Shown one piece after another: positions 1 through 64,000 of a stretch of DNA of 64,000 nt. Source of the DNA: Streptomyces deccanensis (GTDB lineage Bacteria; Actinomycetota; Actinomycetes; Streptomycetales; Streptomycetaceae); assembly GCF_022385335.1 (NCBI RefSeq), contig NZ_CP092431.1, positions 2,914,001 to 2,978,000 of the forward strand, written 5' to 3'. The notes beneath the pieces were generated by a model that ran no database searches, was not told the origin of the DNA, and saw nothing but the letters and a program-made list of their open reading frames with translations. Within the stretch, counting starts at the first letter, position 1, and the number at the start of each line of letters is the position of its first letter. Made by a program: the position numbers and the translations under genes.

Positions 1-447
1 GCCTGCTCCCTCGCCGCCGTGCGGTCGCAGGGTGTGCGGACCGTCAACGCCTGGCAGTTCGCCCGCCAGCCGCTGCCCGACGGCAGCGGCACGGCCGACT
101 GGGTGTGCACCCGCACCGAGACCTGGCGGGGCGCGGGCACCCGGGCGATGACCCAGTTCAACACCCCGGCCGGCGCGTACGTCACGGCCGCCGCCGACGA
201 GGTCCCCGCCTGCGGCCCGGCCGACCCCCATGTCCTCGCCGTGGGGCCCTGGAAGTCCGCGGCAGGCACCTCCTATCTGCTGGCCGCCGGCGGCAAGGAC
301 ACCGTCTCCGTCGAACTGAGCGGCGGGGTGAACGGATCGGCGCAGGGCAACCTGCTCGCCGTACCGGCCGAGGACGGCGCGCGGGCGGAGTTGAAGGGGA
401 CGCTGGCGAACGGCCGGGAGATCAACGGGCTTCAGCCCGCCCGGTGA
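1..447 (+). CDS. C-terminal part of an unknown protein (5' truncated)
   Basis: The frame is open from the first base of the window, so the true start lies upstream; about 148 residues are visible before the TGA. The segment is rich in Gly, Ala and Thr with two cysteines (in TADWVCTRTE and EVPACGP), which would suit an exported protein. No family motif is recognisable and no function is assigned. Codon use is typical of the surrounding DNA, so it is very likely a real gene end. Its stop codon falls at the beginning of a short tandem repeat. Confidence 0.7.
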   Translation, partial: ACSLAAVRSQGVRTVNAWQFARQPLPDGSGTADWVCTRTETWRGAGTRAMTQFNTPAGAYVTAAADEVPACGPADPHVLAVGPWKSAAGTSYLLAAGGKDTVSVELSGGVNGSAQGNLLAVPAEDGARAELKGTLANGREINGLQPAR

Positions 448-528
448 CGAGAGACCGGTGACCGAGAGGCCCGTGACCGAGAGGCCCGTGACCGAGAAGT
501 CGGTGACCGAGAAGTCGGTGACCAAAGG
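444..528. repeat. 14-15 bp tandem repeats
   Basis: Five and a half units: a 14-bp degenerate unit, GTGACCGAGAGGCCC twice (458-487), GTGACCGAGAAGTCG twice (488-517) and a partial GTGACCAAAGG. The array begins at the stop codon of the upstream gene and fills most of the gap before the TetR gene. It looks like replication slippage. No function is evident. Confidence 0.85.
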
Positions 529-530
529 CT

Positions 531-588
531 CGAACACCTATACGCTATCCAGCCGATGACCGGCCGGAATGAATCGGTAAGGTGTTCG
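531..588. promoter_or_regulatory. Inverted repeat upstream of TetR gene (possible operator)
   Basis: CGAACACCT (531-539) and AGGTGTTCG (580-588) are perfect 9-bp inverted arms, 40 bp apart, immediately before the ATG at 590. The right arm also supplies the AGGTG ribosome binding site. The spacing is wide for one TetR dimer, so the repeat could be two half-sites or an mRNA hairpin; the assignment is tentative. Confidence 0.35.
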
Positions 589-589
589 T

Positions 590-1282
590 ATGCGAACCGG
601 TGTGCGCCGCAGGATGGGTGTGGAGGAGCGGCGGCAGCAGTTGATCGGGGTGGCCCTCGAACTGTTCAGCCGGCGCTCGCCCGACGAGGTCTCCATCGAC
701 GAGATAGCGTCGGCGGCGGGCATCTCCCGCCCGCTCGTCTACCACTACTTCCCCGGCAAACTCAGCCTGTACGAGGCCGCGTTGCAGCGTGCCTCCGATG
801 ATCTGGCGAACCGTTTCGTGGAGCCCCGGGAGGGCCCGCTCGGCGCCCGGCTGCTCCGGGTCACCCACCGGTTCTTCGACTTCGTCGACGCACACGGCCC
901 CGGGTTCTCGGCCCTGATGCGGGGCGGCCCGGCCGTCGGCTCGTCCCGTACCAACGCCCTCGTCGACGGCGTACGGCAGGCCGCCTATGTCCAGATCCTT
1001 TCGCACCTGGACGTCGACGCCCCGCCGGCCCGCCTCGAACTCGTCGTCCGCTCCTGGATCTCGCTCGCCGAGTCCACGGCCCTCATCTGGCTGGACGGCC
1101 GCCGTATCCCGAGACAGGAGCTGGAGCTCCAACTCGTCCATGACTTCGCGGCCCTGGCGGCTGTCAGCGCCGCCCAGGACGAGGACATGGCGGCCCTGCT
1201 CCGCCGCGTCCTCGCCGACGAGCCTTCGGACGGCCCGTTCAGCGAACTGGCGGGCCGCCTGGTGGCTCTGGCCCGCGGCTGA
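590..1282 (+). CDS. TetR/AcrR family transcriptional regulator
   Basis: A 230-aa repressor of usual TetR length. The N-terminal helix-turn-helix reads MGVEERRQQLIGVALELF then SIDEIASAAGISRPLVYHYF followed by PGKLSLYEA (about residues 9-60), the canonical TetR DNA-binding fold. The C-terminal region (about 75-230) is the variable ligand-binding and dimerisation part and gives no ligand. The ATG at 590 is preceded by AGGTG; an internal ATG at 614 is a possible alternative. The neighbours are an unknown gene upstream and a convergent isomerase-like gene, so the target is unclear and autoregulation through the upstream inverted repeat is only an inference. Confidence 0.9.
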   Translation: MRTGVRRRMGVEERRQQLIGVALELFSRRSPDEVSIDEIASAAGISRPLVYHYFPGKLSLYEAALQRASDDLANRFVEPREGPLGARLLRVTHRFFDFVDAHGPGFSALMRGGPAVGSSRTNALVDGVRQAAYVQILSHLDVDAPPARLELVVRSWISLAESTALIWLDGRRIPRQELELQLVHDFAALAAVSAAQDEDMAALLRRVLADEPSDGPFSELAGRLVALARG

Positions 1283-1289
1283 TCGTCGG

Positions 1290-1646
1290 CTAGACCTCGA
1301 ACTTCCGGTACGACGGATCCAGGTCCCGCACCTCCGCCGACGCGTGGAACGCGAGCCCCTCCCGCACCTTCACGTGCTCCCGGAGCAGCCCGAGCACGTT
1401 CTCCGTCAGCGTCACCTTCGTCTCGTCGGTCCGTCCGGCGAGCAGCCCCAGCGTGACGTGCACGATCGCGTGGCCGTCCGTGTCGGGCCCGACGACCGTG
1501 TCCTCGGTGGCCCGGAACTGCGTCTTGCAGGCCTCCGGCTTCGCGGCGGCCGTCCGTACGACCTCCTCGTGCAGGGCCTTGGCGAACGCGGGCCGGTCGA
1601 AGCCGTCGGAGAGGACGGCGGAGTAGTCAACAGTGATCTGCGGCAT
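1290..1646 (-). CDS. 5-carboxymethyl-2-hydroxymuconate isomerase-like protein (tautomerase fold)
   Basis: A 118-aa protein matching the CHMI family in length and in its start MPQITVDYS. The family places a catalytic proline directly after the removed methionine, and Pro2 is present here. Characterised members isomerise 5-carboxymethyl-2-hydroxymuconate in homoprotocatechuate breakdown. No other gene of that pathway is nearby, so the real substrate is unknown. The gene follows the SpoIIE-like phosphatase gene on the same strand with a gap of only 4 bp (stop to start), so the two are probably cotranscribed. It converges on the TetR gene with 7 bp between them. Confidence 0.8.
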   Translation of the reverse strand: MPQITVDYSAVLSDGFDRPAFAKALHEEVVRTAAAKPEACKTQFRATEDTVVGPDTDGHAIVHVTLGLLAGRTDETKVTLTENVLGLLREHVKVREGLAFHASAEVRDLDPSYRKFEV

Positions 1647-1650
1647 GCGG

Positions 1651-3267
1651 TCACCCTAACCGCAGCCGCAACGCCAGCATCGCGATGTCGTCCTCCCGGT
1701 CCCGGCCGAAGCAGTGCAGCAAGGTGTCGCACAACGCGACCGCCCCGGTCGGGGCGTCCGCCGCGGCGGCCCGCAGTTGCTCCAGGGAGAGCGACAGATC
1801 GATGCCGCGGGTCTCGACGAGCCCGTCGGTGACCATGAGCAGCCGGTCCGTCGGCCACAGCACCGTCTCCGTGGGCTCGGGCCGTTCGAGCCCGAGCCCG
1901 AGGAGCGGCCCGGCGGCCTTCATGTACTCGGCGTCGCCGGAGTCGCGGACGATCAACGGCGGGATGTGACCCGCGTTGGCGACCCGCACCCGCCCGCTGT
2001 CCGGTTCGACGAGGGCCAGACAGACGGTGGCGGTGACGTCGGGGTGGTAGTGCTGGAGCATCCGGTCGAGCCGCCGGGCGAGCGCCGCCGGGTCGGACTG
2101 CTCCACGCAGTAGGCGCGCAGGGCGTGCCGGATCTCCACCATCACGGTGGCCGCTTCCAGGGAGTGCCCGACGACGTCGCCGACGGCGGTGAGGACACCG
2201 CCGGGGGTGGACAGGGCCGCGTAGAAGTCACCGCCGATCTCGGTCTGCCGGGATGCGGGCACATACCGTACGACGACTTCGAGGCCGGGGAACTCGGGCA
2301 CCCGCTTGGGCAGGAAGCTGTGCTGGAGGGTCAGCGCGACATGGCGCTCGACCTGGTACATCAGCAGGGGTTGCGCGGCCAGCGCGGTGGCCTGCGCGAG
2401 GCGGGCGACCAGCCCCGTCGTGTCGGAGGCCGTGCCCCGGGCGCCGTGCACGGGTGTGGCGACGCAGACGGGCGTGCCGCTCTCGGTGCGGGCGAGGACC
2501 AGGCGGGCGTCCTCGGTGACGCCGGGCCGGAAGAAGCCCGCGGGCCACAGCGGCGCGGGGACGACCGTGTCGTGCGGGCCGGGGTCGCCGTCGGTGACGC
2601 GGCGGATGAGCCGGGCCACGGCCTCGTGCGCGCCGGCGTCGGGGAGGGTGGTGCGGGCCCTGGCCCGGGAGGTGCCGCTGTAGAGGTGGCCGTCCTCGCC
2701 GAGCACGAACACGGCGGCCGGCGACCGGGTGAGCCGGGCGGCCCCCTCGGCGGCGGCGCCGGCCAGTTCGTCCAGGGTGCGGGCGGCCTGGACGTCGACG
2801 ATGGTCTCGGAGAGCAGGGTGAGCCGTCGTACGAGGGCCTCGGCGCCGTTGCGCATCCGGGCGCTGCGGACGGCCGCGCGGACGACCGCCTGGATCTCCT
2901 CCGGTTCGGCGGGGACCGTCAGATAGGCCTCGCCGCCCGCGTCGAGGCCCCGGCAGCGGTCGATGGGGGCGACGGAGGCGGCGGAGAAGTGGACGACGGG
3001 CAGGGCGGCCGTCGGGGGCCGCGATTTGAGGCGGCGGCAGAGTTCGAACCCGCTCATGTCGGGCAGGCCGACGTCGACGAGGGCCACGTCCGGCAGGACT
3101 CCCGAGCGGAACCGCACGTCGAGTTCGGCGAGGGCCTCACCGGCGCTGGCGACGGGGACGACGCTGTGCCCGGCCCTGCGCAGCACCGCGCCCATCGCGT
3201 AACGGCTGGCGGCCGCGTCGTCGACCACCAGGACCGTGGTGCTTGCTTCGTCGGCCATCAGGCTCAT
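1651..3267 (-). CDS. Receiver domain-GAF-like-PP2C (SpoIIE/RsbU-type) phosphatase
   Basis: A 538-aa cytoplasmic signalling protein. Residues 10-125 form a response-regulator receiver with acidic pair D16-D17 and phosphoacceptor D65 in ALVDVGLPD. The lysine normally found near the end of the domain (as in YLTKP) is V118 (EAYLTVPAE), so phosphorylation-driven switching may be altered. The middle, about 150-300, looks GAF-like. The C-terminal third is a SpoIIE-type PP2C domain, with GDVVGHSLEA and the metal-binding DDIAML at the end. Such proteins dephosphorylate anti-anti-sigma factors. No anti-sigma partner is encoded nearby. The ATG at 3267 was used; an ATG at 3258 is equally possible. Confidence 0.88.
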   Translation of the reverse strand: MSLMADEASTTVLVVDDAAASRYAMGAVLRRAGHSVVPVASAGEALAELDVRFRSGVLPDVALVDVGLPDMSGFELCRRLKSRPPTAALPVVHFSAASVAPIDRCRGLDAGGEAYLTVPAEPEEIQAVVRAAVRSARMRNGAEALVRRLTLLSETIVDVQAARTLDELAGAAAEGAARLTRSPAAVFVLGEDGHLYSGTSRARARTTLPDAGAHEAVARLIRRVTDGDPGPHDTVVPAPLWPAGFFRPGVTEDARLVLARTESGTPVCVATPVHGARGTASDTTGLVARLAQATALAAQPLLMYQVERHVALTLQHSFLPKRVPEFPGLEVVVRYVPASRQTEIGGDFYAALSTPGGVLTAVGDVVGHSLEAATVMVEIRHALRAYCVEQSDPAALARRLDRMLQHYHPDVTATVCLALVEPDSGRVRVANAGHIPPLIVRDSGDAEYMKAAGPLLGLGLERPEPTETVLWPTDRLLMVTDGLVETRGIDLSLSLEQLRAAAADAPTGAVALCDTLLHCFGRDREDDIAMLALRLRLG

Positions 3268-3344
3268 GAGGCTCTCGTCGTCGCCGGCACTCGGATGGTG
3301 CGGACCGGGCCCCCTGCTCCGTCCGCACCACCCAAGCTAGCGCC

Positions 3345-8765
<5,421 letters not shown>

Positions 8766-8827
8766 GGATGGACTCCTTGCGATGACGGCTCTGGATGGGT
8801 CCGACCCCGCGTGACCGTATCGCCGCC

Positions 8828-8865
8828 GAAAGCGTTTCAGCAAGAGGCTTGAAAGTAATGGCAAG
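8828..8865 (-). promoter_or_regulatory. Putative MalR operator of the pullulanase gene
   Basis: On the coding (minus) strand there are two CTTGC boxes (complement GCAAG at 8840-8844 and 8861-8865) exactly 21 bp apart, about two helical turns. A LacI-like TGAAACGCTTTC lies beside the inner box. The same CTTGC/GCAAG element occurs before the amylase gene and between malE and malR, so MalR control is a reasonable inference. Confidence 0.55.
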
Positions 8866-8879
8866 GGCTTACAGGACCG

Positions 8880-10262
8880 TCAGCAGCTGGTCTTGCCCGC
8901 GTAGATCGCGAGGGCGATGTTGGAGCCGAGGGTCGCGGTGAGCTGGCCGGAGCCGTTCACGGTGACCGTCGTGTTGTTCTGCACGTTGCAGTAGGTGCCG
9001 GCCGCGAGGGAGGTCTGGTACGTGCGGCTGAGGCTGCTCGACTCGTGGTTGATGGCCACGAAACCCTTGCTGCCGCGGCCGAAGGCGATCGCGTCGCCCC
9101 CGTTGTCCCACCAGTTGGTGACGGCCTCGCCGCGGGTGGCGTTGCGGAAGGGGACCATGCGCATGATCTCCGGCCAGGCGTGCTGGCACTTCCAGCCGTT
9201 CTGCCAACAGGCGCCGACCGCACCGCCGTTGGGCGGGCCGGCGTCGTGGTCGGTGAACTCGTAGCCGGAGTTGATGTCGGGCGCGCCGTACGGGTAGGCC
9301 AGCATGAAGACGTTGGCGAGGGTGTAGTTCGCGTTGTCCTTGTAGCTGAGGGTGGAGCCGTTGCGCTCGGTGTCGTGGTTGTCGACGAAGACGCCGGCGA
9401 CCGAGCTGTTCATGTAGCCCCAGCCCTCGCCGTAGTTCTTCAGGTAGGCGAGGTTCTCGTTGTTGAAGACCCGCTTGAGGTCGAAGGCGTAGCGGAACTC
9501 CTGCACGTCCCCATTGCCGGTGTACTCGCTCGGCTGGACGGCCTCGCCGGAGCCGTGGATGGCCTCCTGCTTCCAGTACGCGTTCGGGTTGCTCAGCCGC
9601 GACTTGATGTTGGCGAGGTCGGCGGCGGGGATGTGCTTGGCGGCGTCGATCCGGAAGCCGTCGACGCCGTACCCGAGCAGGCTGTTCATGTACCCGGCGA
9701 TGGCCGAACGGACGTACTCCTCACCGGTGTCCAGGTCGGCGAGGCCGACGAGCTCGCAGTTCTGGACGTTGGCGCGGTTGGTGTAGTCGCTGATGGTGGC
9801 GGTGCAGTTGTCGAAGTCGAAGGAGGAGTACAGGCCGGGGTAGGCGTACTTCGTGTACGACGAGCCGCCGGTTCCCGTGCCGCTGCCCGCCGACATGTGG
9901 TTGACGACCGTGTCGACGACGACCTTGACGCCGGCCGCGTGACACGTGTCGATCATGTTCTTGAAGGCGGTGGCGTCCCCGAGCCGCCCGGCGATCTTGT
10001 AGCTGACGGGCTGGTACGAGGTCCACCACTGCGCGCCCTGTATGTGCTCGGCGGGCGGTGAGACCTGGACGTAGCCGTACCCGTTCGGGCCGAGTGTGTT
10101 GGTGCACTCCTTGGCGACGGAGGCGAAGTTCCACTCGAACAGGACGGCGGTCACGTCCTTGGTGCCGGGGGGTGAGGCGTACGCGGTCGTGGTGGGCACC
10201 GCGAGCGCGATCGACGCGCCGGCCGCGAGGGCGAGCGCGCCGGAGAGGGTTCTGCTGGCCAT
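8880..10262 (-). CDS. Secreted alpha-amylase (GH13)
   Basis: A 460-aa extracellular starch-hydrolysing enzyme. The signal peptide is [20 protein letters not shown] followed by [13 protein letters not shown]. The barrel carries [20 protein letters not shown] (nucleophile Asp), the acid/base region YWKQEAIHG and VDNHDTERN, the standard GH13 motif order. A beta-sandwich C-terminal domain ends in YAGKTSC. No raw-starch-binding module follows, so this is the short form. A longer in-frame reading exists, but the ATG at 10262 starts a perfect signal peptide and has GAAGGA upstream. The gene lies directly upstream of the pullulanase gene on the same strand, which has its own operator in the gap. Confidence 0.95.
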
Positions 10263-10330
10263 GTTGTGGGGTCCTTCTCCGTTGAAGGGGTCCGAAGGGG
10301 AGGTGCGTGGGCCGTGGACGGGCCCGCGCG

Positions 10331-10379
10331 GCAAGAGCGTTGCGGTTTCTTGCTGCAAGATGGCTGAAAACTTTCAGCC
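10331..10379 (-). promoter_or_regulatory. Putative MalR operator of the alpha-amylase gene
   Basis: Contains the odd palindrome CTTGCTGCAAG (10349-10359), a further GCAAG at 10331-10335 and, immediately outside, the inverted repeat GGCTGAAA/TTTCAGCC (10362-10379). The same boxes recur at the other maltodextrin promoters here, supporting regulation by MalR. TGAAA/TTTCA half-sites also occur at the pullulanase operator. Confidence 0.6.
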
Positions 10380-10471
10380 GGAAGGAAGGTACGAGTCCAC
10401 TTGTCAAACGGTCAACCCTCCGGACACACCTTCTTCACGCGCGCGAAATCTCTTCACAGACAGGGGTGTTG

Positions 10472-10486
10472 GGCGCCACGGGCGCC
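10472..10486 (-). terminator. Short hairpin at the end of the subtilase gene
   Basis: GGCGCC, a 3-nt loop (ACG) and GGCGCC overlap the last base of the subtilase stop codon. The stem is only 6 bp and there is no T-run, so terminator function is uncertain. Confidence 0.35.
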
Positions 10487-11361
10487 TAGGCCCGGCTTCG
10501 GATGCCGCCCCCGTCGCGGAGTGCCGTGTACGCGGACCACGCGTCCAGCAGCGGAGGGGTCACCGAGCCTCGTCGGCCGGGGCCATGGGTGAGCGCGTAG
10601 CGTACGGCCGCCGGGGTAGCCCGGGGGAACGCCGAGCGCAGCAGGGCGACCGTGCCCGTGACGAAGGGCGCCGCGGCGCTCGTGCCGCTCAGGACGAGGG
10701 GGCGGCCGTCGGTGACCGGGCCCGGGACGCGGTCGCCGGGGGCGCCGACGCCGTTGCGGCCGACGGACCTCCCGAGGTTGGACTGGGGCATGGGGTGCCC
10801 GGCGCGGTCGTACGCGGTCACGGGGACGACCCACGGGTGGTCGGTGAGGACGGAGGAGCCCAACCTGCCCTGGTTACCGGCGGCGACCACCAGGATCACC
10901 CCCCGGGCGGCGGCGTGGTCGAGGGCCTCCTCCAGCGCGTGGTCTCGGATCCCGGAGGGCGCCGGCTGGGCCATGCTCAGGTTCACGACATGGGCGCCCG
11001 CGTCGACGATCTCCGTGAGCGCCCGGGCCAGTTCCCCGGTCCGTACGCCGGACAGGCAGGTCGCGGGGCCGCCGTCGGCGGGACGGTCCGTGAAGAGGGG
11101 CCGTGACAGCAGGGTGCAGCGGGGGGCGACGCCCCCATCGGCGACGAGGATCCCGGCCACGGCGGTGCCGTGCGCGCAGCAGACGTCGGTGCGGCGGCAG
11201 TTTCCCGTGTCGGTGGCCGGCCCCAGTTCCCGCACCGCGCGGGCCGCGAAGGCGGGGTGGTTCGGGGCGACGCGGCCGTCGATCACACCGATGACGATCT
11301 CGGGCCGGCCCGAGGTGCGGGCCATGAGTGGCGGAAGGCGCACCAGTTCCAACGGGTCCAT
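10486..11361 (-). CDS. Cytoplasmic S8 subtilisin-like protease of PatA/PatG type
   Basis: A 291-aa serine protease with an intact triad: D28 (VIGVIDGRV), H64 (CCAHGTAVAG) and S228 (LSGTSAAAPF), plus oxyanion N163 (AAGNQG). It has no signal peptide or propeptide and starts MDPLELVRLPPLMARTSG, which resembles the N-termini I recall of cyanobactin proteases PatA/PatG, where the catalytic domain also starts at once and acts inside the cell. Cysteines at 55, 61 and 62, before the His, are unusual. The ATG at 11361 follows GGAGAGGGG; the longer reading adds only Arg-rich sequence. It is the last gene of a same-strand set with a PatG C-terminal-like protein and three short peptides, so its likely job is processing those peptides. 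That is inference. Confidence 0.85.
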   Translation of the reverse strand: MDPLELVRLPPLMARTSGRPEIVIGVIDGRVAPNHPAFAARAVRELGPATDTGNCRRTDVCCAHGTAVAGILVADGGVAPRCTLLSRPLFTDRPADGGPATCLSGVRTGELARALTEIVDAGAHVVNLSMAQPAPSGIRDHALEEALDHAAARGVILVVAAGNQGRLGSSVLTDHPWVVPVTAYDRAGHPMPQSNLGRSVGRNGVGAPGDRVPGPVTDGRPLVLSGTSAAAPFVTGTVALLRSAFPRATPAAVRYALTHGPGRRGSVTPPLLDAWSAYTALRDGGGIRSRA

Positions 11362-11542
11362 GGCACGCCCCTCTCCGCAGCCGTCCGACGGGACGACCGG
11401 ACTCACTCGCGCACGGGCTCGGGCGGACCGCAGGCGCCGAGGCACTCAGCAGCGCAACGGTCCAGACCGTCAACCGCCTCGTAGGGGGGCACGTCCCGGC
11501 GGGCGAGCGGGACGGAAGCCGCCGGGACACATCCGGGGAGGG

Positions 11543-11734
11543 TCATGTGGGCTCATACGGGCCGTAGCAGTTCTCCGCGATGCACTCCCGCACGCAGGCG
11601 GCGGGGTTCCAGGCGCGCCTGCACTGCATCCGGCACACCGGCCCTAGCTCCTCCTCACAGGTGATGAACTGGGGCACGACCCGGTCACCGGCCGGGGCGG
11701 GCGGTTCCGTCGTGGTGAATCCTGGCAGGCTCAT
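11543..11734 (-). CDS. Six-cysteine peptide B (candidate precursor), IPGF-type leader
   Basis: A 63-aa peptide starting MSLPGFTTT. Cysteines at 26, 34, 38, 47, 51 and 56 give the spacing C-x7-C-x3-C-x8-C-x3-C-x4-C. The core TCEEELGPVCR then CRRAxxPxACVRxC is nearly identical to the next peptide upstream, while the segment between leader and core differs. GAGAGGTGA lies before the ATG. No signal peptide or membrane segment. Paired Cx3C motifs are those of small helical hairpins (alpha-hairpinin-like), so a disulfide-linked hairpin is plausible. Gene order and the shared motif suggest it is a substrate of the adjacent protease. I recognise no named family. Confidence 0.75.
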   Translation of the reverse strand: MSLPGFTTTEPPAPAGDRVVPQFITCEEELGPVCRMQCRRAWNPAACVRECIAENCYGPYEPT

Positions 11735-11740
11735 GTCGGG

Positions 11741-11935
11741 TCACCTCTCCCACTTCTCCTCGCAGAGCTTCGCCAGGCACTTCCGCACACACGCGCCGGG
11801 ATCGTGCGCACGGCGGCAGCGGTGGCGGCAGACCGGCCCCAGTTCCTCCTCGCAGGTGAACTGCTGGGGAACCATCAGGTCACCGGCGCGCGCTCCGGTT
11901 GCCGTCGGTCCGACGGCGAATCCGGGGATACGCAT
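11741..11935 (-). CDS. Six-cysteine peptide A (candidate precursor), IPGF-type leader
   Basis: A 64-aa paralogue of peptide B, 6 bp upstream of it. It begins MRIPGFAVG, and cysteines at 28, 36, 40, 49, 53 and 58 have exactly the same spacing. The conserved half begins FTCEEELGPVCR and the C-terminus is charged (CEEKWER). GAAGGG just before the ATG is the likely ribosome binding site. The N-terminal RIPGFA is also found in the third short protein of this cluster. The pair looks like a recent duplication whose leader and Cys framework are constrained while the linker drifts, as expected of precursor peptides. No known bacteriocin motif is seen. Confidence 0.75.
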   Translation of the reverse strand: MRIPGFAVGPTATGARAGDLMVPQQFTCEEELGPVCRHRCRRAHDPGACVRKCLAKLCEEKWER

Positions 11936-11983
11936 GTCCCTTCGCCTCTTTCCTCTCTCGTCGCTCTCGTGTCCATGTGTCGC

Positions 11984-12964
11984 TCACCGGGTGTAGTAGC
12001 GCTGGATGGGGGTCACCCGGAAGGGGAAGAGCCCCGCGAGACCCACGCGGACGAACCACTTCTCGGTGACGTTGGTCTGGCGGTGGGTGTACGAGAACAC
12101 GACCGTGATGACGGTCTGCGCCCCCACGCTGAGCCGGGAGAAGTCGGCCTCCACCGCGGACAGGACGAAGCCTTCGGAGCGCATCTCACTGGTCTTGCGG
12201 TAGATCTCCTGCTCCCGCACCGTCAGGTAGTTGAGGGCCCGATGGGCCGGGTCGAGGCCCGCGTTGTTGTTGAGCTGGAGCACCCGGTCGAGGACTTCCC
12301 TGGCGGTCTTCTCGAACCCCTTGCGGGAGGTGTCCGCGGGGCGGTCGATCGCCTCGATCAGCTCCCTGCTGTCGAAGGCCCAGATCTTCTCGACATGGAC
12401 GACCGGCACGGAGAGTCCCTGACACGCGCCCGGCGGCACGAGGGGGCCGAGGGTCCCGACGACGACGGCGAGGTCACGGTAGTCCCGGACCGGGCGCAGG
12501 GCCTCCACGAGGTCGTCCAGGTCGGTGGGGTCCACGGGTTCCAGGATGTAGGTGTCGACGCCCTGCACGGACAGGACGTAGCACATCTGCCGGGCCAGGT
12601 AGCGGTTCTCGGGGGCGGACAGGACGCGGTGGACGGCGTCGGCGTCACTGGCGTCACGGGCTCCTCCGGCGCCGGCCGCCTGCAAGAACTCGTGCTGGAC
12701 GGAGAGATCGGGAAAGACGGCGCGCACCTGGCCGAGGACGTACACATAACCGGGGGTCGTGTCGGCGCCGTGCCCCGCTCCTCCGCCGCCGTGGGAGCCG
12801 GACTCGGCGCACCCGCAACAGGCCTGCGTGACACCGGACTCGACGGGCAGCGGGTGGGCGTCGTCCGGATCGAACGACGCGGGGGGCGCGGCGGGCACGG
12901 TCCCGGTCCGGGTCTCCGGCGAGGGGCTCGCGTCTGTGGCGCCGTCTGTGATCTCGGGGTCCAT
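11984..12964 (-). CDS. Stand-alone PatG C-terminal-domain-like protein
   Basis: A 326-aa protein. Residues 1-70 are acidic, Pro/Gly-rich and contain a C49-C50-G-C52 cluster. From about residue 72 (GYVYVLGQVRAVFPDL) to the end (FPFRVTPIQRYYTR) it follows a pattern I recall from the C-terminal part of PatG-family cyanobactin maturation proteins, including NRYLARQMCYVLSVQGVDTY, ALNYLTVREQEIY and FSYTHRQTNVTEKWFVR. The function of that region is not firmly known. In PatG it is fused to a protease, whereas here the protease is a separate gene. The ATG at 12964 has GAGGAG 10 bp upstream; the longer frame adds Arg-rich sequence and was rejected. Family membership rests on memory, not a search. Confidence 0.72.
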   Translation of the reverse strand: MDPEITDGATDASPSPETRTGTVPAAPPASFDPDDAHPLPVESGVTQACCGCAESGSHGGGGAGHGADTTPGYVYVLGQVRAVFPDLSVQHEFLQAAGAGGARDASDADAVHRVLSAPENRYLARQMCYVLSVQGVDTYILEPVDPTDLDDLVEALRPVRDYRDLAVVVGTLGPLVPPGACQGLSVPVVHVEKIWAFDSRELIEAIDRPADTSRKGFEKTAREVLDRVLQLNNNAGLDPAHRALNYLTVREQEIYRKTSEMRSEGFVLSAVEADFSRLSVGAQTVITVVFSYTHRQTNVTEKWFVRVGLAGLFPFRVTPIQRYYTR

Positions 12965-13058
12965 GGGTCGGTCACTCCTCACGCGGGCTCTGGAGGAATC
13001 CCGGTCCGGTGCGGACACGCACCGGACCGCCTGGTCGTGCTCGCGCCGTGCACGGTGC

Positions 13059-13277
13059 TCAGCGTTCGCGCCCGCCACCGATCGTCATCCACTGGTTCAA
13101 CGCCTCGGCCCGGCGTCCGCAGCCGCCGCAGGGCCGGATCCCCATCGCGGTGGTCATCCGGGCGACGGCGTCGCCCAGTCCGATCTCCGCGTCGTCGTGG
13201 GCGAAGCCGGGGATACGGACGCGGTGGCGGGACTTGCCGTGACGGGGCTCCCGGTCGCTCGTTGCACCGTCAACCAT
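13059..13277 (-). CDS. Short RIPGFA/PCGGC protein, first gene of the peptide cluster
   Basis: A 72-aa protein with R-I-P-G-F-A at residues 21-26, the same motif that begins peptide A, followed by GLGDAVARMTTAMGIRPC then GGCGRRAEALNQWM, giving a C-x2-C pair. It ends in IGGGRER. The ATG at 13277 is weakly supported (GGGATG upstream); a GTG three codons earlier is possible. There is no nearer start to RIPGFA because the preceding Val codon is GTC. It may be a third precursor, or an accessory that shares the recognition motif. No named family is recognised. Confidence 0.65.
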   Translation of the reverse strand: MVDGATSDREPRHGKSRHRVRIPGFAHDDAEIGLGDAVARMTTAMGIRPCGGCGRRAEALNQWMTIGGGRER

Positions 13278-13405
13278 GTAGCTCACATCCCGGTGTTGAC
13301 CGATCTCACTCGGCGCCCCCGACGCGTCCCCACCCCTTTCCACTCTCCTCCCGCGGTCCCCGGGACGCACCTCGACCGACCCTCCACCCGGTGGACGCGG
13401 CAGGA

Positions 13406-13432
13406 CCCGCCACCCCGGGCTGGGGTGGCGGG
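13406..13432 (-). terminator. Strong hairpin terminator after aglA
   Basis: CCCGCCACCCC (13406-13416) pairs perfectly with GGGGTGGCGGG (13422-13432) around a 5-nt loop. It lies 48 bp beyond the aglA stop and separates the mal operon from the downstream peptide/protease cluster, so the latter probably has its own promoter. Confidence 0.8.
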
Positions 13433-13479
13433 CCCTGAAGGTCGACCGCGGCGGCCTAGCCGCCGCCGCTCGCGGAAGG

Positions 13480-15162
13480 TCAGCCCGTCGTCCACCACAC
13501 AGTCGTGTCCCCCGGCAGCTTCGCCTCGTCGTCGGTCACGGTCAGTTCGCCGCTGGCGATCAGGACACGGCCGTACGCGGGGATCCGGACGGCCTCGCTC
13601 GTGGTGTTGGCGACGCACACGAAGTCGCCCCGGCGGAAGGCCAGGACACCGGCGGGGGCCTTGAGCCACTCCACCGAGTCGCCCGCGCCGAGGTCGCGCT
13701 GGTCGCGGCGGACGGACAGGGCCGTGCGGTACAGCTCCAGGGTCGAGTCCGCGACGCCCGTCTGGGCCTCCACGCTCAGGTCGGCCCACTCGGCGGGCTG
13801 CGGCAGCCAGGAGCCACCCGCGCCGAAGCCGTACGACGAACCGGCGCGGGTCCACGGGATCGGCACCCGGCAGCCGTCACGGAAGCCGTCCTGGCCGGCG
13901 CCCCGGAAGTACGCGGGGTCCTGGCGGACCTCGTCCGGGAGGTCGACGACGTCGGGGAGGCCGAGCTCCTCGCCCTGGTAGACGTAGGCCGAGCCGGGCA
14001 GCGCCAGCATCAGCAGGGAGGCGGCGCGGGCGCGGCGCAGGCCCAGTGCGCGGTCGCCCGCGAGGCGGATCTGCGTGCCGAGGCCAGGTTCGTTGGCGAA
14101 GCGCGTCGCGTGCCGGGTCACGTCGTGGTTCGACAGCACCCAGGTCGCGGGGGCGTTCACCGGGCGCATCGCGTCGAGCGTGCGGTCGATGACGTCCTTC
14201 AGCTCGGCCGCGTCCCAACTCGTGCTCAGGTACTGGAAGTTGAACGCCTGGTGCAGCTCGTCGGGGCGGACGTAGTTCGCGGTGCGTTCGACCGTCGGCG
14301 TCCACGCCTCGGCCACGAAGATGCGCTCCCCCGCGTACTCGTCGAGCACCAGGCGCCATTCGCGGTAGATCGCGTGGACGCCGTCCTGGTCGAAGAAGGG
14401 CATGACATCGTTGCCCAGCAGTTTCAGCTGGTCGTGGGCGCCGAGATCGGGCAGGCCGTCCGCCTTGACCAGGCCGTGGGCGACGTCGATACGGAAGCCG
14501 TCGACGCCGATGTCCAGCCAGAAGCGCAGGATGGAGCGGAACTCGTCGCCGACCGCCGGGTGCTCCCAGTTGAAGTCGGGCTGCTCCGGGGCGAAGAGGT
14601 GGAGGTACCACTCGCCCGGGGTGCCGTCGGGTTCCGTGACCCGCGTCCATGCCGGGCCGCCGAAGATGGACTCCCAGTCGTTGGGCGGGAGCTCGCCGTG
14701 CGCGCCCTTGCCGGTGCGGAAGTGGTAGCGGTCCCGCAGCGGCGAGCCGGGGCCCTCCGCCACCGCCCGCTTGAACCACTCGTGCTGGTCGGAGGAGTGG
14801 TTCGGGACCAGGTCGACGATGATGCGCAGGCCCAGCTCGTGGGCGTCCCGGATCAGGGCGTCGGCGTCCAGGAGCGACCCGAACATCGGGTCCACCGCGC
14901 GGTAGTCGGCGACGTCGTACCCGGCGTCGGCCTGCGGGGAGGCGTAGAAGGGGCTGAGCCACACGGCGTCGATGCCGAGGTCGCGCAGGTACGGAAGTCG
15001 GGAACGTACACCCTCCAGGTCGCCCATGCCGTCACCGTTGCTGTCGGCGAAGCTGCGCGGATAGACCTGATAGATCACCGCGTCGCGCCACCAGTCGCTG
15101 CGCGGGGTGGTGGCGAGGGCAGAGGTCGTGGCCGGGTCGGCTGCGGAGTGCTGCTGGCTCAT
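13480..15162 (-). CDS. aglA: Intracellular alpha-glucosidase (GH13)
   Basis: A 560-aa cytoplasmic GH13 enzyme that would release glucose from imported maltose and maltodextrins. It begins the typical oligosaccharidase fold with WWRDAVIYQVYPRSFADSNG and carries [26 protein letters not shown] (nucleophile), FVAEAWTPTVE (acid/base Glu) and VLSNHDVTRH. The QGEELGLPDV segment is also typical of alpha-glucosidases. There is no signal peptide. The ATG at 15162 is preceded by AAGGA; the longer open reading runs into the repeat upstream and was rejected. It is the last gene of the malE-malF-malG-aglA series, as I recall for S. coelicolor. Confidence 0.93.
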   Translation of the reverse strand: MSQQHSAADPATTSALATTPRSDWWRDAVIYQVYPRSFADSNGDGMGDLEGVRSRLPYLRDLGIDAVWLSPFYASPQADAGYDVADYRAVDPMFGSLLDADALIRDAHELGLRIIVDLVPNHSSDQHEWFKRAVAEGPGSPLRDRYHFRTGKGAHGELPPNDWESIFGGPAWTRVTEPDGTPGEWYLHLFAPEQPDFNWEHPAVGDEFRSILRFWLDIGVDGFRIDVAHGLVKADGLPDLGAHDQLKLLGNDVMPFFDQDGVHAIYREWRLVLDEYAGERIFVAEAWTPTVERTANYVRPDELHQAFNFQYLSTSWDAAELKDVIDRTLDAMRPVNAPATWVLSNHDVTRHATRFANEPGLGTQIRLAGDRALGLRRARAASLLMLALPGSAYVYQGEELGLPDVVDLPDEVRQDPAYFRGAGQDGFRDGCRVPIPWTRAGSSYGFGAGGSWLPQPAEWADLSVEAQTGVADSTLELYRTALSVRRDQRDLGAGDSVEWLKAPAGVLAFRRGDFVCVANTTSEAVRIPAYGRVLIASGELTVTDDEAKLPGDTTVWWTTG

Positions 15163-15277
15163 GGCGTCCTTGGTGCGTAACGGGGTCATCGGTTCGGAAG
15201 TATCAGAAGCGGGTGCGGAGGGCAGGGACAGAGGCGGCCACGGTGCCGGCGGGGTCGGATGGACACCGTGACCGCCA

Positions 15278-15318
15278 CCCGCGCCCCAAAGGGGCGCGGG
15301 GAACTGCGCGACCAGCCA
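15278..15318. repeat. Dispersed palindromic repeat, half copy (malG-aglA gap)
   Basis: CCCGCGCCCC, loop AAA, GGGGCGCGGG is a perfect 10-bp hairpin, continuing into GAACTGCGCGACCAGCCA. This is one arm of the repeat found fully at 21247 and 23328. In this place it could lower aglA expression relative to malEFG. Confidence 0.75.
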
Positions 15319-15366
15319 CGACGAAGCCGCAGACAACCGACGGCCCTCGCGGCTCAGCCCCGGCGG

Positions 15367-16275
15367 TCAGCCCTTCGTGCCGCCCGCCGTCAGCCCGGTC
15401 ACCAGGTTCTTCTGCACGAGGTAGAAGAACGCGGAGACGGGGATCGCGACCAGCACGGCGGTGGCCGCCATCAGGTTGCGCTGGGCGTCGTGTTCGCTGA
15501 CGAAGCTCTGCAGACCGACGGCGAAGGTGTACTTCGTGTCGGACAGCATGAACGTCGAGGCGAAGGCGACCTCCCCGAACGCGGTGATGAAGCTGTAGAA
15601 CGCGGCGACCGCGAGCCCCGGCTTGGCGAGCGGCAGGATCAGCCGGGCGAACGTGCCGAAGGGGCTCAGCCCGTCGACGCGTCCCGCCTCGTCGATCTCG
15701 AAGGGGATCGTGTCGAAGTAGCCCTTGAGCAGCCAGGCGCAGTACGGCACGGCCGTCGAGCAGTAGACGAGGATGAGGCCGAGATAGCTGTCGACGAGTT
15801 TGAGTTCCGACAGGATCTCGTACATCGGCACCATCAGGACGGCCACCGGGAACATCTGCGTGACCAGGAGCACCCACATGAACTTCCGGTAGCCCGGGAA
15901 GCGCATGCGGGAGACGGCGTAACCGGTGGTCGCCGCGATCAGCACCCCGATGACGGTGGTGCCGAGGGAGACGACAAGGGTGCTGACCAGCCAGTCGAAG
16001 AACGGTGTCTCCTGGAGCACGTGCGAGTAGTTGGCAAAGGTCATTTTGCCGAAGATGCGCCCGGGATGCAGGTAATCGTCCTTGTCCGGCCCGAGGGACA
16101 GGAAGACCAGCCAGGCGATGGGGAAGAGCGCGGCCAGGCTCGCCACGACGAGGATCGCGTGCGAGGCGAGGGAGCCGGCGAGGCTGTTCTCGCCGCGCCT
16201 GCGGGTCCTGCGCGGGGCGGCGCTGGTCGGCGTCGCGTCCGCCGGAGCCTTGGTCTCAACGGTGGTCGTGCTCAT
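15367..16275 (-). CDS. malG: Maltodextrin ABC transporter permease MalG
   Basis: A 302-aa inner-membrane permease with six predicted helices, beginning after a polar N-terminus (LAGSLASHAILVVASLAAL). The EAA loop for ATPase contact reads EIDEAGRVDGLSPFGTFARL with ILPLAKPGLA following, as in binding-protein-dependent sugar permeases. The ATG at 16275 has AGGAG 5 bp upstream. It follows malF by 13 bp, so they are cotranscribed. No ATPase gene is present in the cluster; Streptomyces uses the shared ATPase MsiK encoded elsewhere (established knowledge). Confidence 0.93.
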   Translation of the reverse strand: MSTTTVETKAPADATPTSAAPRRTRRRGENSLAGSLASHAILVVASLAALFPIAWLVFLSLGPDKDDYLHPGRIFGKMTFANYSHVLQETPFFDWLVSTLVVSLGTTVIGVLIAATTGYAVSRMRFPGYRKFMWVLLVTQMFPVAVLMVPMYEILSELKLVDSYLGLILVYCSTAVPYCAWLLKGYFDTIPFEIDEAGRVDGLSPFGTFARLILPLAKPGLAVAAFYSFITAFGEVAFASTFMLSDTKYTFAVGLQSFVSEHDAQRNLMAATAVLVAIPVSAFFYLVQKNLVTGLTAGGTKG

Positions 16276-16288
16276 GGTGGCTCCTGCC

Positions 16289-17293
16289 TCAGATCGCGAG
16301 CTGCTGCTCATCGCGGTTCAGCCAGCGGCGGTAGACGGAGGTGAAGACGATCAGGATGGCCAGCAGCAGGATGCCGTAGGCCGCCGACTGCGCGAAGTCA
16401 CGCGGCTGCTGTCCGAAGCCGAGGTAGTAGGCCCAGGTCACGAGGATCTGCGCCTCGGGCGCGGTGTCGCCGAACAGCAGGAAGATGACGGCGAACTGGT
16501 TGAACGTCCAGATGACGCCGAGGAGTACGACGGTGGAGCTGACCGAGCGCAGGCCCGGCAGGGTGACGTAGCGGAAGCGCTGCCAGGCGCTCGCGCCGTC
16601 CATCTCCGCCGCCTCGTACAGCGAGGAGTCGATGGACTGCAGACCGCCGAGCAGCGAGACCATCATGAACGGCACACCGCACCAGGTGTTGACCATGATC
16701 GCGGCGAACCGCTGCCAGAAGGTGTCCTCCAGCCACAGCGGGGCCGGCAGGTGCAGTGCTTCGAGGCCGGCGTTGATCACACCGCCGTCGGCGAGCATGA
16801 ACCGCCAGCCGAACACGGTGACGAAGGTCGGCACGGCCCACGGCAGGACCAGGATCAGCCGGTAGAAGGTGCGGCCGCGCAGCTTCTGGTTGAGCAGCAG
16901 CGCGAGGCCGAGCCCGATGACGTAGTGCAGGGCGACGCAGAGCGCCGTCCAGACGATCGTCCAGATGAAGTGCGACCAGAAGCGGTCGTACGACGTCGGG
17001 CCCCACAGGATGTCGGCGTAGTTGTCGAGGCCGATGAACTCGTAGGTGGCCTCGATGCGGTTGGCGCCGATGGTGCGCGCCGAGTTGAGGCTGTTGGCGT
17101 TGGTGAGGGTGAGGTAGAAGCCGCGCGCCAGCGGATACAGCACCAGGACGCCGAGCACGACGACCACCGGGGCGATCATCGCGTACGCGTACCAGAACCG
17201 CTGGTACGACTGCTTCAGACGCGACAGCGGGCCCGGGCGCCCGCCCGGTTCACCTCGGCGCTTGCCGGTCGCTCGGTCGATGGCGACTGTCAT
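16289..17293 (-). CDS. malF: Maltodextrin ABC transporter permease MalF
   Basis: A 334-aa permease partner of MalG. The N-terminal helix IAPVVVVLGVLVLYPLARGF, the region YVIGLGLALLLNQKLRGR and the EAA loop YEAAEMDGASAWQRFRYVTL (followed by PGLR) are the hallmarks of MalF-type sugar permeases. The ATG at 17293 is preceded by AGAAGG. It follows malE by 87 bp containing a strong stem-loop, a usual arrangement that leaves more binding protein than permease. Confidence 0.93.
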   Translation of the reverse strand: MTVAIDRATGKRRGEPGGRPGPLSRLKQSYQRFWYAYAMIAPVVVVLGVLVLYPLARGFYLTLTNANSLNSARTIGANRIEATYEFIGLDNYADILWGPTSYDRFWSHFIWTIVWTALCVALHYVIGLGLALLLNQKLRGRTFYRLILVLPWAVPTFVTVFGWRFMLADGGVINAGLEALHLPAPLWLEDTFWQRFAAIMVNTWCGVPFMMVSLLGGLQSIDSSLYEAAEMDGASAWQRFRYVTLPGLRSVSSTVVLLGVIWTFNQFAVIFLLFGDTAPEAQILVTWAYYLGFGQQPRDFAQSAAYGILLLAILIVFTSVYRRWLNRDEQQLAI

Positions 17294-17346
17294 CGTTCGA
17301 CACCTTCTGGAAGATCACGGGAAGATCGGGGGCCGGGCCTGCCGGA

Positions 17347-17373
17347 GGGCCGGGCCGCTCGGCGGCCCGGCCC
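17347..17373 (-). terminator. malE-malF intergenic stem-loop (partial terminator/mRNA stabiliser)
   Basis: GGGCCGGGCCGC and GCGGCCCGGCCC form a perfect 12-bp stem with a 3-nt loop, beginning 7 bp after the malE stop. There is no T-run and malF continues on the same strand, so partial termination or 3'-end protection of malE mRNA is more likely than full termination. Confidence 0.7.
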
Positions 17374-17380
17374 CCGGGGA

Positions 17381-18652
17381 TCACTTGCTGTAGTCCGGGA
17401 CCAGCTTGGCGATCGCGGTCTCCGCGTTGCCGAGGCCCTTGTCCAGGGACTCCTTGCCGCCGGCGATCGCGAGCAGCTCGGTGTCGAGCGGGCCCCACAG
17501 GGAGCTGTACTCGGGCAGCTCGGGGCGCGGCTGGGCGGCGGCGAGGACGGTCTGGTAGCCGGCGATGCCCGGGTCGGCCTTCACCTCGGCGGTGTAGGCG
17601 TCGTCGCGCGTGGGCAGCGTGGAGTTCTTCAGGGCGATGGTCTCCTGGGACTTCGCCGAGGTCATGAAGTTGATGAACTTCAGCGACGCCTCCTGGTGCG
17701 CCTTGTCCGAGCCGGCGTACACGGAGAGGTTGTGGCCGCCGGTCGGGGCGCCCGCCTTGCCGGCTCCGCCGGCCGGGACGGTGGCGATGCCCAGGTTGGC
17801 CTTGTCCTTGAACGCGGAGCCCTTGTAGAAGTTGGTGATCTCCCACGGGCCCTGGACGATCGAGGCGACCTTGCCGTTGACGAAGGCGTCCTGGATGTGG
17901 GCGTAGGCGTCGGCGGTGGTGTCCGCCTTGTGCAGGCCCTTGCCGTCGAAGAGGTCCAGCCAGGTGCCGTAGGCCTTCTTCGCCTCGGCGGAGTTCACGG
18001 TGATCTTCTTCTGCGCGACGTCGACGGTGTCGGTGCCCTCGCCGTAGAGGAAGGACTGGGCGTAGTAGGCCTGGGTGGAGCCCCAGTAGCCGTCGACGCC
18101 GGTCTTGTCCTTGATGGTGGCGGCGGCCTTCTTCAGGTCGTCCCAGCTCTTGGGGGCCTCGGCGATGCCGGCCTTCTCGAAGAGTTCCTTGTTGTAGACC
18201 AGCGCGAGGGTGTCGGTGACGAACGGGACGCCGTAGGTCTTGCCGTCGTACTGGGCCTGCTTGATCAGGCTGGGCTGGAACTTGTCCTGGTCCTTGAGGG
18301 CCTCGGTGCCGTCGAGCGGCAGGAAGAAGCCCTTCTTGGCGAAGGCGGGCGTCCAGCCGACCTCGGAGCGCAGGATGTCCGGCGCGCCCGTGGCTCCGGC
18401 GGCGGTGTCGAACTTGTTCTGCGCCTGGTCGAAGGGCACGTTGACGTACTTGACCTTGATGTCCTTGTTCGCGGCCTCGAACTCCTTGACCAAGGCCTTG
18501 TACGTCGGTGCCTCATTGGTGGCGTTGGAGGTGTCCCACCAGGTGATGGTGACCGGACCGTCGGCCGAGTCGCCGCTGTCGCTTCCGCCGCAGGCCGTCG
18601 CCGTGAGAGCGATCGACGCCACCAGCGCGGTGGCCGCTATGCCACGCCGCAT
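17381..18652 (-). CDS. malE: Maltodextrin-binding lipoprotein MalE
   Basis: A 423-aa extracellular solute-binding protein (family 1). The lipoprotein signal MRRGIAATALVASIALTATA is followed by Cys21 and GGSDSGDS, so the mature protein is lipid-anchored outside the membrane. The body has the ITWWDTSNATNEAPTYK start and DAFVNGKVASIVQGPWEI motif of sugar-binding proteins. The ATG at 18652 has a near-perfect AAGGAG site. It delivers maltodextrin to MalFG. As the first gene of the operon, it faces malR across a 373-bp region containing operator boxes. Confidence 0.95.
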   Translation of the reverse strand: MRRGIAATALVASIALTATACGGSDSGDSADGPVTITWWDTSNATNEAPTYKALVKEFEAANKDIKVKYVNVPFDQAQNKFDTAAGATGAPDILRSEVGWTPAFAKKGFFLPLDGTEALKDQDKFQPSLIKQAQYDGKTYGVPFVTDTLALVYNKELFEKAGIAEAPKSWDDLKKAAATIKDKTGVDGYWGSTQAYYAQSFLYGEGTDTVDVAQKKITVNSAEAKKAYGTWLDLFDGKGLHKADTTADAYAHIQDAFVNGKVASIVQGPWEITNFYKGSAFKDKANLGIATVPAGGAGKAGAPTGGHNLSVYAGSDKAHQEASLKFINFMTSAKSQETIALKNSTLPTRDDAYTAEVKADPGIAGYQTVLAAAQPRPELPEYSSLWGPLDTELLAIAGGKESLDKGLGNAETAIAKLVPDYSK

Positions 18653-19025
18653 GAGATCTCCTTGAGGGTGAAAGCCCGTGTGCTGGGCGGAGGGCCCCGT
18701 CCGCCGCTCCTGCCGAGTTCCGGCCGCGCCATCGCCGCCGCCGGGCGTGGCCGAACGTAACAGCGTTGTAAGCGCGACGAAAGACCTTGCTGCAAAAAAT
18801 TGCAACAACGGGCGATGGTTACCGGCCCGTGACCTGCGCTCGACATGGCCGAAACCTGCCATCAGGGCCGCTCAGCGGGGGTTCCCGGGGCCGTGCAAGA
18901 CTCTGCAAGCTCTTGCCACCACGGGCGGGGGCGGCCATCATCACCCTGTCAGCGCCTTGCGAAGGTCACCTCCTTCCGCACGCGGGCGCCCCCACGGACA
19001 CCGACCAGAATCACGAGGGACCGCG
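18653..19025. promoter_or_regulatory. Divergent malE/malR control region with MalR-type operators
   Basis: A 373-bp gene-free stretch. Two operator clusters are visible: CTTGCTGCAA followed by TTGCAAC at 18787-18807, and GCAAG, GCAAG, CTTGC at 18895-18916. The first is nearer malE, the second nearer malR. The boxes match those before the amylase and pullulanase genes. MalR-mediated repression relieved by maltodextrin is known in Streptomyces; assignment of these exact boxes is inference. The rest shows no other clear element. Confidence 0.7.
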
Positions 19026-20153
19026 ATGACGCAGCAGCCCGCAGTGGGCCGCACCCCCGCCCGCACCCGACGCCGGGCCGGTGGGCAAGCGCAGGTCCGG
19101 CCGGTACAGTCCAGTGCTGTGACCACACGGCTTGCCGACATCGCAGCCCAGGCGGGGGTCAGCGAGGCGACTGTCAGCCGCGTCCTGAACGGGAAGCCGG
19201 GCGTCGCCGCGACCACTCGCCAGTCCGTCCTGGCCGCTCTCGACGTGCTGGGCTACGAGCGGCCGGTCCGGCTGCGGCAGCGCAGCGCGGGCCTGGTGGG
19301 CCTCATAACCCCGGAGCTGGAGAACCCCATATTCCCGGCCCTGGCGCAGGTCATCGGGCAGGCGCTGACCCGGCAGGGGTACACGCCGGTGCTCGCCACC
19401 CAGACCCCCGGCGGGTCCACGGAGGACGAGCTGACGGAGATGCTGGTCGACCGGGGGGTCGCCGGCATCATCTTCGTCTCCGGTCTGCACGCCGACACCT
19501 CGGCCGACATGCAGCGCTACGAGCAACTGCGCGCCCAGGGCGTGCCGTTCGTCCTCGTCGACGGTTTCTCGCCCAAGGTGCAGGCCCCCTTCATCTCGCC
19601 GGACGACCGGGCGGCGATGTCCCTGGCGGTGACGCATCTGGTGTCGCTGGGGCACACCCGGATAGGTCTGGCGCTCGGCCCCAAGCGCTTCGTTCCGGTG
19701 CAGCGCAAGATCGAGGGCTTCGTCCGCACGATGCAGGACCAGTTGGGGCTGGCGGCCGCGACCGTGGAGTCCGAGCTCGTCCAGCACTCCCTCTACACGC
19801 TGGAGGGCGGCCAGGCGGCGGCCATGGCGCTCATCGACCGGGAGTGCACGGCGGTGGTGTGCGCGAGCGACATGATGGCGCTCGGCGCGATCCGGGCGGC
19901 CCGGCAGCGGGGGCTGGAGGTCCCGGACGACGTCTCGGTCGTCGGCTTCGACGACTCCCCGCTGATCGCCTTCACCGACCCGCCGCTGACGACCGTCCGC
20001 AAGCCGGTCCCGGCGATGGGGCAGGCGGCGGTGCGTACCCTGCTGGAGGAGATCGGCGGGACTCCGGCGCCGCACAGTGAGTTCGTGTTCATGCCGGAAC
20101 TGGTGGTGCGGGGGTCGACCGCCTCGGCGCCTGGGGACCGTTCTCGTACCTGA
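19026..20153 (+). CDS. malR: LacI-family maltose regulator MalR
   Basis: A LacI/GalR repressor of 375 aa from the ATG at 19026 (GAGGG just upstream), or 344 aa from the GTG at 19119, which matches the length I recall for S. coelicolor MalR. The helix-turn-helix is TTRLADIAAQAGVSEATVSR followed by VLNGKPGVAATTR; the periplasmic-binding-like effector domain follows, with CASDMMALGAIRAARQRGLE and VPDDVSVVGFDDSPLI. A TACAGT sequence 7 bp before the GTG could be the -10 of a leaderless transcript. The first 31 residues of the long form are basic and low complexity. It divergently faces malE and should repress the mal operon, the amylases and perhaps itself. Confidence 0.93.
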   Translation: MTQQPAVGRTPARTRRRAGGQAQVRPVQSSAVTTRLADIAAQAGVSEATVSRVLNGKPGVAATTRQSVLAALDVLGYERPVRLRQRSAGLVGLITPELENPIFPALAQVIGQALTRQGYTPVLATQTPGGSTEDELTEMLVDRGVAGIIFVSGLHADTSADMQRYEQLRAQGVPFVLVDGFSPKVQAPFISPDDRAAMSLAVTHLVSLGHTRIGLALGPKRFVPVQRKIEGFVRTMQDQLGLAAATVESELVQHSLYTLEGGQAAAMALIDRECTAVVCASDMMALGAIRAARQRGLEVPDDVSVVGFDDSPLIAFTDPPLTTVRKPVPAMGQAAVRTLLEEIGGTPAPHSEFVFMPELVVRGSTASAPGDRSRT

Positions 20154-20279
20154 GACGGAGAGATGGGGGGACGATGCGGTACGTACGGAGGAGAGGGCTC
20201 TCGGTACTACCCCGACGAACGTGCGTGACGAACCCGACCAGAGGATGATCGGTGGGGTACCGGATTTCTGGCAGACTCT

Positions 20280-21152
20280 GTGCCCATGGGTGAAACGACC
20301 GTGACGACACTGGAGGAAGGCCGGGAGCAGGCCGCTCCGCGGTCCGTCACGGACGCGCCGGAGCAGCAGAGGTTCCTGCACCGGCTGCGGGTTCCGCGCA
20401 GGCCGCGTATCTGGTTCGAGATCCTGCTGATCGCGGTGAGTTACTGGACGTACTCCCTGATCCGCAACGCGGTCCCCGAGCAGAAGACGCAGGCGCTGGA
20501 GAACGCCGACTGGATCTGGAGGATGGAGCACCACCTCGGGATCGCGGTCGAGGAGACGATCAACCACTCCGTGAACTCGGTGACATGGCTGATCGTCGGC
20601 ATGAACTACTACTACGCGACCCTGCACTTCGTCGTCACGCTCGGTGTCCTCGTGTGGATCTACCGTAGTCATCCGGGGCGTTACGCGGCGACGCGTCTGG
20701 TCCTCTTCGCCACCACCGCCGTGGCCCTCGTCGGCTACTACTTCTACCCGCTGGCCCCGCCCCGCCTGATGACCGGCGAGAACTTCATCGACACGGTCGT
20801 CGTCCACCAGACGTGGGGCTCCATGGCCTCGGGCGACCTGAAGAACATGTCGAACCAGTACGCGGCGATGCCGTCCATGCACATCGGGTGGTCGCTGTGG
20901 TGCGGGCTCACGATCTTCGCGCTGGCGTCGGTGCCGTGGGTGCGGGTGCTGGGCCTGCTTTACCCGACGCTCACACTCGTCGTCATCGTGGCCACCGCCA
21001 ACCACTTCTGGCTGGACGCGGTCGGCGGCATGATCTGCCTGGCCTTCGGCTACGCGGTGGCCCGCGTCTGGTACGGCGCCCTGCCGTACGCACTCCCGCG
21101 CCAGGTGACGGGCGACATCCGGGAACCGGAACTGGAACCGGTCAAGGTGTAG
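20280..21152 (+). CDS. PAP2-superfamily membrane phosphatase/phosphotransferase
   Basis: A 290-aa integral membrane protein from the GTG at 20280 (ATG at 20286 also possible). Helices start near FEILLIAVSYWTYSLI and continue to the C-terminus. The active-site signature is split into LAPPRLM, AMPSMHIGWS (catalytic His) and TANHFWLDAVGG, typical of the PAP2/inositolphosphoryl-transferase-like subgroup. These act on lipid phosphates or transfer phospho-head groups at the membrane; the substrate here is unknown. The gene is alone between malR and a LysR gene. No ribosome binding site is obvious. Confidence 0.88.
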   Translation: MPMGETTVTTLEEGREQAAPRSVTDAPEQQRFLHRLRVPRRPRIWFEILLIAVSYWTYSLIRNAVPEQKTQALENADWIWRMEHHLGIAVEETINHSVNSVTWLIVGMNYYYATLHFVVTLGVLVWIYRSHPGRYAATRLVLFATTAVALVGYYFYPLAPPRLMTGENFIDTVVVHQTWGSMASGDLKNMSNQYAAMPSMHIGWSLWCGLTIFALASVPWVRVLGLLYPTLTLVVIVATANHFWLDAVGGMICLAFGYAVARVWYGALPYALPRQVTGDIREPELEPVKV

Positions 21153-21246
21153 CCCCGGCCGGGGCGCCGGCTGGTTCCCTCAGGGCCCTGACGAAGGGTG
21201 CGCGGGGCGGGCCGTGCGTTGTCGGCCGCGGGCCCGGTGGGGCTAC

Positions 21247-21345
21247 TCGCGCAGTTCCCCGCGCCCCTGAAAAGCAGGGGCTGCGCCCCGTGCTTTTCGC
21301 CCCTGAGTGGCCGCAGGCCCTCAAGGGGCGCGGGGAACTGCGCGA
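21247..21345. repeat. Dispersed inverted repeat, full copy
   Basis: Two perfect 22-bp inverted arms: TCGCGCAGTTCCCCGCG plus CCCCT at 21247-21268 and the complement at 21324-21345. Between them lies a nested hairpin whose ends AAAAGCA and TGCTTTT flank GGGGCTGCGCCCC. It sits between two convergent genes and may end transcription both ways. Confidence 0.9.
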
Positions 21346-21374
21346 CCAGCCACCATCCACCCGCACCCGACAAC

Positions 21375-22310
21375 TCACGTGCCGTGGGTGTCGACGGCGG
21401 GTGCCGGTCGCCGGGACCGCGAGGCGTCGGCCGCTTGCCTCAGCGCTCTGACGAACGTCCGCAGGGCGGGCTGGGGCGGAGCCGTCCCGCGTACGGCCGC
21501 GTGGATGGAGCGGCGGGGTTCCGCGCCCGTGAAGCGGCGTACGACGACGTCGGGGTGGCTGCTGCCGAGGCCGAGGCGGGGGATGAGACCGACGCCGAGA
21601 CCCGCGGCGACGAAGCCCTGCGCGGTCGCGTAGTCCTCGCTCTCCACCACGAACCGGGGGCGGAAGCCCGCCTCGGCGCACGCCTCCAGCTGGGCGTCCA
21701 GACAGGGCCCCGGCCATTCGCTGCCGACCCACGGCTCGTCGGCGAGGTCGGCCAGCGTGAGGTCGGGCCGCTCGGCGAGGGGGTGCGCGGCGGGCAGTAC
21801 GGCGAGGTAGGTGTCGTCGAGCAGGTGCAGCAGCCGTACGCCGTCGGGGTCGGCGCCGCGCGGCCGGACGACGAGCGCGAGGTCGGCCCGCCCCTCCCTG
21901 ACCGCCGGAAGCGGATCGTCGGGGTCGATGAGCTTCAGCTCGACGCGCACACCGGGGTGCTCGGCGCGGAGCCGGGCGACGGCGGGGGCCACCAGGGAGG
22001 CGCCGGCCGTGGCGAAGTACCGCACGGCCAGCCGCCCCGTGCGCCCGGCCCGCAGATCGGCCAGCGCGGCCTCCGCCTCGGCGACCTGCCGTCCGATCGC
22101 ACCGGCGTACTCGGTGAGCAGCAGCCCGGCCTCCGTGGGCCGCACCCCGCGTCCGACCCGCTCCAGCAGCGCGATCCCGGCCTCCTTCTCCAGCGCCGCG
22201 ACCTGCTGGCTGATCGCGGACGGGGTGTAGCCGAGGGCGGTCGCGGCGGCCGTCACCGAGCCGCTGGTCACCACGGTCCTGAGCACCTGCATCCGCCGCA
22301 CATCCATCAT
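21375..22310 (-). CDS. LysR-family transcriptional regulator
   Basis: A 311-aa regulator with an N-terminal winged helix MDVRRMQVLRTVVTSGSVTA, then TALGYTPSAISQQVAALE and PTEAGLLLTEYA (residues 2-65), and a LysR substrate-binding domain (about 90-300). It is transcribed away from the EamA-family transporter gene with 72 bp between starts, an arrangement typical of LysR regulators that control the neighbouring exporter and themselves. The effector is unknown. Confidence 0.93.
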   Translation of the reverse strand: MMDVRRMQVLRTVVTSGSVTAAATALGYTPSAISQQVAALEKEAGIALLERVGRGVRPTEAGLLLTEYAGAIGRQVAEAEAALADLRAGRTGRLAVRYFATAGASLVAPAVARLRAEHPGVRVELKLIDPDDPLPAVREGRADLALVVRPRGADPDGVRLLHLLDDTYLAVLPAAHPLAERPDLTLADLADEPWVGSEWPGPCLDAQLEACAEAGFRPRFVVESEDYATAQGFVAAGLGVGLIPRLGLGSSHPDVVVRRFTGAEPRRSIHAAVRGTAPPQPALRTFVRALRQAADASRSRRPAPAVDTHGT

Positions 22311-22382
22311 GCAGCCCAGCTTAAAGGTCCATGCAGGATTCTGTGCTTGTCCTTACGCATCCGGTGCCCGAGCGTGGTGCGC

Positions 22383-23351
22383 ATGCCTCTCGCGTCCACG
22401 CTCCGCATGGCCCTCCTCGCCCTCCTGTGGGGCTCGGGCTTCCTCTGGATCAAACTCGCCCTCAACCACGGCCTGTCCCCGCTCCAGATCACGGTCGCGC
22501 GCTGCGCGCTGGGCGCGGCGGTCCTGCTGGCCCTCGCCCTGGCCGCCCGCCAGCGCCTGCCGCGCGACGGGCGGACCTGGGCCCATCTCCTGGTCGCCGC
22601 CTTCTTCTGCAACGCCCTGCCGTTCGCGCTCTTCGGCATCGGCGAGCAGACCGTCGACTCGGGCACGGCGGGCGTCCTCAACGCGACGACCCCGCTGTGG
22701 GCCCTGCTCCTCGGCCTCGTCCTCGGCACGGACCGCCCCCTCTCCCCCGCCCGCCTCACCGGACTCCTCCTCGGCTTCGCCGGGGTCCTGCTGATCTTCG
22801 CGCCCTGGCAACGGGCGGGGCTGATGACCGGGGGCGCGCTCGCGCTGCTCGGGGCGGCCGTCAGCTACGCGGTGGCCTTCGCGTACATGGGCCGCCACCT
22901 GACGGGCCGCGACGCCCCGCTCGCCGTCTCCGCCGCGCAGCTGCTGACGGCGACGGGGTGGGCGGCGGCCGGGTGGGCGACGACGGGGTGGGCCGCGGAC
23001 ACCGGGCCCGCCGGGAGCGCCGGCCCGGCCGGGGTCGACGCGACGGCCGTGCTCGCGGTGGTCGTCCTCGGGATCTTCGGGACCGGGATCACCTTCTACC
23101 TCAACTACCGCCTGATCGCGGACGAGGGAGCGACGAGCGCGGCGACGGTCGGCTATCTGCTGCCGGTGGTGTCGGTCGCCCTGGGGGCGCTGTTCCTGGA
23201 CGAGCGGGTGGGGCCCCGGGTGCTCGCGGGCATGGTGGTGGTCCTGGCGGGGGTGGCACTGACCAGGCCGCGACGGGCCCCGGGCCGTACGGGGGTGCGT
23301 GGTCGGGTGCGGGTGGGTGGGGCCTGGTCGCGCAGTTCCCCGCGCCCCTGA
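22383..23351 (+). CDS. EamA/DMT-family transporter
   Basis: A 322-aa membrane protein with ten predicted helices in two EamA repeats. The first opens LRMALLALLWGSGFLWIKLA and includes NATTPLWALLLGLVLG; the second includes GIFGTGITFYLNYRLIADEG and VALGALFLDERVGPRVLAGM. Such proteins usually export amino acids or other metabolites. The ATG at 22383 was chosen because everything upstream in frame is antisense to the LysR gene. The last about 20 residues, ending GGAWSRSSPRP, are read from the dispersed repeat, and the TGA is the first in-frame stop just after the repeat arm. The original C-terminus has therefore probably been extended or replaced. Confidence 0.9.
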   Translation: MPLASTLRMALLALLWGSGFLWIKLALNHGLSPLQITVARCALGAAVLLALALAARQRLPRDGRTWAHLLVAAFFCNALPFALFGIGEQTVDSGTAGVLNATTPLWALLLGLVLGTDRPLSPARLTGLLLGFAGVLLIFAPWQRAGLMTGGALALLGAAVSYAVAFAYMGRHLTGRDAPLAVSAAQLLTATGWAAAGWATTGWAADTGPAGSAGPAGVDATAVLAVVVLGIFGTGITFYLNYRLIADEGATSAATVGYLLPVVSVALGALFLDERVGPRVLAGMVVVLAGVALTRPRRAPGRTGVRGRVRVGGAWSRSSPRP

Positions 23352-23426
23352 AAAACCGGGGCTGCGTCCCTGCTTTTTCGGCCCGGAGGGGCCGTAGGCC
23401 CTTGAGGGGCGCGGGGAACTGCGCGA
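23328..23426. repeat. Dispersed inverted repeat, full copy overlapping a gene end
   Basis: Same perfect 22-bp arms as at 21247, here at 23328-23349 and 23405-23426, with a diverged centre. The left arm is translated as the C-terminus of the EamA transporter. The right arm lies near the end of the convergent 146-aa gene. Confidence 0.9.
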
Positions 23427-23478
23427 GAACCCCCACCCACCCGCACCCGACCACGCACCCCGCCCGGCCCGCCGCGCG

Positions 23479-23919
23479 TCACCCGGCGTCCGGCGGGTCG
23501 AGCGACCGGACCAGCACGGCCACACCCGCGGGCATCCCGACGACATAGCCGACCACGAGTCCGATGCCCTGGTCGGCCGTCGGGGGGAGGGCCCAGTTCG
23601 TCGCCGCGGCCACCGACAGGGCCACCGTCGCCAGCGTCAGGAACGCGGCGGCGACCGCACGTCCACGGGGTGGACGCCCCGCCCGGTACCGCTCGACCGC
23701 GGGCCCGAACGAGGCCATACCGACCAGCGTCGCGACGAGAGCGGGTTCGGGCAGCCAGCCGAAGAGCGACCCCACCAGCGCGGCGATCCCGGCGACGGCG
23801 AGACCGACGAGCTCCAGCCACACCGTCGTGACCACGGGCTCCGAGACCAGCACGGTCCCCCACGAGGAGCGCCGTACGGCACCGCCTCTGTCGCCCTCCG
23901 CGCCCTCTTCTTCACCCAC
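23479..23919 (-). CDS. Small membrane protein of unknown function
   Basis: A 146-aa protein, GTG start at 23919, with a short acidic N-terminus (GEEEGAEGDRG) and about four hydrophobic segments, for example VWLELVGLAVAGIAALVGSL and AVAAAFLTLATVALSVAAAT. No conserved family motif is recognised. Codon bias supports it as a gene. A long open frame on the same strand over glnE runs into this region but is out of phase and judged spurious. No ribosome binding site is evident. Confidence 0.72.
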   Translation of the reverse strand: MGEEEGAEGDRGGAVRRSSWGTVLVSEPVVTTVWLELVGLAVAGIAALVGSLFGWLPEPALVATLVGMASFGPAVERYRAGRPPRGRAVAAAFLTLATVALSVAAATNWALPPTADQGIGLVVGYVVGMPAGVAVLVRSLDPPDAG

Positions 23920-24188
23920 ATGCGCAGACTAACCGTGGTCGGGGCGGGTGCGGCCGGTCCGGACGAGGGCACCGATCCACCGCCCCGCCCCGCCCCTCCT
24001 GCGCCGCGGCACCTCGAACCCGTCGGCCTCCCCGGAGGCGCCGACGCCCGGGGCCCGCCCCCGGCCGACCGGCGCTTCTCGCAGGCACTGCGGCTAGGCT
24101 CGTGCCCGTACGACCTTGATCGGCGGAGTCGGGCGATCGGGTGGGCGGACGAGTGGACGAGCGGGCTTGATCCGACGGGAGGCCTGGG

Positions 24189-27100
24189 ATGACGGCGCCG
24201 GGGCGCAGGAGCAGCACGTTCTCGCGACTGCTGCGGCACGGTTTCACCGACGCCGGCGCCGCCGAGCGGCTGCTGGAGAGCGAGGAACTGTCGGCCGTAC
24301 GGAACGACCCGGTCCTGCTGGACGCGCTCGGGGCGACCGCCGACCCCAACCTCGCGCTGCTGGGCCTCGTACGGCTGCTGGAGGCGCAACCGGACCGTAC
24401 GGCCCGGCGGGCGGTGCTGGACACGTTGATAGCGGCCAAGCCGCTGCGGGACCGGCTGCTGGGGGTGCTCGGCGCGTCCGCCGCGCTCGGTGACCATCTG
24501 GCCCGGCACGCGCAGGACTGGCAGGCGCTCGTGACGTACGAGCCGCGCGATCTGCACCCGGGCGTCGAGGAGTTCGAGCGGGGGCTCGCGGAGGCCACCG
24601 ACCCCGTCTCCCTCCGGGTCGCCTACCGCCGCTGCCTGCTCTCCATCGCCGCCCGTGACGTCTGCGGCACGACGGACGTCGCCCAGGCCGCCGCCGAGCT
24701 CGCCGACCTCGCCACCGCCACGCTGCGCGCCGCCCTCGCGATCGCCCGCGCCGCCGCGCCGGAGGACGCGGCGCTGTGCCGGCTCGCGGTGATCGCGATG
24801 GGTAAGTGCGGCGGCCACGAACTCAACTACGTCTCCGACGTCGACGTCATCTTCGTCGGGGAGACGGCGGACGGGGCCGACGAGCAGAAGGCGATCCGGG
24901 CCGCCACCCGGCTCGCCTCGCACATGATGCGGATCTGCTCCGAGACGACCGTCGAGGGCAGCATCTGGCCGGTCGACGCCAATCTGCGGCCGGAGGGGCG
25001 CAACGGCCCGCTCGTGCGGACCCTCAGCAGCCATCTGGCGTACTACCAACGGTGGGCGAAGACCTGGGAGTTCCAGGCACTGCTGAAGGCCCGGCCGGTC
25101 GCCGGGGACCTGGAACTGGGCGAGGCGTACGTCGCCGCGCTCGAACCGCTCGTCTGGAAGGCGGCCGAGCGGGACAACTTCGTCACCGACGTGCAGAGCA
25201 TGCGGCGCCGCGTGGTCGAGAACATCCCGGCGGCCGAGGTGGACCGGCAACTCAAGCTCGGGCCGGGCGGGTTGCGGGACGTCGAGTTCGCCGTGCAGAT
25301 GCTGCAGCTCGTGCACGGACGCGCGGACACGTCCCTGCGCAGCGGGACCACCCTCGACGCGCTGGGCGCGCTGGCCGCCGGCGGGTACGTGGGCCGGACC
25401 GACGCGGCCCAGCTCGACGCGGCCTACCGCTTCCTGCGGTCCATGGAGCACCGCATCCAGCTCTACCGGCTGCGCCGCACCCACCTCGTCCCCGAGGGCG
25501 ACGACGACCTGCGGCGCATCGGCCGCTCGCTCGGTCTGCGCACCGATCCGATCGCCGACCTGAACCGCGAGTGGCGGCGCCACGCGGCCGTCGTACGACG
25601 GCTGCACGAGAAGCTCTTCTACCGGCCGCTCCTCGACGCCGTCGCCCAACTGGCGCCCGGCGAGACCAGGTTGAGCGCCGACGCGGCCCGCGAACGGCTC
25701 GTCGCCCTCGGCTACGCCGACCCGGCCTCGGCGCTGCGCCACCTGGAGGCCCTGGCCTCCGGCGTCTCCCGCAAGGCGGCCATCCAACGCACGCTGCTGC
25801 CCGTGCTGTTGGGCTGGTTCGCCGACTCCGCCGACCCCGACGCGGGCCTGCTCAACTTCCGCAAGGTCTCCGACGCGCTCGGCCGGACCCCGTGGTACCT
25901 GCGGCTGTTGCGTGACGAGGGCGCGGCGGCGGAGAACCTGGCGCGCGTGCTCTCCGCGGGGCGCCTGGCCCCCGACCTGCTCATGCGCGCCCCCGAGGCG
26001 GTCTCCCTGCTCGGCGACGGGGACGGGGTCGCCGGTGGCGCCGGTGGTCTCGAACCCCGGGAACGCGCCCACCTGGAACAGGAGATCCTCGCCGCCGTGG
26101 GCCGGGCCGACGGCGCCCAGCAGGGTGTGACGGCCGCGCGCGGCGTCCGCCGCCGGGAACTGTTCCGTACGGCCGCCATGGACATCGTCGGCTCCTACGG
26201 CACCGAGTCCACCCCGGCCACCGCCGACCAGGGCGCCCTGGTGGACCTCGTCGGCGGCGCGGTCTCCGACCTCACGGCCGCGACGCTCGCGGGCACCCTG
26301 CGCGCCGTGGTCCGCGAGGGCTGGGGCGACACCCTCCCCACCCGCTTCGCGGTGATCGGCATGGGCCGCTTCGGCGGCCACGAACTGGGCTACGGCTCCG
26401 ACGCCGACGTGCTGTTCGTCCACGAGCCGCAGGAGGGCGCCGACGAACAGGAGGCGGCCCGAGCCGCGAACGCGGTCGTCTCCGAGATGCGCCGCCTGCT
26501 CCAGCTCCCGAGCGCCGACCCGCCCCTCCTCATCGACGCGGACCTGCGCCCCGAGGGCAAGACCGGCCCGCTCGTACGGACGCTGAAGTCGTACGAGGCC
26601 TACTACCGCCGGTGGTCGCTGGTGTGGGAGTCGCAGGCGCTGCTGCGCGCCGAACCGGTCGCCGGGGACGCGGAGTTGGGCCGCCGCTTCATCGACCTCG
26701 TCGATCCGCTGCGGTACCCGGCGGACGGGCTCGGCGACGACGCCGTGCGCGAGATCCGGCGCATCAAGGCCCGTATGGAGTCGGAGCGGTTGCCGCGCGG
26801 CGCCGATCCGACCCTGCACACCAAGCTCGGCCGCGGCGGTCTCTCCGACGTCGAGTGGACCGTCCAGTTGCTCCAACTCCAGCACGGCCACCGTGAGTCG
26901 GGCCTGCGCACGACCCGCACCCGCGAGGCCCTGGCCGCCGCCCGCGAGGCCGGCCTGGTGGGCGCCGAGGACGCGGCCATACTGGACGAGGCCTGGGTGC
27001 TGGCCACCCGCGTCCGCAACGCCGTGATGCTCGTACGGGGCCGCGCGGGCGACACGTTCCCCTCCCACGGCCGCGAACTCGCCGCCGTGGGCCGGTATCT

Positions 27101-27200
27101 GGGGTACGGCCCCGGCCATGTGGGCGACATGCTCGACGACTACCGCCGGATCACCCGACGGGCTCGGGCGGTGGTGGACGAGCTCTTCTACGGGGGGTGA
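24189..27200 (+). CDS. glnE: Bifunctional glutamine synthetase adenylyltransferase/deadenylase
   Basis: A 1003-aa GlnE, the usual length. Two nucleotidyltransferase domains are visible: GKCGGHELNYVSDVDVIFVG near residue 208 (N-terminal, removes AMP) and GRFGGHELGYGSDADVLFVH near 728 (C-terminal, adds AMP). Each is followed by a helical region with the conserved K(L)GxGGLxDVE signature (LGPGGLRDVEFAVQML, LGRGGLSDVEWTVQLL). In actinobacteria it modifies the main type I glutamine synthetase GlnA, encoded elsewhere. The ATG at 24189 has GGGAGG upstream. Its neighbour glnA2 is unlikely to be its substrate because the target tyrosine is missing there. Confidence 0.96.
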   Translation: MTAPGRRSSTFSRLLRHGFTDAGAAERLLESEELSAVRNDPVLLDALGATADPNLALLGLVRLLEAQPDRTARRAVLDTLIAAKPLRDRLLGVLGASAALGDHLARHAQDWQALVTYEPRDLHPGVEEFERGLAEATDPVSLRVAYRRCLLSIAARDVCGTTDVAQAAAELADLATATLRAALAIARAAAPEDAALCRLAVIAMGKCGGHELNYVSDVDVIFVGETADGADEQKAIRAATRLASHMMRICSETTVEGSIWPVDANLRPEGRNGPLVRTLSSHLAYYQRWAKTWEFQALLKARPVAGDLELGEAYVAALEPLVWKAAERDNFVTDVQSMRRRVVENIPAAEVDRQLKLGPGGLRDVEFAVQMLQLVHGRADTSLRSGTTLDALGALAAGGYVGRTDAAQLDAAYRFLRSMEHRIQLYRLRRTHLVPEGDDDLRRIGRSLGLRTDPIADLNREWRRHAAVVRRLHEKLFYRPLLDAVAQLAPGETRLSADAARERLVALGYADPASALRHLEALASGVSRKAAIQRTLLPVLLGWFADSADPDAGLLNFRKVSDALGRTPWYLRLLRDEGAAAENLARVLSAGRLAPDLLMRAPEAVSLLGDGDGVAGGAGGLEPRERAHLEQEILAAVGRADGAQQGVTAARGVRRRELFRTAAMDIVGSYGTESTPATADQGALVDLVGGAVSDLTAATLAGTLRAVVREGWGDTLPTRFAVIGMGRFGGHELGYGSDADVLFVHEPQEGADEQEAARAANAVVSEMRRLLQLPSADPPLLIDADLRPEGKTGPLVRTLKSYEAYYRRWSLVWESQALLRAEPVAGDAELGRRFIDLVDPLRYPADGLGDDAVREIRRIKARMESERLPRGADPTLHTKLGRGGLSDVEWTVQLLQLQHGHRESGLRTTRTREALAAAREAGLVGAEDAAILDEAWVLATRVRNAVMLVRGRAGDTFPSHGRELAAVGRYLGYGPGHVGDMLDDYRRITRRARAVVDELFYGG

Positions 27201-27372
27201 GCCCCGCCGGAGGAGCACGAGATCCGCGGCCGTGGGCGGGGCGGTGCGGGCGGGCTTCGGGTTCTCGGTGGCGCCCGGCGCGGTTTTCGGCTTCGGTAGG
27301 GGGAGCCGTACCTCCGGACGCGGTGGCGGTACGGCCGAGGCGAGAAGTCGAAGGCGACTTGGAGGACGAGGG

Positions 27373-27819
27373 ATGCAGTACACGCTCGAAGTGATTCCGC
27401 TGCCCGTGAGCGACATCGACCGGGCCCGGGACTTCTACCGGGACAAGGTCGGTTTCCACGTCGACATCGACCAGGAGGTCATGCCGGGCATGCGGATCGT
27501 CCAGCTGACTCCGCCCGGCTCCGGCTGTTCGATCGCCCTCGGTGACGCCATCTGGGACATGGCCCAGGGCGAGACCAAGCCGACCCCCGGCTCCTACCAG
27601 GGCCTCCAGCTCTGCGTCACCGACATCAAGGCCGCCCACGCCGAACTCCGCGAACGCGGCCTCGACGTCTCCGAACCCGTCCAGTATGCCCCCGACGACG
27701 GCGCCACCTTCATGTACTTCAAGGACCCGGACGGCAACGGCTGGTCGGTCCAGGAGTACCGGCGCAGGGCCACGGAGCCGCTGCACCAGGTGCTGGCGGA
27801 GCTGGCGGAACGGCAGTAG
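27373..27819 (+). CDS. VOC-superfamily (glyoxalase/bleomycin-resistance-like) protein
   Basis: A 148-aa vicinal-oxygen-chelate protein with two beta-alpha-beta-beta-beta modules: LEVIPLPVSDIDRARDFYRD at the N-terminus and GLQLCVTDIKAAHAELRERG in the second half, ending with MYFKDPDGNGWSVQEY, the standard glyoxalase-fold C-terminal strand. The substrate cannot be read from the sequence. The ATG at 27373 follows GGAGGACGAGGG. It stands alone downstream of glnE. Confidence 0.88.
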   Translation: MQYTLEVIPLPVSDIDRARDFYRDKVGFHVDIDQEVMPGMRIVQLTPPGSGCSIALGDAIWDMAQGETKPTPGSYQGLQLCVTDIKAAHAELRERGLDVSEPVQYAPDDGATFMYFKDPDGNGWSVQEYRRRATEPLHQVLAELAERQ

Positions 27820-27888
27820 TCCGGCCGCGGCCGCCGGGCGGGGAAATTCGCTCGCGGCCGCCGCCCGGCCGCTGGCAGGGTGCCGGGC

Positions 27889-28452
27889 ATGGCTTCCCCG
27901 TACGAGATCCGTGCCGACTACGACGCCCGCACGATCGTGGTGTACCAGGCGTACGCACCCGCGATCGCCGACGCGGCGCTGCGGGCGGGCCGGTTCGTCG
28001 AGCCGTTCTCGTTCGGTCGGATGACGTGGATCAAGCCGTCGTTCCTGTGGCTGATGCACCGCAGCAACTGGGCCGGCAAGTCCGGCCAGGAGCGGGTGCT
28101 CGCGGTGCGGATCACCCGCGAGGGCTGGGAGGAGGCGCTGTCCCGGGCGGTGCTGACGACGGCGGACCCGGCGGCGGTGGCCCGGGCCGCCGTCCATGTC
28201 CAATGGGACCCGGAGCGCACGGCGCGCGGGGCCGCGCTGAACCACTACAGCATCCAGGTCGGCATCGGCCGCCATCTGATCCGGACCTTCACCGACGAGT
28301 GGGTCGTCGGCCTCACGGACCTCACCCCCAAGGTCCACAAGGCCGCGGCCCTGGTGCGGTCCGGGCAGACCGCCAAGGCCCAGCGCCTGTTCCCCGCCGA
28401 GCGCGTCTATCCGCTGCCCCCGGCGCTGGAGCGCCTGCGCACGCCGCGCTGA
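27889..28452 (+). CDS. DUF4291-family protein
   Basis: A 187-aa protein from the ATG at 27889 (GTG at 27880 also in frame). [20 protein letters not shown], then [11 protein letters not shown] and [20 protein letters not shown], are the signature segments I recall for DUF4291, a family of unknown function. No signal peptide. The gene lies 69 bp after the VOC gene on the same strand and may be cotranscribed. Confidence 0.82.
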
Positions 28453-28576
28453 GCCCTCGCGCGGCGTGACGGCGGCCTTCGCGGTCGACGGCTTTCCTGG
28501 GTTCGGCCTTCGCTGTGTGCGTCACGGTGGGCGTCCGGTGGCCGTACTGTCGGATCCGTCACCGAGGAGGCTCCTG

Positions 28577-29140
28577 ATGCGCAGCGTGACCTATTCGATG
28601 AGCGTCTCCCTGGACGGCTACATCGTCGGGCCGGACGGCAGTTTCGACTGGCCGGGGTTCGACGAGGAGATCTTCCGCTTCTGGATCGACGAGATCCGGG
28701 ACGTCGGCGTCCACCTGATGGGACGGCGGCTGTACGAGACGATGCTGTACTGGGAGACCGCCGCCCAGGACCCCTCGCTCGGCGAGGCGGAACGGGAGTG
28801 GGTCGCGCTCTGGAACCCGCTGCCGAAGGTGGTGTTCTCCAGGACGCTGTCGGCGGTGGAGGGCCGGGCCCGCCTGGCCTCCGGCAATGTGGCGGAGGAG
28901 ATCGAGCGGTTGCGCGCCGAGCCGGGAGAGGGCGAGATCGCGATCGGCGGCGCGACGCTCGCCGCCCAGGCGTCCGACGCGGGTCTGATCGACGAGTACC
29001 GGGCCATGGTCTACCCGGTGCTGGTCGGCGGCGGCACCCCCTTCTTCCCCCGCAACGAGCACCGGCTCGACCTCGAACTCGTCGAGACCCGCACCTTCGC
29101 CTCGAAGGTCGTCTACCTCCGCCACCGAGTGACCCGCTAG
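28577..29140 (+). CDS. Dihydrofolate reductase-like (RibD C-terminal fold) protein
   Basis: A 187-aa protein of the DHFR/RibD-C superfamily: MSVSLDGYIVGPDGSFDW at the start, HLMGRRLYETMLYW in the middle and VYPVLVGGGTPFFP near the end. Members are NAD(P)H-dependent reductases or remain uncharacterised; true folate reduction is not implied. The ATG at 28577 has GAGGAGG upstream. It converges on glnA2 across a strong terminator. Confidence 0.88.
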   Translation: MRSVTYSMSVSLDGYIVGPDGSFDWPGFDEEIFRFWIDEIRDVGVHLMGRRLYETMLYWETAAQDPSLGEAEREWVALWNPLPKVVFSRTLSAVEGRARLASGNVAEEIERLRAEPGEGEIAIGGATLAAQASDAGLIDEYRAMVYPVLVGGGTPFFPRNEHRLDLELVETRTFASKVVYLRHRVTR

Positions 29141-29157
29141 GGGGCCCGCCGCACCGG

Positions 29158-29190
29158 CTGGGGCCGACGGTCCACGACCGTCGGCCCCAG
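29158..29190. terminator. Bidirectional terminator between convergent genes
   Basis: CTGGGGCCGACGGTC and GACCGTCGGCCCCAG form a perfect 15-bp stem with a 3-nt loop (CAC), placed 18 bp after the reductase-like gene and 34 bp after glnA2 on the other strand. Confidence 0.9.
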
Positions 29191-29224
29191 CCACAGCGAG
29201 AACGAGTACCTCTCCGGCCTGCGG

Positions 29225-30586
29225 CTACAGCACCGGCAGGTTCTTCCGCAGCTCGAACGCGGTCACCTCGGAGCGGTACTCCTCCCACTCCTGGCGCTTG
29301 TTGCGCAGGAAGAAGTCGAAGACGTGTTCGCCGAGGGTCTCGGCGACGAGGTCGCTGCGTTCCATGAGGGAGAGCGCCTCGCCGAGGTTCTGCGGGAGCG
29401 GCTCGATGCCCATGGCGCGGCGCTCGGCGTCCGAGAGGGCCCAGACGTCGTCCTCGGCGCCCGGCGGCAGCTCGTAGCCCTCCTCGATGCCCTTGAGGCC
29501 GGCGGCCAGCAGCATGGCGTAGGCGAGGTAGGGGTTCGCGCCGGAGTCCAGGGAGCGGACCTCGACCCGGGCCGAGCCCGTCTTGCCGGGCTTGTACATG
29601 GGGACGCGGACCAGGGCGGAGCGGTTGTTGTGGCCCCAGCAGATGTACGAGGGGGCCTCGCCGCCGGCGCCCGCCGTGCGCTCGGAGCCGCCCCAGATGC
29701 GCTTGTAGGAGTTGACCCACTGGTTGGTCACGGCGGCGATCTCGGCGGCGTGCTTCAGCAGGCCCGCGATGAAGGAGCGGCCGACCTTGGAGAGCTGGTA
29801 CTCCGCGCCGGACTCGTAGAACGCGTTCCGGTCGCCCTCGAAGAGGGAGAGGTGGGTGTGCATGCCCGAGCCCGGGTGCTCGGAGAACGGCTTCGGCATG
29901 AACGTCGCCTGGACGCCCTGCTCCAGCGCCACCTGCTTCATGACCAGGCGGAACGTCATGATGTTGTCGGCCGTGGAGAGCGCGTCGGCGTAGCGGAGGT
30001 CGATCTCCTGCTGGCCGGGGGCGCCCTCGTGGTGGGAGAACTCGACCGAGATGCCCATGGACTCCAGCATGGTGATCGCCTGGCGGCGGAAGTCCATGCC
30101 GACGTTCTGCGGGGTGTGGTCGAAGTAGCCCGAGTTGTCGGCCGGGGTCGGACGGGAGCCGTCGACCGGCTTGTCCTTCAGCAGGAAGAACTCGATCTCG
30201 GGGTGGGTGTAGAAGGTGAAGCCCAGGTCGGAGGCCTTGGCCAGGGACCGCTTCAGCACGTAGCGGGGGTCCGCGAAGGACGGGGAGCCGTCCGGCATGA
30301 GGATGTCGCAGAACATCCGGGCGGTGCCGGGGGCCTCCGCGCGCCACGGCAGGACCTGGAAGGTCGACGGGTCCGGCTTGGCGATCATGTCGGACTCGTA
30401 CACCCGGGCGAAGCCCTCGATGGCCGAGCCGTCGAAGCCGATGCCCTCGTCAAACGCCTGTTCCAGCTCGGCGGGGGCCACGGCCACGGACTTCAGGAAG
30501 CCCAGCACGTCCGTGAACCACAGGCGTACGAAACGGATGTCGCGCTCCTCCAACGTACGGAGCACGAACTCCTGCTGCTTGTCCAT
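29225..30586 (-). CDS. glnA2: Glutamine synthetase-like GlnA2 (gamma-glutamylpolyamine synthetase type)
   Basis: A 453-aa type I GS fold. Beta-grasp domain first (IRFVRLWFTDVLGFLKSVAV, then DGSAIEGFARVYESDM), then catalytic signatures including EIEFFLLKD, FMPKPFSEHPGSGMHTHLSL, RVEVRSLDSGANPYLAYAML and a C-terminal EVTAFELRKNLPVL. In true GlnA a tyrosine near the C-terminus is adenylylated by GlnE; aligned by eye, that place is Trp in DDVWALSDAER, so GlnE control is not expected. Streptomyces GlnA2 (SCO2241 by my recall) ligates glutamate to polyamines, and the gene order agrees with this assignment. The ATG at 30586 has GGAAGCGGAAG upstream. Confidence 0.9.
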   Translation of the reverse strand: MDKQQEFVLRTLEERDIRFVRLWFTDVLGFLKSVAVAPAELEQAFDEGIGFDGSAIEGFARVYESDMIAKPDPSTFQVLPWRAEAPGTARMFCDILMPDGSPSFADPRYVLKRSLAKASDLGFTFYTHPEIEFFLLKDKPVDGSRPTPADNSGYFDHTPQNVGMDFRRQAITMLESMGISVEFSHHEGAPGQQEIDLRYADALSTADNIMTFRLVMKQVALEQGVQATFMPKPFSEHPGSGMHTHLSLFEGDRNAFYESGAEYQLSKVGRSFIAGLLKHAAEIAAVTNQWVNSYKRIWGGSERTAGAGGEAPSYICWGHNNRSALVRVPMYKPGKTGSARVEVRSLDSGANPYLAYAMLLAAGLKGIEEGYELPPGAEDDVWALSDAERRAMGIEPLPQNLGEALSLMERSDLVAETLGEHVFDFFLRNKRQEWEEYRSEVTAFELRKNLPVL

Positions 30587-30992
30587 CTTCCGCTTCCACC
30601 CATTCCTTGCTGGTCAGGCCGCCTTGCTCCCGAGCCACGGGAGGCGGTCGGGCACCTGAGCATCCCACCACAACACCATTTCGCGCGCGTTGCGCACCTT
30701 GATCGACAGAGCGACCTCCAGGAGAACGCCCGGCGTACGGCAGGTGTAGCGCCCGCCGTGCCGCCCAACCGCTCTGCCGCCCATCTTGCCTGCTCGCGCC
30801 GACATACGTAACGCCCACAGGGGCGGACATCCGCCGGGCGCCCGTCACGCCTGCCCCGAAAGCCGGGCGGCATCCGTGGCCGGGGGGCAGCATGGGAGAC
30901 GGGATCCCTCGTTTACGCGAGGGAGCGGATCAAATTACGATCAGTGGATCCGACCGCCCCATCCGACCCATCCCCCACTAAGGACACAACCC
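30587..30992. other. 406-bp gap between glnA2 and the DUF3105 gene
   Basis: This is the divergent promoter region for glnA2 (minus strand) and the DUF3105 gene (plus strand). A small inverted repeat TCCCTCG/CGAGGGA (30905-30911, 30918-30924) lies about 70 bp before the DUF3105 start, followed by an AT-rich run near 30933-30950 that is a likely promoter. A 63-codon open frame on the minus strand (listed separately) fills much of the glnA2 side. Confidence 0.5.
30614..30805 (-). CDS. Possible small ORF directly upstream of glnA2
   Basis: A 63-aa open frame ending 27 bp before the glnA2 ATG, starting MSARAGKMGGRAVG and ending REMVLWWDAQVPDRLPWLGS plus KAA. Third codon positions are mostly G/C, as in real genes here. 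The tryptophan-rich tail is unlike random sequence, but no family is recognised and no clear ribosome binding site precedes the ATG. It could be an upstream leader peptide or chance. Confidence 0.25.
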   Translation of the reverse strand: MSARAGKMGGRAVGRHGGRYTCRTPGVLLEVALSIKVRNAREMVLWWDAQVPDRLPWLGSKAA

Positions 30993-31655
30993 ATGGCCGC
31001 CAAGACCAACAGCAGCGGGGACCGCAAGGCGCGCATCGAGGCGATGCGCCGTGCCGAGCGCTCCCGTGAGCGCCGGAACCGCATCCTCACGATCGGCGCC
31101 AGCGTGCTGATAGTCGCCGGCCTCGTCGTGGGCGGGACGGTCCTGATCCGCTCGCAGTCCGACGACAACGGCGGCAGCGTGGCCAGTGACTCCAAGTCGG
31201 GCGGCAAGTGGGAGACCGGCTCGGACGGTGTGAAGACCTGGAGCACCAAGCTCAGCCAGAACCACGTCACCAAGTCCGTGACGTATCCGATGGAGCCCCC
31301 GGTGGGCGGCGACCACAACCCTGTCTGGCAGAACTGCAACGGCGACGTCTACGACAAGGCGATCAAGAACGAGAACGCCGTGCACTCGCTGGAGCACGGC
31401 GCGGTCTGGGTGACGTACAACGGCAAGGCCTCCGAGGCCGACGTCAAGGCGCTCGCGGAGAAGGTCAAGAAGACCCCGTACACGCTGATGAGCCCGGTCG
31501 AGGACCAGAAGGACCCGATCATGCTGAGCGCCTGGGGCCACCAGCGCACGGTGACCGGCGCGAAGGACCCGAACGTCGACAAGTTCCTCGAGACCTACGT
31601 CCAGGGCGAGCAGACGCCCGAGCCGGGTGCCGCCTGCACCAACGGCGTCTCCTGA
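30993..31655 (+). CDS. DUF3105-family membrane-anchored protein
   Basis: A 220-aa protein: a highly basic cytoplasmic N-terminus (RKARIEAMRRAERSRERRNR), one membrane helix (ILTIGASVLIVAGLVVGGTV, about 35-54) and an extracellular domain with the DUF3105 features YPMEPPVGGDHNPVWQNC, HSLEHGAVWVTY and ILSAW-like MLSAWGHQRTV. The His and Cys residues suggest metal binding, but no function is established. The next gene encodes another His-rich anchored protein (DUF305), suggesting joint function. Confidence 0.88.
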   Translation: MAAKTNSSGDRKARIEAMRRAERSRERRNRILTIGASVLIVAGLVVGGTVLIRSQSDDNGGSVASDSKSGGKWETGSDGVKTWSTKLSQNHVTKSVTYPMEPPVGGDHNPVWQNCNGDVYDKAIKNENAVHSLEHGAVWVTYNGKASEADVKALAEKVKKTPYTLMSPVEDQKDPIMLSAWGHQRTVTGAKDPNVDKFLETYVQGEQTPEPGAACTNGVS

Positions 31656-31715
31656 CAGCCAGCGACCGACGAGCGACGAGTGAGTGACGACAGCGGGCCT
31701 GGCACAGTGGGAAGC

Positions 31716-32339
31716 ATGAAGCACATCGGTTGGATCGCCTCCGGGGCCGCGGCGGTGCTCGTCGCGGCCGGGGCGATCACGTACGCGGTCGCCGACGGGG
31801 ACGACTCGGGGCTGAAGGCCCCCGCCGCCGACTCCGCCGACGCGGGGTTCGCCCGGGACATGGCCGTCCACCACCAGCAGGCCGTCGAGATGTCGTACCT
31901 CGTGCGCGACCGGACGGACGACGAGGAGGTCCGGCGGCTCGCGTACGACATCGCGCAGACGCAGGCCAACCAGCGCGGCATGATGATCGGCTGGCTCGAC
32001 CTCTGGGGTCTGCCGAAGGTGTCGTCCGACAAGCCGATGGCCTGGATGGGCATGGGCGACATGGCCTCCGGCGAGGACGGCGCGCTGATGCCGGGGATGG
32101 CGACCGACACCGAGATGGACAAGCTCGGCAAGCTGAACGGCAAGCAGGCCGAGATCTTCTTCCTCCAGCTGATGACCGACCACCACAAGGGCGGCATCCA
32201 CATGGCGGAGGGCTGTGTCACCAAGTGCACGGTCGGCGTGGAGAAGAAGCTCGCCCAGGGCATGGTGAACGGCCAGGAGTCCGAGATCTCCTTGATGACC
32301 CGCATGCTGAAGGACCGGGGCGCCGCGCCGCGATCCTGA
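31716..32339 (+). CDS. DUF305-family membrane-anchored protein
   Basis: A 207-aa protein from the ATG at 31716 (a GTG at 31680 would add 12 residues). An N-terminal membrane anchor (HIGWIASGAAAVLVAAGAIT) precedes two DUF305 repeats with paired histidines: FARDMAVHHQQAVEMSYLVR and LQLMTDHHKGGIHMAEG. It is also rich in methionine (PMAWMGMGDMASG), a composition seen in copper-handling proteins, but the metal is not known. It sits 60 bp after the DUF3105 gene. Confidence 0.88.
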   Translation: MKHIGWIASGAAAVLVAAGAITYAVADGDDSGLKAPAADSADAGFARDMAVHHQQAVEMSYLVRDRTDDEEVRRLAYDIAQTQANQRGMMIGWLDLWGLPKVSSDKPMAWMGMGDMASGEDGALMPGMATDTEMDKLGKLNGKQAEIFFLQLMTDHHKGGIHMAEGCVTKCTVGVEKKLAQGMVNGQESEISLMTRMLKDRGAAPRS

Positions 32340-32427
32340 CGCCGGTGGACCGCGGTTGGGGTGCGGCGCTTCGAACGTGGGGTGCCCCACACCCCATTGC
32401 GTCGCTCTGACGATTACACTGGGCCGC

Positions 32428-34182
32428 GTGCCTCAACTTCGTCTCGCTTTGAATCAGATCGACTCGACGGTCGGCGACATCGCCGGGAACGCCGAGGCGG
32501 TGGTCCGCTGGACCCGGCACTCCGCCGAGCAGGGAGCGCATCTCGTGGCGTTCCCCGAGATGGTGCTGACCGGATACCCCGTCGAGGACCTGGCGCTGCG
32601 CGGCTCCTTCGTGGAGGCGTCGCGCGCCGCGCTGAGGGCGCTCGCCGCGCGGCTCGCCGACGAGGGCTTCGGGGAGCTCCCGGTGATCGTCGGCTACCTC
32701 GACCGTTCCGAGTCCGCCGCGCCGAAGTACGGCCAGCCGGCCGGGGCGCCCCGGAACGCGGGCGCGGTGCTGCACCGGGGCGAGGTGGCGCTCACCTACG
32801 CCAAGCACCACCTCCCCAACTACGGCGTGTTCGACGAGTTCCGCTACTTCGTGCCCGGCGACACCATGCCGGTGCTGCGACTCCACGGCGTCGACATCGC
32901 TCTCGCCATCTGCGAGGACCTCTGGCAGGACGGCGGCCGCGTCCCGGCCGCCCGGTCCGCCGGGGCCGGGCTGCTGCTCTCCATCAACGCCTCGCCGTAC
33001 GAGCGCGACAAGGACGACACCCGGCTCGAACTGGTGCGCAAGCGGGCCCAGGAGGCCGGCTGCACGACCGCGTACCTGGCGATGATCGGCGGCCAGGACG
33101 AGCTGGTCTTCGACGGTGACTCGATCGTCGTCGACAAGCACGGCGAAGTGGTCGCGCGGGCGCCGCAGTTCGCGGAGGGATGCGTGGTCCTGGACCTGGA
33201 CCTCCCGGCGGCCGCCGCCGAACCGGTCACGGGCGTCGTGGACGACGGGCTGCGCATCGACCGGCTCGTGATCTCCGAGGAGCCTCTGCCCGCGTACGAG
33301 CCGGAGCTGACCGGCGGGTACGCGGAGCGCCTCGACGACGACGAGGAGGTGTACTCGGCGCTGGTGGTGGGCCTGCGGGCGTACGCCGCGAAGAACGGCT
33401 TCTCGTCCGTGCTGATCGGGCTCTCCGGCGGTATCGACTCGGCGCTCGTCGCGGCGATCGCGTGCGACGCGCTGGGCGCGCAGAACGTGTACGGCGTGTC
33501 CATGCCGTCGAAGTACTCGTCGGACCACTCCAAGGGCGACGCGGCGGAGCTGGCGCGGCGGACGGGGCTGAACTTCCGCACGATCCCGATCGAGCCGATG
33601 TTCGACGCGTACATGTCCTCGACCGAGCTGACGGGGCTGGCCGAGGAGAACCTCCAGTCGCGGCTGCGCGGCACGCTGCTGATGGCGATCTCCAACCAGG
33701 AGGGCCACATCGTGCTCGCGCCCGGCAACAAGTCGGAGCTGGCGGTGGGGTACTCGACGCTGTACGGCGACTCGGTGGGCGCGTACGGCCCCATCAAGGA
33801 CGTGTACAAGACGTCGATCTTCCGCCTCGCGGAGTGGCGCAACCGGGCGGCGGTCGAGCGGGGCCAGACCCCGCCGATCCCGGAGAACTCCATCTCCAAG
33901 CCCCCGAGCGCGGAACTCCGCCCCGGCCAGGTCGACACGGACTCCCTCCCGGACTACCCCGTCCTGGACGCGATCCTGGAGCTCTACGTCGACCGCGACC
34001 AGGGCGCCGACGCGATCGTCGCCGCCGGTTTCGACCGGGACCTGGTCGTCAAGACCCTGCGCATGGTCGACACCGCCGAGTACAAGCGGCGCCAGTACCC
34101 GCCGGGCACGAAGATCTCCCCGAAGGGCTTCGGCAAGGACCGCCGACTCCCGATCACGAACCGCTGGCGCGAGCAGGCGTAG
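32428..34182 (+). CDS. nadE: Glutamine-dependent NAD+ synthetase
   Basis: A 584-aa two-domain enzyme making NAD+ from deamido-NAD+ with ammonia from glutamine. The N-terminal nitrilase domain carries the triad E44 (AFPEMVLTGYP), Lys near 126 (TYAKHHLPNYG) and C162 (LAICEDLW). The C-terminal synthetase domain has the ATP loop IGLSGGIDSALV (near 333). I chose the GTG at 32428 because VPQLRLALNQIDSTVGD is the family start. TACACT lies 7 bp upstream and no ribosome binding site is seen, so the transcript may be leaderless. Confidence 0.95.
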   Translation: MPQLRLALNQIDSTVGDIAGNAEAVVRWTRHSAEQGAHLVAFPEMVLTGYPVEDLALRGSFVEASRAALRALAARLADEGFGELPVIVGYLDRSESAAPKYGQPAGAPRNAGAVLHRGEVALTYAKHHLPNYGVFDEFRYFVPGDTMPVLRLHGVDIALAICEDLWQDGGRVPAARSAGAGLLLSINASPYERDKDDTRLELVRKRAQEAGCTTAYLAMIGGQDELVFDGDSIVVDKHGEVVARAPQFAEGCVVLDLDLPAAAAEPVTGVVDDGLRIDRLVISEEPLPAYEPELTGGYAERLDDDEEVYSALVVGLRAYAAKNGFSSVLIGLSGGIDSALVAAIACDALGAQNVYGVSMPSKYSSDHSKGDAAELARRTGLNFRTIPIEPMFDAYMSSTELTGLAEENLQSRLRGTLLMAISNQEGHIVLAPGNKSELAVGYSTLYGDSVGAYGPIKDVYKTSIFRLAEWRNRAAVERGQTPPIPENSISKPPSAELRPGQVDTDSLPDYPVLDAILELYVDRDQGADAIVAAGFDRDLVVKTLRMVDTAEYKRRQYPPGTKISPKGFGKDRRLPITNRWREQA

Positions 34183-34187
34183 GCGCC

Positions 34188-34228
34188 GGGCCGGGGGCCT
34201 GGGGGCTGGTCCCTCAGGCCCCCGGCCC
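34188..34228. terminator. Hairpin terminator between nadE and the GNAT gene
   Basis: GGGCCGGGGGCCTG (34188-34201) and CAGGCCCCCGGCCC (34215-34228) pair perfectly over 14 bp with a 13-nt loop, between two convergent genes. Confidence 0.85.
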
Positions 34229-34259
34229 GCGCAGACCCCGGATCGTAGAACTCGGGCTC

Positions 34260-34859
34260 TCAGGCCTCCGGTTCGCGCAGGCCGACGCAGTCGAGGGCCC
34301 AGAAGACGTCCGTGTAGACGAAGGTGCCCGTCATCCACGGCTCGTGGGCGGAGAGACGGGCGACCTGGAACGCGGCCTCGGGGATGCGCAGTGACGGCGA
34401 GCGGAAGCCCGCCGCCGCGGCGCCCTCGAAGCCGCGCTCGCCGTAGTAGTGCGGCGCCCCTTCCAGGAAGACCAGCGGCACGCCCTGGCCGTCCGCCGCC
34501 GCGAGGGCGTGCGCGACGAGCCGGGTGCCGATGCCCTGACGCTGGAACTCCGGGAGCACGCCCAGCGGCGACAGGGTCAGCACGTCCACGATCCGACGCG
34601 GGGCGTCCAGGCGCCCCGCGCTCAGCAGGACGTGTCCGACGATCCGGTCGTCCACGGTGGCGACGAAGGAGAGCGGTGCCGTCGCGGCGGGCGTGGCGCG
34701 CAGCGCCTCCACGAGCCTGGGGATCCGCTCGTCGTCACCGAAGGCGCGCGCATGAACCTCGCGCACCCCTCGGTGATCGTCGGCGCTCTCCTGCCTGATC
34801 ACCGGCCCCGCACCACTCGGAGCGAACGGCGGCCGGTCGGACGTGTCGTGTGCGGTCAT
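34260..34859 (-). CDS. GNAT-family N-acetyltransferase
   Basis: A 199-aa acetyltransferase. The acetyl-CoA binding core is visible as LSPLGVLPEFQRQGIGTRLV (the Q/RxxGxG/A motif), followed by VPLVFLEGAPHYYGERGFEG, a motif of the YhbS-like subgroup. The target is unknown. It is a single gene, convergent with nadE. Confidence 0.9.
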   Translation of the reverse strand: MTAHDTSDRPPFAPSGAGPVIRQESADDHRGVREVHARAFGDDERIPRLVEALRATPAATAPLSFVATVDDRIVGHVLLSAGRLDAPRRIVDVLTLSPLGVLPEFQRQGIGTRLVAHALAAADGQGVPLVFLEGAPHYYGERGFEGAAAAGFRSPSLRIPEAAFQVARLSAHEPWMTGTFVYTDVFWALDCVGLREPEA

Positions 34860-34901
34860 GGCCGCGAGCGTAGATCCGGGAGCGGCAGACGGGCGAGGCG
34901 A

Positions 34902-36131
34902 TTACGCCCCCACCCGCACCGTCTCCGACTCCCCCGGCACATGGGACGCCACCACGCGGCCGCGGTGCGGGACGGGGGTCGGTGTCCGGCGGGTGTCGAC
35001 GGCGTAGGACACCGCCGCGACCGCGAGGCCGATCAGGGCGAGGGCCGCGCCCGCGGTGGCCGGGGCCGTCGTGCCGAGGCCGGCGGTCAGGGCGAGGCCG
35101 CCGATCCAGGCGCCGCCCGCGTTGGCGAGGTTGAAGGCGGCCTGGTTGGCGGAGGAGGCGAGGGAGGGAGCGGCGGCGGCCTTCTCCATGACCATCAGCT
35201 GCAGGGGCGAGCCGGTGGCGAAGGCCGCGACGCCGAGGAGGAGGACGGCCAGGGCGGCGCTCCACTGCGCGGTCATGAGGACCGGGAAGAGGGCCAGGAC
35301 GAGGATCAGGGACGCCAGGCCGCCGAAGAGGGTGCCGCGCAGGGAGTGGTCGGCGAGGCGCCCGCCGGCCAGGTTGCCGATGGTCGCGCCGACGCCGAAC
35401 AGCGCGAGCAGCAGGGTCACGCTGGTCTCGGCGTACCCGGCGGAGTCCGTGAGCATCGGCGTGATGTAGCTGTAGGCGGAGAAGAGGGCGCCGAAGCCGG
35501 CGACGGTCGTGCCGAGGGCGAGCCAGACGGGCAGGGAGCGCAGGGCGCCCAGTTCGCCGCGCAGGCCGGTGGAGGGGGCGTCCGTCCTGTCGTCCGGCAG
35601 CAGGAGGGCGAGGGAGGCGATGGCGGCGAGGCCGATCGCGCTGACGCCGAGGAAGGTGATCCGCCAGCCGAAGTGCTGGCCCACGAGGGTCGCGGCCGGG
35701 ACTCCGGCGACGTTGGCGATCGTCAGGCCCAGGAACATCAGCGAGACCGAGCGGGCCTTGCGCTCCGGCGCCACGAGGCCGGTCGCGACGACCGCGCCGA
35801 CGCCGAAGAAGGCGCCGTGCGGCAGGCCGCTGAGGAAGCGGGCGGCGAGCAGCCAGTGCTCGTCGGGGGCGAGTGCGGAGAGCGCGTTGCCGGCGACGAA
35901 GAGGAGCATCAGCCCGATCAGGACCTTGCGGCGGGGCATCCGGGCGGTGGCCGCGGCGAGCAGCGGGGCGCCGATGACGACGCCGAGCGCGTACGCGGAG
36001 ACGAGGTGGCCGGCTGCGGGGATCGTGATGCCGAGGTCGGCGGCGACCTCGGGGAGGAGACCCATGATGACGAACTCGGTCGTGCCGATTCCGAAGGCGC
36101 CTACGGCGAGAGCGAGCAGGGCCAAAGGCAT
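34902..36131 (-). CDS. MFS transporter, DHA1/AraJ-type drug or sugar efflux
   Basis: A 409-aa, twelve-helix permease. It opens MPLALLALAVGAFGIGTTEF, with VIMGLLPEVAADLGITIPAA and motif A (ATARMPRRKVLIGLMLLF), followed by RFLSGLPHGAFFGVGAVVAT, a pattern of the AraJ/YdhP group. I used the ATG at 36131, which gives the family N-terminus; the longer reading adds a Pro-rich tail. The substrate is not predictable. It lies 42 bp downstream of the GNAT gene start, in the same direction. Confidence 0.92.
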   Translation of the reverse strand: MPLALLALAVGAFGIGTTEFVIMGLLPEVAADLGITIPAAGHLVSAYALGVVIGAPLLAAATARMPRRKVLIGLMLLFVAGNALSALAPDEHWLLAARFLSGLPHGAFFGVGAVVATGLVAPERKARSVSLMFLGLTIANVAGVPAATLVGQHFGWRITFLGVSAIGLAAIASLALLLPDDRTDAPSTGLRGELGALRSLPVWLALGTTVAGFGALFSAYSYITPMLTDSAGYAETSVTLLLALFGVGATIGNLAGGRLADHSLRGTLFGGLASLILVLALFPVLMTAQWSAALAVLLLGVAAFATGSPLQLMVMEKAAAAPSLASSANQAAFNLANAGGAWIGGLALTAGLGTTAPATAGAALALIGLAVAAVSYAVDTRRTPTPVPHRGRVVASHVPGESETVRVGA

Positions 36132-36275
36132 GACGGGGAGACCTTTCGAAGGGTGCGGTAGGACAGGGGGAGGGAAAGGAAGGAATCGGTTCCGTTCCAT
36201 CGTATGTTCATTGACGGAACAAACTCGAACCGGTGGCCTATTCCCCTGTTCCGCTCCCCCGCCCCACCTGCGCCG

Positions 36276-37325
36276 TCAGCCTCCAGACGTGTCGATCGTC
36301 ACCCGCGCCGCCACCGGCAGATGGTCGCTGCCGGTCTCCGGCAGGGTCCAGGACGCCCTGGGTTCCATGCCGCGCACCATGATCTGGTCGATCCGGGCCA
36401 TCGGGAACGACGCCGGCCAGCTGAACCCGAAGCCGCTGCCCGCGGCGCCCTGGGTGGAGCGCATCTGGGCGGTGACGGCGTTCAGGGCGCGGTCGTTCAT
36501 GGTGCCGTTGAGGTCGCCGAGGAGGACGACCTGCTGGATCGGCTCGTCGGCGATGGCCTCGCCGAGGGCGTCGGCGCTCTTGTCGCGCTGGCGGGCGGTG
36601 AACCCGGCCTCCAGCTTCACCCGTACCGAGGGGAGATGGGCGACGTAGACGGCGACGGGCCCGTCGGGTGCCGCCACCGTCGAACGCATCGCGCGCTCCC
36701 AGCCGAGCTTGATGTCGACGGGCTTGGTGTCGCTCATCCGGTACTTGCTCCAGAGCCCGACCGTGCCGACGACCTCGTGGTACGGGTACGTCGCCGCGAG
36801 CGCCTTCTCGTACACCGGCACCGCGTTCTCGGTGAGTTCCTCCAGCGCCACCACGTCCGCGCCGGAGGCGGCGACCTCGCGGGCCGTGCCGGACGGGTCG
36901 GCGTTGTCCGCGTTGACGTTGTGGGTGACGACGGCGAGGTCGCCGCCGCTGCCGGTCTTGCTGGTGACGAGTCCGCCGAAGATGTTCAGCCAGACGATCG
37001 TGGGCACCAGGAGCGCGATGAGCGCCGTCGCCGACTTGCGGACCAGGGCGAGGATCAGCAGCAGCGGGATCGCGAGACCGAACCAGGGCAGGAACGTCTC
37101 GGTCAGACTGCCCAGATTGCCCACGGCGTTGGGGACCTGGGCGTGCAACACCATCACCAGGGCGACGAGAACCGCGAGGACCGCGACGACGATGCCGCGC
37201 CGCCAGATCCGCCGGTCTCCTCTCCATCCGCCGAAGAGGCGGCCGAACAGGCGCCGGAACCGGGATTGTTCGCGGCCCTGCCCGGTGCCGCCGCCGCCCG
37301 TCTCCGTCATGTACGCCTGCGCCAT
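36276..37325 (-). CDS. Membrane-anchored endonuclease/exonuclease/phosphatase-family protein
   Basis: A 349-aa protein. Three hydrophobic segments (IVVAVLAVLVALVMVL, LPWFGLAIPLLLILALV, ATALIALLVPTIVWLNIF; about 45-120) anchor a C-terminal EEP domain outside or at the membrane. EEP metal and catalytic motifs are present: THNVNADNADPS, VALEELTE, LLGDLNGTMND and GSDHLPVAARV. Relatives include phosphodiesterases and nucleases; the substrate is not known. The ATG at 37325 was used; an ATG five codons later is possible. Confidence 0.9.
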   Translation of the reverse strand: MAQAYMTETGGGGTGQGREQSRFRRLFGRLFGGWRGDRRIWRRGIVVAVLAVLVALVMVLHAQVPNAVGNLGSLTETFLPWFGLAIPLLLILALVRKSATALIALLVPTIVWLNIFGGLVTSKTGSGGDLAVVTHNVNADNADPSGTAREVAASGADVVALEELTENAVPVYEKALAATYPYHEVVGTVGLWSKYRMSDTKPVDIKLGWERAMRSTVAAPDGPVAVYVAHLPSVRVKLEAGFTARQRDKSADALGEAIADEPIQQVVLLGDLNGTMNDRALNAVTAQMRSTQGAAGSGFGFSWPASFPMARIDQIMVRGMEPRASWTLPETGSDHLPVAARVTIDTSGG

Positions 37326-37533
37326 ACCGTCGCCTCACTGCCTGCCGTGCACTTCTTCCCCCGCGCTCTAAAAACCCTAGGGGATGATCGCCGTCGTTCC
37401 CGCCGTCACCGGGCGGTCGTACGGGCGCAAGGACGCACAACCCGCTGTTCGGAGTTCCGAACCGCCGGACAGGCCCCGACGTCTGTAACGAAACGCGCAC
37501 ATCACTGTGACTCACTTCGCAGACTGCCGACGG

Positions 37534-38166
37534 TCAGTCAGAAGGGCGGAGCCCTTCGAGGACCGTGTCGACGATCCTCTCCGCGAGGTCCTCGGGGAGC
37601 GGGGCGTCCGGGCGCATGACGGTGCGGACCAGCATGGGGCCGAAGACCAGGTCGCCGACGAGGTCGATGTCCACGTCCGGGCGGAGCTCGCCGTTGTCCC
37701 GGCCCCGGCGCAGGACGTCGGCGAGGGCCCGGCGGCGGGGGGCGACGACGTCCGCGTGGTAGGCGTCCCAGATCTTGGGGCTGCTCTTCATCTGGGCGAT
37801 GACGTTGTGCAGGATCGCCGAGGGCCGGTTGAGCAGCCCGCGCCGGCGTGCCGCCTCCAGGAAGACGACCAGGTCGTCGCGCATCGAGGTGCCGGGCAGC
37901 ACCGGGTCCGGGGGTTCGGCGGCGCGCAGTACGTCGACGAAGAGGGCCTCCTTGCCGCTCCAGCGGCGGTAGATGGTCGCCTTGCCGACACCGGCGGTGC
38001 GGGCCACCCGCTCGATCGACAACTCCGCGAGCGGCACGCCCTCTTCGAGGAGCCTCATGACGCCCTCGATGATGGACCGCTCCACGGCCTCGCTGCGGGG
38101 CCGTCCGCGTACGGGGCTGCCGTCCCGGACCCGCCCGTCTTCGGCGTGGCTCTCGGCGAGGCTCAA
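37534..38166 (-). CDS. TetR-family regulator partnered with the MFS exporter
   Basis: A 210-aa repressor with a clean TetR helix-turn-helix: RGRPRSEAVERSIIEGVMRL, then ELSIERVARTAGVGKATIYR and RWSGKEALFVDV. No ATG or GTG lies at a sensible place; the TTG at 38166 is preceded by GGAG at good distance and starts 79 bp after the exporter stop, so I prefer it to a long reading that overlaps the exporter gene. The gene follows the DHA2 exporter on the same strand, and a palindrome lies just before that exporter, so it probably represses the pair. Confidence 0.88.
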   Translation of the reverse strand: MSLAESHAEDGRVRDGSPVRGRPRSEAVERSIIEGVMRLLEEGVPLAELSIERVARTAGVGKATIYRRWSGKEALFVDVLRAAEPPDPVLPGTSMRDDLVVFLEAARRRGLLNRPSAILHNVIAQMKSSPKIWDAYHADVVAPRRRALADVLRRGRDNGELRPDVDIDLVGDLVFGPMLVRTVMRPDAPLPEDLAERIVDTVLEGLRPSD

Positions 38167-38245
38167 GGTCGACTCCGTCTCTCGTGTGCTGGCCGGCTCG
38201 CTCGTGGCTCCGTTCGGCCCACTCGCGCGTCGGTCCGATTCTCCG

Positions 38246-39823
38246 TCAGTGGTCGGCGGCCACCAACTCCGTCTCCTCCTCGCCCTCTTGGCCGCTCTTC
38301 GGCCGTCCCGGCAGGAACACCGCCATGGCCACCGCGCCGAGGAGGGCGACACCGGCCCCGCACAGGGCGGTCACGTGCATGGCGTGCAGGAAGGCGTCGT
38401 GGGCGGGGGTGACCAGGGCCTCGCCCCGCTCGCCGAGGCGGGCGGCGAGCCCGAGAGTGGCCTCGATGGACTCGGCGGCGGCGTGCGGGGCGCCGTCCGG
38501 CAGCTTGTCCTCGATGTCCCCGCGGTAGGCGGTGGAGAGCACCGAACCGAGGACGGCGATACCGAGGGCGCCGCCGACCTGCCGGAAGGTGTTGCTGAGC
38601 GCGGACGCGGAGCCGGCCTTCTCGCGGGGCAGGGCCTGCATGACGACGACGCTCAGCGGGGTCATGACGTGCGCCATGCCGACGCCCATGAAGAAGAAGA
38701 CGACTTCGAGGATCCAGATCGGGGTGTCCGCGTCCAGCACGGCGAACGCGGCCAGCATGGCGGCGATCAGGATCATGCCGGCCGTGCACACCGCGTTGTT
38801 GCCGAACCGGTCGACGACGAGGCGGGCGCGGGGCGCGAAGACGAGCTGGGCGACGGCCAGCGGGAGCATCAACAGGCCGGTCTGGAGCGGGGAGTAGCCG
38901 CGGACGGTCTGGGTGTAGAAGACGGAGAAGAAGGTCACGCCCATCAGCGCGAAGAAGACCAGGCCGATCACGCCGATGGCGGCGGAGAACACCTTGTTCT
39001 TGAAGAAGTCCATGTCGATGGACGGGTGGTCGCTGCGCTTCTCGAAGACGACGAAGGCGGCGAGGACGGCGAGGCCGCCCAGGCTGGGCGCGAGGACCGT
39101 GGCGTCGGTGAAGTCGGCGAGCTGGCCGCCGCGGATGATGCCGTAGACGAGGAGGACGAGGCCGACCACGGAGAGCAGGACGCCGACGGGGTCGATGCGG
39201 CCGGGGTTCGGGTCGCGCGAGTCGGGGACCAGCCAGAGCATCAGGCCGAGGGCGAGGACGACGATCGGCACGTTGATCAGGAAGACCGAGCCCCACCAGA
39301 AGTGGTCGAGCAGGAGGCCGCCGGTGATCGGGCCGATGGCGATGGCGAGGCCGACTCCGCCCGCCCAGATGCCGATGGCCTTGGGCTGCTCGTCGCGTTC
39401 GAAGACGTTCATCAGGACGGCGAGGGTGGCGGGCATGACGAAGGCGGCGCCGAGGCCCATGACCGCGCGGAAGGCGATCAGCTCGCCCGGGGAGCCCGAG
39501 ATGGCGGCCAGCGCGGAGCCGATGCCGAAGACGACGAGTCCGCCGAGCAGCACCTTCTTGCGGCCGAGGCGGTCGCCGAGGAGACCGGCGGAGAACAGCA
39601 GCCCCGCGAAGACCAGGGTGTAGGCGTTGATCGCCCACTCCAGCTCGCTCTGGGTGGCGCCGAGCCCGGTGGGCGCCGGGGTGGAGATCGTCTTGATGGC
39701 GACGTTGAGGATCGAGTTGTCGAGCACCACGATCAGCAGGCTCAGCATCAGCACACCGAGGATCGCCCAGCGGCGCCGGTGCACTGCCGCCGGTATGCGG
39801 GAGTCAGGGACTGCGGTAGTCAT
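38246..39823 (-). CDS. MFS transporter, DHA2 (EmrB/QacA-type, 14 helices)
   Basis: A 525-aa drug:proton antiporter-type permease. Family motifs: motif [41 protein letters not shown] in helix 1 with the DHA2 N-terminal pattern; the antiporter motif C region [20 protein letters not shown] with LINVPI. Length and helix count fit the 14-helix subfamily. The ATG at 39823 is 22 bp from a near-perfect operator. Substrate unknown; induction by an exported compound through the downstream TetR protein is likely. Confidence 0.93.
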
Positions 39824-39845
39824 GTCGTCGACCCTAGACCTATTT

Positions 39846-39868
39846 CGATACGGGACCGTCTCGTATCG
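39846..39868. promoter_or_regulatory. Predicted TetR operator before the DHA2 exporter
   Basis: A 23-bp near-perfect palindrome: CGATACG at one end, CGTATCG at the other and GAC/GTC inside, broken only at the centre and one symmetric pair. Size and position fit a TetR-family dimer site covering the exporter promoter. The partner is presumably the TetR protein encoded downstream of the exporter. Confidence 0.7.
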
Positions 39869-40014
39869 TAAATCTTTTACCCGGCTCTTACGCGCCGTAT
39901 GCCTGAACGGTCACACGTACCCGCTCTGGCCCTCCCCCGCCCTAGGTGCCACCATGGGAAGTGGTCCGGGGACACCGTCAGGGTGCCTCGAGATGACATG
40001 AAGGAGCTGGAGCG

Positions 40015-40881
40015 ATGACGCAGCTTTCGGCTGCCCAGACGAAGCCCTCCGACGGGAGCAAGGCGCTGTACGGGGGCAAGGGCACACGCCGTATCACCGT
40101 CCGGGACATCGCCCTCGCCAAGGAACGCGGCGAGAAGTGGCCCATGCTCACCGCCTACGACGCGATGACCGCGTCCGTCTTCGACGAGGCCGGCATCCCG
40201 GTGATGCTCGTCGGCGACTCCGCGGGCAACTGCCACCTCGGGTACGAGTCGACCGTGCCCGTCACCCTCGACGAGATGACCATGCTCTCCGCGGCCGTCG
40301 TACGGGGCACCAGCCGCGCCCTGATCGTCGGCGACCTGCCCTTCGGCTCCTACCAGGAAGGCCCGGTGCAGGCGCTGCGCTCGGCGACCCGGCTGGTCAA
40401 GGAGGCCGGGGTCGGCGCGGTCAAGCTGGAGGGCGGCGAGCGGTCGCACCGCCAGATCGAGCTGCTCGTCGAGTCCGGCATCCCCGTGATGGCCCACATC
40501 GGCCTCACGCCGCAGTCCGTCAACGCGATGGGCTACCGCGTGCAGGGGCGCGGCGAGGAGGCCGCGCAGCAGTTGCTGCGCGACGCCAAGGCCGTCCAGG
40601 ACGCGGGCGCGTTCGCGGTCGTCCTGGAGCTGGTTCCCGCGGAGCTGGCGGCCGAGGTCACGCGGGTGCTGCACATTCCGACGGTCGGCATCGGTGCCGG
40701 GGCCGAGACGGACGCGCAGGTGCTCGTGTGGACCGACATGCTCGGGCTGACGGGTGGGCGGGTGCCGAAGTTCGTCAAGAAGTACGCGGATCTCCGTACG
40801 GTCATGGGGGACGCGGCGAAGGCGTTCGCGGAGGACGTCGTGGGCGGGACGTTCCCGCTGGAGGAGCACTCCGTCCACTAG
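40015..40881 (+). CDS. panB: 3-methyl-2-oxobutanoate hydroxymethyltransferase
   Basis: A 288-aa PanB, first enzyme of pantothenate synthesis, transferring a hydroxymethyl group from methylenetetrahydrofolate to 2-oxoisovalerate. Conserved segments: WPMLTAYDAMTASVFDEAGI, VMLVGDSAGNCHLGY (metal-site Asp at 68), KLEGGERSHRQ, MAHIGLTPQSVNAMGYRVQG and PTVGIGAGAETDAQVLVWTD. The ATG at 40015 is preceded by AAGGAG. Single gene; panC and panD are not in the window. Confidence 0.96.
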   Translation: MTQLSAAQTKPSDGSKALYGGKGTRRITVRDIALAKERGEKWPMLTAYDAMTASVFDEAGIPVMLVGDSAGNCHLGYESTVPVTLDEMTMLSAAVVRGTSRALIVGDLPFGSYQEGPVQALRSATRLVKEAGVGAVKLEGGERSHRQIELLVESGIPVMAHIGLTPQSVNAMGYRVQGRGEEAAQQLLRDAKAVQDAGAFAVVLELVPAELAAEVTRVLHIPTVGIGAGAETDAQVLVWTDMLGLTGGRVPKFVKKYADLRTVMGDAAKAFAEDVVGGTFPLEEHSVH

Positions 40882-40937
40882 GCCCTCCGGGTCGGCTGGG
40901 CCGGGTGCGTTGTCGGGTGCGGGTGCGTGGGGGCTGG

Positions 40938-40990
40938 TCGCGCAGTTCCCCGCGCCCCTGAGAAGCAGGGGCTGCGCCCCATGCTTTTCA
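40938..40990. repeat. Dispersed inverted repeat, one arm only
   Basis: The 22-bp left arm (starts TCGCGCAGTTCCCCGCG) is intact and followed by a hairpin GGGGCTGCGCCCC, but the right arm is absent. It lies 57 bp after panB. Confidence 0.85.
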
Positions 40991-41028
40991 GGCCCGCAGA
41001 ACCTGGTCACCTTCTCCCGCGTGTAGGC

Positions 41029-41050
41029 GGTCTGTCGGTGGTCTGTCGGT
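41029..41050 (+). promoter_or_regulatory. 11-bp tandem repeat before the DrrAB-type operon (SARP-like site)
   Basis: GGTCTGTCGGT occurs twice in perfect tandem (41029-41039, 41040-41050), 23-44 bp before the ATP-binding gene. SARP activators are known to bind direct repeats with 11-bp periodicity near the -10 region, and a SARP gene converges on this operon. Direct regulation is inference. Confidence 0.5.
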
Positions 41051-41072
41051 CGGCTCTGGGACCGTCGTCCTC

Positions 41073-42098
41073 ATGACACGAATCGACAAGAACGCCAGCG
41101 GCGCGAAGGGCGCTGTCGCCGTGCGGGGGCTGGTCAAGCACTACGGGGAGACCAGGGCGCTGGACGGTGTCGACCTCGACGTGCGGGAGGGCACGGTGAT
41201 GGGCGTGCTCGGCCCCAACGGGGCGGGCAAGACCACGCTCGTGCGGTGCCTGTCCACGCTGATCACACCGGACGCGGGGCAGGCGACCGTGGCCGGGTAC
41301 GACGTCGTACGGCAGCCGCGCCAGCTGCGCCGGGTGATCGGCCTGACCGGCCAGTACGCCTCCGTGGACGAGAAGCTGTCCGGCTTCGAGAACCTGTACA
41401 TGATCGGCCGGCTGCTCGACCTGCCCCGCAAGGAGGCGAAGAGCCGCGCGGCCGGTCTGCTGGAGCGGTTCTCGCTGACCGACGCCGCCGGGCGCCCGGC
41501 GGGGACGTACTCCGGCGGGATGCGGCGGCGGCTCGACCTGGCCGCTTCCATGATCGGCAGCCCGGCCGTGCTGTACCTGGACGAGCCGACGACCGGTCTG
41601 GACCCGCACACCCGCAACGAGGTGTGGGCCGAGGTGAAGCGGATGGTCGGCGACGGCGTGACCGTGCTGCTGACCACCCAGTACATGGAGGAGGCCGAGC
41701 AGCTGGCCTCCGAGCTGACCGTGATCGACCGGGGGAAGGTCATCGCGGGCGGCCGGATCGAGGAGCTGAAGGCGCAGGTCGGCGGGCGTACGCTCCGGGT
41801 CCGGACGGCCGACCCGGTGCACCTGCGCCCGCTGGCCGCGGAGCTGGACGGCCTGGGCATCACCGGGCTCGCCACCACCACCGTGGACGCCGAGACCGGC
41901 ACCCTCTCCGTGCCGATCCTCAGCGACGAGCAGCTGACCGCCGTCGTCGGCGCGATCACCGCGCGCGGCGTCACCATCGCCTCGATCAGCACCGAACTGC
42001 CCAGCCTGGACGAGGTGTTCCTGTCGCTCACCGGTCACAAGGCCAGTGCGGCGCAGGACGCCGTCCCGTCCCCCGCGTACGAAGAGGTATCCGTATGA
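41073..42098 (+). CDS. ABC transporter ATP-binding protein, DrrA type
   Basis: A 341-aa ATPase of the daunorubicin-resistance family. Walker A GPNGAGKTTLVRCL (near residue 47), signature YSGGMRRRLDLAASM, Walker B VLYLDEPTTGLDPHTRNEVW, then a DrrA-type C-terminal domain ending in SLDEVFLSLTGHK. It powers export by the adjoining permease, with which it overlaps by 4 bp (ATGA), showing translational coupling. No ribosome binding site precedes the ATG. The substrate is unknown and no biosynthetic genes are nearby. Confidence 0.93.
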   Translation: MTRIDKNASGAKGAVAVRGLVKHYGETRALDGVDLDVREGTVMGVLGPNGAGKTTLVRCLSTLITPDAGQATVAGYDVVRQPRQLRRVIGLTGQYASVDEKLSGFENLYMIGRLLDLPRKEAKSRAAGLLERFSLTDAAGRPAGTYSGGMRRRLDLAASMIGSPAVLYLDEPTTGLDPHTRNEVWAEVKRMVGDGVTVLLTTQYMEEAEQLASELTVIDRGKVIAGGRIEELKAQVGGRTLRVRTADPVHLRPLAAELDGLGITGLATTTVDAETGTLSVPILSDEQLTAVVGAITARGVTIASISTELPSLDEVFLSLTGHKASAAQDAVPSPAYEEVSV

Positions 42099-42913
42099 GT
42101 GCCGCCACCCTGCCCACCACCGGTGAGGCCGACGGCCGGATCGGGCCGCGGGCCCATGCCCGGCACACCGGCGCGCTCATTCGGCGCAATCTGCTGTGGA
42201 TCCGGCAGAACCCCGAGTCGATGTTCGACGCGGTCCTGATGCCGATCGTCTTCACCCTGCTCTTCGTGTACGTCTTCGGCGGCTCCATCGGGCAGGCGCT
42301 GGGCGGCGGCCAGGAGCAGTACGTGCAGTACGTGGTGCCCGGCCTGATGGCGATGACGGGCATGAACATGGCCATGGGGGTCGGCACCGGGTTCAACGAG
42401 GATTTCCAGAAAGGCATCATGGACCGTTTCCGGTCCCTGCCGATCGGCCGTTCCTCGGTGCTGCTCGCGAAGATCTCCGTCGAGCTGCTGCGCAATCTGG
42501 TCGCCACGACGATCCTGCTGACCGTCGGTGTCCTCGTCGGCTTCGACGTCACCAGCTGGCCGGGGCTGTTCGCCGCGGTGGGTCTGTCCGTCGTCTTCGG
42601 CTCGTCCCTGATGTGGATCTTCCTGGTGCTCGGCGTGACGCTGAACAGCGCGCAGTCCGTGCAGGGCGTCGGCTTCCTGGTCCTGTTCCCGCTACAGTTC
42701 GGCTCGTCGATCTTCGCGCCGACGCAGTCCATGCCGGGCTGGCTGCAGGCGTTCACCGACTACAACCCGCTGTCGTCCCTCGCGGACGCGGCGCGCGGGC
42801 TGATGACGGGCGGCCCCGTCGCCCATGACCTGCTGGTCACCGTCGGCTGGTCGGTGGCTCTGACGGCGGTCATGGCACCCATCGCGATCCACAAGTTCAA
42901 GACCAAGAACTGA
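42095..42913 (+). CDS. ABC-2 type permease, DrrB type
   Basis: A 272-aa membrane component with six predicted helices, starting after ALIRRNLLWIRQNPESMFDA; it contains PIVFTLLFVYVFGGSIGQAL and FPLQFGSSIFAPTQSMPGWL followed by FTDYNPLSSLADAARGL, typical of DrrB exporters. It overlaps the ATPase gene by ATGA and ends only 2 bp from the stop of the convergent SARP gene, leaving no space for a terminator between them. Confidence 0.93.
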   Translation: MSAATLPTTGEADGRIGPRAHARHTGALIRRNLLWIRQNPESMFDAVLMPIVFTLLFVYVFGGSIGQALGGGQEQYVQYVVPGLMAMTGMNMAMGVGTGFNEDFQKGIMDRFRSLPIGRSSVLLAKISVELLRNLVATTILLTVGVLVGFDVTSWPGLFAAVGLSVVFGSSLMWIFLVLGVTLNSAQSVQGVGFLVLFPLQFGSSIFAPTQSMPGWLQAFTDYNPLSSLADAARGLMTGGPVAHDLLVTVGWSVALTAVMAPIAIHKFKTKN

Positions 42914-42915
42914 CC

Positions 42916-45900
42916 TCAGACGAGGGCGGCGGCCTCCTCACGGGAGAGGGCGCCGCCCTCGGCGTACGCCCGCTCGTATGCCGCGTCGTCCAGCAGCGCC
43001 CGGACCTCTCGCTCGGCCTGCGCGCGGGCCTCGACCTCCCACGGGCTGGAGAGGTGGCGCGGCGGCAGATGCGCGTCGGCGGCGCCGAGGAGGCGGGCCG
43101 CGTCCAAGGCGCGGGCACCGCCGTCGACCCCGGCGACGGACAGCGCGGCGGTGACGAAGTGGAGGGAGGGCATATGGGGCGTGACCACCAGGGACAGCTT
43201 GTCCAGGCTCCGCTCCAGGGCCTGACGGATCAGCCGCAGCGCCTCCTCGTGGCGTCCGACCGCGCCCTCCAGCCAGCCCTCGACACCGAGGACGTACCCG
43301 GCGAAGAGCACGAAGTGGGCGGCCTCGAAGTCCTCGCGCAGCAGGACGAGTTGTCGGCGGGCCTCGGCCTGCCGTCCGGTGCGGCCGAGCCGCACGGCGA
43401 GGAAGAGGCGGGCCGCGGGCACCGCCTCCCGGGCGGCGTGCCGCCCGGCGTCCAGCACGTCGAACAGCATCTTCTCGCCCCGCTCGCCCTCGCCGCCCTC
43501 CACCAGCACGCTGCCGAGCCGGACGCCGAGGACGCCCAACTGGGCGTTGGTGCCGAGCCGTTCGGCATACCCGATGGCCCGCTGGAAATCCGCGGCGGCG
43601 GCCGCGAACTCACCCTGGCGCTCCCTGGCCTCACCGCGCGCGGAGAGCGCCTCGGCGGCGCCCCAGGCGTCCCCGAGCCGGTCGAAGATCTCCAGCGACT
43701 CGTCGGCGTCGACGGTGGCGTCGCCGGCCCAGTCGCTGCGGTTGGCGAGGATGTTGGCCCTCATCTGCAGGGTCTGCGCCAGCTCCCAGGTGTAGCCGAG
43801 TTCGCGGCAGGTGCGGATGTTGGCGTCCAGGATGGCGCGCAGCCGGTCCATGTCGCCGGTCAGCAGGACGGCGTAGAACCACATGAACCCGGGGAAGCGG
43901 CAGGTCTGCGGCTGGCCCGGCCGGTAGGTCCCGCTGATGACCCGCAGCCGCTCCTGGCCCTCGGGCGTCTCCCAGGCGGGCAGGTCCATGTCCATGCAGG
44001 CCAGATGGACGAGATGCACGCCGCGCCGGGCCTCGTCGAGGACGTCCGGGCTCATCGGCGGCTGACTGTCGACGGCCCGCCCGCGCAGGTCCGGCACGGG
44101 GCGCGCGGGGGCGGTGAAGGGGTCCGGGCCGAGGTCCTTGACCTGGGTGGACCAGTGCCGGGCCTCGGTCTTCAGGTCGCGCATCTGCCAGTACCAGCAC
44201 AGCGCCAGGGTCAGACAGAGCGCCTCCTGCTCGTCCCGCTCGGCGACGGCGCGTCTGAGCGCGGTGCGGAAGTTCTCGTACTCCAGCTCCAGCAGCTCGA
44301 TCGCGGCGCGCTGGCCGGAGCCGCGCAGCAACGGGTCGGTGGCGCGGGCGAGTTCGCGGTAGTACGTGAGGTGCGCGCGTTCGGCGGCGGGGCGGGTGCC
44401 CGTCTCGTCGAGCCGTTCGCCGGCGTACTCGACGACGGTCTCCAGGAGGCGGTAGCGCATCTCGGTGCCCGCGCCCGCCGAAGGGGCCGCCACGACGAGG
44501 GACTTGTCGACGAGGGAGCCGAGCGCGTCCAGCGCGGCGGGGCCGCAGACGGCCTCGGCGGCGGCCAGGTCGCAGCCGCCGGCGAACACCGACAGCCGTC
44601 GCAGGACGTCCCGTTCGTCCTCGTCGAGGAGCTCCCAGGACCAGTCGACGACGGCGCGCAGGGTCTGCTGCCGGGGCAGCACGGTACGGCTGCCCGAGGT
44701 GAGCAGCCGGAAGCGGTCGTCGAGACGGTCGGCGATCTGGCGGGGCGTCAGCATCCGCAGCCGGGCCGCCGCCAGCTCGATCGCGAGCGGCAGTCCGTCG
44801 AGGCGGCGGCAGATCTCGGCGGCGGCCTCCGGGTCGGCGTCGACGGTGAACCCGGGCCGGGCGGCCGCTCCCCGGTCGGCGAGCAGGCGCAGCGCGTGGG
44901 GTTCCGTCAGCGGTTCCACCGGACGCAGCAACTCCCCCGGTACGCCGAGGGGTTCGCGGCTGGTGGCCAGGACGGTCAGCCCCGGGCACCGTCGCAGGAG
45001 GTGGTCGACGAGGTGGGCGGCGGCGTCCACGACGTGTTCGCAGTTGTCGAGGATCAGCAGCATGCGGCGGCCGGCGCAGTGCTCGGCGAGGCGGACCAGG
45101 GGGTCGTCGGGGCGGTCCGCCGCGACGCGCATCTCCTCGGCGCCGGCGCCCCGCAGGACGGTCTCGCGGGCGCCGAGGGCGGTGAGGACGGCCTCCGGGA
45201 CGTTCGCGGGATCGTCCACGGGGGCGAGTTCGGCCAGCCAGACGCCGTCCGGCATGGCTGCGGCCACCGCGTCGCCGGCCTCTTGGGAGAGGCGGGTCTT
45301 TCCCGCGCCGCCGGGGCCGAGGAGGGTCACGAGGCGGGTGGCGGTGAGGTCGTCGCGGATGGTGTCTATGTCGGTGTCCCGGCCGACGAAGGAGGTGAGG
45401 CGGGCGCGGAGGTTGCCCGGGGGGCGGGTGGGGTGGCGGTGCGGTTTTGCGCCCCCGCCGCCCCTACCCGTCCCATCCTCAAGGGGCTGCGCCCCTTTGA
45501 CCCCCAAGCGTCCCTCCGGTGGGGGCTGGTCGCGCAGTTCCCCGCGCCCCTGACGGGGCGCGGTTTCGTTCGCGCGCAGCAGTTCTGTGTGCAGTCTGCT
45601 GAGGACCGGGCCCGGGCTCGTGCCCAGGCGGTCGGCCAGGAGGCGGCGTATCTGCTCGTAGGCGGCCAGGGCCTCCGCCGTGCGGCCGGTGTCGCGGAGG
45701 GCGCGGAGGCGGAGGGCCTGGAGGGGTTCGTCGAAGGGGTGGGTGTCGCAGAGGGCGGTGAGGTCCGGGAGGGCGGTGTCGGGGCGGCCCAGGGCGAGGG
45801 CGGCGTCGAGGCGGGTGCGGTGGGCGTCGAGGCGACGGGTCTCCCAGCGGGCGGCCTCGGCGGCGCGGTCGGGGAGGTCGGCGAGGGGCGGGCCCTGCCA

Positions 45901-46287
45901 GAGGGCGAGGGCGTCGTCGAGGACGTCGGCGGCCTTGGCCGGGTCACCGTCGGCGAACGCGCGGGCGCCCTCGTCCGCGAGGCGTTCGAAGCGGTGCAGG
46001 TCGACGTCGTCCCGGGTGGCCGTGAGCCGGTAGCCGCCGTTCACCGAGGCGACCGCGTCCGGGCCGAGCGCCCTGCGCAGCCGTCCGACCAGCGCCTGCA
46101 GCGCGCCCGGCGCGTCGGCGGGCGGGTCGTCGGCCCACACCTCGTCGACGAGGACGGTCGCGGGCACCGTACGTCCCGGTCGCAGCGCGAGCACGGTCAA
46201 CAGAGCGCGCAGCCGCGCGCCCCCGACGGGGACGGGGGTGCCGTCGGACTGCAGGGCCTGGGTGGTGCCGAGGATGCGGTAGCGCAC
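42916..46287 (-). CDS. AfsR/SARP-family regulator with BTAD, NB-ARC ATPase and C-terminal repeats
   Basis: A 1123-aa regulator. Residues 1-93: OmpR-like winged helix (MRYRILGTTQALQSDGTPVP to GGYRLTATRDD). About 100-238: bacterial transcriptional activator domain (DVDLHRFERLADEG on, with LQALRLRALRDTGRTAEALA). About 239-290: an odd Gly/Pro/Arg linker (RQGRGELRDQPPPEG) translated from the dispersed repeat. Then SFVGRDTDI and an NB-ARC ATPase with Walker A LLGPGGAGKTRLS (near 329) and LLILDNCEHVVDAA. The remaining C-terminal part is helical, TPR-like. Such proteins activate secondary-metabolite or regulatory genes. The only neighbour is the DrrAB-type exporter, whose promoter has an 11-bp direct repeat. 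Confidence 0.92.
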   Translation of the reverse strand: MRYRILGTTQALQSDGTPVPVGGARLRALLTVLALRPGRTVPATVLVDEVWADDPPADAPGALQALVGRLRRALGPDAVASVNGGYRLTATRDDVDLHRFERLADEGARAFADGDPAKAADVLDDALALWQGPPLADLPDRAAEAARWETRRLDAHRTRLDAALALGRPDTALPDLTALCDTHPFDEPLQALRLRALRDTGRTAEALAAYEQIRRLLADRLGTSPGPVLSRLHTELLRANETAPRQGRGELRDQPPPEGRLGVKGAQPLEDGTGRGGGGAKPHRHPTRPPGNLRARLTSFVGRDTDIDTIRDDLTATRLVTLLGPGGAGKTRLSQEAGDAVAAAMPDGVWLAELAPVDDPANVPEAVLTALGARETVLRGAGAEEMRVAADRPDDPLVRLAEHCAGRRMLLILDNCEHVVDAAAHLVDHLLRRCPGLTVLATSREPLGVPGELLRPVEPLTEPHALRLLADRGAAARPGFTVDADPEAAAEICRRLDGLPLAIELAAARLRMLTPRQIADRLDDRFRLLTSGSRTVLPRQQTLRAVVDWSWELLDEDERDVLRRLSVFAGGCDLAAAEAVCGPAALDALGSLVDKSLVVAAPSAGAGTEMRYRLLETVVEYAGERLDETGTRPAAERAHLTYYRELARATDPLLRGSGQRAAIELLELEYENFRTALRRAVAERDEQEALCLTLALCWYWQMRDLKTEARHWSTQVKDLGPDPFTAPARPVPDLRGRAVDSQPPMSPDVLDEARRGVHLVHLACMDMDLPAWETPEGQERLRVISGTYRPGQPQTCRFPGFMWFYAVLLTGDMDRLRAILDANIRTCRELGYTWELAQTLQMRANILANRSDWAGDATVDADESLEIFDRLGDAWGAAEALSARGEARERQGEFAAAAADFQRAIGYAERLGTNAQLGVLGVRLGSVLVEGGEGERGEKMLFDVLDAGRHAAREAVPAARLFLAVRLGRTGRQAEARRQLVLLREDFEAAHFVLFAGYVLGVEGWLEGAVGRHEEALRLIRQALERSLDKLSLVVTPHMPSLHFVTAALSVAGVDGGARALDAARLLGAADAHLPPRHLSSPWEVEARAQAEREVRALLDDAAYERAYAEGGALSREEAAALV
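45476..45563. repeat. Dispersed repeat inserted inside the SARP coding sequence
   Basis: The 22-bp arm (45530-45551) plus an AAGGGGCTGCGCCCCTT palindrome lie in frame within the SARP gene, at the junction of its activator and ATPase domains. The same elements in the same style are intergenic elsewhere in the window. Confidence 0.85.
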
Positions 46288-46408
46288 GGAGTCATTCTCG
46301 CCCGCCCCGCAGTCCTGACGAACTTCCTTTTAGCACGCCACCAGAGATCAGACAGCTAACTCATGGAACTCTCAGTTGCTGAGATACACTCACGCTACCT
46401 TCGCCGCC

Positions 46409-47812
46409 ATGGGAAGATCTCTGCGAGCACTCATCACTGTTCGGCTGACGGTCCGAACCGAATCGACCACCAGCCCTGAGCGGCAAATCGAAGAGTGCAG
46501 CTCCTTTTGTGCGTCGCGCGGCTGGGAGGTCGTAGGGGTCGCCAGTGACCTCTCGGTCTCCGCCACCGCCGTGCCACCATGGCGACGTCCGGAGCTGTCC
46601 CACTGGCTCGACGAACGCGCTCCCGAATTCGACGTCGTCGTCTTCTGGCGACTCGATCGGTTCGTTCGTCGAGTCAGTGATCTTCACAAGATGATCGAGT
46701 GGGCACAGAAGCACGGCGGCAAGGGCCTCGTATCCGCCACCGAACCGTTCGACCTCACGAGCCCGACGGGCAAGGCGACCGCCACCATGATCGCGACGTT
46801 CGCCCAGATGGAAGCCCGAGCCGCAGCCGAGCGGGTCGCCTCCTCGCGGGCGCACCTGCTCACCTCCACACGGTGGGGCGGGAGCTCTCCGCCGTTCGGC
46901 TTCAGGACGTACGCACGAGACGGAGCCCGTTACCTGGAGATCAATCCGGAGACGGCGGCTGTCGTGAAGGAGGCGGCCCAGCGCGTCATCGGCGGCGAAC
47001 CGGTCAACGCCATCTGCCGGGACTTCGAGGCGCGAGGGGTACCTGCGCCCGCGGACACGTACCAGCGCAACAAGTCGGGGAAGGACTTCGTCTGGTATCC
47101 GCGCACGCTGAAGGGGATCCTCACCTCGCCCACACTGCTCGGCTGGAAGACACGCAGCGTGGAGGTGCCCGGCAGGAAGTACAGGAAGCGTGAACTGGTT
47201 CGCGATCAGGAGGGCTGTCCGGTCCGTGTGGCCGAAGAAGTGCTGGACCAGGAGACCTTCGACCGTCTGCAGGGCGTCCTGGCCGATTCAGCCGCCCCGT
47301 CGGGCCGCCGTCCCGCGACACCCAGGACCCCGCTCCTCAACGTGATCAAGTGCGGCGGATGCGGCAAGAACCTTCAGCTGCACACGACCAGGAAGCGGCG
47401 GAAAGACGGTACGTACCGGATCACCGAGAAGATCCGCTGCCTTTCGCGCGTCGGCTCCCCGGCATGCCCCGGCTATGTGTTCGTTCCGGACGACGACATC
47501 GTCACCCCGATCCTGGGCATGCTGGTCAAGGAGTTTGGTGACACACCCGTCGTGCGCCGTGAATACGTCCGGCGAACCGGAGGCAGAAGTGAGGCCGACC
47601 TTCCGCCCCACGACATCGATGAGGATCGTTGGCAGTTCGTGCCCCTGGGTTCGACCTTCGCCGAGCGGTGGCTGAGCATGGGGGTCGCGGAGATCGGCGA
47701 GGACCTGATCCGCGCCGGCATCACGATCACATGTCATCCGCGAGAGCGCGGCGGCCATGTTCCGGACATTCCCGCAGACTTCCGTGAACGCCTTGCCAAG
47801 TTCCTGGTGTGA
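46409..47812 (+). CDS. Serine recombinase family protein with atypical active site
   Basis: A 467-aa large serine recombinase from the ATG at 46409. Order: resolvase catalytic domain (about 5-150, with TTSPERQIEECSSFCASRGW, VVFWRLDRFVRRVSDL and FAQMEARAAAERVASSRAHL), recombinase domain (from about 160, FGFRTYARDG), a zinc-ribbon-like segment (IKCGGCGKNLQL to CLSRVGSPACPGY) and a C-terminal domain. Actinobacterial relatives I recall have RLS before TTSPERQ, the Ser being the nucleophile; here it is R12-L13-T14. Codons look native. No phage or plasmid genes flank it, so it may be a remnant or a domesticated regulator. DNA upstream is AT-richer than the surroundings. Confidence 0.88.
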   Translation: MGRSLRALITVRLTVRTESTTSPERQIEECSSFCASRGWEVVGVASDLSVSATAVPPWRRPELSHWLDERAPEFDVVVFWRLDRFVRRVSDLHKMIEWAQKHGGKGLVSATEPFDLTSPTGKATATMIATFAQMEARAAAERVASSRAHLLTSTRWGGSSPPFGFRTYARDGARYLEINPETAAVVKEAAQRVIGGEPVNAICRDFEARGVPAPADTYQRNKSGKDFVWYPRTLKGILTSPTLLGWKTRSVEVPGRKYRKRELVRDQEGCPVRVAEEVLDQETFDRLQGVLADSAAPSGRRPATPRTPLLNVIKCGGCGKNLQLHTTRKRRKDGTYRITEKIRCLSRVGSPACPGYVFVPDDDIVTPILGMLVKEFGDTPVVRREYVRRTGGRSEADLPPHDIDEDRWQFVPLGSTFAERWLSMGVAEIGEDLIRAGITITCHPRERGGHVPDIPADFRERLAKFLV

Positions 47813-47971
47813 GAGGGGTCCCACCGCAGTTGGGCAGTTGGGCAGTTGGGCAGGTGCTGAACGGAGAATCGTCCCCGGGAGAGCAACCGTCTCTCAGAAC
47901 GTTGTCCTCATGTTCACCTGCACAGTCGCTTCCCCTCGCGCACCGACGGCCACATATCAGGAGCCCTGTAC

Positions 47972-48769
47972 ATGACCATCACCTCTCGCACCACCGACCA
48001 CCGGATCAGCCCGGTCTTCCTCGGGATCGTCGCCGTCATGGCGGTCACCGGTTGGGCGGTGTGGACAGGCTTCGCATCGGCGCCGGGGCTCGCCGTCTTC
48101 CTTTTCGTCACCTCGGCCTGGGTGGTCTCACTCTGTCTGCACGAGTACGCCCACGCCCGTACCGCGCTCCACAGCGGAGACATCACCGTCGGCACAAAAG
48201 GCTATTTGAGCCTCAACCCTCTCGCCTACACCCATGCCCTGCTCAGCATCGTGCTGCCCGTCGTGTTCGTGATCATGGGTGGGATCGGGCTGCCCGGTGG
48301 TGCGGTCTTCATCGAGCGGGGCCGGATCCAGGGGCGCTGGAAGCACAGTCTGATCTCGGCGGCGGGTCCGCTGACGAACGTGCTGTTCGCGGCCGTCTGC
48401 ACCGCGCCCTTCTGGCTGGGGGTCACCGACGGCGTCCCGGCGGCCTTCCTCTTCGCCCTCGCCTTCCTGGCGATGCTCCAGGTCACGGCGGCGATCCTGA
48501 ACTTCCTGCCGGTGCCCGGCCTGGACGGCTACGGCGTCATCGAGCCCTGGCTGTCGTACAAGATCCGTCGCCAGGTGGAGCCGCTGGCGCCCTTCGGGCT
48601 GCTGCTCGTGTTCGCGGTGCTGTGGATCCCGGCGGTGAACGGCGTGTTCTGGGACGTGATCGACGCGTTCATGCGGGGCCTCGGGATCGAGGACCAGCTG
48701 TCCGACTGCGGCTACTGGCTCTACCGCTTCTGGCGCGAGGACAGCGACATCTGCCTCACGGGGATGTGA
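47972..48769 (+). CDS. Site-2 protease (M50-family) membrane metalloprotease
   Basis: A 265-aa integral membrane protein. Zinc-binding H57-E58-Y-A-H61 lies in LCLHEYAHARTALHSGD and the third ligand is D185 in NFLPVPGLDGYG, the two canonical S2P motifs, each in a hydrophobic stretch. There is no PDZ domain, so it belongs to the compact type. Substrates are typically membrane-bound regulators; none is encoded beside it. The ATG at 47972 has AGGAG upstream. In the short gap before it, an 8-bp unit GCAGTTGG is repeated three times (47826-47849). Confidence 0.9.
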   Translation: MTITSRTTDHRISPVFLGIVAVMAVTGWAVWTGFASAPGLAVFLFVTSAWVVSLCLHEYAHARTALHSGDITVGTKGYLSLNPLAYTHALLSIVLPVVFVIMGGIGLPGGAVFIERGRIQGRWKHSLISAAGPLTNVLFAAVCTAPFWLGVTDGVPAAFLFALAFLAMLQVTAAILNFLPVPGLDGYGVIEPWLSYKIRRQVEPLAPFGLLLVFAVLWIPAVNGVFWDVIDAFMRGLGIEDQLSDCGYWLYRFWREDSDICLTGM

Positions 48770-48780
48770 CGGCCGCCTGA

Positions 48781-48960
48781 TCAGCCGGCGGCGGAGCGCT
48801 CCAGCTTCGCCTTGCGCACGTAGTACCAGGTCATGTTGGACGACAGGCCGGCCATCAGCACCCATACGACGCCCAGCCAGCTGCCCCGGCTGAAGGAGAC
48901 CACGGCCGCGGTGATCGTGAGGAGACAGACGACGAGCGCGTAGACGGCGAGGCGGGGCAT
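48781..48960 (-). CDS. Small membrane protein (59 aa)
   Basis: A 59-aa frame starting MPRLAVYALVVCLLTITAAV and ending MTWYYVRKAKLERSAAG. Two hydrophobic segments are separated by FSRGSWLG, and the tail is basic. Third positions are G/C-rich and the frame fits neatly between two genes. It resembles small hypothetical membrane proteins common in Streptomyces; no function is known. Confidence 0.7.
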   Translation of the reverse strand: MPRLAVYALVVCLLTITAAVVSFSRGSWLGVVWVLMAGLSSNMTWYYVRKAKLERSAAG

Positions 48961-49051
48961 GGGGGTCGGCTCCTGGGAAGGCGGTCGGACGAGGTGGTGC
49001 GTCGTCCAGTGTCCCCCATGCCCGTGCGGGTGCGTACGTCGCCTCGGCGGG

Positions 49052-49780
49052 TCACACGTCCGTCAGGCGGATGCCCGCGTGGGCCTTGTAGCGGCGGTTC
49101 ACGGAGATCAGGTTGGCCACCAGGGACTCGACCTGGTGGGCGTTGCGCAGCCGGCCGGCGAAGATGCCGCGCATCCCGGGGATGCGGCCGGCCAGCGCCT
49201 GCACGATCTCGACGTCGGCACGCTCCTCGCCGAGGACCATCACGTCGGTGTCGATCTCCTCGATCTCCGGGTCCTCCAGGAGGACGGCGGAGAGGTGGTG
49301 GAAGGCGGCGGTGACCCGCGAGTCCGGCAGCAGGGCGGCGGCCTGCTCGGCGGCGCTGCCCTCCGCCGGCTTCAGCGCGTAGGCGCCCTTCTTGTCGAAG
49401 CCGAGGGGGTTGACGCAGTCGACGACGAGCTTGCCGGCCAGTTCCGCGCGCAGCGATTCGAGGGTCTTGCCGTGCCCGTCCCACGGCACCGCGACGATCA
49501 CGATGTCGCTGCGGCGGGCGGTCTCGGCGTTGTCGGCGCCCTCGACGCCGTGGCCGAGGTCCTGGGCGACGCCCTGGGCGCGGTCGGCGGCCCGCGACCC
49601 GATGATCACCTTCTGGCCGGCCTTGGCGAGGCGGTAGGCGAGGCCCTTGCCCTGCGGGCCGGTGCCGCCGAGCACGCCGACGACGAGCCCCGAGACGTCC
49701 GGCAGGTCCCAGGGGTCCTTGGCGGGGGCCTTCGCGGGAGCCTTCGCGGCGGACTGCTGTGCGCTGTCAGTTGAGGTCAT
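49052..49780 (-). CDS. npdG: NADPH-dependent F420 reductase
   Basis: A 242-aa F420H2:NADP+ oxidoreductase. After an Ala/Lys/Pro-rich N-terminal extension (about 1-30) comes the Rossmann motif VGVLGGTGPQGKGLAYRLAK, then GSRAADRAQ, VPWDGHGKTL, VDCVNPLGFDKKGAYAL and LRNAHQVESLVANLISVNRR, all characteristic of Fno/NpdG. It interconverts reduced F420 and NADPH. Single gene; F420 synthesis genes are not in view. A short in-frame repeat AKAPAKAPAK lies in the extension. Confidence 0.93.
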   Translation of the reverse strand: MTSTDSAQQSAAKAPAKAPAKDPWDLPDVSGLVVGVLGGTGPQGKGLAYRLAKAGQKVIIGSRAADRAQGVAQDLGHGVEGADNAETARRSDIVIVAVPWDGHGKTLESLRAELAGKLVVDCVNPLGFDKKGAYALKPAEGSAAEQAAALLPDSRVTAAFHHLSAVLLEDPEIEEIDTDVMVLGEERADVEIVQALAGRIPGMRGIFAGRLRNAHQVESLVANLISVNRRYKAHAGIRLTDV

Positions 49781-49817
49781 GGGCCGACTTTACGTGCGGG
49801 TGCGGGGCGGGAGGCGG

Positions 49818-50900
49818 TCAGGTGAGCGTGGTCACGGGGACCCGGCGGAACGTGATCGTCTCGTACGCGCTGAAGTCGCCCGTCTCGTAGAGCAGTCCGA
49901 CGGTGTCCCGGTCGACGCGTACGAGGTCGGAGTACGCGGCGGGCAGCCCGTCGACGGTGTGCGCGGGGCGCCAGGTGACGCCGTCGTCGGTGCTGGCGCG
50001 GACGGTCATCAGGGCGCGGAAGCCGGGGTCGGCGGGGCCGGAGTGGAGGAGCAGGTCGGGGTCGCGGAGTTGGAGGACGCTGCCCTCGACGACCGGGCCG
50101 ACGAGGCCCGCCTGCGGCCGGAACGGCTTGACGAGGCTCTCGCCGCCGTCGGTGGAGTGGGCGTCGGCGCGGGTGCCGGGGGCCGGGGAGTCGTTGCGGG
50201 TGTTGAAGTAGACCCGGCCGTCGGGGAGTTCGGCGGCGGTGGTCTCGTTGGCGTTGATGTAGCCGTCGGTGTTGTCGTCGACGTATCCGATGCGCCAGCC
50301 GGCGCCCGCGTCGTCGCTCAGCAGGCAGTGTCCGCCGTTGTACTTGCCCTCCGTGCCGTTGTCCGCGCCGGCGGGCGGGAGGGAGTGGTTGGCGGGGACG
50401 ACGACACGGCCGGTGGTGAGCTGGAGCGCGTGGCCGGGGGTGGTGGCGTACCACCGCCACTCGGGCTTCTTGGTCTGCTGGGTGATCTCCCTGGGGTCGG
50501 ACCACGTCCGCCCCTCGTCGTCGCTGTGCTGCACCCAGACGCGACGGCCGTCCGCCGCGCTCACCGCGCCGCGGCGGATGGCGTCCTCCGTGGCGTGGGC
50601 GGCGTTGCGGACGTGGACCAGCAGGATCCGGCCGGTGTCGAGGACGACGGGGGCGGGGTTGCCGGCGAGGGCGTCGCCGTTCTTGGCGGCGACCTGGAGA
50701 GGCCCCCAGGTCAGGCCTCCGTCCGTGGACCGCTTCACCACGATGTCGATGTTCCCGAAGTCCTCCCGCCCGCCGACCCGCCCTTCGCAGAAGGCGAGCA
50801 GGGCGCCGGAGGGGGTGACGACGACTGCCGGGATCCGGAAGCTGGCATAGCCTTCGCGACCGGCCCGGAAGGGGACGCTGGACTGGGGTGTGGGGGGCAT
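49818..50900 (-). CDS. Sialidase-fold (BNR repeat) protein without signal peptide
   Basis: A 360-aa six-bladed propeller protein. It has the sialidase FRIP motif (YASFRIPAVVVTPSGALLAF) followed by CEGR, and three Asp-box repeats (STDGGLTWG, SDDEGRTWS, STDDGVTWR). These are hallmarks of exo-alpha-sialidases (GH33). There is no signal peptide, whereas bacterial sialidases are usually secreted, so a cytoplasmic role or a different substrate is possible. The ATG at 50900 has AGGAG upstream and gives the normal domain start. Confidence 0.87.
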   Translation of the reverse strand: MPPTPQSSVPFRAGREGYASFRIPAVVVTPSGALLAFCEGRVGGREDFGNIDIVVKRSTDGGLTWGPLQVAAKNGDALAGNPAPVVLDTGRILLVHVRNAAHATEDAIRRGAVSAADGRRVWVQHSDDEGRTWSDPREITQQTKKPEWRWYATTPGHALQLTTGRVVVPANHSLPPAGADNGTEGKYNGGHCLLSDDAGAGWRIGYVDDNTDGYINANETTAAELPDGRVYFNTRNDSPAPGTRADAHSTDGGESLVKPFRPQAGLVGPVVEGSVLQLRDPDLLLHSGPADPGFRALMTVRASTDDGVTWRPAHTVDGLPAAYSDLVRVDRDTVGLLYETGDFSAYETITFRRVPVTTLT

Positions 50901-51045
50901 GGGGGGCTCCTGGGGTGGGGGGCGGCTCGTGGGGTGGTGGTGCGGTGGGCCCGTGGCGGTCGTTGTTCGGCCTGCGTGCCCGGCTCGGGCTAATTCGGGG
51001 TGAACACCGGGTCACGAGTGTCCGGTTGCGGCAGGATGCGGGCGC

Positions 51046-51651
51046 ATGGATGCCGTACGGGTCGCGTTGTTGCGTGAGGTGCTCGCCGGGACGGAGTGGC
51101 TGGGGGCCACGCGCCGGTTCGCGGGGGCGTTGCGGGGTTCCGTGGTGTCGTACGGCGGTGGGCTGCTGCTCGTCGGTACGGCCGAGTACGAGCCGTGGCA
51201 CCTCGCGGCGCACCTGGTGGACGAGGCGGCCTGGTCCGGTACGCCTGAACTCTCCCCGACGCTCGTCCGGCACTCCGCGCGGGACTCGGATCCGGCGCAC
51301 CTCGCGGTGGGGCTCGGCCGGGTGTCGGCGGCGCGGCGGGGCGAGACCCTGCTCGTGGTGGCCCCGTCCGCGCCGGGCGCCCCCCTGCTGGAGCGGGTCC
51401 ACGACGCGCGGCGGGCCGGGGCGACGGTGCTCGCGCTGGACACCGGCGACCGCGAGCTCGACGCATTGACCCACGACTCGTTGACGGCACCGCCCGCCGC
51501 ACCCGAGGTCGACCTCGACATGGTCCAGCACCTGGTCAGCGCGGCCGCCGGCGAGAACGCACTGCCGGCACCGAGGGGACGCCGCCGCTTCCGGGACCGC
51601 CTGTCACGGCTGACGGACCACCTGACGTCCCCGCCTCCGACCCGCTGGTAG
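51046..51651 (+). CDS. Conserved-looking hypothetical protein
   Basis: A 201-aa protein with no recognised family. It starts MDAVRVALLREVLAGTEWLG and contains EPWHLAAHLVDEAAW and ETLLVVAPSAPGAPLLERVH followed by DARRAGATVLALDTGD, which looks like one alternating beta/alpha fold. The C-terminus is basic (RGRRRFRDRLSRL). No signal peptide or membrane helix. Codon use supports it. Confidence 0.72.
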   Translation: MDAVRVALLREVLAGTEWLGATRRFAGALRGSVVSYGGGLLLVGTAEYEPWHLAAHLVDEAAWSGTPELSPTLVRHSARDSDPAHLAVGLGRVSAARRGETLLVVAPSAPGAPLLERVHDARRAGATVLALDTGDRELDALTHDSLTAPPAAPEVDLDMVQHLVSAAAGENALPAPRGRRRFRDRLSRLTDHLTSPPPTRW

Positions 51652-51727
51652 CCCCCGCCGCCGAGGGTGGTCGGGCGTGGGAAAAGCGGTTGCCCGGGGG
51701 GAGAGGGGCCGTTGAGCATGGGCCGTT

Positions 51728-53050
51728 GTGACTGTTTCCGATGATGCCGGTGGGGCTTCCGGGGAGCCCTCTTCGCGTGGGGTGGGGGCGTGGGGGCTCG
51801 GGCTGTTGCCCGATCTCTCGCCGTGGCGGGTGTCCCGGGACTTTCGGCGGTTGTGGGTGGCGGGGCTGATCACGAACTTCGGCAGTTTTCTGACGTTCGT
51901 GGCGCTGCCGGTGCAGATGAAGGAGCTCACGGGGTCGGTCGTGGCCGTCGGCGCGATCGGAGCCGTCGAACTCGTGCCGCTGATCGTGTTCGGGCTGTAC
52001 GGCGGGGCTCTGGCCGACGCCTTGGACAAGCGGACGCTGATCCTGTGGAGCGAGGCCGGGCAGGGGCTGCTGTGTGCGGGGCTGCTGGTGAACGCGCTGC
52101 TGCCGGACCCGCTGGTCTGGCCGTTGTACCTGGTGGCCGCCCTGTCGTCCGCGCTGGTGGCGGTCCAGCGGCCCGCCCTGGACTCGATCGTCCCTCGGAT
52201 CGTTCCGCATGAGCATCTGCCGGCCGCCGCGTCGCTCAACTCCCTGCGCTGGACGGTGGGCGGGGTCGCCGCGCCCGCCCTGGCTGGTGTCGTCGTGGCC
52301 TACGCCGGACTCGGTTGGGCGTACGCGGCGGACCTCGCGACCTTCGTGGTGTCGGTCGCGCTGACCGTGGGCCTCGCCTCCTCCCCCGCCGCGCACGAGG
52401 CCGCGAAGCCGTCGCTGCGGTCGGTCGCGGAGGGCGCGCGGTACGCGTGGAGTCGTAAAGAACTGCTCGGCACCTACGCCGTCGACCTCGCCGCGATGTT
52501 CCTGGCGATGCCGCTGGCTCTGCTGCCGTTCCTGGCGGACGAGTTGGACGCTCCGTGGTCGCTGGGACTGATGTACGCGGCGCTGCCGGCGGGGTCGTTG
52601 CTGGTGACGCTGACGAGTGGGTGGACCTCCCGGGTGCATCGGCACGGTCGGATGGTGGTGCTGGCGGCGGCGTTGTGGGGCCTGTCGGTGATGGCGGCCG
52701 GGCTGGTGCGGGACGTGTGGCTGGTGTTGGGGTTCCTGGTGCTGGGCGGCGCCTTCGACATGGTCAGCGGGATCTTCCGGGCCGCGATGTGGAACCAGAC
52801 CATTCCGGACGAGCTGCGGGGGCGGCTCGCGGGGATCGAGCTGCTGTCGTACGCCGTCGGGCCACAGCTCGGACAGGTTCGGGCGGGGACCATGGCCGCG
52901 TGGACCTCCGTACGGGCGTCCGCGTGGGCCGGCGGGGTGTTGTGCGTGGGGGCGGTGGGGTTGCTGGCGCTGTGCCTGCCTCAGCTGATGGCGTACGACG
53001 TGCGAACCAATGAGCATGCGGTGCGCTCGCGTGAACGGCGGAATGGCTGA
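51728..53050 (+). CDS. MFS transporter (enterobactin-exporter-like subgroup)
   Basis: A 440-aa, twelve-helix permease starting at GTG 51728. WRVSRDFRRLWVAGLITNFG near the N-terminus, LYGGALADALDKRTLILWSE (motif A) and VAVQRPALDSIVPRIVPHEH are typical of the EntS/MFS_3 subgroup. Export of a siderophore or other small molecule is possible; nothing adjacent supports a particular one. No strong ribosome binding site is visible. Confidence 0.9.
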   Translation: MTVSDDAGGASGEPSSRGVGAWGLGLLPDLSPWRVSRDFRRLWVAGLITNFGSFLTFVALPVQMKELTGSVVAVGAIGAVELVPLIVFGLYGGALADALDKRTLILWSEAGQGLLCAGLLVNALLPDPLVWPLYLVAALSSALVAVQRPALDSIVPRIVPHEHLPAAASLNSLRWTVGGVAAPALAGVVVAYAGLGWAYAADLATFVVSVALTVGLASSPAAHEAAKPSLRSVAEGARYAWSRKELLGTYAVDLAAMFLAMPLALLPFLADELDAPWSLGLMYAALPAGSLLVTLTSGWTSRVHRHGRMVVLAAALWGLSVMAAGLVRDVWLVLGFLVLGGAFDMVSGIFRAAMWNQTIPDELRGRLAGIELLSYAVGPQLGQVRAGTMAAWTSVRASAWAGGVLCVGAVGLLALCLPQLMAYDVRTNEHAVRSRERRNG

Positions 53051-53239
53051 TTTTCCGCCCGCCCCCCTCCATGACCCCAGGGCGACACGTACGGGGCTCC
53101 CGTGGGGCCGGGCACCGTCGGCGGCTGCGGGGCAGGGCGGCATGTTGGGGGGTGGCTGTGCCGGCGCCGGGCGGGGGGCCGCCCCTGCCCGGGTGGCGGT
53201 TGCCGTAGGGGCGGGGCGGGGTCCGGCGTGGTGGAGTGG

Positions 53240-53467
53240 TCAGTCGGGGGTGTTGGTCGGGGGGGTGTCGTGCCAGCGCGGGTCTGTTTCCCATTCCGCG
53301 TTGCGTTCCTGGGCCGTCTCCATCGCCCGCTCGGCGTCCTGGCGGGAGGCGTAGGGGCCCATGCGGTCCTTGCCGGGGCAGTCGGGGCCCTCTTCGACCT
53401 TCTTGTGCTCCAGGCAGTAGAACCACTCACCGGGCTTGCCGGCCGTACGCCGTTTGAACAGGGGCAT
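53240..53467 (-). CDS. Small conserved-looking soluble protein
   Basis: A 75-aa protein: basic start MPLFKRRTAGKPGEWFYCLE, then HKKVEEGPDCPGKDRMGPYA and SRQDAERAMETAQERNAEWE, an Asp/Trp-rich tail. The combination of two cysteines, GPYASRQDAERA and a WF motif recalls small SPOR-like or metal-binding proteins; no named family is certain. GAAGGG precedes the ATG. It is divergent from map. Confidence 0.78.
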   Translation of the reverse strand: MPLFKRRTAGKPGEWFYCLEHKKVEEGPDCPGKDRMGPYASRQDAERAMETAQERNAEWETDPRWHDTPPTNTPD

Positions 53468-53534
53468 GACCTGAGTTCCCTTCGCCAGTCGTCACCGACA
53501 TGGTCCCCCACCACCGCTGGTTAAACTCGCTGGC

Positions 53535-54392
53535 ATGTCTGGCCAGTCGCTGCTCGCACCGGGGAAGCTCTCCCCCGCCCGCCCCGTACCGGGGAACATC
53601 CGCCGTCCCGAGTACGTGGGCAAGCCCGCCCCGACTCCGTACACCGGCCCGGAGGTGCAGACCCCGGAGACGATCGAGGCGATGCGGATCGCCGGCCGGA
53701 TCGCGGCCCGCGCGATGGCCGAGGCGGCCAAGCACATCGCGCCCGGGGTCACCACGGACGAGCTGGACCGGGTCGCGCACGAGTACATGTGCGACCACGG
53801 GGCCTACCCCTCGACGCTCGGCTACCGCGGCTTCCCCAAGTCGCTGTGCACCTCGGTCAACGAGGTCATCTGCCACGGCATCCCCGACTCGACCGTGCTG
53901 AACGACGGCGACATCGTCAACCTGGACGTGACGGCGTACATCGGCGGTGTCCACGGCGACAACAACGCCACCTACCTGGTCGGCGAGGTCGACGAGGAGT
54001 CGCGGCTGCTCGTCGAGCGGACCCGGGAGTCGCTCGCCCGCGCGATCAAGGCCGTCAAGCCGGGGCGGCAGATCAACATCATCGGGCGCGTCATCGAGTC
54101 GTACGCGAAGCGGTTCGGGTACGGGGTGGTGCGCGACTTCACCGGGCACGGGATCAACTCGTCGTTCCACTCCGGGCTGATCGTCCCGCACTACGACTCC
54201 CCGCACGCCACCACCACCATCCAGACCGGGATGACCTTCACGATCGAGCCGATGCTCACGCTCGGGTCGTACGACTACGACATGTGGGACGACGGCTGGA
54301 CGGTCGTGACGAAGGACCGCAAGCGGACCGCGCAGTTCGAGCACACGCTGGTGGTCACGGAGACCGGCGCGGAGATCCTCACGCTGCCTTGA
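53535..54392 (+). CDS. map: Type I methionine aminopeptidase
   Basis: A 285-aa enzyme removing the initiator methionine. An N-terminal extension with PxxP motifs precedes the pita-bread fold (from about residue 40, [20 protein letters not shown]). Metal ligands and motifs: [80 protein letters not shown] and [20 protein letters not shown]. The C-terminus is complete, but its TGA lies at the very edge of the TnpB-type element, and the gene's probable terminator is now about 2.4 kb away. Confidence 0.95.
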
Positions 54393-54397
54393 CATGC

Positions 54398-54418
54398 TCC
54401 TCGGGCGAAGCCCGAGGA
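54398..54418 (-). repeat. Right-end hairpin of the TnpB-type element
   Basis: TCCTCGGGC, loop GAA, GCCCGAGGA is a perfect 9-bp hairpin, 6 bp after the map stop codon. On the transposase strand it follows tnpB, where IS200/IS605-family elements carry their right-end hairpin and the 3' part of the guide RNA scaffold. The element boundary therefore lies close to the map stop. Confidence 0.7.
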
Positions 54419-54448
54419 TTCTGGCCGTCCCCACCTGTTGCTGTGCCG

Positions 54449-55388
54449 CTACGCGGCACAGCTTTCGGCAGGGATTCCGTGGCTTCCTGTTTCTTCGCGC
54501 TGTGCCGGGACAAGTCCCGGTCTTACCGGCGCTCCGCAGGCCGATACCGCCAGTCCGGCGGCCTGTTTTACGTTGATCGCGGCGTTGTGGTCCCGGTCGT
54601 GGACGGTGCCGCACATGGGGCAGGTCCACTCCCGTACGTGCAGGGGTTTGGGCCCGTCCCGGTGTCCGCAGGTGGAGCACACCTGACTGGTGGGCTCGAA
54701 CCGGACGATCTTCACGAACGTCCGCCCGTAGCGTTTCGCCTTGTATTCGAGCATGGTCACAAACTGCGACCAGCCCGCGTCATGCACGCTTTTGGCCAGC
54801 CGGGTGCGTGCGAGTCCGGATACCGCCAGGTCCTCCACCGCGATGGCTTGGTTATCGCGGATCAACTGGGTGGAGAGCTGGTGGTGGAACTCCTTGCGCG
54901 CATCAGTCACAGCCGCGTGAGCGCGGGCAACCTTCAGCCGGGCCTTGGCCCGGTTCCTCGACCCCTTCTCCTTCCGGCACAGGTCCCGCTGCGCCTTCTT
55001 CAACTTCTTCTCCGCCCGGCGCAGAAACCTCGGGCTGTCTATCTTCATACCGTCCGAGAGGACCGCGAAGTGTGTGAGGCCCAGGTCGATGCCGATCGCG
55101 GCCCCGGGGTCCGGCTCCGTCCAGCGGGCACGGTCAGTGTCGTCGTCGGTGTCGACGACGAAGGAGGCGAAGTACCGCCCCGCCGCATCCACGATCACCG
55201 TCACACTCGACGGCACAGCGGGCAGGACCCGCGACCACTTCACCCTCACCTCGCCGATCTTCGGCAGGGCCAGCCGCCCACCCTCGGTGATCTTCCAGCG
55301 GGCGTTCGCGGTGAACCGGATCGCCTGCCGGGCATCCTTGCGCGACCTGAAACGCGGCGCACCCACCCGCTTCCCCTTACGCTCCCCC
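54449..55388 (-). pseudogene. tnpB: C-terminal fragment of tnpB (IS200/IS605-type), interrupted by an IS
   Basis: This part encodes about 313 residues of an RNA-guided TnpB nuclease. It contains the RuvC pieces AIGIDLGLTHFAVLSDG (Asp), IAVEDLAVSGLA (Glu) and DRDHNAAINV (Asp), and the zinc finger CSTCGHRDG with WTCPMCG, so all catalytic residues are in this half. The frame joins the N-terminal fragment exactly if 901 bp of IS and one TTAA are removed, giving 409 aa, a normal TnpB length. Separated from its start, it is probably not expressed as an intact protein. No tnpA is present. Confidence 0.9.
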
Positions 55389-55392
55389 TTAA

Positions 55393-56293
55393 GGAGTCCT
55401 TGCAGAAAGATCGTGTTGTGGCACGGTGGAGAGGTATGTGATCCCGTCTTTTGTGGGGTGTGACCATGGCGCGGCGGAAGCCGTGGGAGGTCAGTGACGA
55501 GTTGTGGGCGGTGATCGAGCCGCTGTTGCCGAAGCATGAGCGGCGGTTCCGGTATCCGGGGCGCAAGCGGATCGATGACCGCAGGACGCTGCAAGGTGTG
55601 CTCTTCGTCCTCTACACAGGTGTCCAGTGGGAGTTTCTGCCGCAGGAGTTGGGGTTCGGTTCGGGTCCCACTTGCTGGCGTCGGCTGGCCGAGTGGCAGG
55701 AGGCCGGGGTGTGGGAGGAGCTCCAGCGTGTGCTTCTGGACCGGTTACGGGCGGCGGACCGTCTGGACTTCTCCCGCGCCACTGCCGATGCCTCGCATGT
55801 GCAGGCCAAGCGGGGGCGAAGCAGCCCAAAAGTCGGTCCGAGCCCGGTTGACCGCGCACGGCCGGGCTCGAAGCATCACGTGCTGACCGATGCCCGCGGC
55901 ACTCCGCTGCGGGTGTCGCTGACCGGCGGTCACCGTCACGATGTCACCCAGCTTCTGCCGCTGGTCGACAGCCTTGGGCCGGTACGGGGCAAGCGGGGCC
56001 GGCCCCGGCGCAAGCCCCGCGTCTTGTATGCCGACCGCGGCTATGACTACGACATCTACCGCCGCCGTCTGCGCGAGCGCGGCATCACACCGAAGATCGC
56101 CCGACGCGGCCGGCCACACGGCTCGGGCCTGGGCAAAGTCCGGTGGGTCGCCGAGTCAGCCATCGCCTGGCTCCACGGACCCCGCCGCCTACGGACCCGC
56201 TGGGAAACCAGAGACGACATGCACGACGCCTTCCTCCAACTCGCCCACTGCATGACCCTCGCCCGCAAGCACCCGGCTTTCTGAAAGCACCCC
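55393..56293. mobile_element. IS5-family insertion sequence (901 bp) inside tnpB
   Basis: Terminal inverted repeats GGAGTCCTTGCAGAAAG (left) and, on the other strand, GGGGTGCTTTCAGAAAG (right) match at 14 of 17 positions. Both sides are flanked by TTAA (55389-55392 and 56294-56297), a 4-bp duplication (2 or 3 bp also fits the sequence). Size and a single intact transposase gene fit the IS427 group of the IS5 family. The precise target can be reconstructed. Confidence 0.92.
55466..56284 (+). CDS. IS5-family transposase, intact DDE
   Basis: A 272-aa transposase from the ATG at 55466. N-terminal DUF4096-like region (WEVSDELWAVIEPLLPKHER, then YTGVQWEFLPQELGFGSGPT), then the DDE domain with D108 (ATADASHVQ), D190 (YADRGYDYD) and E230 (VAESAIAWLHGPRRL). 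The gene reaches nearly to the right inverted repeat. No frameshift or stop is seen, so the element may still be mobile. It is read opposite to tnpB. Confidence 0.95.
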   Translation: MARRKPWEVSDELWAVIEPLLPKHERRFRYPGRKRIDDRRTLQGVLFVLYTGVQWEFLPQELGFGSGPTCWRRLAEWQEAGVWEELQRVLLDRLRAADRLDFSRATADASHVQAKRGRSSPKVGPSPVDRARPGSKHHVLTDARGTPLRVSLTGGHRHDVTQLLPLVDSLGPVRGKRGRPRRKPRVLYADRGYDYDIYRRRLRERGITPKIARRGRPHGSGLGKVRWVAESAIAWLHGPRRLRTRWETRDDMHDAFLQLAHCMTLARKHPAF

Positions 56294-56297
56294 TTAA

Positions 56298-56583
56298 GTG
56301 AGGCGAAGAAGTTCTTGTACGCGGCCTCTACGTCCCGCAGCGCCTGCTGAAGGACGACCGAGGACACCTCGGCCAGCCAGGCCCGTTCGGGAGTGTTCTT
56401 GGCCCGGGTGATCAACTGCCGAGACAGGACGGCGGCACCAGGGTAGGACTCCTTGGCTGCGCAAGCATTCTCGCGGGCGCGCACCGCGTCGTTGAACACG
56501 ACGCGAGCGCATCCGAACGCCCGTGCCAACGCGGCGCGTTGACCGGGCTCCGGGTACAACCGGAAGGCGTACCGAAGCTGCAT
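56298..56583 (-). pseudogene. tnpB: N-terminal fragment of tnpB
   Basis: The first 95 codons of the interrupted gene, from the ATG at 56583: MQLRYAFRLYPEPGQRAALA, then FGCARVVFNDAVRARE, the helix-turn-helix start of TnpB/OrfB proteins, ending FFASLKG at the TTAA target. Past the junction the frame continues into IS sequence and stops there. The original product read ASLKGERKGKRVGAPRF across the junction. Confidence 0.9.
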
Positions 56584-56784
56584 TCGCCGATCGTACGAAC
56601 ACACGGCACCCCCTGTCGCCGGGAACTCCCGTTCCCCGCCTCACCCCCACGGACCGCACCGTCCGGCTCCGCCGGAACGACACTGCGGCGCTCCGCCCCA
56701 CAGCCACGAGATTCGCTTCACCACCAGGCTGAAGCCCGATGCACTGCGAATGAAACTCGGCAGCTCCGCCTCAGCCCTGCCGCA

Positions 56785-56820
56785 GCCCGCCGTCGGCCCC
56801 TGGTCGGCGGCGGGCTCTTT
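56785..56820 (+). terminator. Terminator, probably the original one of map
   Basis: GCCCGCCG (56785-56792) and CGGCGGGC (56808-56815) pair over 8 bp and are followed by TCTTT on the plus strand. No complete plus-strand gene other than the IS transposase lies before it until map, so it was probably the map terminator before the element inserted. Confidence 0.65.
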
Positions 56821-56892
56821 GCTGCGTGGATTCGATGTGGGGTCGGTGCGGATTCGGGGTACCGTTTTTACCGACAGGGAGTCGGGAACCTG

Positions 56893-56920
56893 TTGACTTA
56901 GGTAAGCCTAAGTATAGAAA
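56893..56920 (+). promoter_or_regulatory. Iron-box promoter of the heme oxygenase gene
   Basis: TTAGGTAAGCCTAAGTA (56898-56914) matches the actinobacterial DmdR/IdeR iron-box pattern. It overlaps the spacer between a -35-like TTGACT (56893-56898) and an AT-rich -10 region (TAGAAA, 56915-56920). Repression under iron sufficiency is expected. Confidence 0.8.
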
Positions 56921-56966
56921 ATGACGGCAGGTTCTCGTCCATCCCTCATCGGCACCGGAGGCCTCC

Positions 56967-57635
56967 ATGAACGCGTCGGTCACCTCGGACACGGCGTTCT
57001 CCACGCTCATCCGCACCGCGTCGCACGAGCAGCACACGGAGGCGGAGACCACGACGTTCATGGGCGACATGCTGGGCGGCAAACTCGGCGTCGAGGCGTA
57101 CACGCGGTACACCGAGCAGCTGTGGTTCGTGTACGAGGCGCTGGAGAGCGCCGCTCCGGCCCTGGCCGACGACCCGGTCGCGGGGCCGTTCGTCCAGCCC
57201 GAGCTGATGCGGCTGGGCGCGCTGGAGCGGGACCTCGAGCATCTGCGCGGCCCCGACTGGCGGGCGACGCTCACGGCGCTGCTGGCGACCGAGGAGTACG
57301 CGGCGCGGGTCGCCGAGTGCGCGCGCACCTGGCCCGGCGGGTATGTGGCCCACCACTACACGCGGTACCTCGGGGACCTGTCCGGCGGGCAGATCATCCG
57401 GGACCGCGCCGAGAAGACGTGGGGCTTCGCCAAGAAGGGCGACGGGGTCCGGTTCTATGTGTTCGAGCAGATCACCAACCCGGCCGCGTTCAAGCGGGGG
57501 TACCGGGAGCTGTTGGACCAGGTGCGGGCCGATGATCTGGAGAAGCAGCGGATCGTGAGTGAGTGCAAGCGGGCGTTCTCGCTCAACACCGCGGTCTTTC
57601 TTGCTCTGGGGGACGAGTTTCCCCTGAGTGCGTAG
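56967..57635 (+). CDS. hmuO: Heme oxygenase (HmuO type)
   Basis: A 222-aa enzyme opening heme to biliverdin, CO and iron. The proximal heme ligand is H23 in HTEAETTTFMGDMLGGKLG, aligned by eye with His20 of corynebacterial HmuO. The distal helix reads VAHHYTRYLGDLSGGQII, with the conserved glycine pair. The length is normal for bacterial forms and it is cytoplasmic. An iron box lies directly upstream, and iron-uptake genes follow within 4 kb, so it serves iron recovery from heme. Its electron donor is not encoded here. Confidence 0.94.
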   Translation: MNASVTSDTAFSTLIRTASHEQHTEAETTTFMGDMLGGKLGVEAYTRYTEQLWFVYEALESAAPALADDPVAGPFVQPELMRLGALERDLEHLRGPDWRATLTALLATEEYAARVAECARTWPGGYVAHHYTRYLGDLSGGQIIRDRAEKTWGFAKKGDGVRFYVFEQITNPAAFKRGYRELLDQVRADDLEKQRIVSECKRAFSLNTAVFLALGDEFPLSA

Positions 57636-57700
57636 GCGCTGCGCTCGCTGGGCCGGGGGGTTCGGGGGCGCTGGGGTTGTGGGTTCGGTGCGGGTGGGTG

Positions 57701-57770
57701 GGGGCTGGGCGCGCCCACGCGGCGGAGCCGCATATCGGTACAGCCCCGCGCCCCTTGAAAGCATGGGGTG
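57701..57770. repeat. Second type of dispersed GC-rich repeat
   Basis: A stretch with GGCGGAGCC, GCATATCGGTACAG and CCCGCGCCCCTTGAAAGCA. It shares the CCCGCGCCCC core and the GGGGCTG/AAAGCA elements with the other dispersed repeats but lacks the TCGCGCAG arm. It lies between the convergent hmuO and PhzF-family genes. Confidence 0.5.
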
Positions 57771-57790
57771 CCCCCCGCCTTGAGAGCCCC

Positions 57791-58435
57791 CTAGCGCTCC
57801 AGGAACACCCGTCCCCCGACCTCCACCCAGCCGTGCGGCTGCGGGGCTGTCAGGAGTTGGGAGCCGGTGCCCTGGGTGATGTTCAGGGCTCGGCCCAGTT
57901 GGGCGGTCAGTTGCAGGGCGGCCGCGCCGGTGGCCTCGTCCTCGTCGAGGCCGTCGTCGCGGCCGGGGAAGGCACGGGCGCGGACACGGCCGGCGGCCTC
58001 GTCCTCCCAGGCCCAGGCGTAGAGCCAGTCGCCTGGCGGAGGGACGCGCAGGTCGTCGACCTCGGCGGCGGAGGCGTACTGGCGCAGCGTGCGGGGCGGG
58101 GCCCACTCCGGCAGGGCCTCGATCCAGCTGAACTCACCGTCCAGCCGGGCCCCGACCAGTCCGGCCGGGGTGACCAGTTCGGGTACGTCGAGCAGCCAGG
58201 CCGCGCCGACGCAGGGGTGTCCGGCGAAGGGCAGGCGGGCCGAGGGGGTGTAGATGTCGATGACACCGCGCTCGGGGTCGTCCACGAACACGGTCTCGCT
58301 GAAGCCGAGTTTGGCGGCGAACTCCTGGCGCTCGGCGCGGTCGGGCATGACGGAGCCCTCGCGGACGACGCCCAGTTCGTTGCCGTATCCGCCGCGGGGT
58401 CCGCAGAACACCCGCAGCACATCGAAGTCGGTCAC
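57791..58435 (-). CDS. PhzF-family isomerase-like protein (short)
   Basis: A 214-aa protein, GTG start, clearly of PhzF fold (LPFAGHPCVGAAWLL; DEATGAAALQLTAQLG; the active-site Glu in GFSETVFVD) but shorter than the usual 260-300 aa and with GNELGVV in place of the common GNPxGV. Family members isomerise or epimerise small acids. There are no phenazine genes here, and it is transcribed against the iron genes. Function unknown. Confidence 0.85.
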   Translation of the reverse strand: MTDFDVLRVFCGPRGGYGNELGVVREGSVMPDRAERQEFAAKLGFSETVFVDDPERGVIDIYTPSARLPFAGHPCVGAAWLLDVPELVTPAGLVGARLDGEFSWIEALPEWAPPRTLRQYASAAEVDDLRVPPPGDWLYAWAWEDEAAGRVRARAFPGRDDGLDEDEATGAAALQLTAQLGRALNITQGTGSQLLTAPQPHGWVEVGGRVFLER

Positions 58436-58534
58436 CCCCGCATTGAAACATCAACCAGGCCCCGGGTCGTACCAGGTCACCGCAGTGCCGGGGATCGACC
58501 GGGCAGCGCCGCCCCCCACCCTTGAGAGGACCAA

Positions 58535-59698
58535 GTGACCGTACTGGACAAGCCGGTCGAGCCGGAGAGGGCCGACGGGCCCGACGGGGCGCACGGGACC
58601 GGCGAGGCGGGCGGGGGTGTGACGGGGCGCCCGGGGAAGGCTGGCCCGCGGCCCTCCGGTGCCGGGCGGCGGCGTGCCCCGCTGCTGCTGACCGTCGGTC
58701 TCCTCGTCGCGCTGTGCGTGCTGGTGCCGGTCGCCGGGGGGCTCGGGGCCTATCCCATTCCCACCGGTGACGTGGTCTCCTCGGTCGCGCATCGGATCGG
58801 GCTGGGCGGGGCGGAGCTGGCACGCGTTCCCGAGTCGGTGCTGTGGAACGTACGGTTCCCGAGGATCGTGCTGGCGTTGCTGATCGGCGCGTCGCTCGGG
58901 TGTGCGGGGGCGCTGATGCAGGGCGTCTTCGGGAACCCGCTGGCGGAGCCGAGTGTCATCGGGGTCTCGCTGGGCGCGGCGGTGGGCGCCGTCGCGACGA
59001 TCGCGTTCGGGATCACGTTCCTCGGGAACTGGACGGTGTCCGTCTTCGCGTTCGTCGCCGGGCTGATCACCGTGTTCGTGGTGTACGCGATGTCGCGGTC
59101 GGGCGGCCGGACCGAGGTCGTCACGCTGATTCTCACCGGCATCGCGGTGAACGCGTTCGCGGGCGCCACGATCGGGCTGTTCATCTTCCTCGCGGAGGAC
59201 ACGGCGGCCGTCAACCAGATCGCGTTCTGGCAGCTGGGCTCGCTCGCGCAGTCGACGTGGCCGAAGGTGCTGGCGGTGCTGCCGTGTGCGGTGATCGGGC
59301 TGGCCGTGGCGCCGTTCTACGCGCGCAAGCTGGACCTGCTCGCGCTGGGTGAGCGGCCGGCGCGGCATCTCGGGGTGGACGTGGAGCGGCTGCGGGTCGT
59401 GCTGATCCTGGTCGTCGCGCTGCTGACCGCCGCCGCCGTGAGCGTGTCGGGCGTCATCGGGTTCGTGGGGCTCGTCGTCCCGCATCTGCTGCGGATGGCG
59501 GCCGGGCCGGGGCACCGGTTCCTGATCCCGGGCAGCGCGCTCGCAGGGGCGGTCGTCCTGCTGGCGGCGGACCTCGCGGCCCGCACGATCGTGCAGCCGG
59601 CCGAGCTGCCGCTGGGTGTCCTCACCGCCCTGATCGGCAGCCCGTTCTTCTTCTGGCTCCTCCGCAGGACCCGTCGCAAGCAGGGAGGCTGGGCGTGA
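58535..59698 (+). CDS. FecCD-family iron/heme ABC transporter permease
   Basis: A 387-aa permease, GTG start with GAGAGG upstream, a Gly/Pro-rich cytoplasmic N-terminus and about nine to ten helices. Family motifs: LWNVRFPRIVLALLIGASLG, CAGALMQGVFGNPLAEPSVI, VSGVIGFVGLVVPHLLRMAA and LGVLTALIGSPFFFWLLRR. It imports ferric siderophore or heme together with the next gene (GTGA overlap). No substrate-binding protein is encoded alongside, which is unusual. Confidence 0.92.
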   Translation: MTVLDKPVEPERADGPDGAHGTGEAGGGVTGRPGKAGPRPSGAGRRRAPLLLTVGLLVALCVLVPVAGGLGAYPIPTGDVVSSVAHRIGLGGAELARVPESVLWNVRFPRIVLALLIGASLGCAGALMQGVFGNPLAEPSVIGVSLGAAVGAVATIAFGITFLGNWTVSVFAFVAGLITVFVVYAMSRSGGRTEVVTLILTGIAVNAFAGATIGLFIFLAEDTAAVNQIAFWQLGSLAQSTWPKVLAVLPCAVIGLAVAPFYARKLDLLALGERPARHLGVDVERLRVVLILVVALLTAAAVSVSGVIGFVGLVVPHLLRMAAGPGHRFLIPGSALAGAVVLLAADLAARTIVQPAELPLGVLTALIGSPFFFWLLRRTRRKQGGWA

Positions 59699-60663
59699 GG
59701 TCCACATCGGGCACGAGGTCCACGACGGGCACGAGGTCCACGACGGGCACGAGGTCCGCTTCATCGGGCACGGGGTCCCTGCGTGGGCGGCTCCTGGGGC
59801 GACTGCGCTCGGGGGCGCCCACTCCCCCGGGCCCGGCCGGCCCCGGTGACGTCCTCGCCGAGGCCGACGACGTCACCGTCCGCCTCGGTGCGCGCGAGGT
59901 CCTGCACGGTGTGTCCGTCGCGGCCCGCGCCGGTGAGGTGCTCGCGCTGGTCGGGCCCAACGGCGCGGGCAAGTCGACGCTGCTGGGCGCGCTGGCGGCG
60001 GACCTGCCGGTGTCCGGTGGGGTCGTACGGGTGCACGGGCGGCCGGTGGGTGGCTGGTCGGCGCCCGAACTGGCGCTGCGGCGGGCCGTGTTGCCGCAGT
60101 CGGCCGCCGTGTCGTTCCCCTTCACCGTGGAGGAGGTGGTACGGATGGGGCGGGCGCCCTGGGCGCGGCAGCCGGACGGGGACGGCGCGGTGGACTCCGA
60201 CGACGTGGCCGTGGCGGAGGCGATGGCCCTGACCGAGGTCACCGGGTTCGCGGCACGGCCCTTCTCCGCACTGAGCGGCGGCGAGCGCGCCCGGGTGGCG
60301 CTGGCGCGGGTGCTCGCGCAGCGGGCGCCGCTGCTGATGCTGGACGAGCCGACGGCCGCGCTGGACCTGAGGCATCAGGAGCTGGTGCTGCGGGTGTGCC
60401 GGGCGCGGGCGCGGGCCGGGGACGCGGTGGTCGTCGTCCTGCACGATCTCGGGCTGGCGGCGGCGTACGCGGACCGGGTGGCCGTGCTGCGCGACGGGCG
60501 GATCGCGGCAGAGGGGCCCCCGGCCGGGGTCTTCGAGGAGGGGTTGCTGTCGGAGGTCTACCGGCAGCCGGTGGAGGTGTTCCCGCATCCGCGGACGGGT
60601 GATGTCCTGATCGCACCGAAGCGGACGGGCGATGTCCCGATCACGCCGAAACGGGGTTCTTGA
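59695..60663 (+). CDS. Heme/siderophore ABC transporter ATP-binding protein (HmuV-like)
   Basis: A 322-aa ATPase. Walker A VGPNGAGKSTLLGAL (near residue 88), signature LSGGERARVALARVL (near 193), Walker B LLMLDEPTAALDLRHQ. The catalytic domain starts near residue 58 (VLAEADDVTVRLGAREVLHG). The first about 55 residues are a low-complexity extension containing the hexapeptide GTRSTT in tandem, so a start further downstream cannot be excluded, though the GTGA overlap with the permease argues for 59695. C-terminal DVLIAPKRTGDVPITPKRGS is also a repeat. Confidence 0.92.
   Translation: MRSTSGTRSTTGTRSTTGTRSASSGTGSLRGRLLGRLRSGAPTPPGPAGPGDVLAEADDVTVRLGAREVLHGVSVAARAGEVLALVGPNGAGKSTLLGALAADLPVSGGVVRVHGRPVGGWSAPELALRRAVLPQSAAVSFPFTVEEVVRMGRAPWARQPDGDGAVDSDDVAVAEAMALTEVTGFAARPFSALSGGERARVALARVLAQRAPLLMLDEPTAALDLRHQELVLRVCRARARAGDAVVVVLHDLGLAAAYADRVAVLRDGRIAAEGPPAGVFEEGLLSEVYRQPVEVFPHPRTGDVLIAPKRTGDVPITPKRGS
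59709..59757 (+). repeat. 18-bp tandem repeat in the N-terminal coding region of the ATPase gene
   Basis: GGGCACGAGGTCCACGAC at 59709-59726 and 59727-59744, then 13 bp of a third copy. Each unit encodes GTRSTT. A degenerate copy precedes it at the start codon. The length is a multiple of three, so expansion keeps the frame. Confidence 0.9.
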
Positions 60664-60785
60664 CTGCGGATTGGGGCTCTTGACCCCCTCTTGACCGGAC
60701 TATGGCGGCTGTTTTGAGCCACCGTGATCGGGCCGTGCTCGTACGGTTCCGAGGAGAGGGCTTCACTGGGAAGACAGCGATTTGG

Positions 60786-60804
60786 TGAGGTTAGCCTCAG
60801 ATAA
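60786..60804 (+). promoter_or_regulatory. Iron box upstream of efeO
   Basis: TGAGGTTAGCCTCAGATAA, with perfect arms TGAGG/CCTCA about TTAG, resembles the DmdR/IdeR box before hmuO. It lies 57-75 bp before the efeO ATG, so the efeOBU genes are probably iron-repressed. Confidence 0.75.
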
Positions 60805-60860
60805 CTACGGGGCCGCCTCACCTTCTCTGTGTGTCCCCTGTGTACTCCCTTGGAGCCGAA

Positions 60861-62024
60861 ATGCGCCCCCTCAGTCGCCCCTTCAGACTCTCCGTCGTCA
60901 CGGCCGCCACGACCGTGGCAGCCCTGACCGCCGTCACCGGCTGCACCGAGAAGAGCAGCGCGGGCGCGGACGGGGTCATCGCGGTGACCGCGACCGACAC
61001 GACGTGCGAGGTGTCGAAGAAGGAGTTCCCGGCGGGCCACGTCGAGCTGGCCATCGAGAACAAGGGCTCCAAGGTCACCGAGGTCTACGTCCTGTTCCCG
61101 GACGACCGGGTGGTGACCGAGCGCGAGAACATCGGCCCCGGCACCAAGCAGAAGGTCACCGCCGAGGTGAAGGAGGGCGAGTACCAGATCGCCTGCAAGC
61201 CCGGCATGAAGGGCGACGGCATACGCCAGACCGTCACGGCCACCGGCAGCGGGAAGATCGCCGAGCGCGACCCCCGGCTCGACAAGGCGGTCGCCTCGTA
61301 CCGCAAGTACGCGCAGGCGCAGGCCGACGAGACCATTCCGCTGGTGAAGGTGTTCGCCGACGCCGTCAAGGACGGGGACGTCGAGGCCGCGAAGAAGGCG
61401 TACGCGCCCTCCCGCATCGGCTGGGAGCGCACCGAGCCGGTCGCCGAGTCCTTCGGTGACATCGACCCCAAGGTCGATGTGCGCGAGGACGGTCTGGAGG
61501 AGGGCCAGGACCCGGAGAAGGACTGGACGGGCTGGCACCGTCTGGAGCGCTCGCTGTGGCAGGACGGCAAGCTCACCGACCGCGACTCCGAGCTGGCCGA
61601 CCAGCTGGTGACCGACCTGGAGGACTGGCAGAAGCGGGTCGGCACGGCGGAGATCACCCCGACCTCCATGGCCAACGGCGCCAAGGAGCTCCTCGACGAG
61701 GTCGCCACCGGCAAGGTCACCGGCGAGGAGGAGCGCTACTCGCACACCGACCTCGTCGACTTCAAGGCCAACGTCGAGGGCGCCGAGGAGTCGTACGAGC
61801 TGCTGAAGTCCGTCGCCGCCGAGAACGACCCGGAGCTGACGAAGGAACTCGACCAGCAGTTCGCGGCGCTGAACACGCTCCTCGACAAGTACCGCGCGGA
61901 CAAGACCGGGTACGACTTCGTCTCCTACGACAAGGTCGGCGAGGCGGAGCGCAAGGAGCTGTCGGACGCCGTCAACGCGCTCGCCGAGCCGCTGTCGCAG
62001 CTCGCCGCGGCGGTCGTCAAGTAA
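60861..62024 (+). CDS. efeO: Iron-uptake lipoprotein EfeO (cupredoxin plus M75 domain)
   Basis: A 387-aa exported protein. The lipoprotein signal RLSVVTAATTVAALTAVTG is followed by Cys. A cupredoxin-like domain (about 35-125, with EVSKKEFPAGHVELAIENKG and YQIACKPGM) precedes the helical EfeO/M75 domain containing H226-R-L-E229 (GWHRLERSL), the HxxE metal motif. It delivers iron to the EfeU permease. I chose the ATG at 60861, which has TTGGAG upstream and gives the best signal peptide; the frame extends ten codons further upstream. Confidence 0.94.
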   Translation: MRPLSRPFRLSVVTAATTVAALTAVTGCTEKSSAGADGVIAVTATDTTCEVSKKEFPAGHVELAIENKGSKVTEVYVLFPDDRVVTERENIGPGTKQKVTAEVKEGEYQIACKPGMKGDGIRQTVTATGSGKIAERDPRLDKAVASYRKYAQAQADETIPLVKVFADAVKDGDVEAAKKAYAPSRIGWERTEPVAESFGDIDPKVDVREDGLEEGQDPEKDWTGWHRLERSLWQDGKLTDRDSELADQLVTDLEDWQKRVGTAEITPTSMANGAKELLDEVATGKVTGEEERYSHTDLVDFKANVEGAEESYELLKSVAAENDPELTKELDQQFAALNTLLDKYRADKTGYDFVSYDKVGEAERKELSDAVNALAEPLSQLAAAVVK

Positions 62025-62048
62025 CCGGGCGGGTACGGGAGTCGACTG

Positions 62049-63365
62049 ATGACAGAACCGACGGGACCGACCGAACCGACCGGACCGGCTGAAGCGGCTG
62101 AAGCGGCTGAAGCGGCCGGCAACGCACAGGCGCCCACCCGGCGTGCGCTGATCGGCTGGGGCGGTGCCGGGCTCGCGCTCGGTGCCGCCGTGGCCGGCGG
62201 CGCGGTCGCCGTGGCGCGCACCGGCGACGAGGCGGCCCCCACCGCCGGTGGGGCCGTCGCCTTCCACGGCGCCCACCAGGCCGGGATCGCCACGCCCGTG
62301 CAGGACCGGCTGCACTTCGCCGCGTTCGACGTGGAGACGGACGACCGCGACGCGTTCGTGGCGATGCTGAAGGACTGGACGGCCGCCGCGCGCCGGATGA
62401 CGGCCGGGAAGGCGGTCGGCGACGGCGCGTACGGCGGTCTGCCGGAGGCCCCGCCGGACGACACCGGGGAGGCGCTGGGGCTGAAGCCGTCCCGGCTGAC
62501 GCTGACGATCGGGTTCGGGCCGTCGCTGTTCGAGAAGTTCCGTCTGGCGGGGCGGCGGCCCGAGGCCCTGGTGGACCTGCCGCAGTTCGCCGGCGACAAC
62601 CTCGACAAGGCCCGCAGCGGCGGGGATCTGTGCGTCCAGGCCTGCGCGGACGATCCGCAGGTCGCGGTGCACGCCGTCCGCAACCTCGCCCGCATCGGCT
62701 TCGGCAAGGTGTCGGTGCGCTGGTCGCAGCTCGGGTTCGGCAAGACCTCCTCGACCACCCCCGAGGCGCAGACCCCGCGCAACCTCATGGGGTTCAAGGA
62801 CGGCACCCGCAACATCGCCGGCAACGAGACGGACCGGCTGAAGAAGTTCGTGTGGGTGGACGAGAAGGACGTCGACGCGAACTCGGCCTGGATGACCGGC
62901 GGCTCGTACCTCGTCGCCCGGCGCATCCGCATGCACATCGAGCCGTGGGACCGGACCTCGCTGCGGGAGCAGGAGGACATCTTCGGCCGCGACAAGGGCG
63001 AGGGCGCGCCCGTGGGCAAGGCGAAGGAGCGGGACGAGCCGTTCCTGAAGGCGATGCTGCCGGACGCGCACGTACGGCTCGCGCACCCCGACTCCAACGG
63101 CGGGGCGACGCTCCTGCGGCGCGGTTACTCCTTCACCGACGGCACGGACGGTCTCGGCCGGCTGGACGCGGGTCTGTTCTTCCTCGCGTACCAGCGTGAT
63201 GTGCGCCGGGGGTTCATCCCGGTGCAGCGCAATCTGGCCACGGACGCGCTCAACGAGTACATCCAGCACGTGGGTTCGGCGATCTTCGCGGTGCCGCCGG
63301 GCGTCCGGGACGCGGACGACTGGTGGGGGCGGGCGCTGTTCACCGGCTCATCGACAAAGGGCTGA
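62049..63365 (+). CDS. efeB: Tat-exported deferrochelatase/DyP-type peroxidase EfeB
   Basis: A 438-aa DyP peroxidase. The N-terminus has a repeated AEAAEAAEAA stretch, then a twin-arginine signal (PTRRALIGWGGAGLALGAAV). The catalytic GxxDG is in LMGFKDGTRNIAGNE (near 250) and the proximal heme His is in RIRMHIEPWDR (near 297). The C-terminal FFLAYQRDVRRGFIPVQRNL is typical. In EfeUOB systems it oxidises iron or handles heme outside the cell. It is 24 bp after efeO and 4 bp before efeU, hence an operon. Confidence 0.95.
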   Translation: MTEPTGPTEPTGPAEAAEAAEAAGNAQAPTRRALIGWGGAGLALGAAVAGGAVAVARTGDEAAPTAGGAVAFHGAHQAGIATPVQDRLHFAAFDVETDDRDAFVAMLKDWTAAARRMTAGKAVGDGAYGGLPEAPPDDTGEALGLKPSRLTLTIGFGPSLFEKFRLAGRRPEALVDLPQFAGDNLDKARSGGDLCVQACADDPQVAVHAVRNLARIGFGKVSVRWSQLGFGKTSSTTPEAQTPRNLMGFKDGTRNIAGNETDRLKKFVWVDEKDVDANSAWMTGGSYLVARRIRMHIEPWDRTSLREQEDIFGRDKGEGAPVGKAKERDEPFLKAMLPDAHVRLAHPDSNGGATLLRRGYSFTDGTDGLGRLDAGLFFLAYQRDVRRGFIPVQRNLATDALNEYIQHVGSAIFAVPPGVRDADDWWGRALFTGSSTKG

Positions 63366-63369
63366 GGCC

Positions 63370-64000
63370 GTGTTCGCGAACTATCTGATCGGTCTGCGGG
63401 AGGGCCTGGAGGCCAGTCTCGTCGTCTGCATCCTCATCGCCTATCTGGTGAAGACGGACCGCCGGGACGCGCTGGAGCCCATCTGGACCGGGATCGGGGT
63501 CGCCGTCGGGCTGGCCCTCGCCTTCGGCTGCGTCCTCGAATTCGGCTCCCAGGAGCTGACGTTCCAGGCGCAGGAGGCGCTCGGCGGCTCCCTGTCGATC
63601 ATCGCGGTGGGCCTGGTGACCTGGATGGTCTTCTGGATGCGGCGCACCGCCCGGCATCTCAAGGCCGACCTGCACGGCAAACTGGACGCGGCCCTGCGGA
63701 TGGGCACGGGCGCGCTGGTGGCGACCGCGTTCCTGGCGGTGGGCCGGGAGGGCCTGGAGACCTCGCTGTTCGTGTGGACGTCGGTCCGGGCGTCGAGCGA
63801 CGGCACCGAGGGCCCGCTGATCGGCGTCCTGCTGGGTCTGGCGACGGCGGTGGTGCTCGGCTGGCTGTTCTACCGGGGAGCGCTGCGCATCAACCTCGCG
63901 AAGTTCTTCACCTGGACCGGCGGCATGCTGGTCGTGGTCGCGGCCGGTGTCCTCGCGTACGGCTTCCACGACCTCCAGGAGGCCGACTTCGTGCCCGGTC
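63370..64000 (+). CDS. efeU: High-affinity iron permease EfeU (FTR1 family), 3' truncated by the window
   Basis: The first 210 codons are visible; no stop occurs before the window ends. GTG start 4 bp after efeB. MFANYLIGLREGLEASLVVC opens with the FTR1 iron-binding motif REGLE (10-14), and a second copy, VGREGLETSLFVW, lies near residue 124, each in a membrane helix. Six to seven helices are expected. It imports iron supplied by EfeO and EfeB. Confidence 0.94.
   Translation, partial: MFANYLIGLREGLEASLVVCILIAYLVKTDRRDALEPIWTGIGVAVGLALAFGCVLEFGSQELTFQAQEALGGSLSIIAVGLVTWMVFWMRRTARHLKADLHGKLDAALRMGTGALVATAFLAVGREGLETSLFVWTSVRASSDGTEGPLIGVLLGLATAVVLGWLFYRGALRINLAKFFTWTGGMLVVVAAGVLAYGFHDLQEADFVPG

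Follow-up and report, generated by a model that had tools for sequence, protein, structure and literature searches.

A split PatA-like protease and stand-alone PatG-DUF protein beside PGF-leader, cysteine-rich peptides: a candidate RiPP-like maturation cassette

The closest described relatives of the genes analyzed here are the PatA/PatG proteases of cyanobactin biosynthesis, as in the patellamide pathway with its precursor, PatE. In PatA, an S8 protease domain is followed by a DUF. The structure of the C-terminal domain of PatG (PDB 4uvq; Pfam domains PatG_D and PatG_C), here termed PatG-DUF, has been available since 2014, with no function assigned to the domain (PMC4259220). The same paper reports that, in patellamide biosynthesis, the homologous DUF showed no binding to PatE by NMR. 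Removal of a conserved leader by an S8 protease is also described for NisP and class III lanthipeptide systems (PMC10885120), and would be shared by the locus described below.

The gene block and its relation to PatA and PatG

We define "the window" as the 64,000-nt stretch of Streptomyces deccanensis contig NZ_CP092431.1 (GCF_022385335.1), forward-strand positions 2,914,001-2,978,000, that was analyzed. ORF calls on the window recovered, within 10486-13277, all five of the minus-strand genes that the original prediction had placed in one block, and added a sixth (11403-11546) whose ATG overlaps the stop of the gene for the 63-aa peptide. The features, in window coordinates, are:

13059..13277, minus strand: 72-aa PGF/CGGC protein, likely a fixed component of the machinery
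11984..12964, minus strand: 326-aa stand-alone PatG_D+PatG_C (PatG-DUF-like) protein, assigned by Pfam and structure
11741..11935, minus strand: 64-aa candidate precursor peptide 1, with MRIPGF leader, MVPQ junction and six-Cys tail
11543..11734, minus strand: 63-aa candidate precursor peptide 2, with MSLPGF leader, VVPQ junction and six-Cys tail
11403..11546, minus strand: 47-aa probable decayed third precursor (MTLPGC...), in which PGC replaces PGF
10486..11361, minus strand: PatA-like S8 protease, 291 aa, catalytic domain from the start, with Asp28, His64 and Ser228
10486..11445, minus strand: alternative form of the S8 protease, 319 aa, from an upstream GTG start

The 47-aa ORF shares 62 and 66% identity with PGF precursors from two relatives but lacks the junction and the first Cys block (an internal block) present in both, suggesting that it is probably a decayed precursor. 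Because it occupies 11403-11546, the GTG at 11445 is the less likely start of the protease. With the 11361 start, the predicted triad, D28/H64/S228, is intact and correctly numbered (residues 56/92/256 in the longer form). The triad was seen in 74 of 77 S8 proteases of the cassette, the other three being gapped at Asp and His.

The 326-aa protein scores far above the cut-offs of both PatG-DUF models (PF18065, 112.8 bits against 25.9; PF18047, 83.1 bits against 27) and matches the PatG-DUF structure, bearing out its predicted resemblance to the C-terminal part of PatG. It differs from that domain in standing alone, and in carrying a low-confidence, Cys-bearing tail with VTQACCGC ahead of the folded domain (residues 70-326). 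C128 and C181, within the fold, are conserved in the family; together with R121, R250 and R306 they are conserved in the split DUF proteins and not shared by 17 cyanobacterial rows. We refer to the gene for this protein as PatG_CD.

The S8 and DUF genes cover separate parts of a single model, TIGR03895 (cyanobactin PatA/PatG protease): the S8 scores 101.5 bits over model positions 1-180, and positions 328-549 are matched by the DUF protein at 13.2 bits (E 0.028). Neither reaches the cut-off of 421.05 bits, and the two are not joined in one polypeptide as that model describes. In one cyanobacterial region (L168) a PatA-type S8 and DUF likewise lie in separate ORFs. In a midpoint-rooted tree with a narrow outgroup, 28 of 28 sampled split S8s formed one clade (support 100/100) and 23 PatA/PatG-type S8s another (100/99); 15 further S8s encoded in this genome fell outside both (100/97). 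The window S8 thus comes from the same wider clade as PatA, but from a clade of its own outside the PatA/PatG-type proteases. Its score against the T7SS mycosin model (TIGR03921), 122.7 bits, is under the cut-off of 278.75, placing it outside that family as well.

A long insertion between the catalytic Asp and His is a feature tied to the PatG-type macrocyclase role. The Asp-His spacing in the window S8 is 36, close to the 32-35 of PatA-type rows (13 of 13) and unlike the 71 and 75 of PatG-type rows (measurable in two of ten rows only); spacings in other S8s of the S. deccanensis genome range from 32 to 52, and one split S8 has 61. A macrocyclase reading was rejected on this spacing, and the macrocyclisation offered in the original prediction is less well supported.

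Conservation and spread of the cassette

A survey of 80 related loci indicated that the split pair and the PGF peptides form one conserved unit, as had been predicted, and that S8, PatG_CD and PGF proteins occur together in many phyla. An S8 lies within 1,105 bp of PatG_CD in 76 of 80 loci, always as a separate ORF, as in the window; CGGC-type proteins were found in 67 loci and PGF-leader peptides in 74, counted with profiles built from the same 80 loci. These counts are raw, and related loci carry equal weight regardless of phylogeny. Of the 76 loci with an S8, 65 have the S8 gene ahead of the DUF gene, which matches the domain order of PatA; the cassette differs from PatA in using two genes, and 50 of the 67 loci with a CGGC gene have it between the two. 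The CGGC gene precedes PatG_CD, with the S8 following PatG_CD, in 11 of the 67. Four loci (L055, L070, L090 and L092) had no S8, even by profile, which counts against the proposal made below.

A search starting with the CGGC protein yielded 17 genomes, 4 in a sample of 148 Nitrospirota and 13 in a sample of 100 Nitrosomonadaceae. Within 1.5 kb, PatG_CD was present in 17/17, S8 in 16/17 and leader peptides in 17/17. The cassette is spread over 13 phylum-level groups yet is patchy within the host genus (22 of 392 genomes). Judging from record titles, nitrifiers, methanotrophs and soil actinomycetes make up a good share of the hosts. Four plasmid records with a CGGC protein carried PatG_CD (4/4), S8 (3/4) and leader peptides (3/4). 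One plasmid copy has a recombinase gene on one side and a Tn3-family transposase on the other. Streptomyces sp. NBC_01568 is among the hosts with a cassette on a plasmid, and Kitasatospora is a further host. The PatG_CD tree requires 22 phylum changes against a minimum of 12, which suggests transfer, with 33 of 78 inner branches weak. A virus-borne cassette was also considered; one scan of viral_contigs with one pattern found no relative.

Clustering of neighbouring ORFs of at least 90 aa gave no third conserved neighbour besides S8 and PatG_CD. Where other clusters were common to at least eight loci, they consisted of shadow ORFs on the minus strand or of frames across the precursor region, and the remaining clusters were present in at most five loci. 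At the level of this crude clustering, extended up to 8 kb, no conserved exporter or modification enzyme was found, which sets the cassette apart from NisP and class III lanthipeptide systems (no lanthipeptide gene among conserved neighbours) and from cyanobactin biosynthesis (no heterocyclase nearby).

Leader peptides and the CGGC protein

The I/L-P-G-F motif reported for the three short proteins of the window is present in each (IPGF, IPGF and LPGF), and it is commoner near PatG_CD than expected by chance. Over 81 loci (the 80 relatives and the window), small same-strand ORFs no more than 2.5 kb from PatG_CD total 116,155 aa and contain [ILMVF]PG[FY] 184 times; such ORFs more than 3.5 kb away total 131,497 aa and contain it 10 times. 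The motif varies: PRF, PAF, PNF, PSF or PTF replaces it in a few CGGC proteins and leaders. The leader consensus is M-x-[IML]-P-G-F-T-A-E-A-S-L-Y..Y, nearly Cys-free; in the window's clade it is shorter and differs after PGF. A [VI]-x-P-[QA] junction often follows, and then a Cys-rich tail of variable sequence, in which the Cys count is usually even (117 of 135 peptides, a set whose selection required P[GT][FYA]). Nearly all of these peptides (130/135) are encoded after PatG_CD, and a single locus can encode as many as five peptides that match the profile and diverge in their tails.

By regular expression, 101 of the 135 peptides have a P[QAS] junction; in these, Cys accounts for 18 of 3,470 residues before the junction and 652 of 5,202 after it. 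Among the other 34, some have a junction too early for the expression, as does the 63-aa peptide of the window, whose junction was not counted, and a few are evidently chance frames. In 66 of 123 peptides, PQ lies no more than 14 residues ahead of the first Cys of the tail (shuffled controls: mean 8.4, maximum 20 in 2,000). The arrangement of PQ followed by a Cys pair is repeated in the DUF protein's own tail at 34 of 81 loci; on the more specific reading given below, the DUF protein may be cut by the same S8. PQ anywhere in the DUF tails occurs 45 times against 27.8 expected from composition; the enrichment concerns the position before the Cys pair rather than the tail as a whole.

Precursors and CGGC proteins (ten sequences each, plus the window's three) matched nothing above cut-off in Pfam or NCBIfam. 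Among sub-threshold matches, the 63-aa peptide resembled DUF4787 (E 0.0079) and a peptide of another locus (L024) Clo7bot (E 0.0088); a few others were weaker. A search of this genome with the Streptomyces-type alignment gave no convincing further precursors (third hit, E 0.03).

The 72-aa protein has a low-confidence start, then RVRIPGF and GLGD...GIRPCGGC..RAEALN. P23, F25, G33, G35, C50, C53, R56 and N61 are invariant in 26 of 26 aligned CGGC proteins, and the sequence is nearly fixed across phyla. This near-fixed sequence, the gene's position and the lack of a variable Cys-rich tail make a role in the machinery more likely than one as a precursor. The original prediction had taken all three short proteins for substrates; this holds for the 64- and 63-aa peptides as putative precursors, and the CGGC protein is considered unlikely to be a third precursor given its fixed sequence. 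The 72-aa protein had no match in Pfam, NCBIfam or PADLOC. Its C-terminal half matches PHROG 32048, of unassigned function (e.g. Nonlabens phage P12024S gp35), sharing GLGD..K..T...GI.PC..C..R...LN and leaving out the PGF part. A search with the CGGC protein gave at least 7,700 matches at E ≤ 0.001 among 7,999 scored candidates, and none of the 120 matches listed carried a Pfam domain. A known fold was not recovered either: Foldseek with the CGGC model (pLDDT only 71.9), run against PDB and viral models, gave no hit at E ≤ 0.001.

Proposed mechanism, alternatives and significance

The locus combines a conserved leader, a variable core and a candidate leader peptidase in one cluster, as expected of a RiPP system, and we consider it somewhat more probable than otherwise that it is a RiPP-like cassette for peptide maturation with a split PatA at its core. 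The sequences themselves show the association of the genes, the layout of leader, junction and tail, the triad and the homology of the DUF; from these features we infer the PGF binder, the cut site, the use of Cys for disulfides or metal, the cytosolic location and the fate of the product, as follows. Short precursors with a conserved leader, a frequent junction and a variable Cys-rich tail would be made in the cytosol. The stand-alone PatG-DUF protein would bind the PGF leader and present the junction to the S8, which would cut at or near PQ and free the Cys-rich peptide. The CGGC protein, with the same motif, would be a fixed subunit docked onto the DUF protein; together with that protein's CxC/CxxC tail and conserved Cys pair, it may oxidise or metallate the cargo. 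The failure of the patellamide DUF to bind PatE counts against leader binding; the missing conserved exporter and modification enzyme, the 34 peptides without a recognized junction and the looseness of the PGF motif also weigh against the proposal. A more specific reading, which we consider less likely than not, is of a new RiPP-like class in 13 phylum-level groups, in which PGF is a general docking tag for the PatG-DUF fold and a dedicated cytosolic thiol relay, formed by the CGGC protein with its PGF tag and by the DUF protein's CxC/CxxC tail and C128/C181 pair, oxidises the cargo before the PQ cut.

The same leader and junction might instead serve a cytosolic thiol-metal system for copper or zinc, made up of the Cys-rich tails, the CGGC protein and the DUF tail, with the S8 trimming or turning over peptides whose product is a chelator rather than a disulfide-rich peptide. 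The lack of a conserved exporter, the lack of a signal on the S8, the frequent short-spaced Cys pairs of the tails, CxC or CxxC in 71 of 81 DUF tails and the nitrifiers, methanotrophs and soil actinomycetes among the hosts are consistent with this. It is nonetheless unlikely: clustering of neighbours gave no conserved metal-transport or regulator gene, tails vary widely, and even Cys numbers suggest pairs. The S8 also has no room for its own propeptide, and the near-fixed CGGC sequence would suit a subunit or inhibitor, so that the PGF proteins could be trans-acting inhibitors or activators, acting like a pro-region on the S8/DUF pair, with the true substrate elsewhere. We rate this lower still, since up to five divergent-tailed peptides per locus fit cargo better than inhibitors and PQ is enriched before the Cys tail.

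Patchy spread, plasmid copies and S8 matches to the PADLOC subtilase model (6.8e-20) and IetS (0.0026) would suit a mobile conflict or defence module. These matches cover the domain common to the S8 superfamily, the 326-, 72- and 64-aa proteins match nothing in PADLOC, and the peptides look like precursors, making such a module very improbable. A genuine cyanobactin pathway, with macrocyclised and heterocyclised products, is almost certainly not what the homologous S8 and DUF represent. Some cyanobactins lack heterocycles. In this cluster there is neither a PatE-type precursor nor a YcaO heterocyclase; the nearest YcaO genes, two in number, are about 1 Mb away, and eight genomes carrying either the cassette or its PatG_CD, some of them incomplete, included five with no YcaO hit. 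The PatA-like Asp-His spacing, the Cys-rich PGF precursors and the position of the S8 in the tree argue likewise. None of 16 cyanobacterial PatA/PatG-type regions matched either small-protein profile, which favours the main proposal.

With its scattered occurrence in many bacterial groups, the cassette has the look of a peptide-maturation system that is new to the literature; no description of it was found among the matches listed from the open-licence PMC literature. With PatG-DUF alone beside a protease and short motif-sharing proteins, its role is directly testable with purified proteins. If the more specific reading is true, PGF as a docking tag would answer what PatG-DUF does. The cassette would also supply a large reservoir of Cys-rich natural peptides that are as yet unannotated.

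Distribution of the cassette

Relatives of the window's cassette were sought with an alignment of PatG_CD, the stand-alone PatG_D+PatG_C protein, over 84,980 species genomes. Going by the taxonomy of their records, the best 80 of 96, many of them metagenome bins, spread over 13 groups at phylum level, among them Actinomycetota (28), Pseudomonadota (21), Acidobacteriota (10) and Nitrospirota (6). The co-occurrence of subtilase, PatG-C-like gene and PGF peptides in other genomes, whose absence would have refuted the original prediction, was observed: among these 80 loci, 76 have an ORF for the PatA-like subtilase (S8) within 1,105 bp of the PatG_CD gene, 67 encode the small CGGC protein, and 74 encode precursor peptides with a PGF leader and Cys-rich tail. 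Four of the 80 lack S8 even with a profile search. S8 lies upstream of PatG_CD in 65 loci and downstream in 11, the downstream cases comprising three loci of Kitasatospora type and the clade to which the window belongs; the placement S8-CGGC-PatG_CD occurs in 50 of the 67. With the window included, 80 of 81 loci carry the CGGC protein, a precursor or both.

Both small-protein profiles derive from the same loci in which these counts were made, and a reverse search was therefore started from CGGC proteins. Within 1.5 kb, the 17 genomes recovered carry PatG_CD (17/17), S8 (16/17) and leader peptides (17/17), though the set overlaps the first (loci L027 and L031 come from G718 and G720, respectively; others probably recur). 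Four CGGC-bearing plasmid records gave 4/4, 3/4 and 3/4, respectively.

Within the window's genus PatG_CD relatives are patchy (22 of 392 genomes match), and the PatG_C domain occurs in only 3 of 296 sampled genomes of its phylum. On a plasmid of Streptomyces sp. NBC_01568 (L187), the S8-CGGC-PatG_CD cassette has a recombinase gene on one side and a Tn3-family transposase on the other, and is possibly mobile. Two genomes of the window's genus place the PatG_C match within 842-843-aa open frames, perhaps a fused form (G004:C2:3260388-3260753 in L003; G106:C2:47327-47689 in L117). Further partial PatG_CD-like ORFs lie downstream of the main one in L082 (9579-10034) and L091 (9121-9225).

Architecture of the small proteins

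PGF-type motifs number 184 in 116,155 aa near the PatG_CD gene, versus 10 in 131,497 aa far from it. From 186 profile-matched frames we retained 135 peptides of 60 loci, excluding 51 that were too long or lacked P[GT][FYA]; at least four of those retained are too short to be genuine. Because this motif was a selection criterion, PGF counts among the 135 are set by choice; the columns after it are free of that choice, and read A in 105 peptides, E in 82, S in 72, L in 73 and Y in 46, with a second Y at +16 in 74 of 134. Nearly all precursors (130/135) follow PatG_CD. A P[QAS] junction, present in 101 of 135, separates a leader with 0.5% Cys from a tail with 12.5%, and 117 of the 135 peptides have an even count of Cys. 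PQ occurs 74 times in 3,682 residues (positions 22-50) versus 10 times in 6,001 beyond residue 40, and stands no more than 14 residues ahead of the first Cys of the tail in 66 of 123 precursors (shuffle mean 8.4, maximum 20). The window's two precursors match this architecture, with MVPQ and VVPQ junctions each followed by six Cys. A further ORF is probably a decayed third precursor:

11403-11546, - strand: PGC instead of PGF; its ATG overlaps the stop of the 63-aa precursor gene

The CGGC protein is nearly invariant, VRLPGF..EEIGLGDVIKRAT...GIKPCGGC..RAAALNRW. PHROG 32048, of unknown function, matches its CGGC half, and neither small protein is named in the family libraries searched. In some Nitrosospira-type loci (L031, L034 and G1141, the last with L206 and L207) the CGGC gene is split over two frames, while the S8, PatG_CD and leader-peptide frames remain open. 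Nonlabens phage P12024S gp35, near the terminase gene (L189 1965-2324), has the GLGD..C..C..LN half.

Comparison with cyanobactin loci

PatG_C was found in 22 of 244 genomes, and 16 cyanobacterial regions from this set that carry genes of PatA/PatG type served as a control. None matched the CGGC or precursor profile, and the small proteins therefore accompany only the split form (S8 and PatG_CD in separate genes) in the sample examined. One control (L168) has separate ORFs for PatA-type S8 and the DUF protein (PatG_CD), and another (L156) has MFPGF by chance in one 25-residue frame. PatE-like precursors, sought with a regular expression, were found in 8 of the 16, so that the cyanobactin name is unsecured for the other eight.

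Of 77 aligned S8 rows, 74 show the catalytic triad, the remaining three being gapped at Asp and His. Asp-His spacing is mostly 36 in the 74 triad-bearing split rows (range 15-61), 32-35 in 13 of 13 PatA-type rows, 71 and 75 in the two measurable of ten PatG-type rows, and 32-52 in other S8s of the S. deccanensis genome. In a midpoint-rooted tree 28 split S8s form a single clade (100/100), sister to 23 PatA/PatG-type S8s, with 15 other S8s of the genome separate from both. Two cysteines of the DUF protein, C128 and C181, are each conserved in 80 of the 81 split rows; cyanobacterial rows have I (17/17) and F (14/17) there.

The S. deccanensis genome has two YcaO genes, which lie ~1 Mb from the cassette, and five of eight genomes tested have none, which makes YcaO heterocyclisation an unlikely part of the system. 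We see no sign of cyanobactin chemistry in the cassette, and the source name of some relatives, "cyanobactin maturation protease PatG family protein", is likely misleading.

A proposed processing route

At the level of sequence, gene association, precursor architecture and enzyme homology are established. The DUF protein would bind and read the leader, S8 would be the leader peptidase at a predicted cut site, and the CGGC protein would dock through the same PGF motif; a redox or metal role within the cassette is conceivable. The DUF protein may itself be cleaved: its N-terminal tail carries CxC or CxxC in 71 of 81 loci, and in 34 of these (34/81 overall; shuffle mean 7.8, maximum 18, kinship uncorrected) PQ stands just ahead, resembling the precursor junction. 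The mechanism is weakest in two respects: no exporter was found among conserved neighbours, and PatG-DUF did not bind PatE (PMC4259220). PatE is not known to carry a PGF-type tag, and such a failure would be expected if the domain reads that tag, which we offer only as a suggestion. No description of the cassette was found in the literature searched, and we class it as a RiPP-like processing system that joins a new leader and a new accessory protein to PatA-type enzymes.
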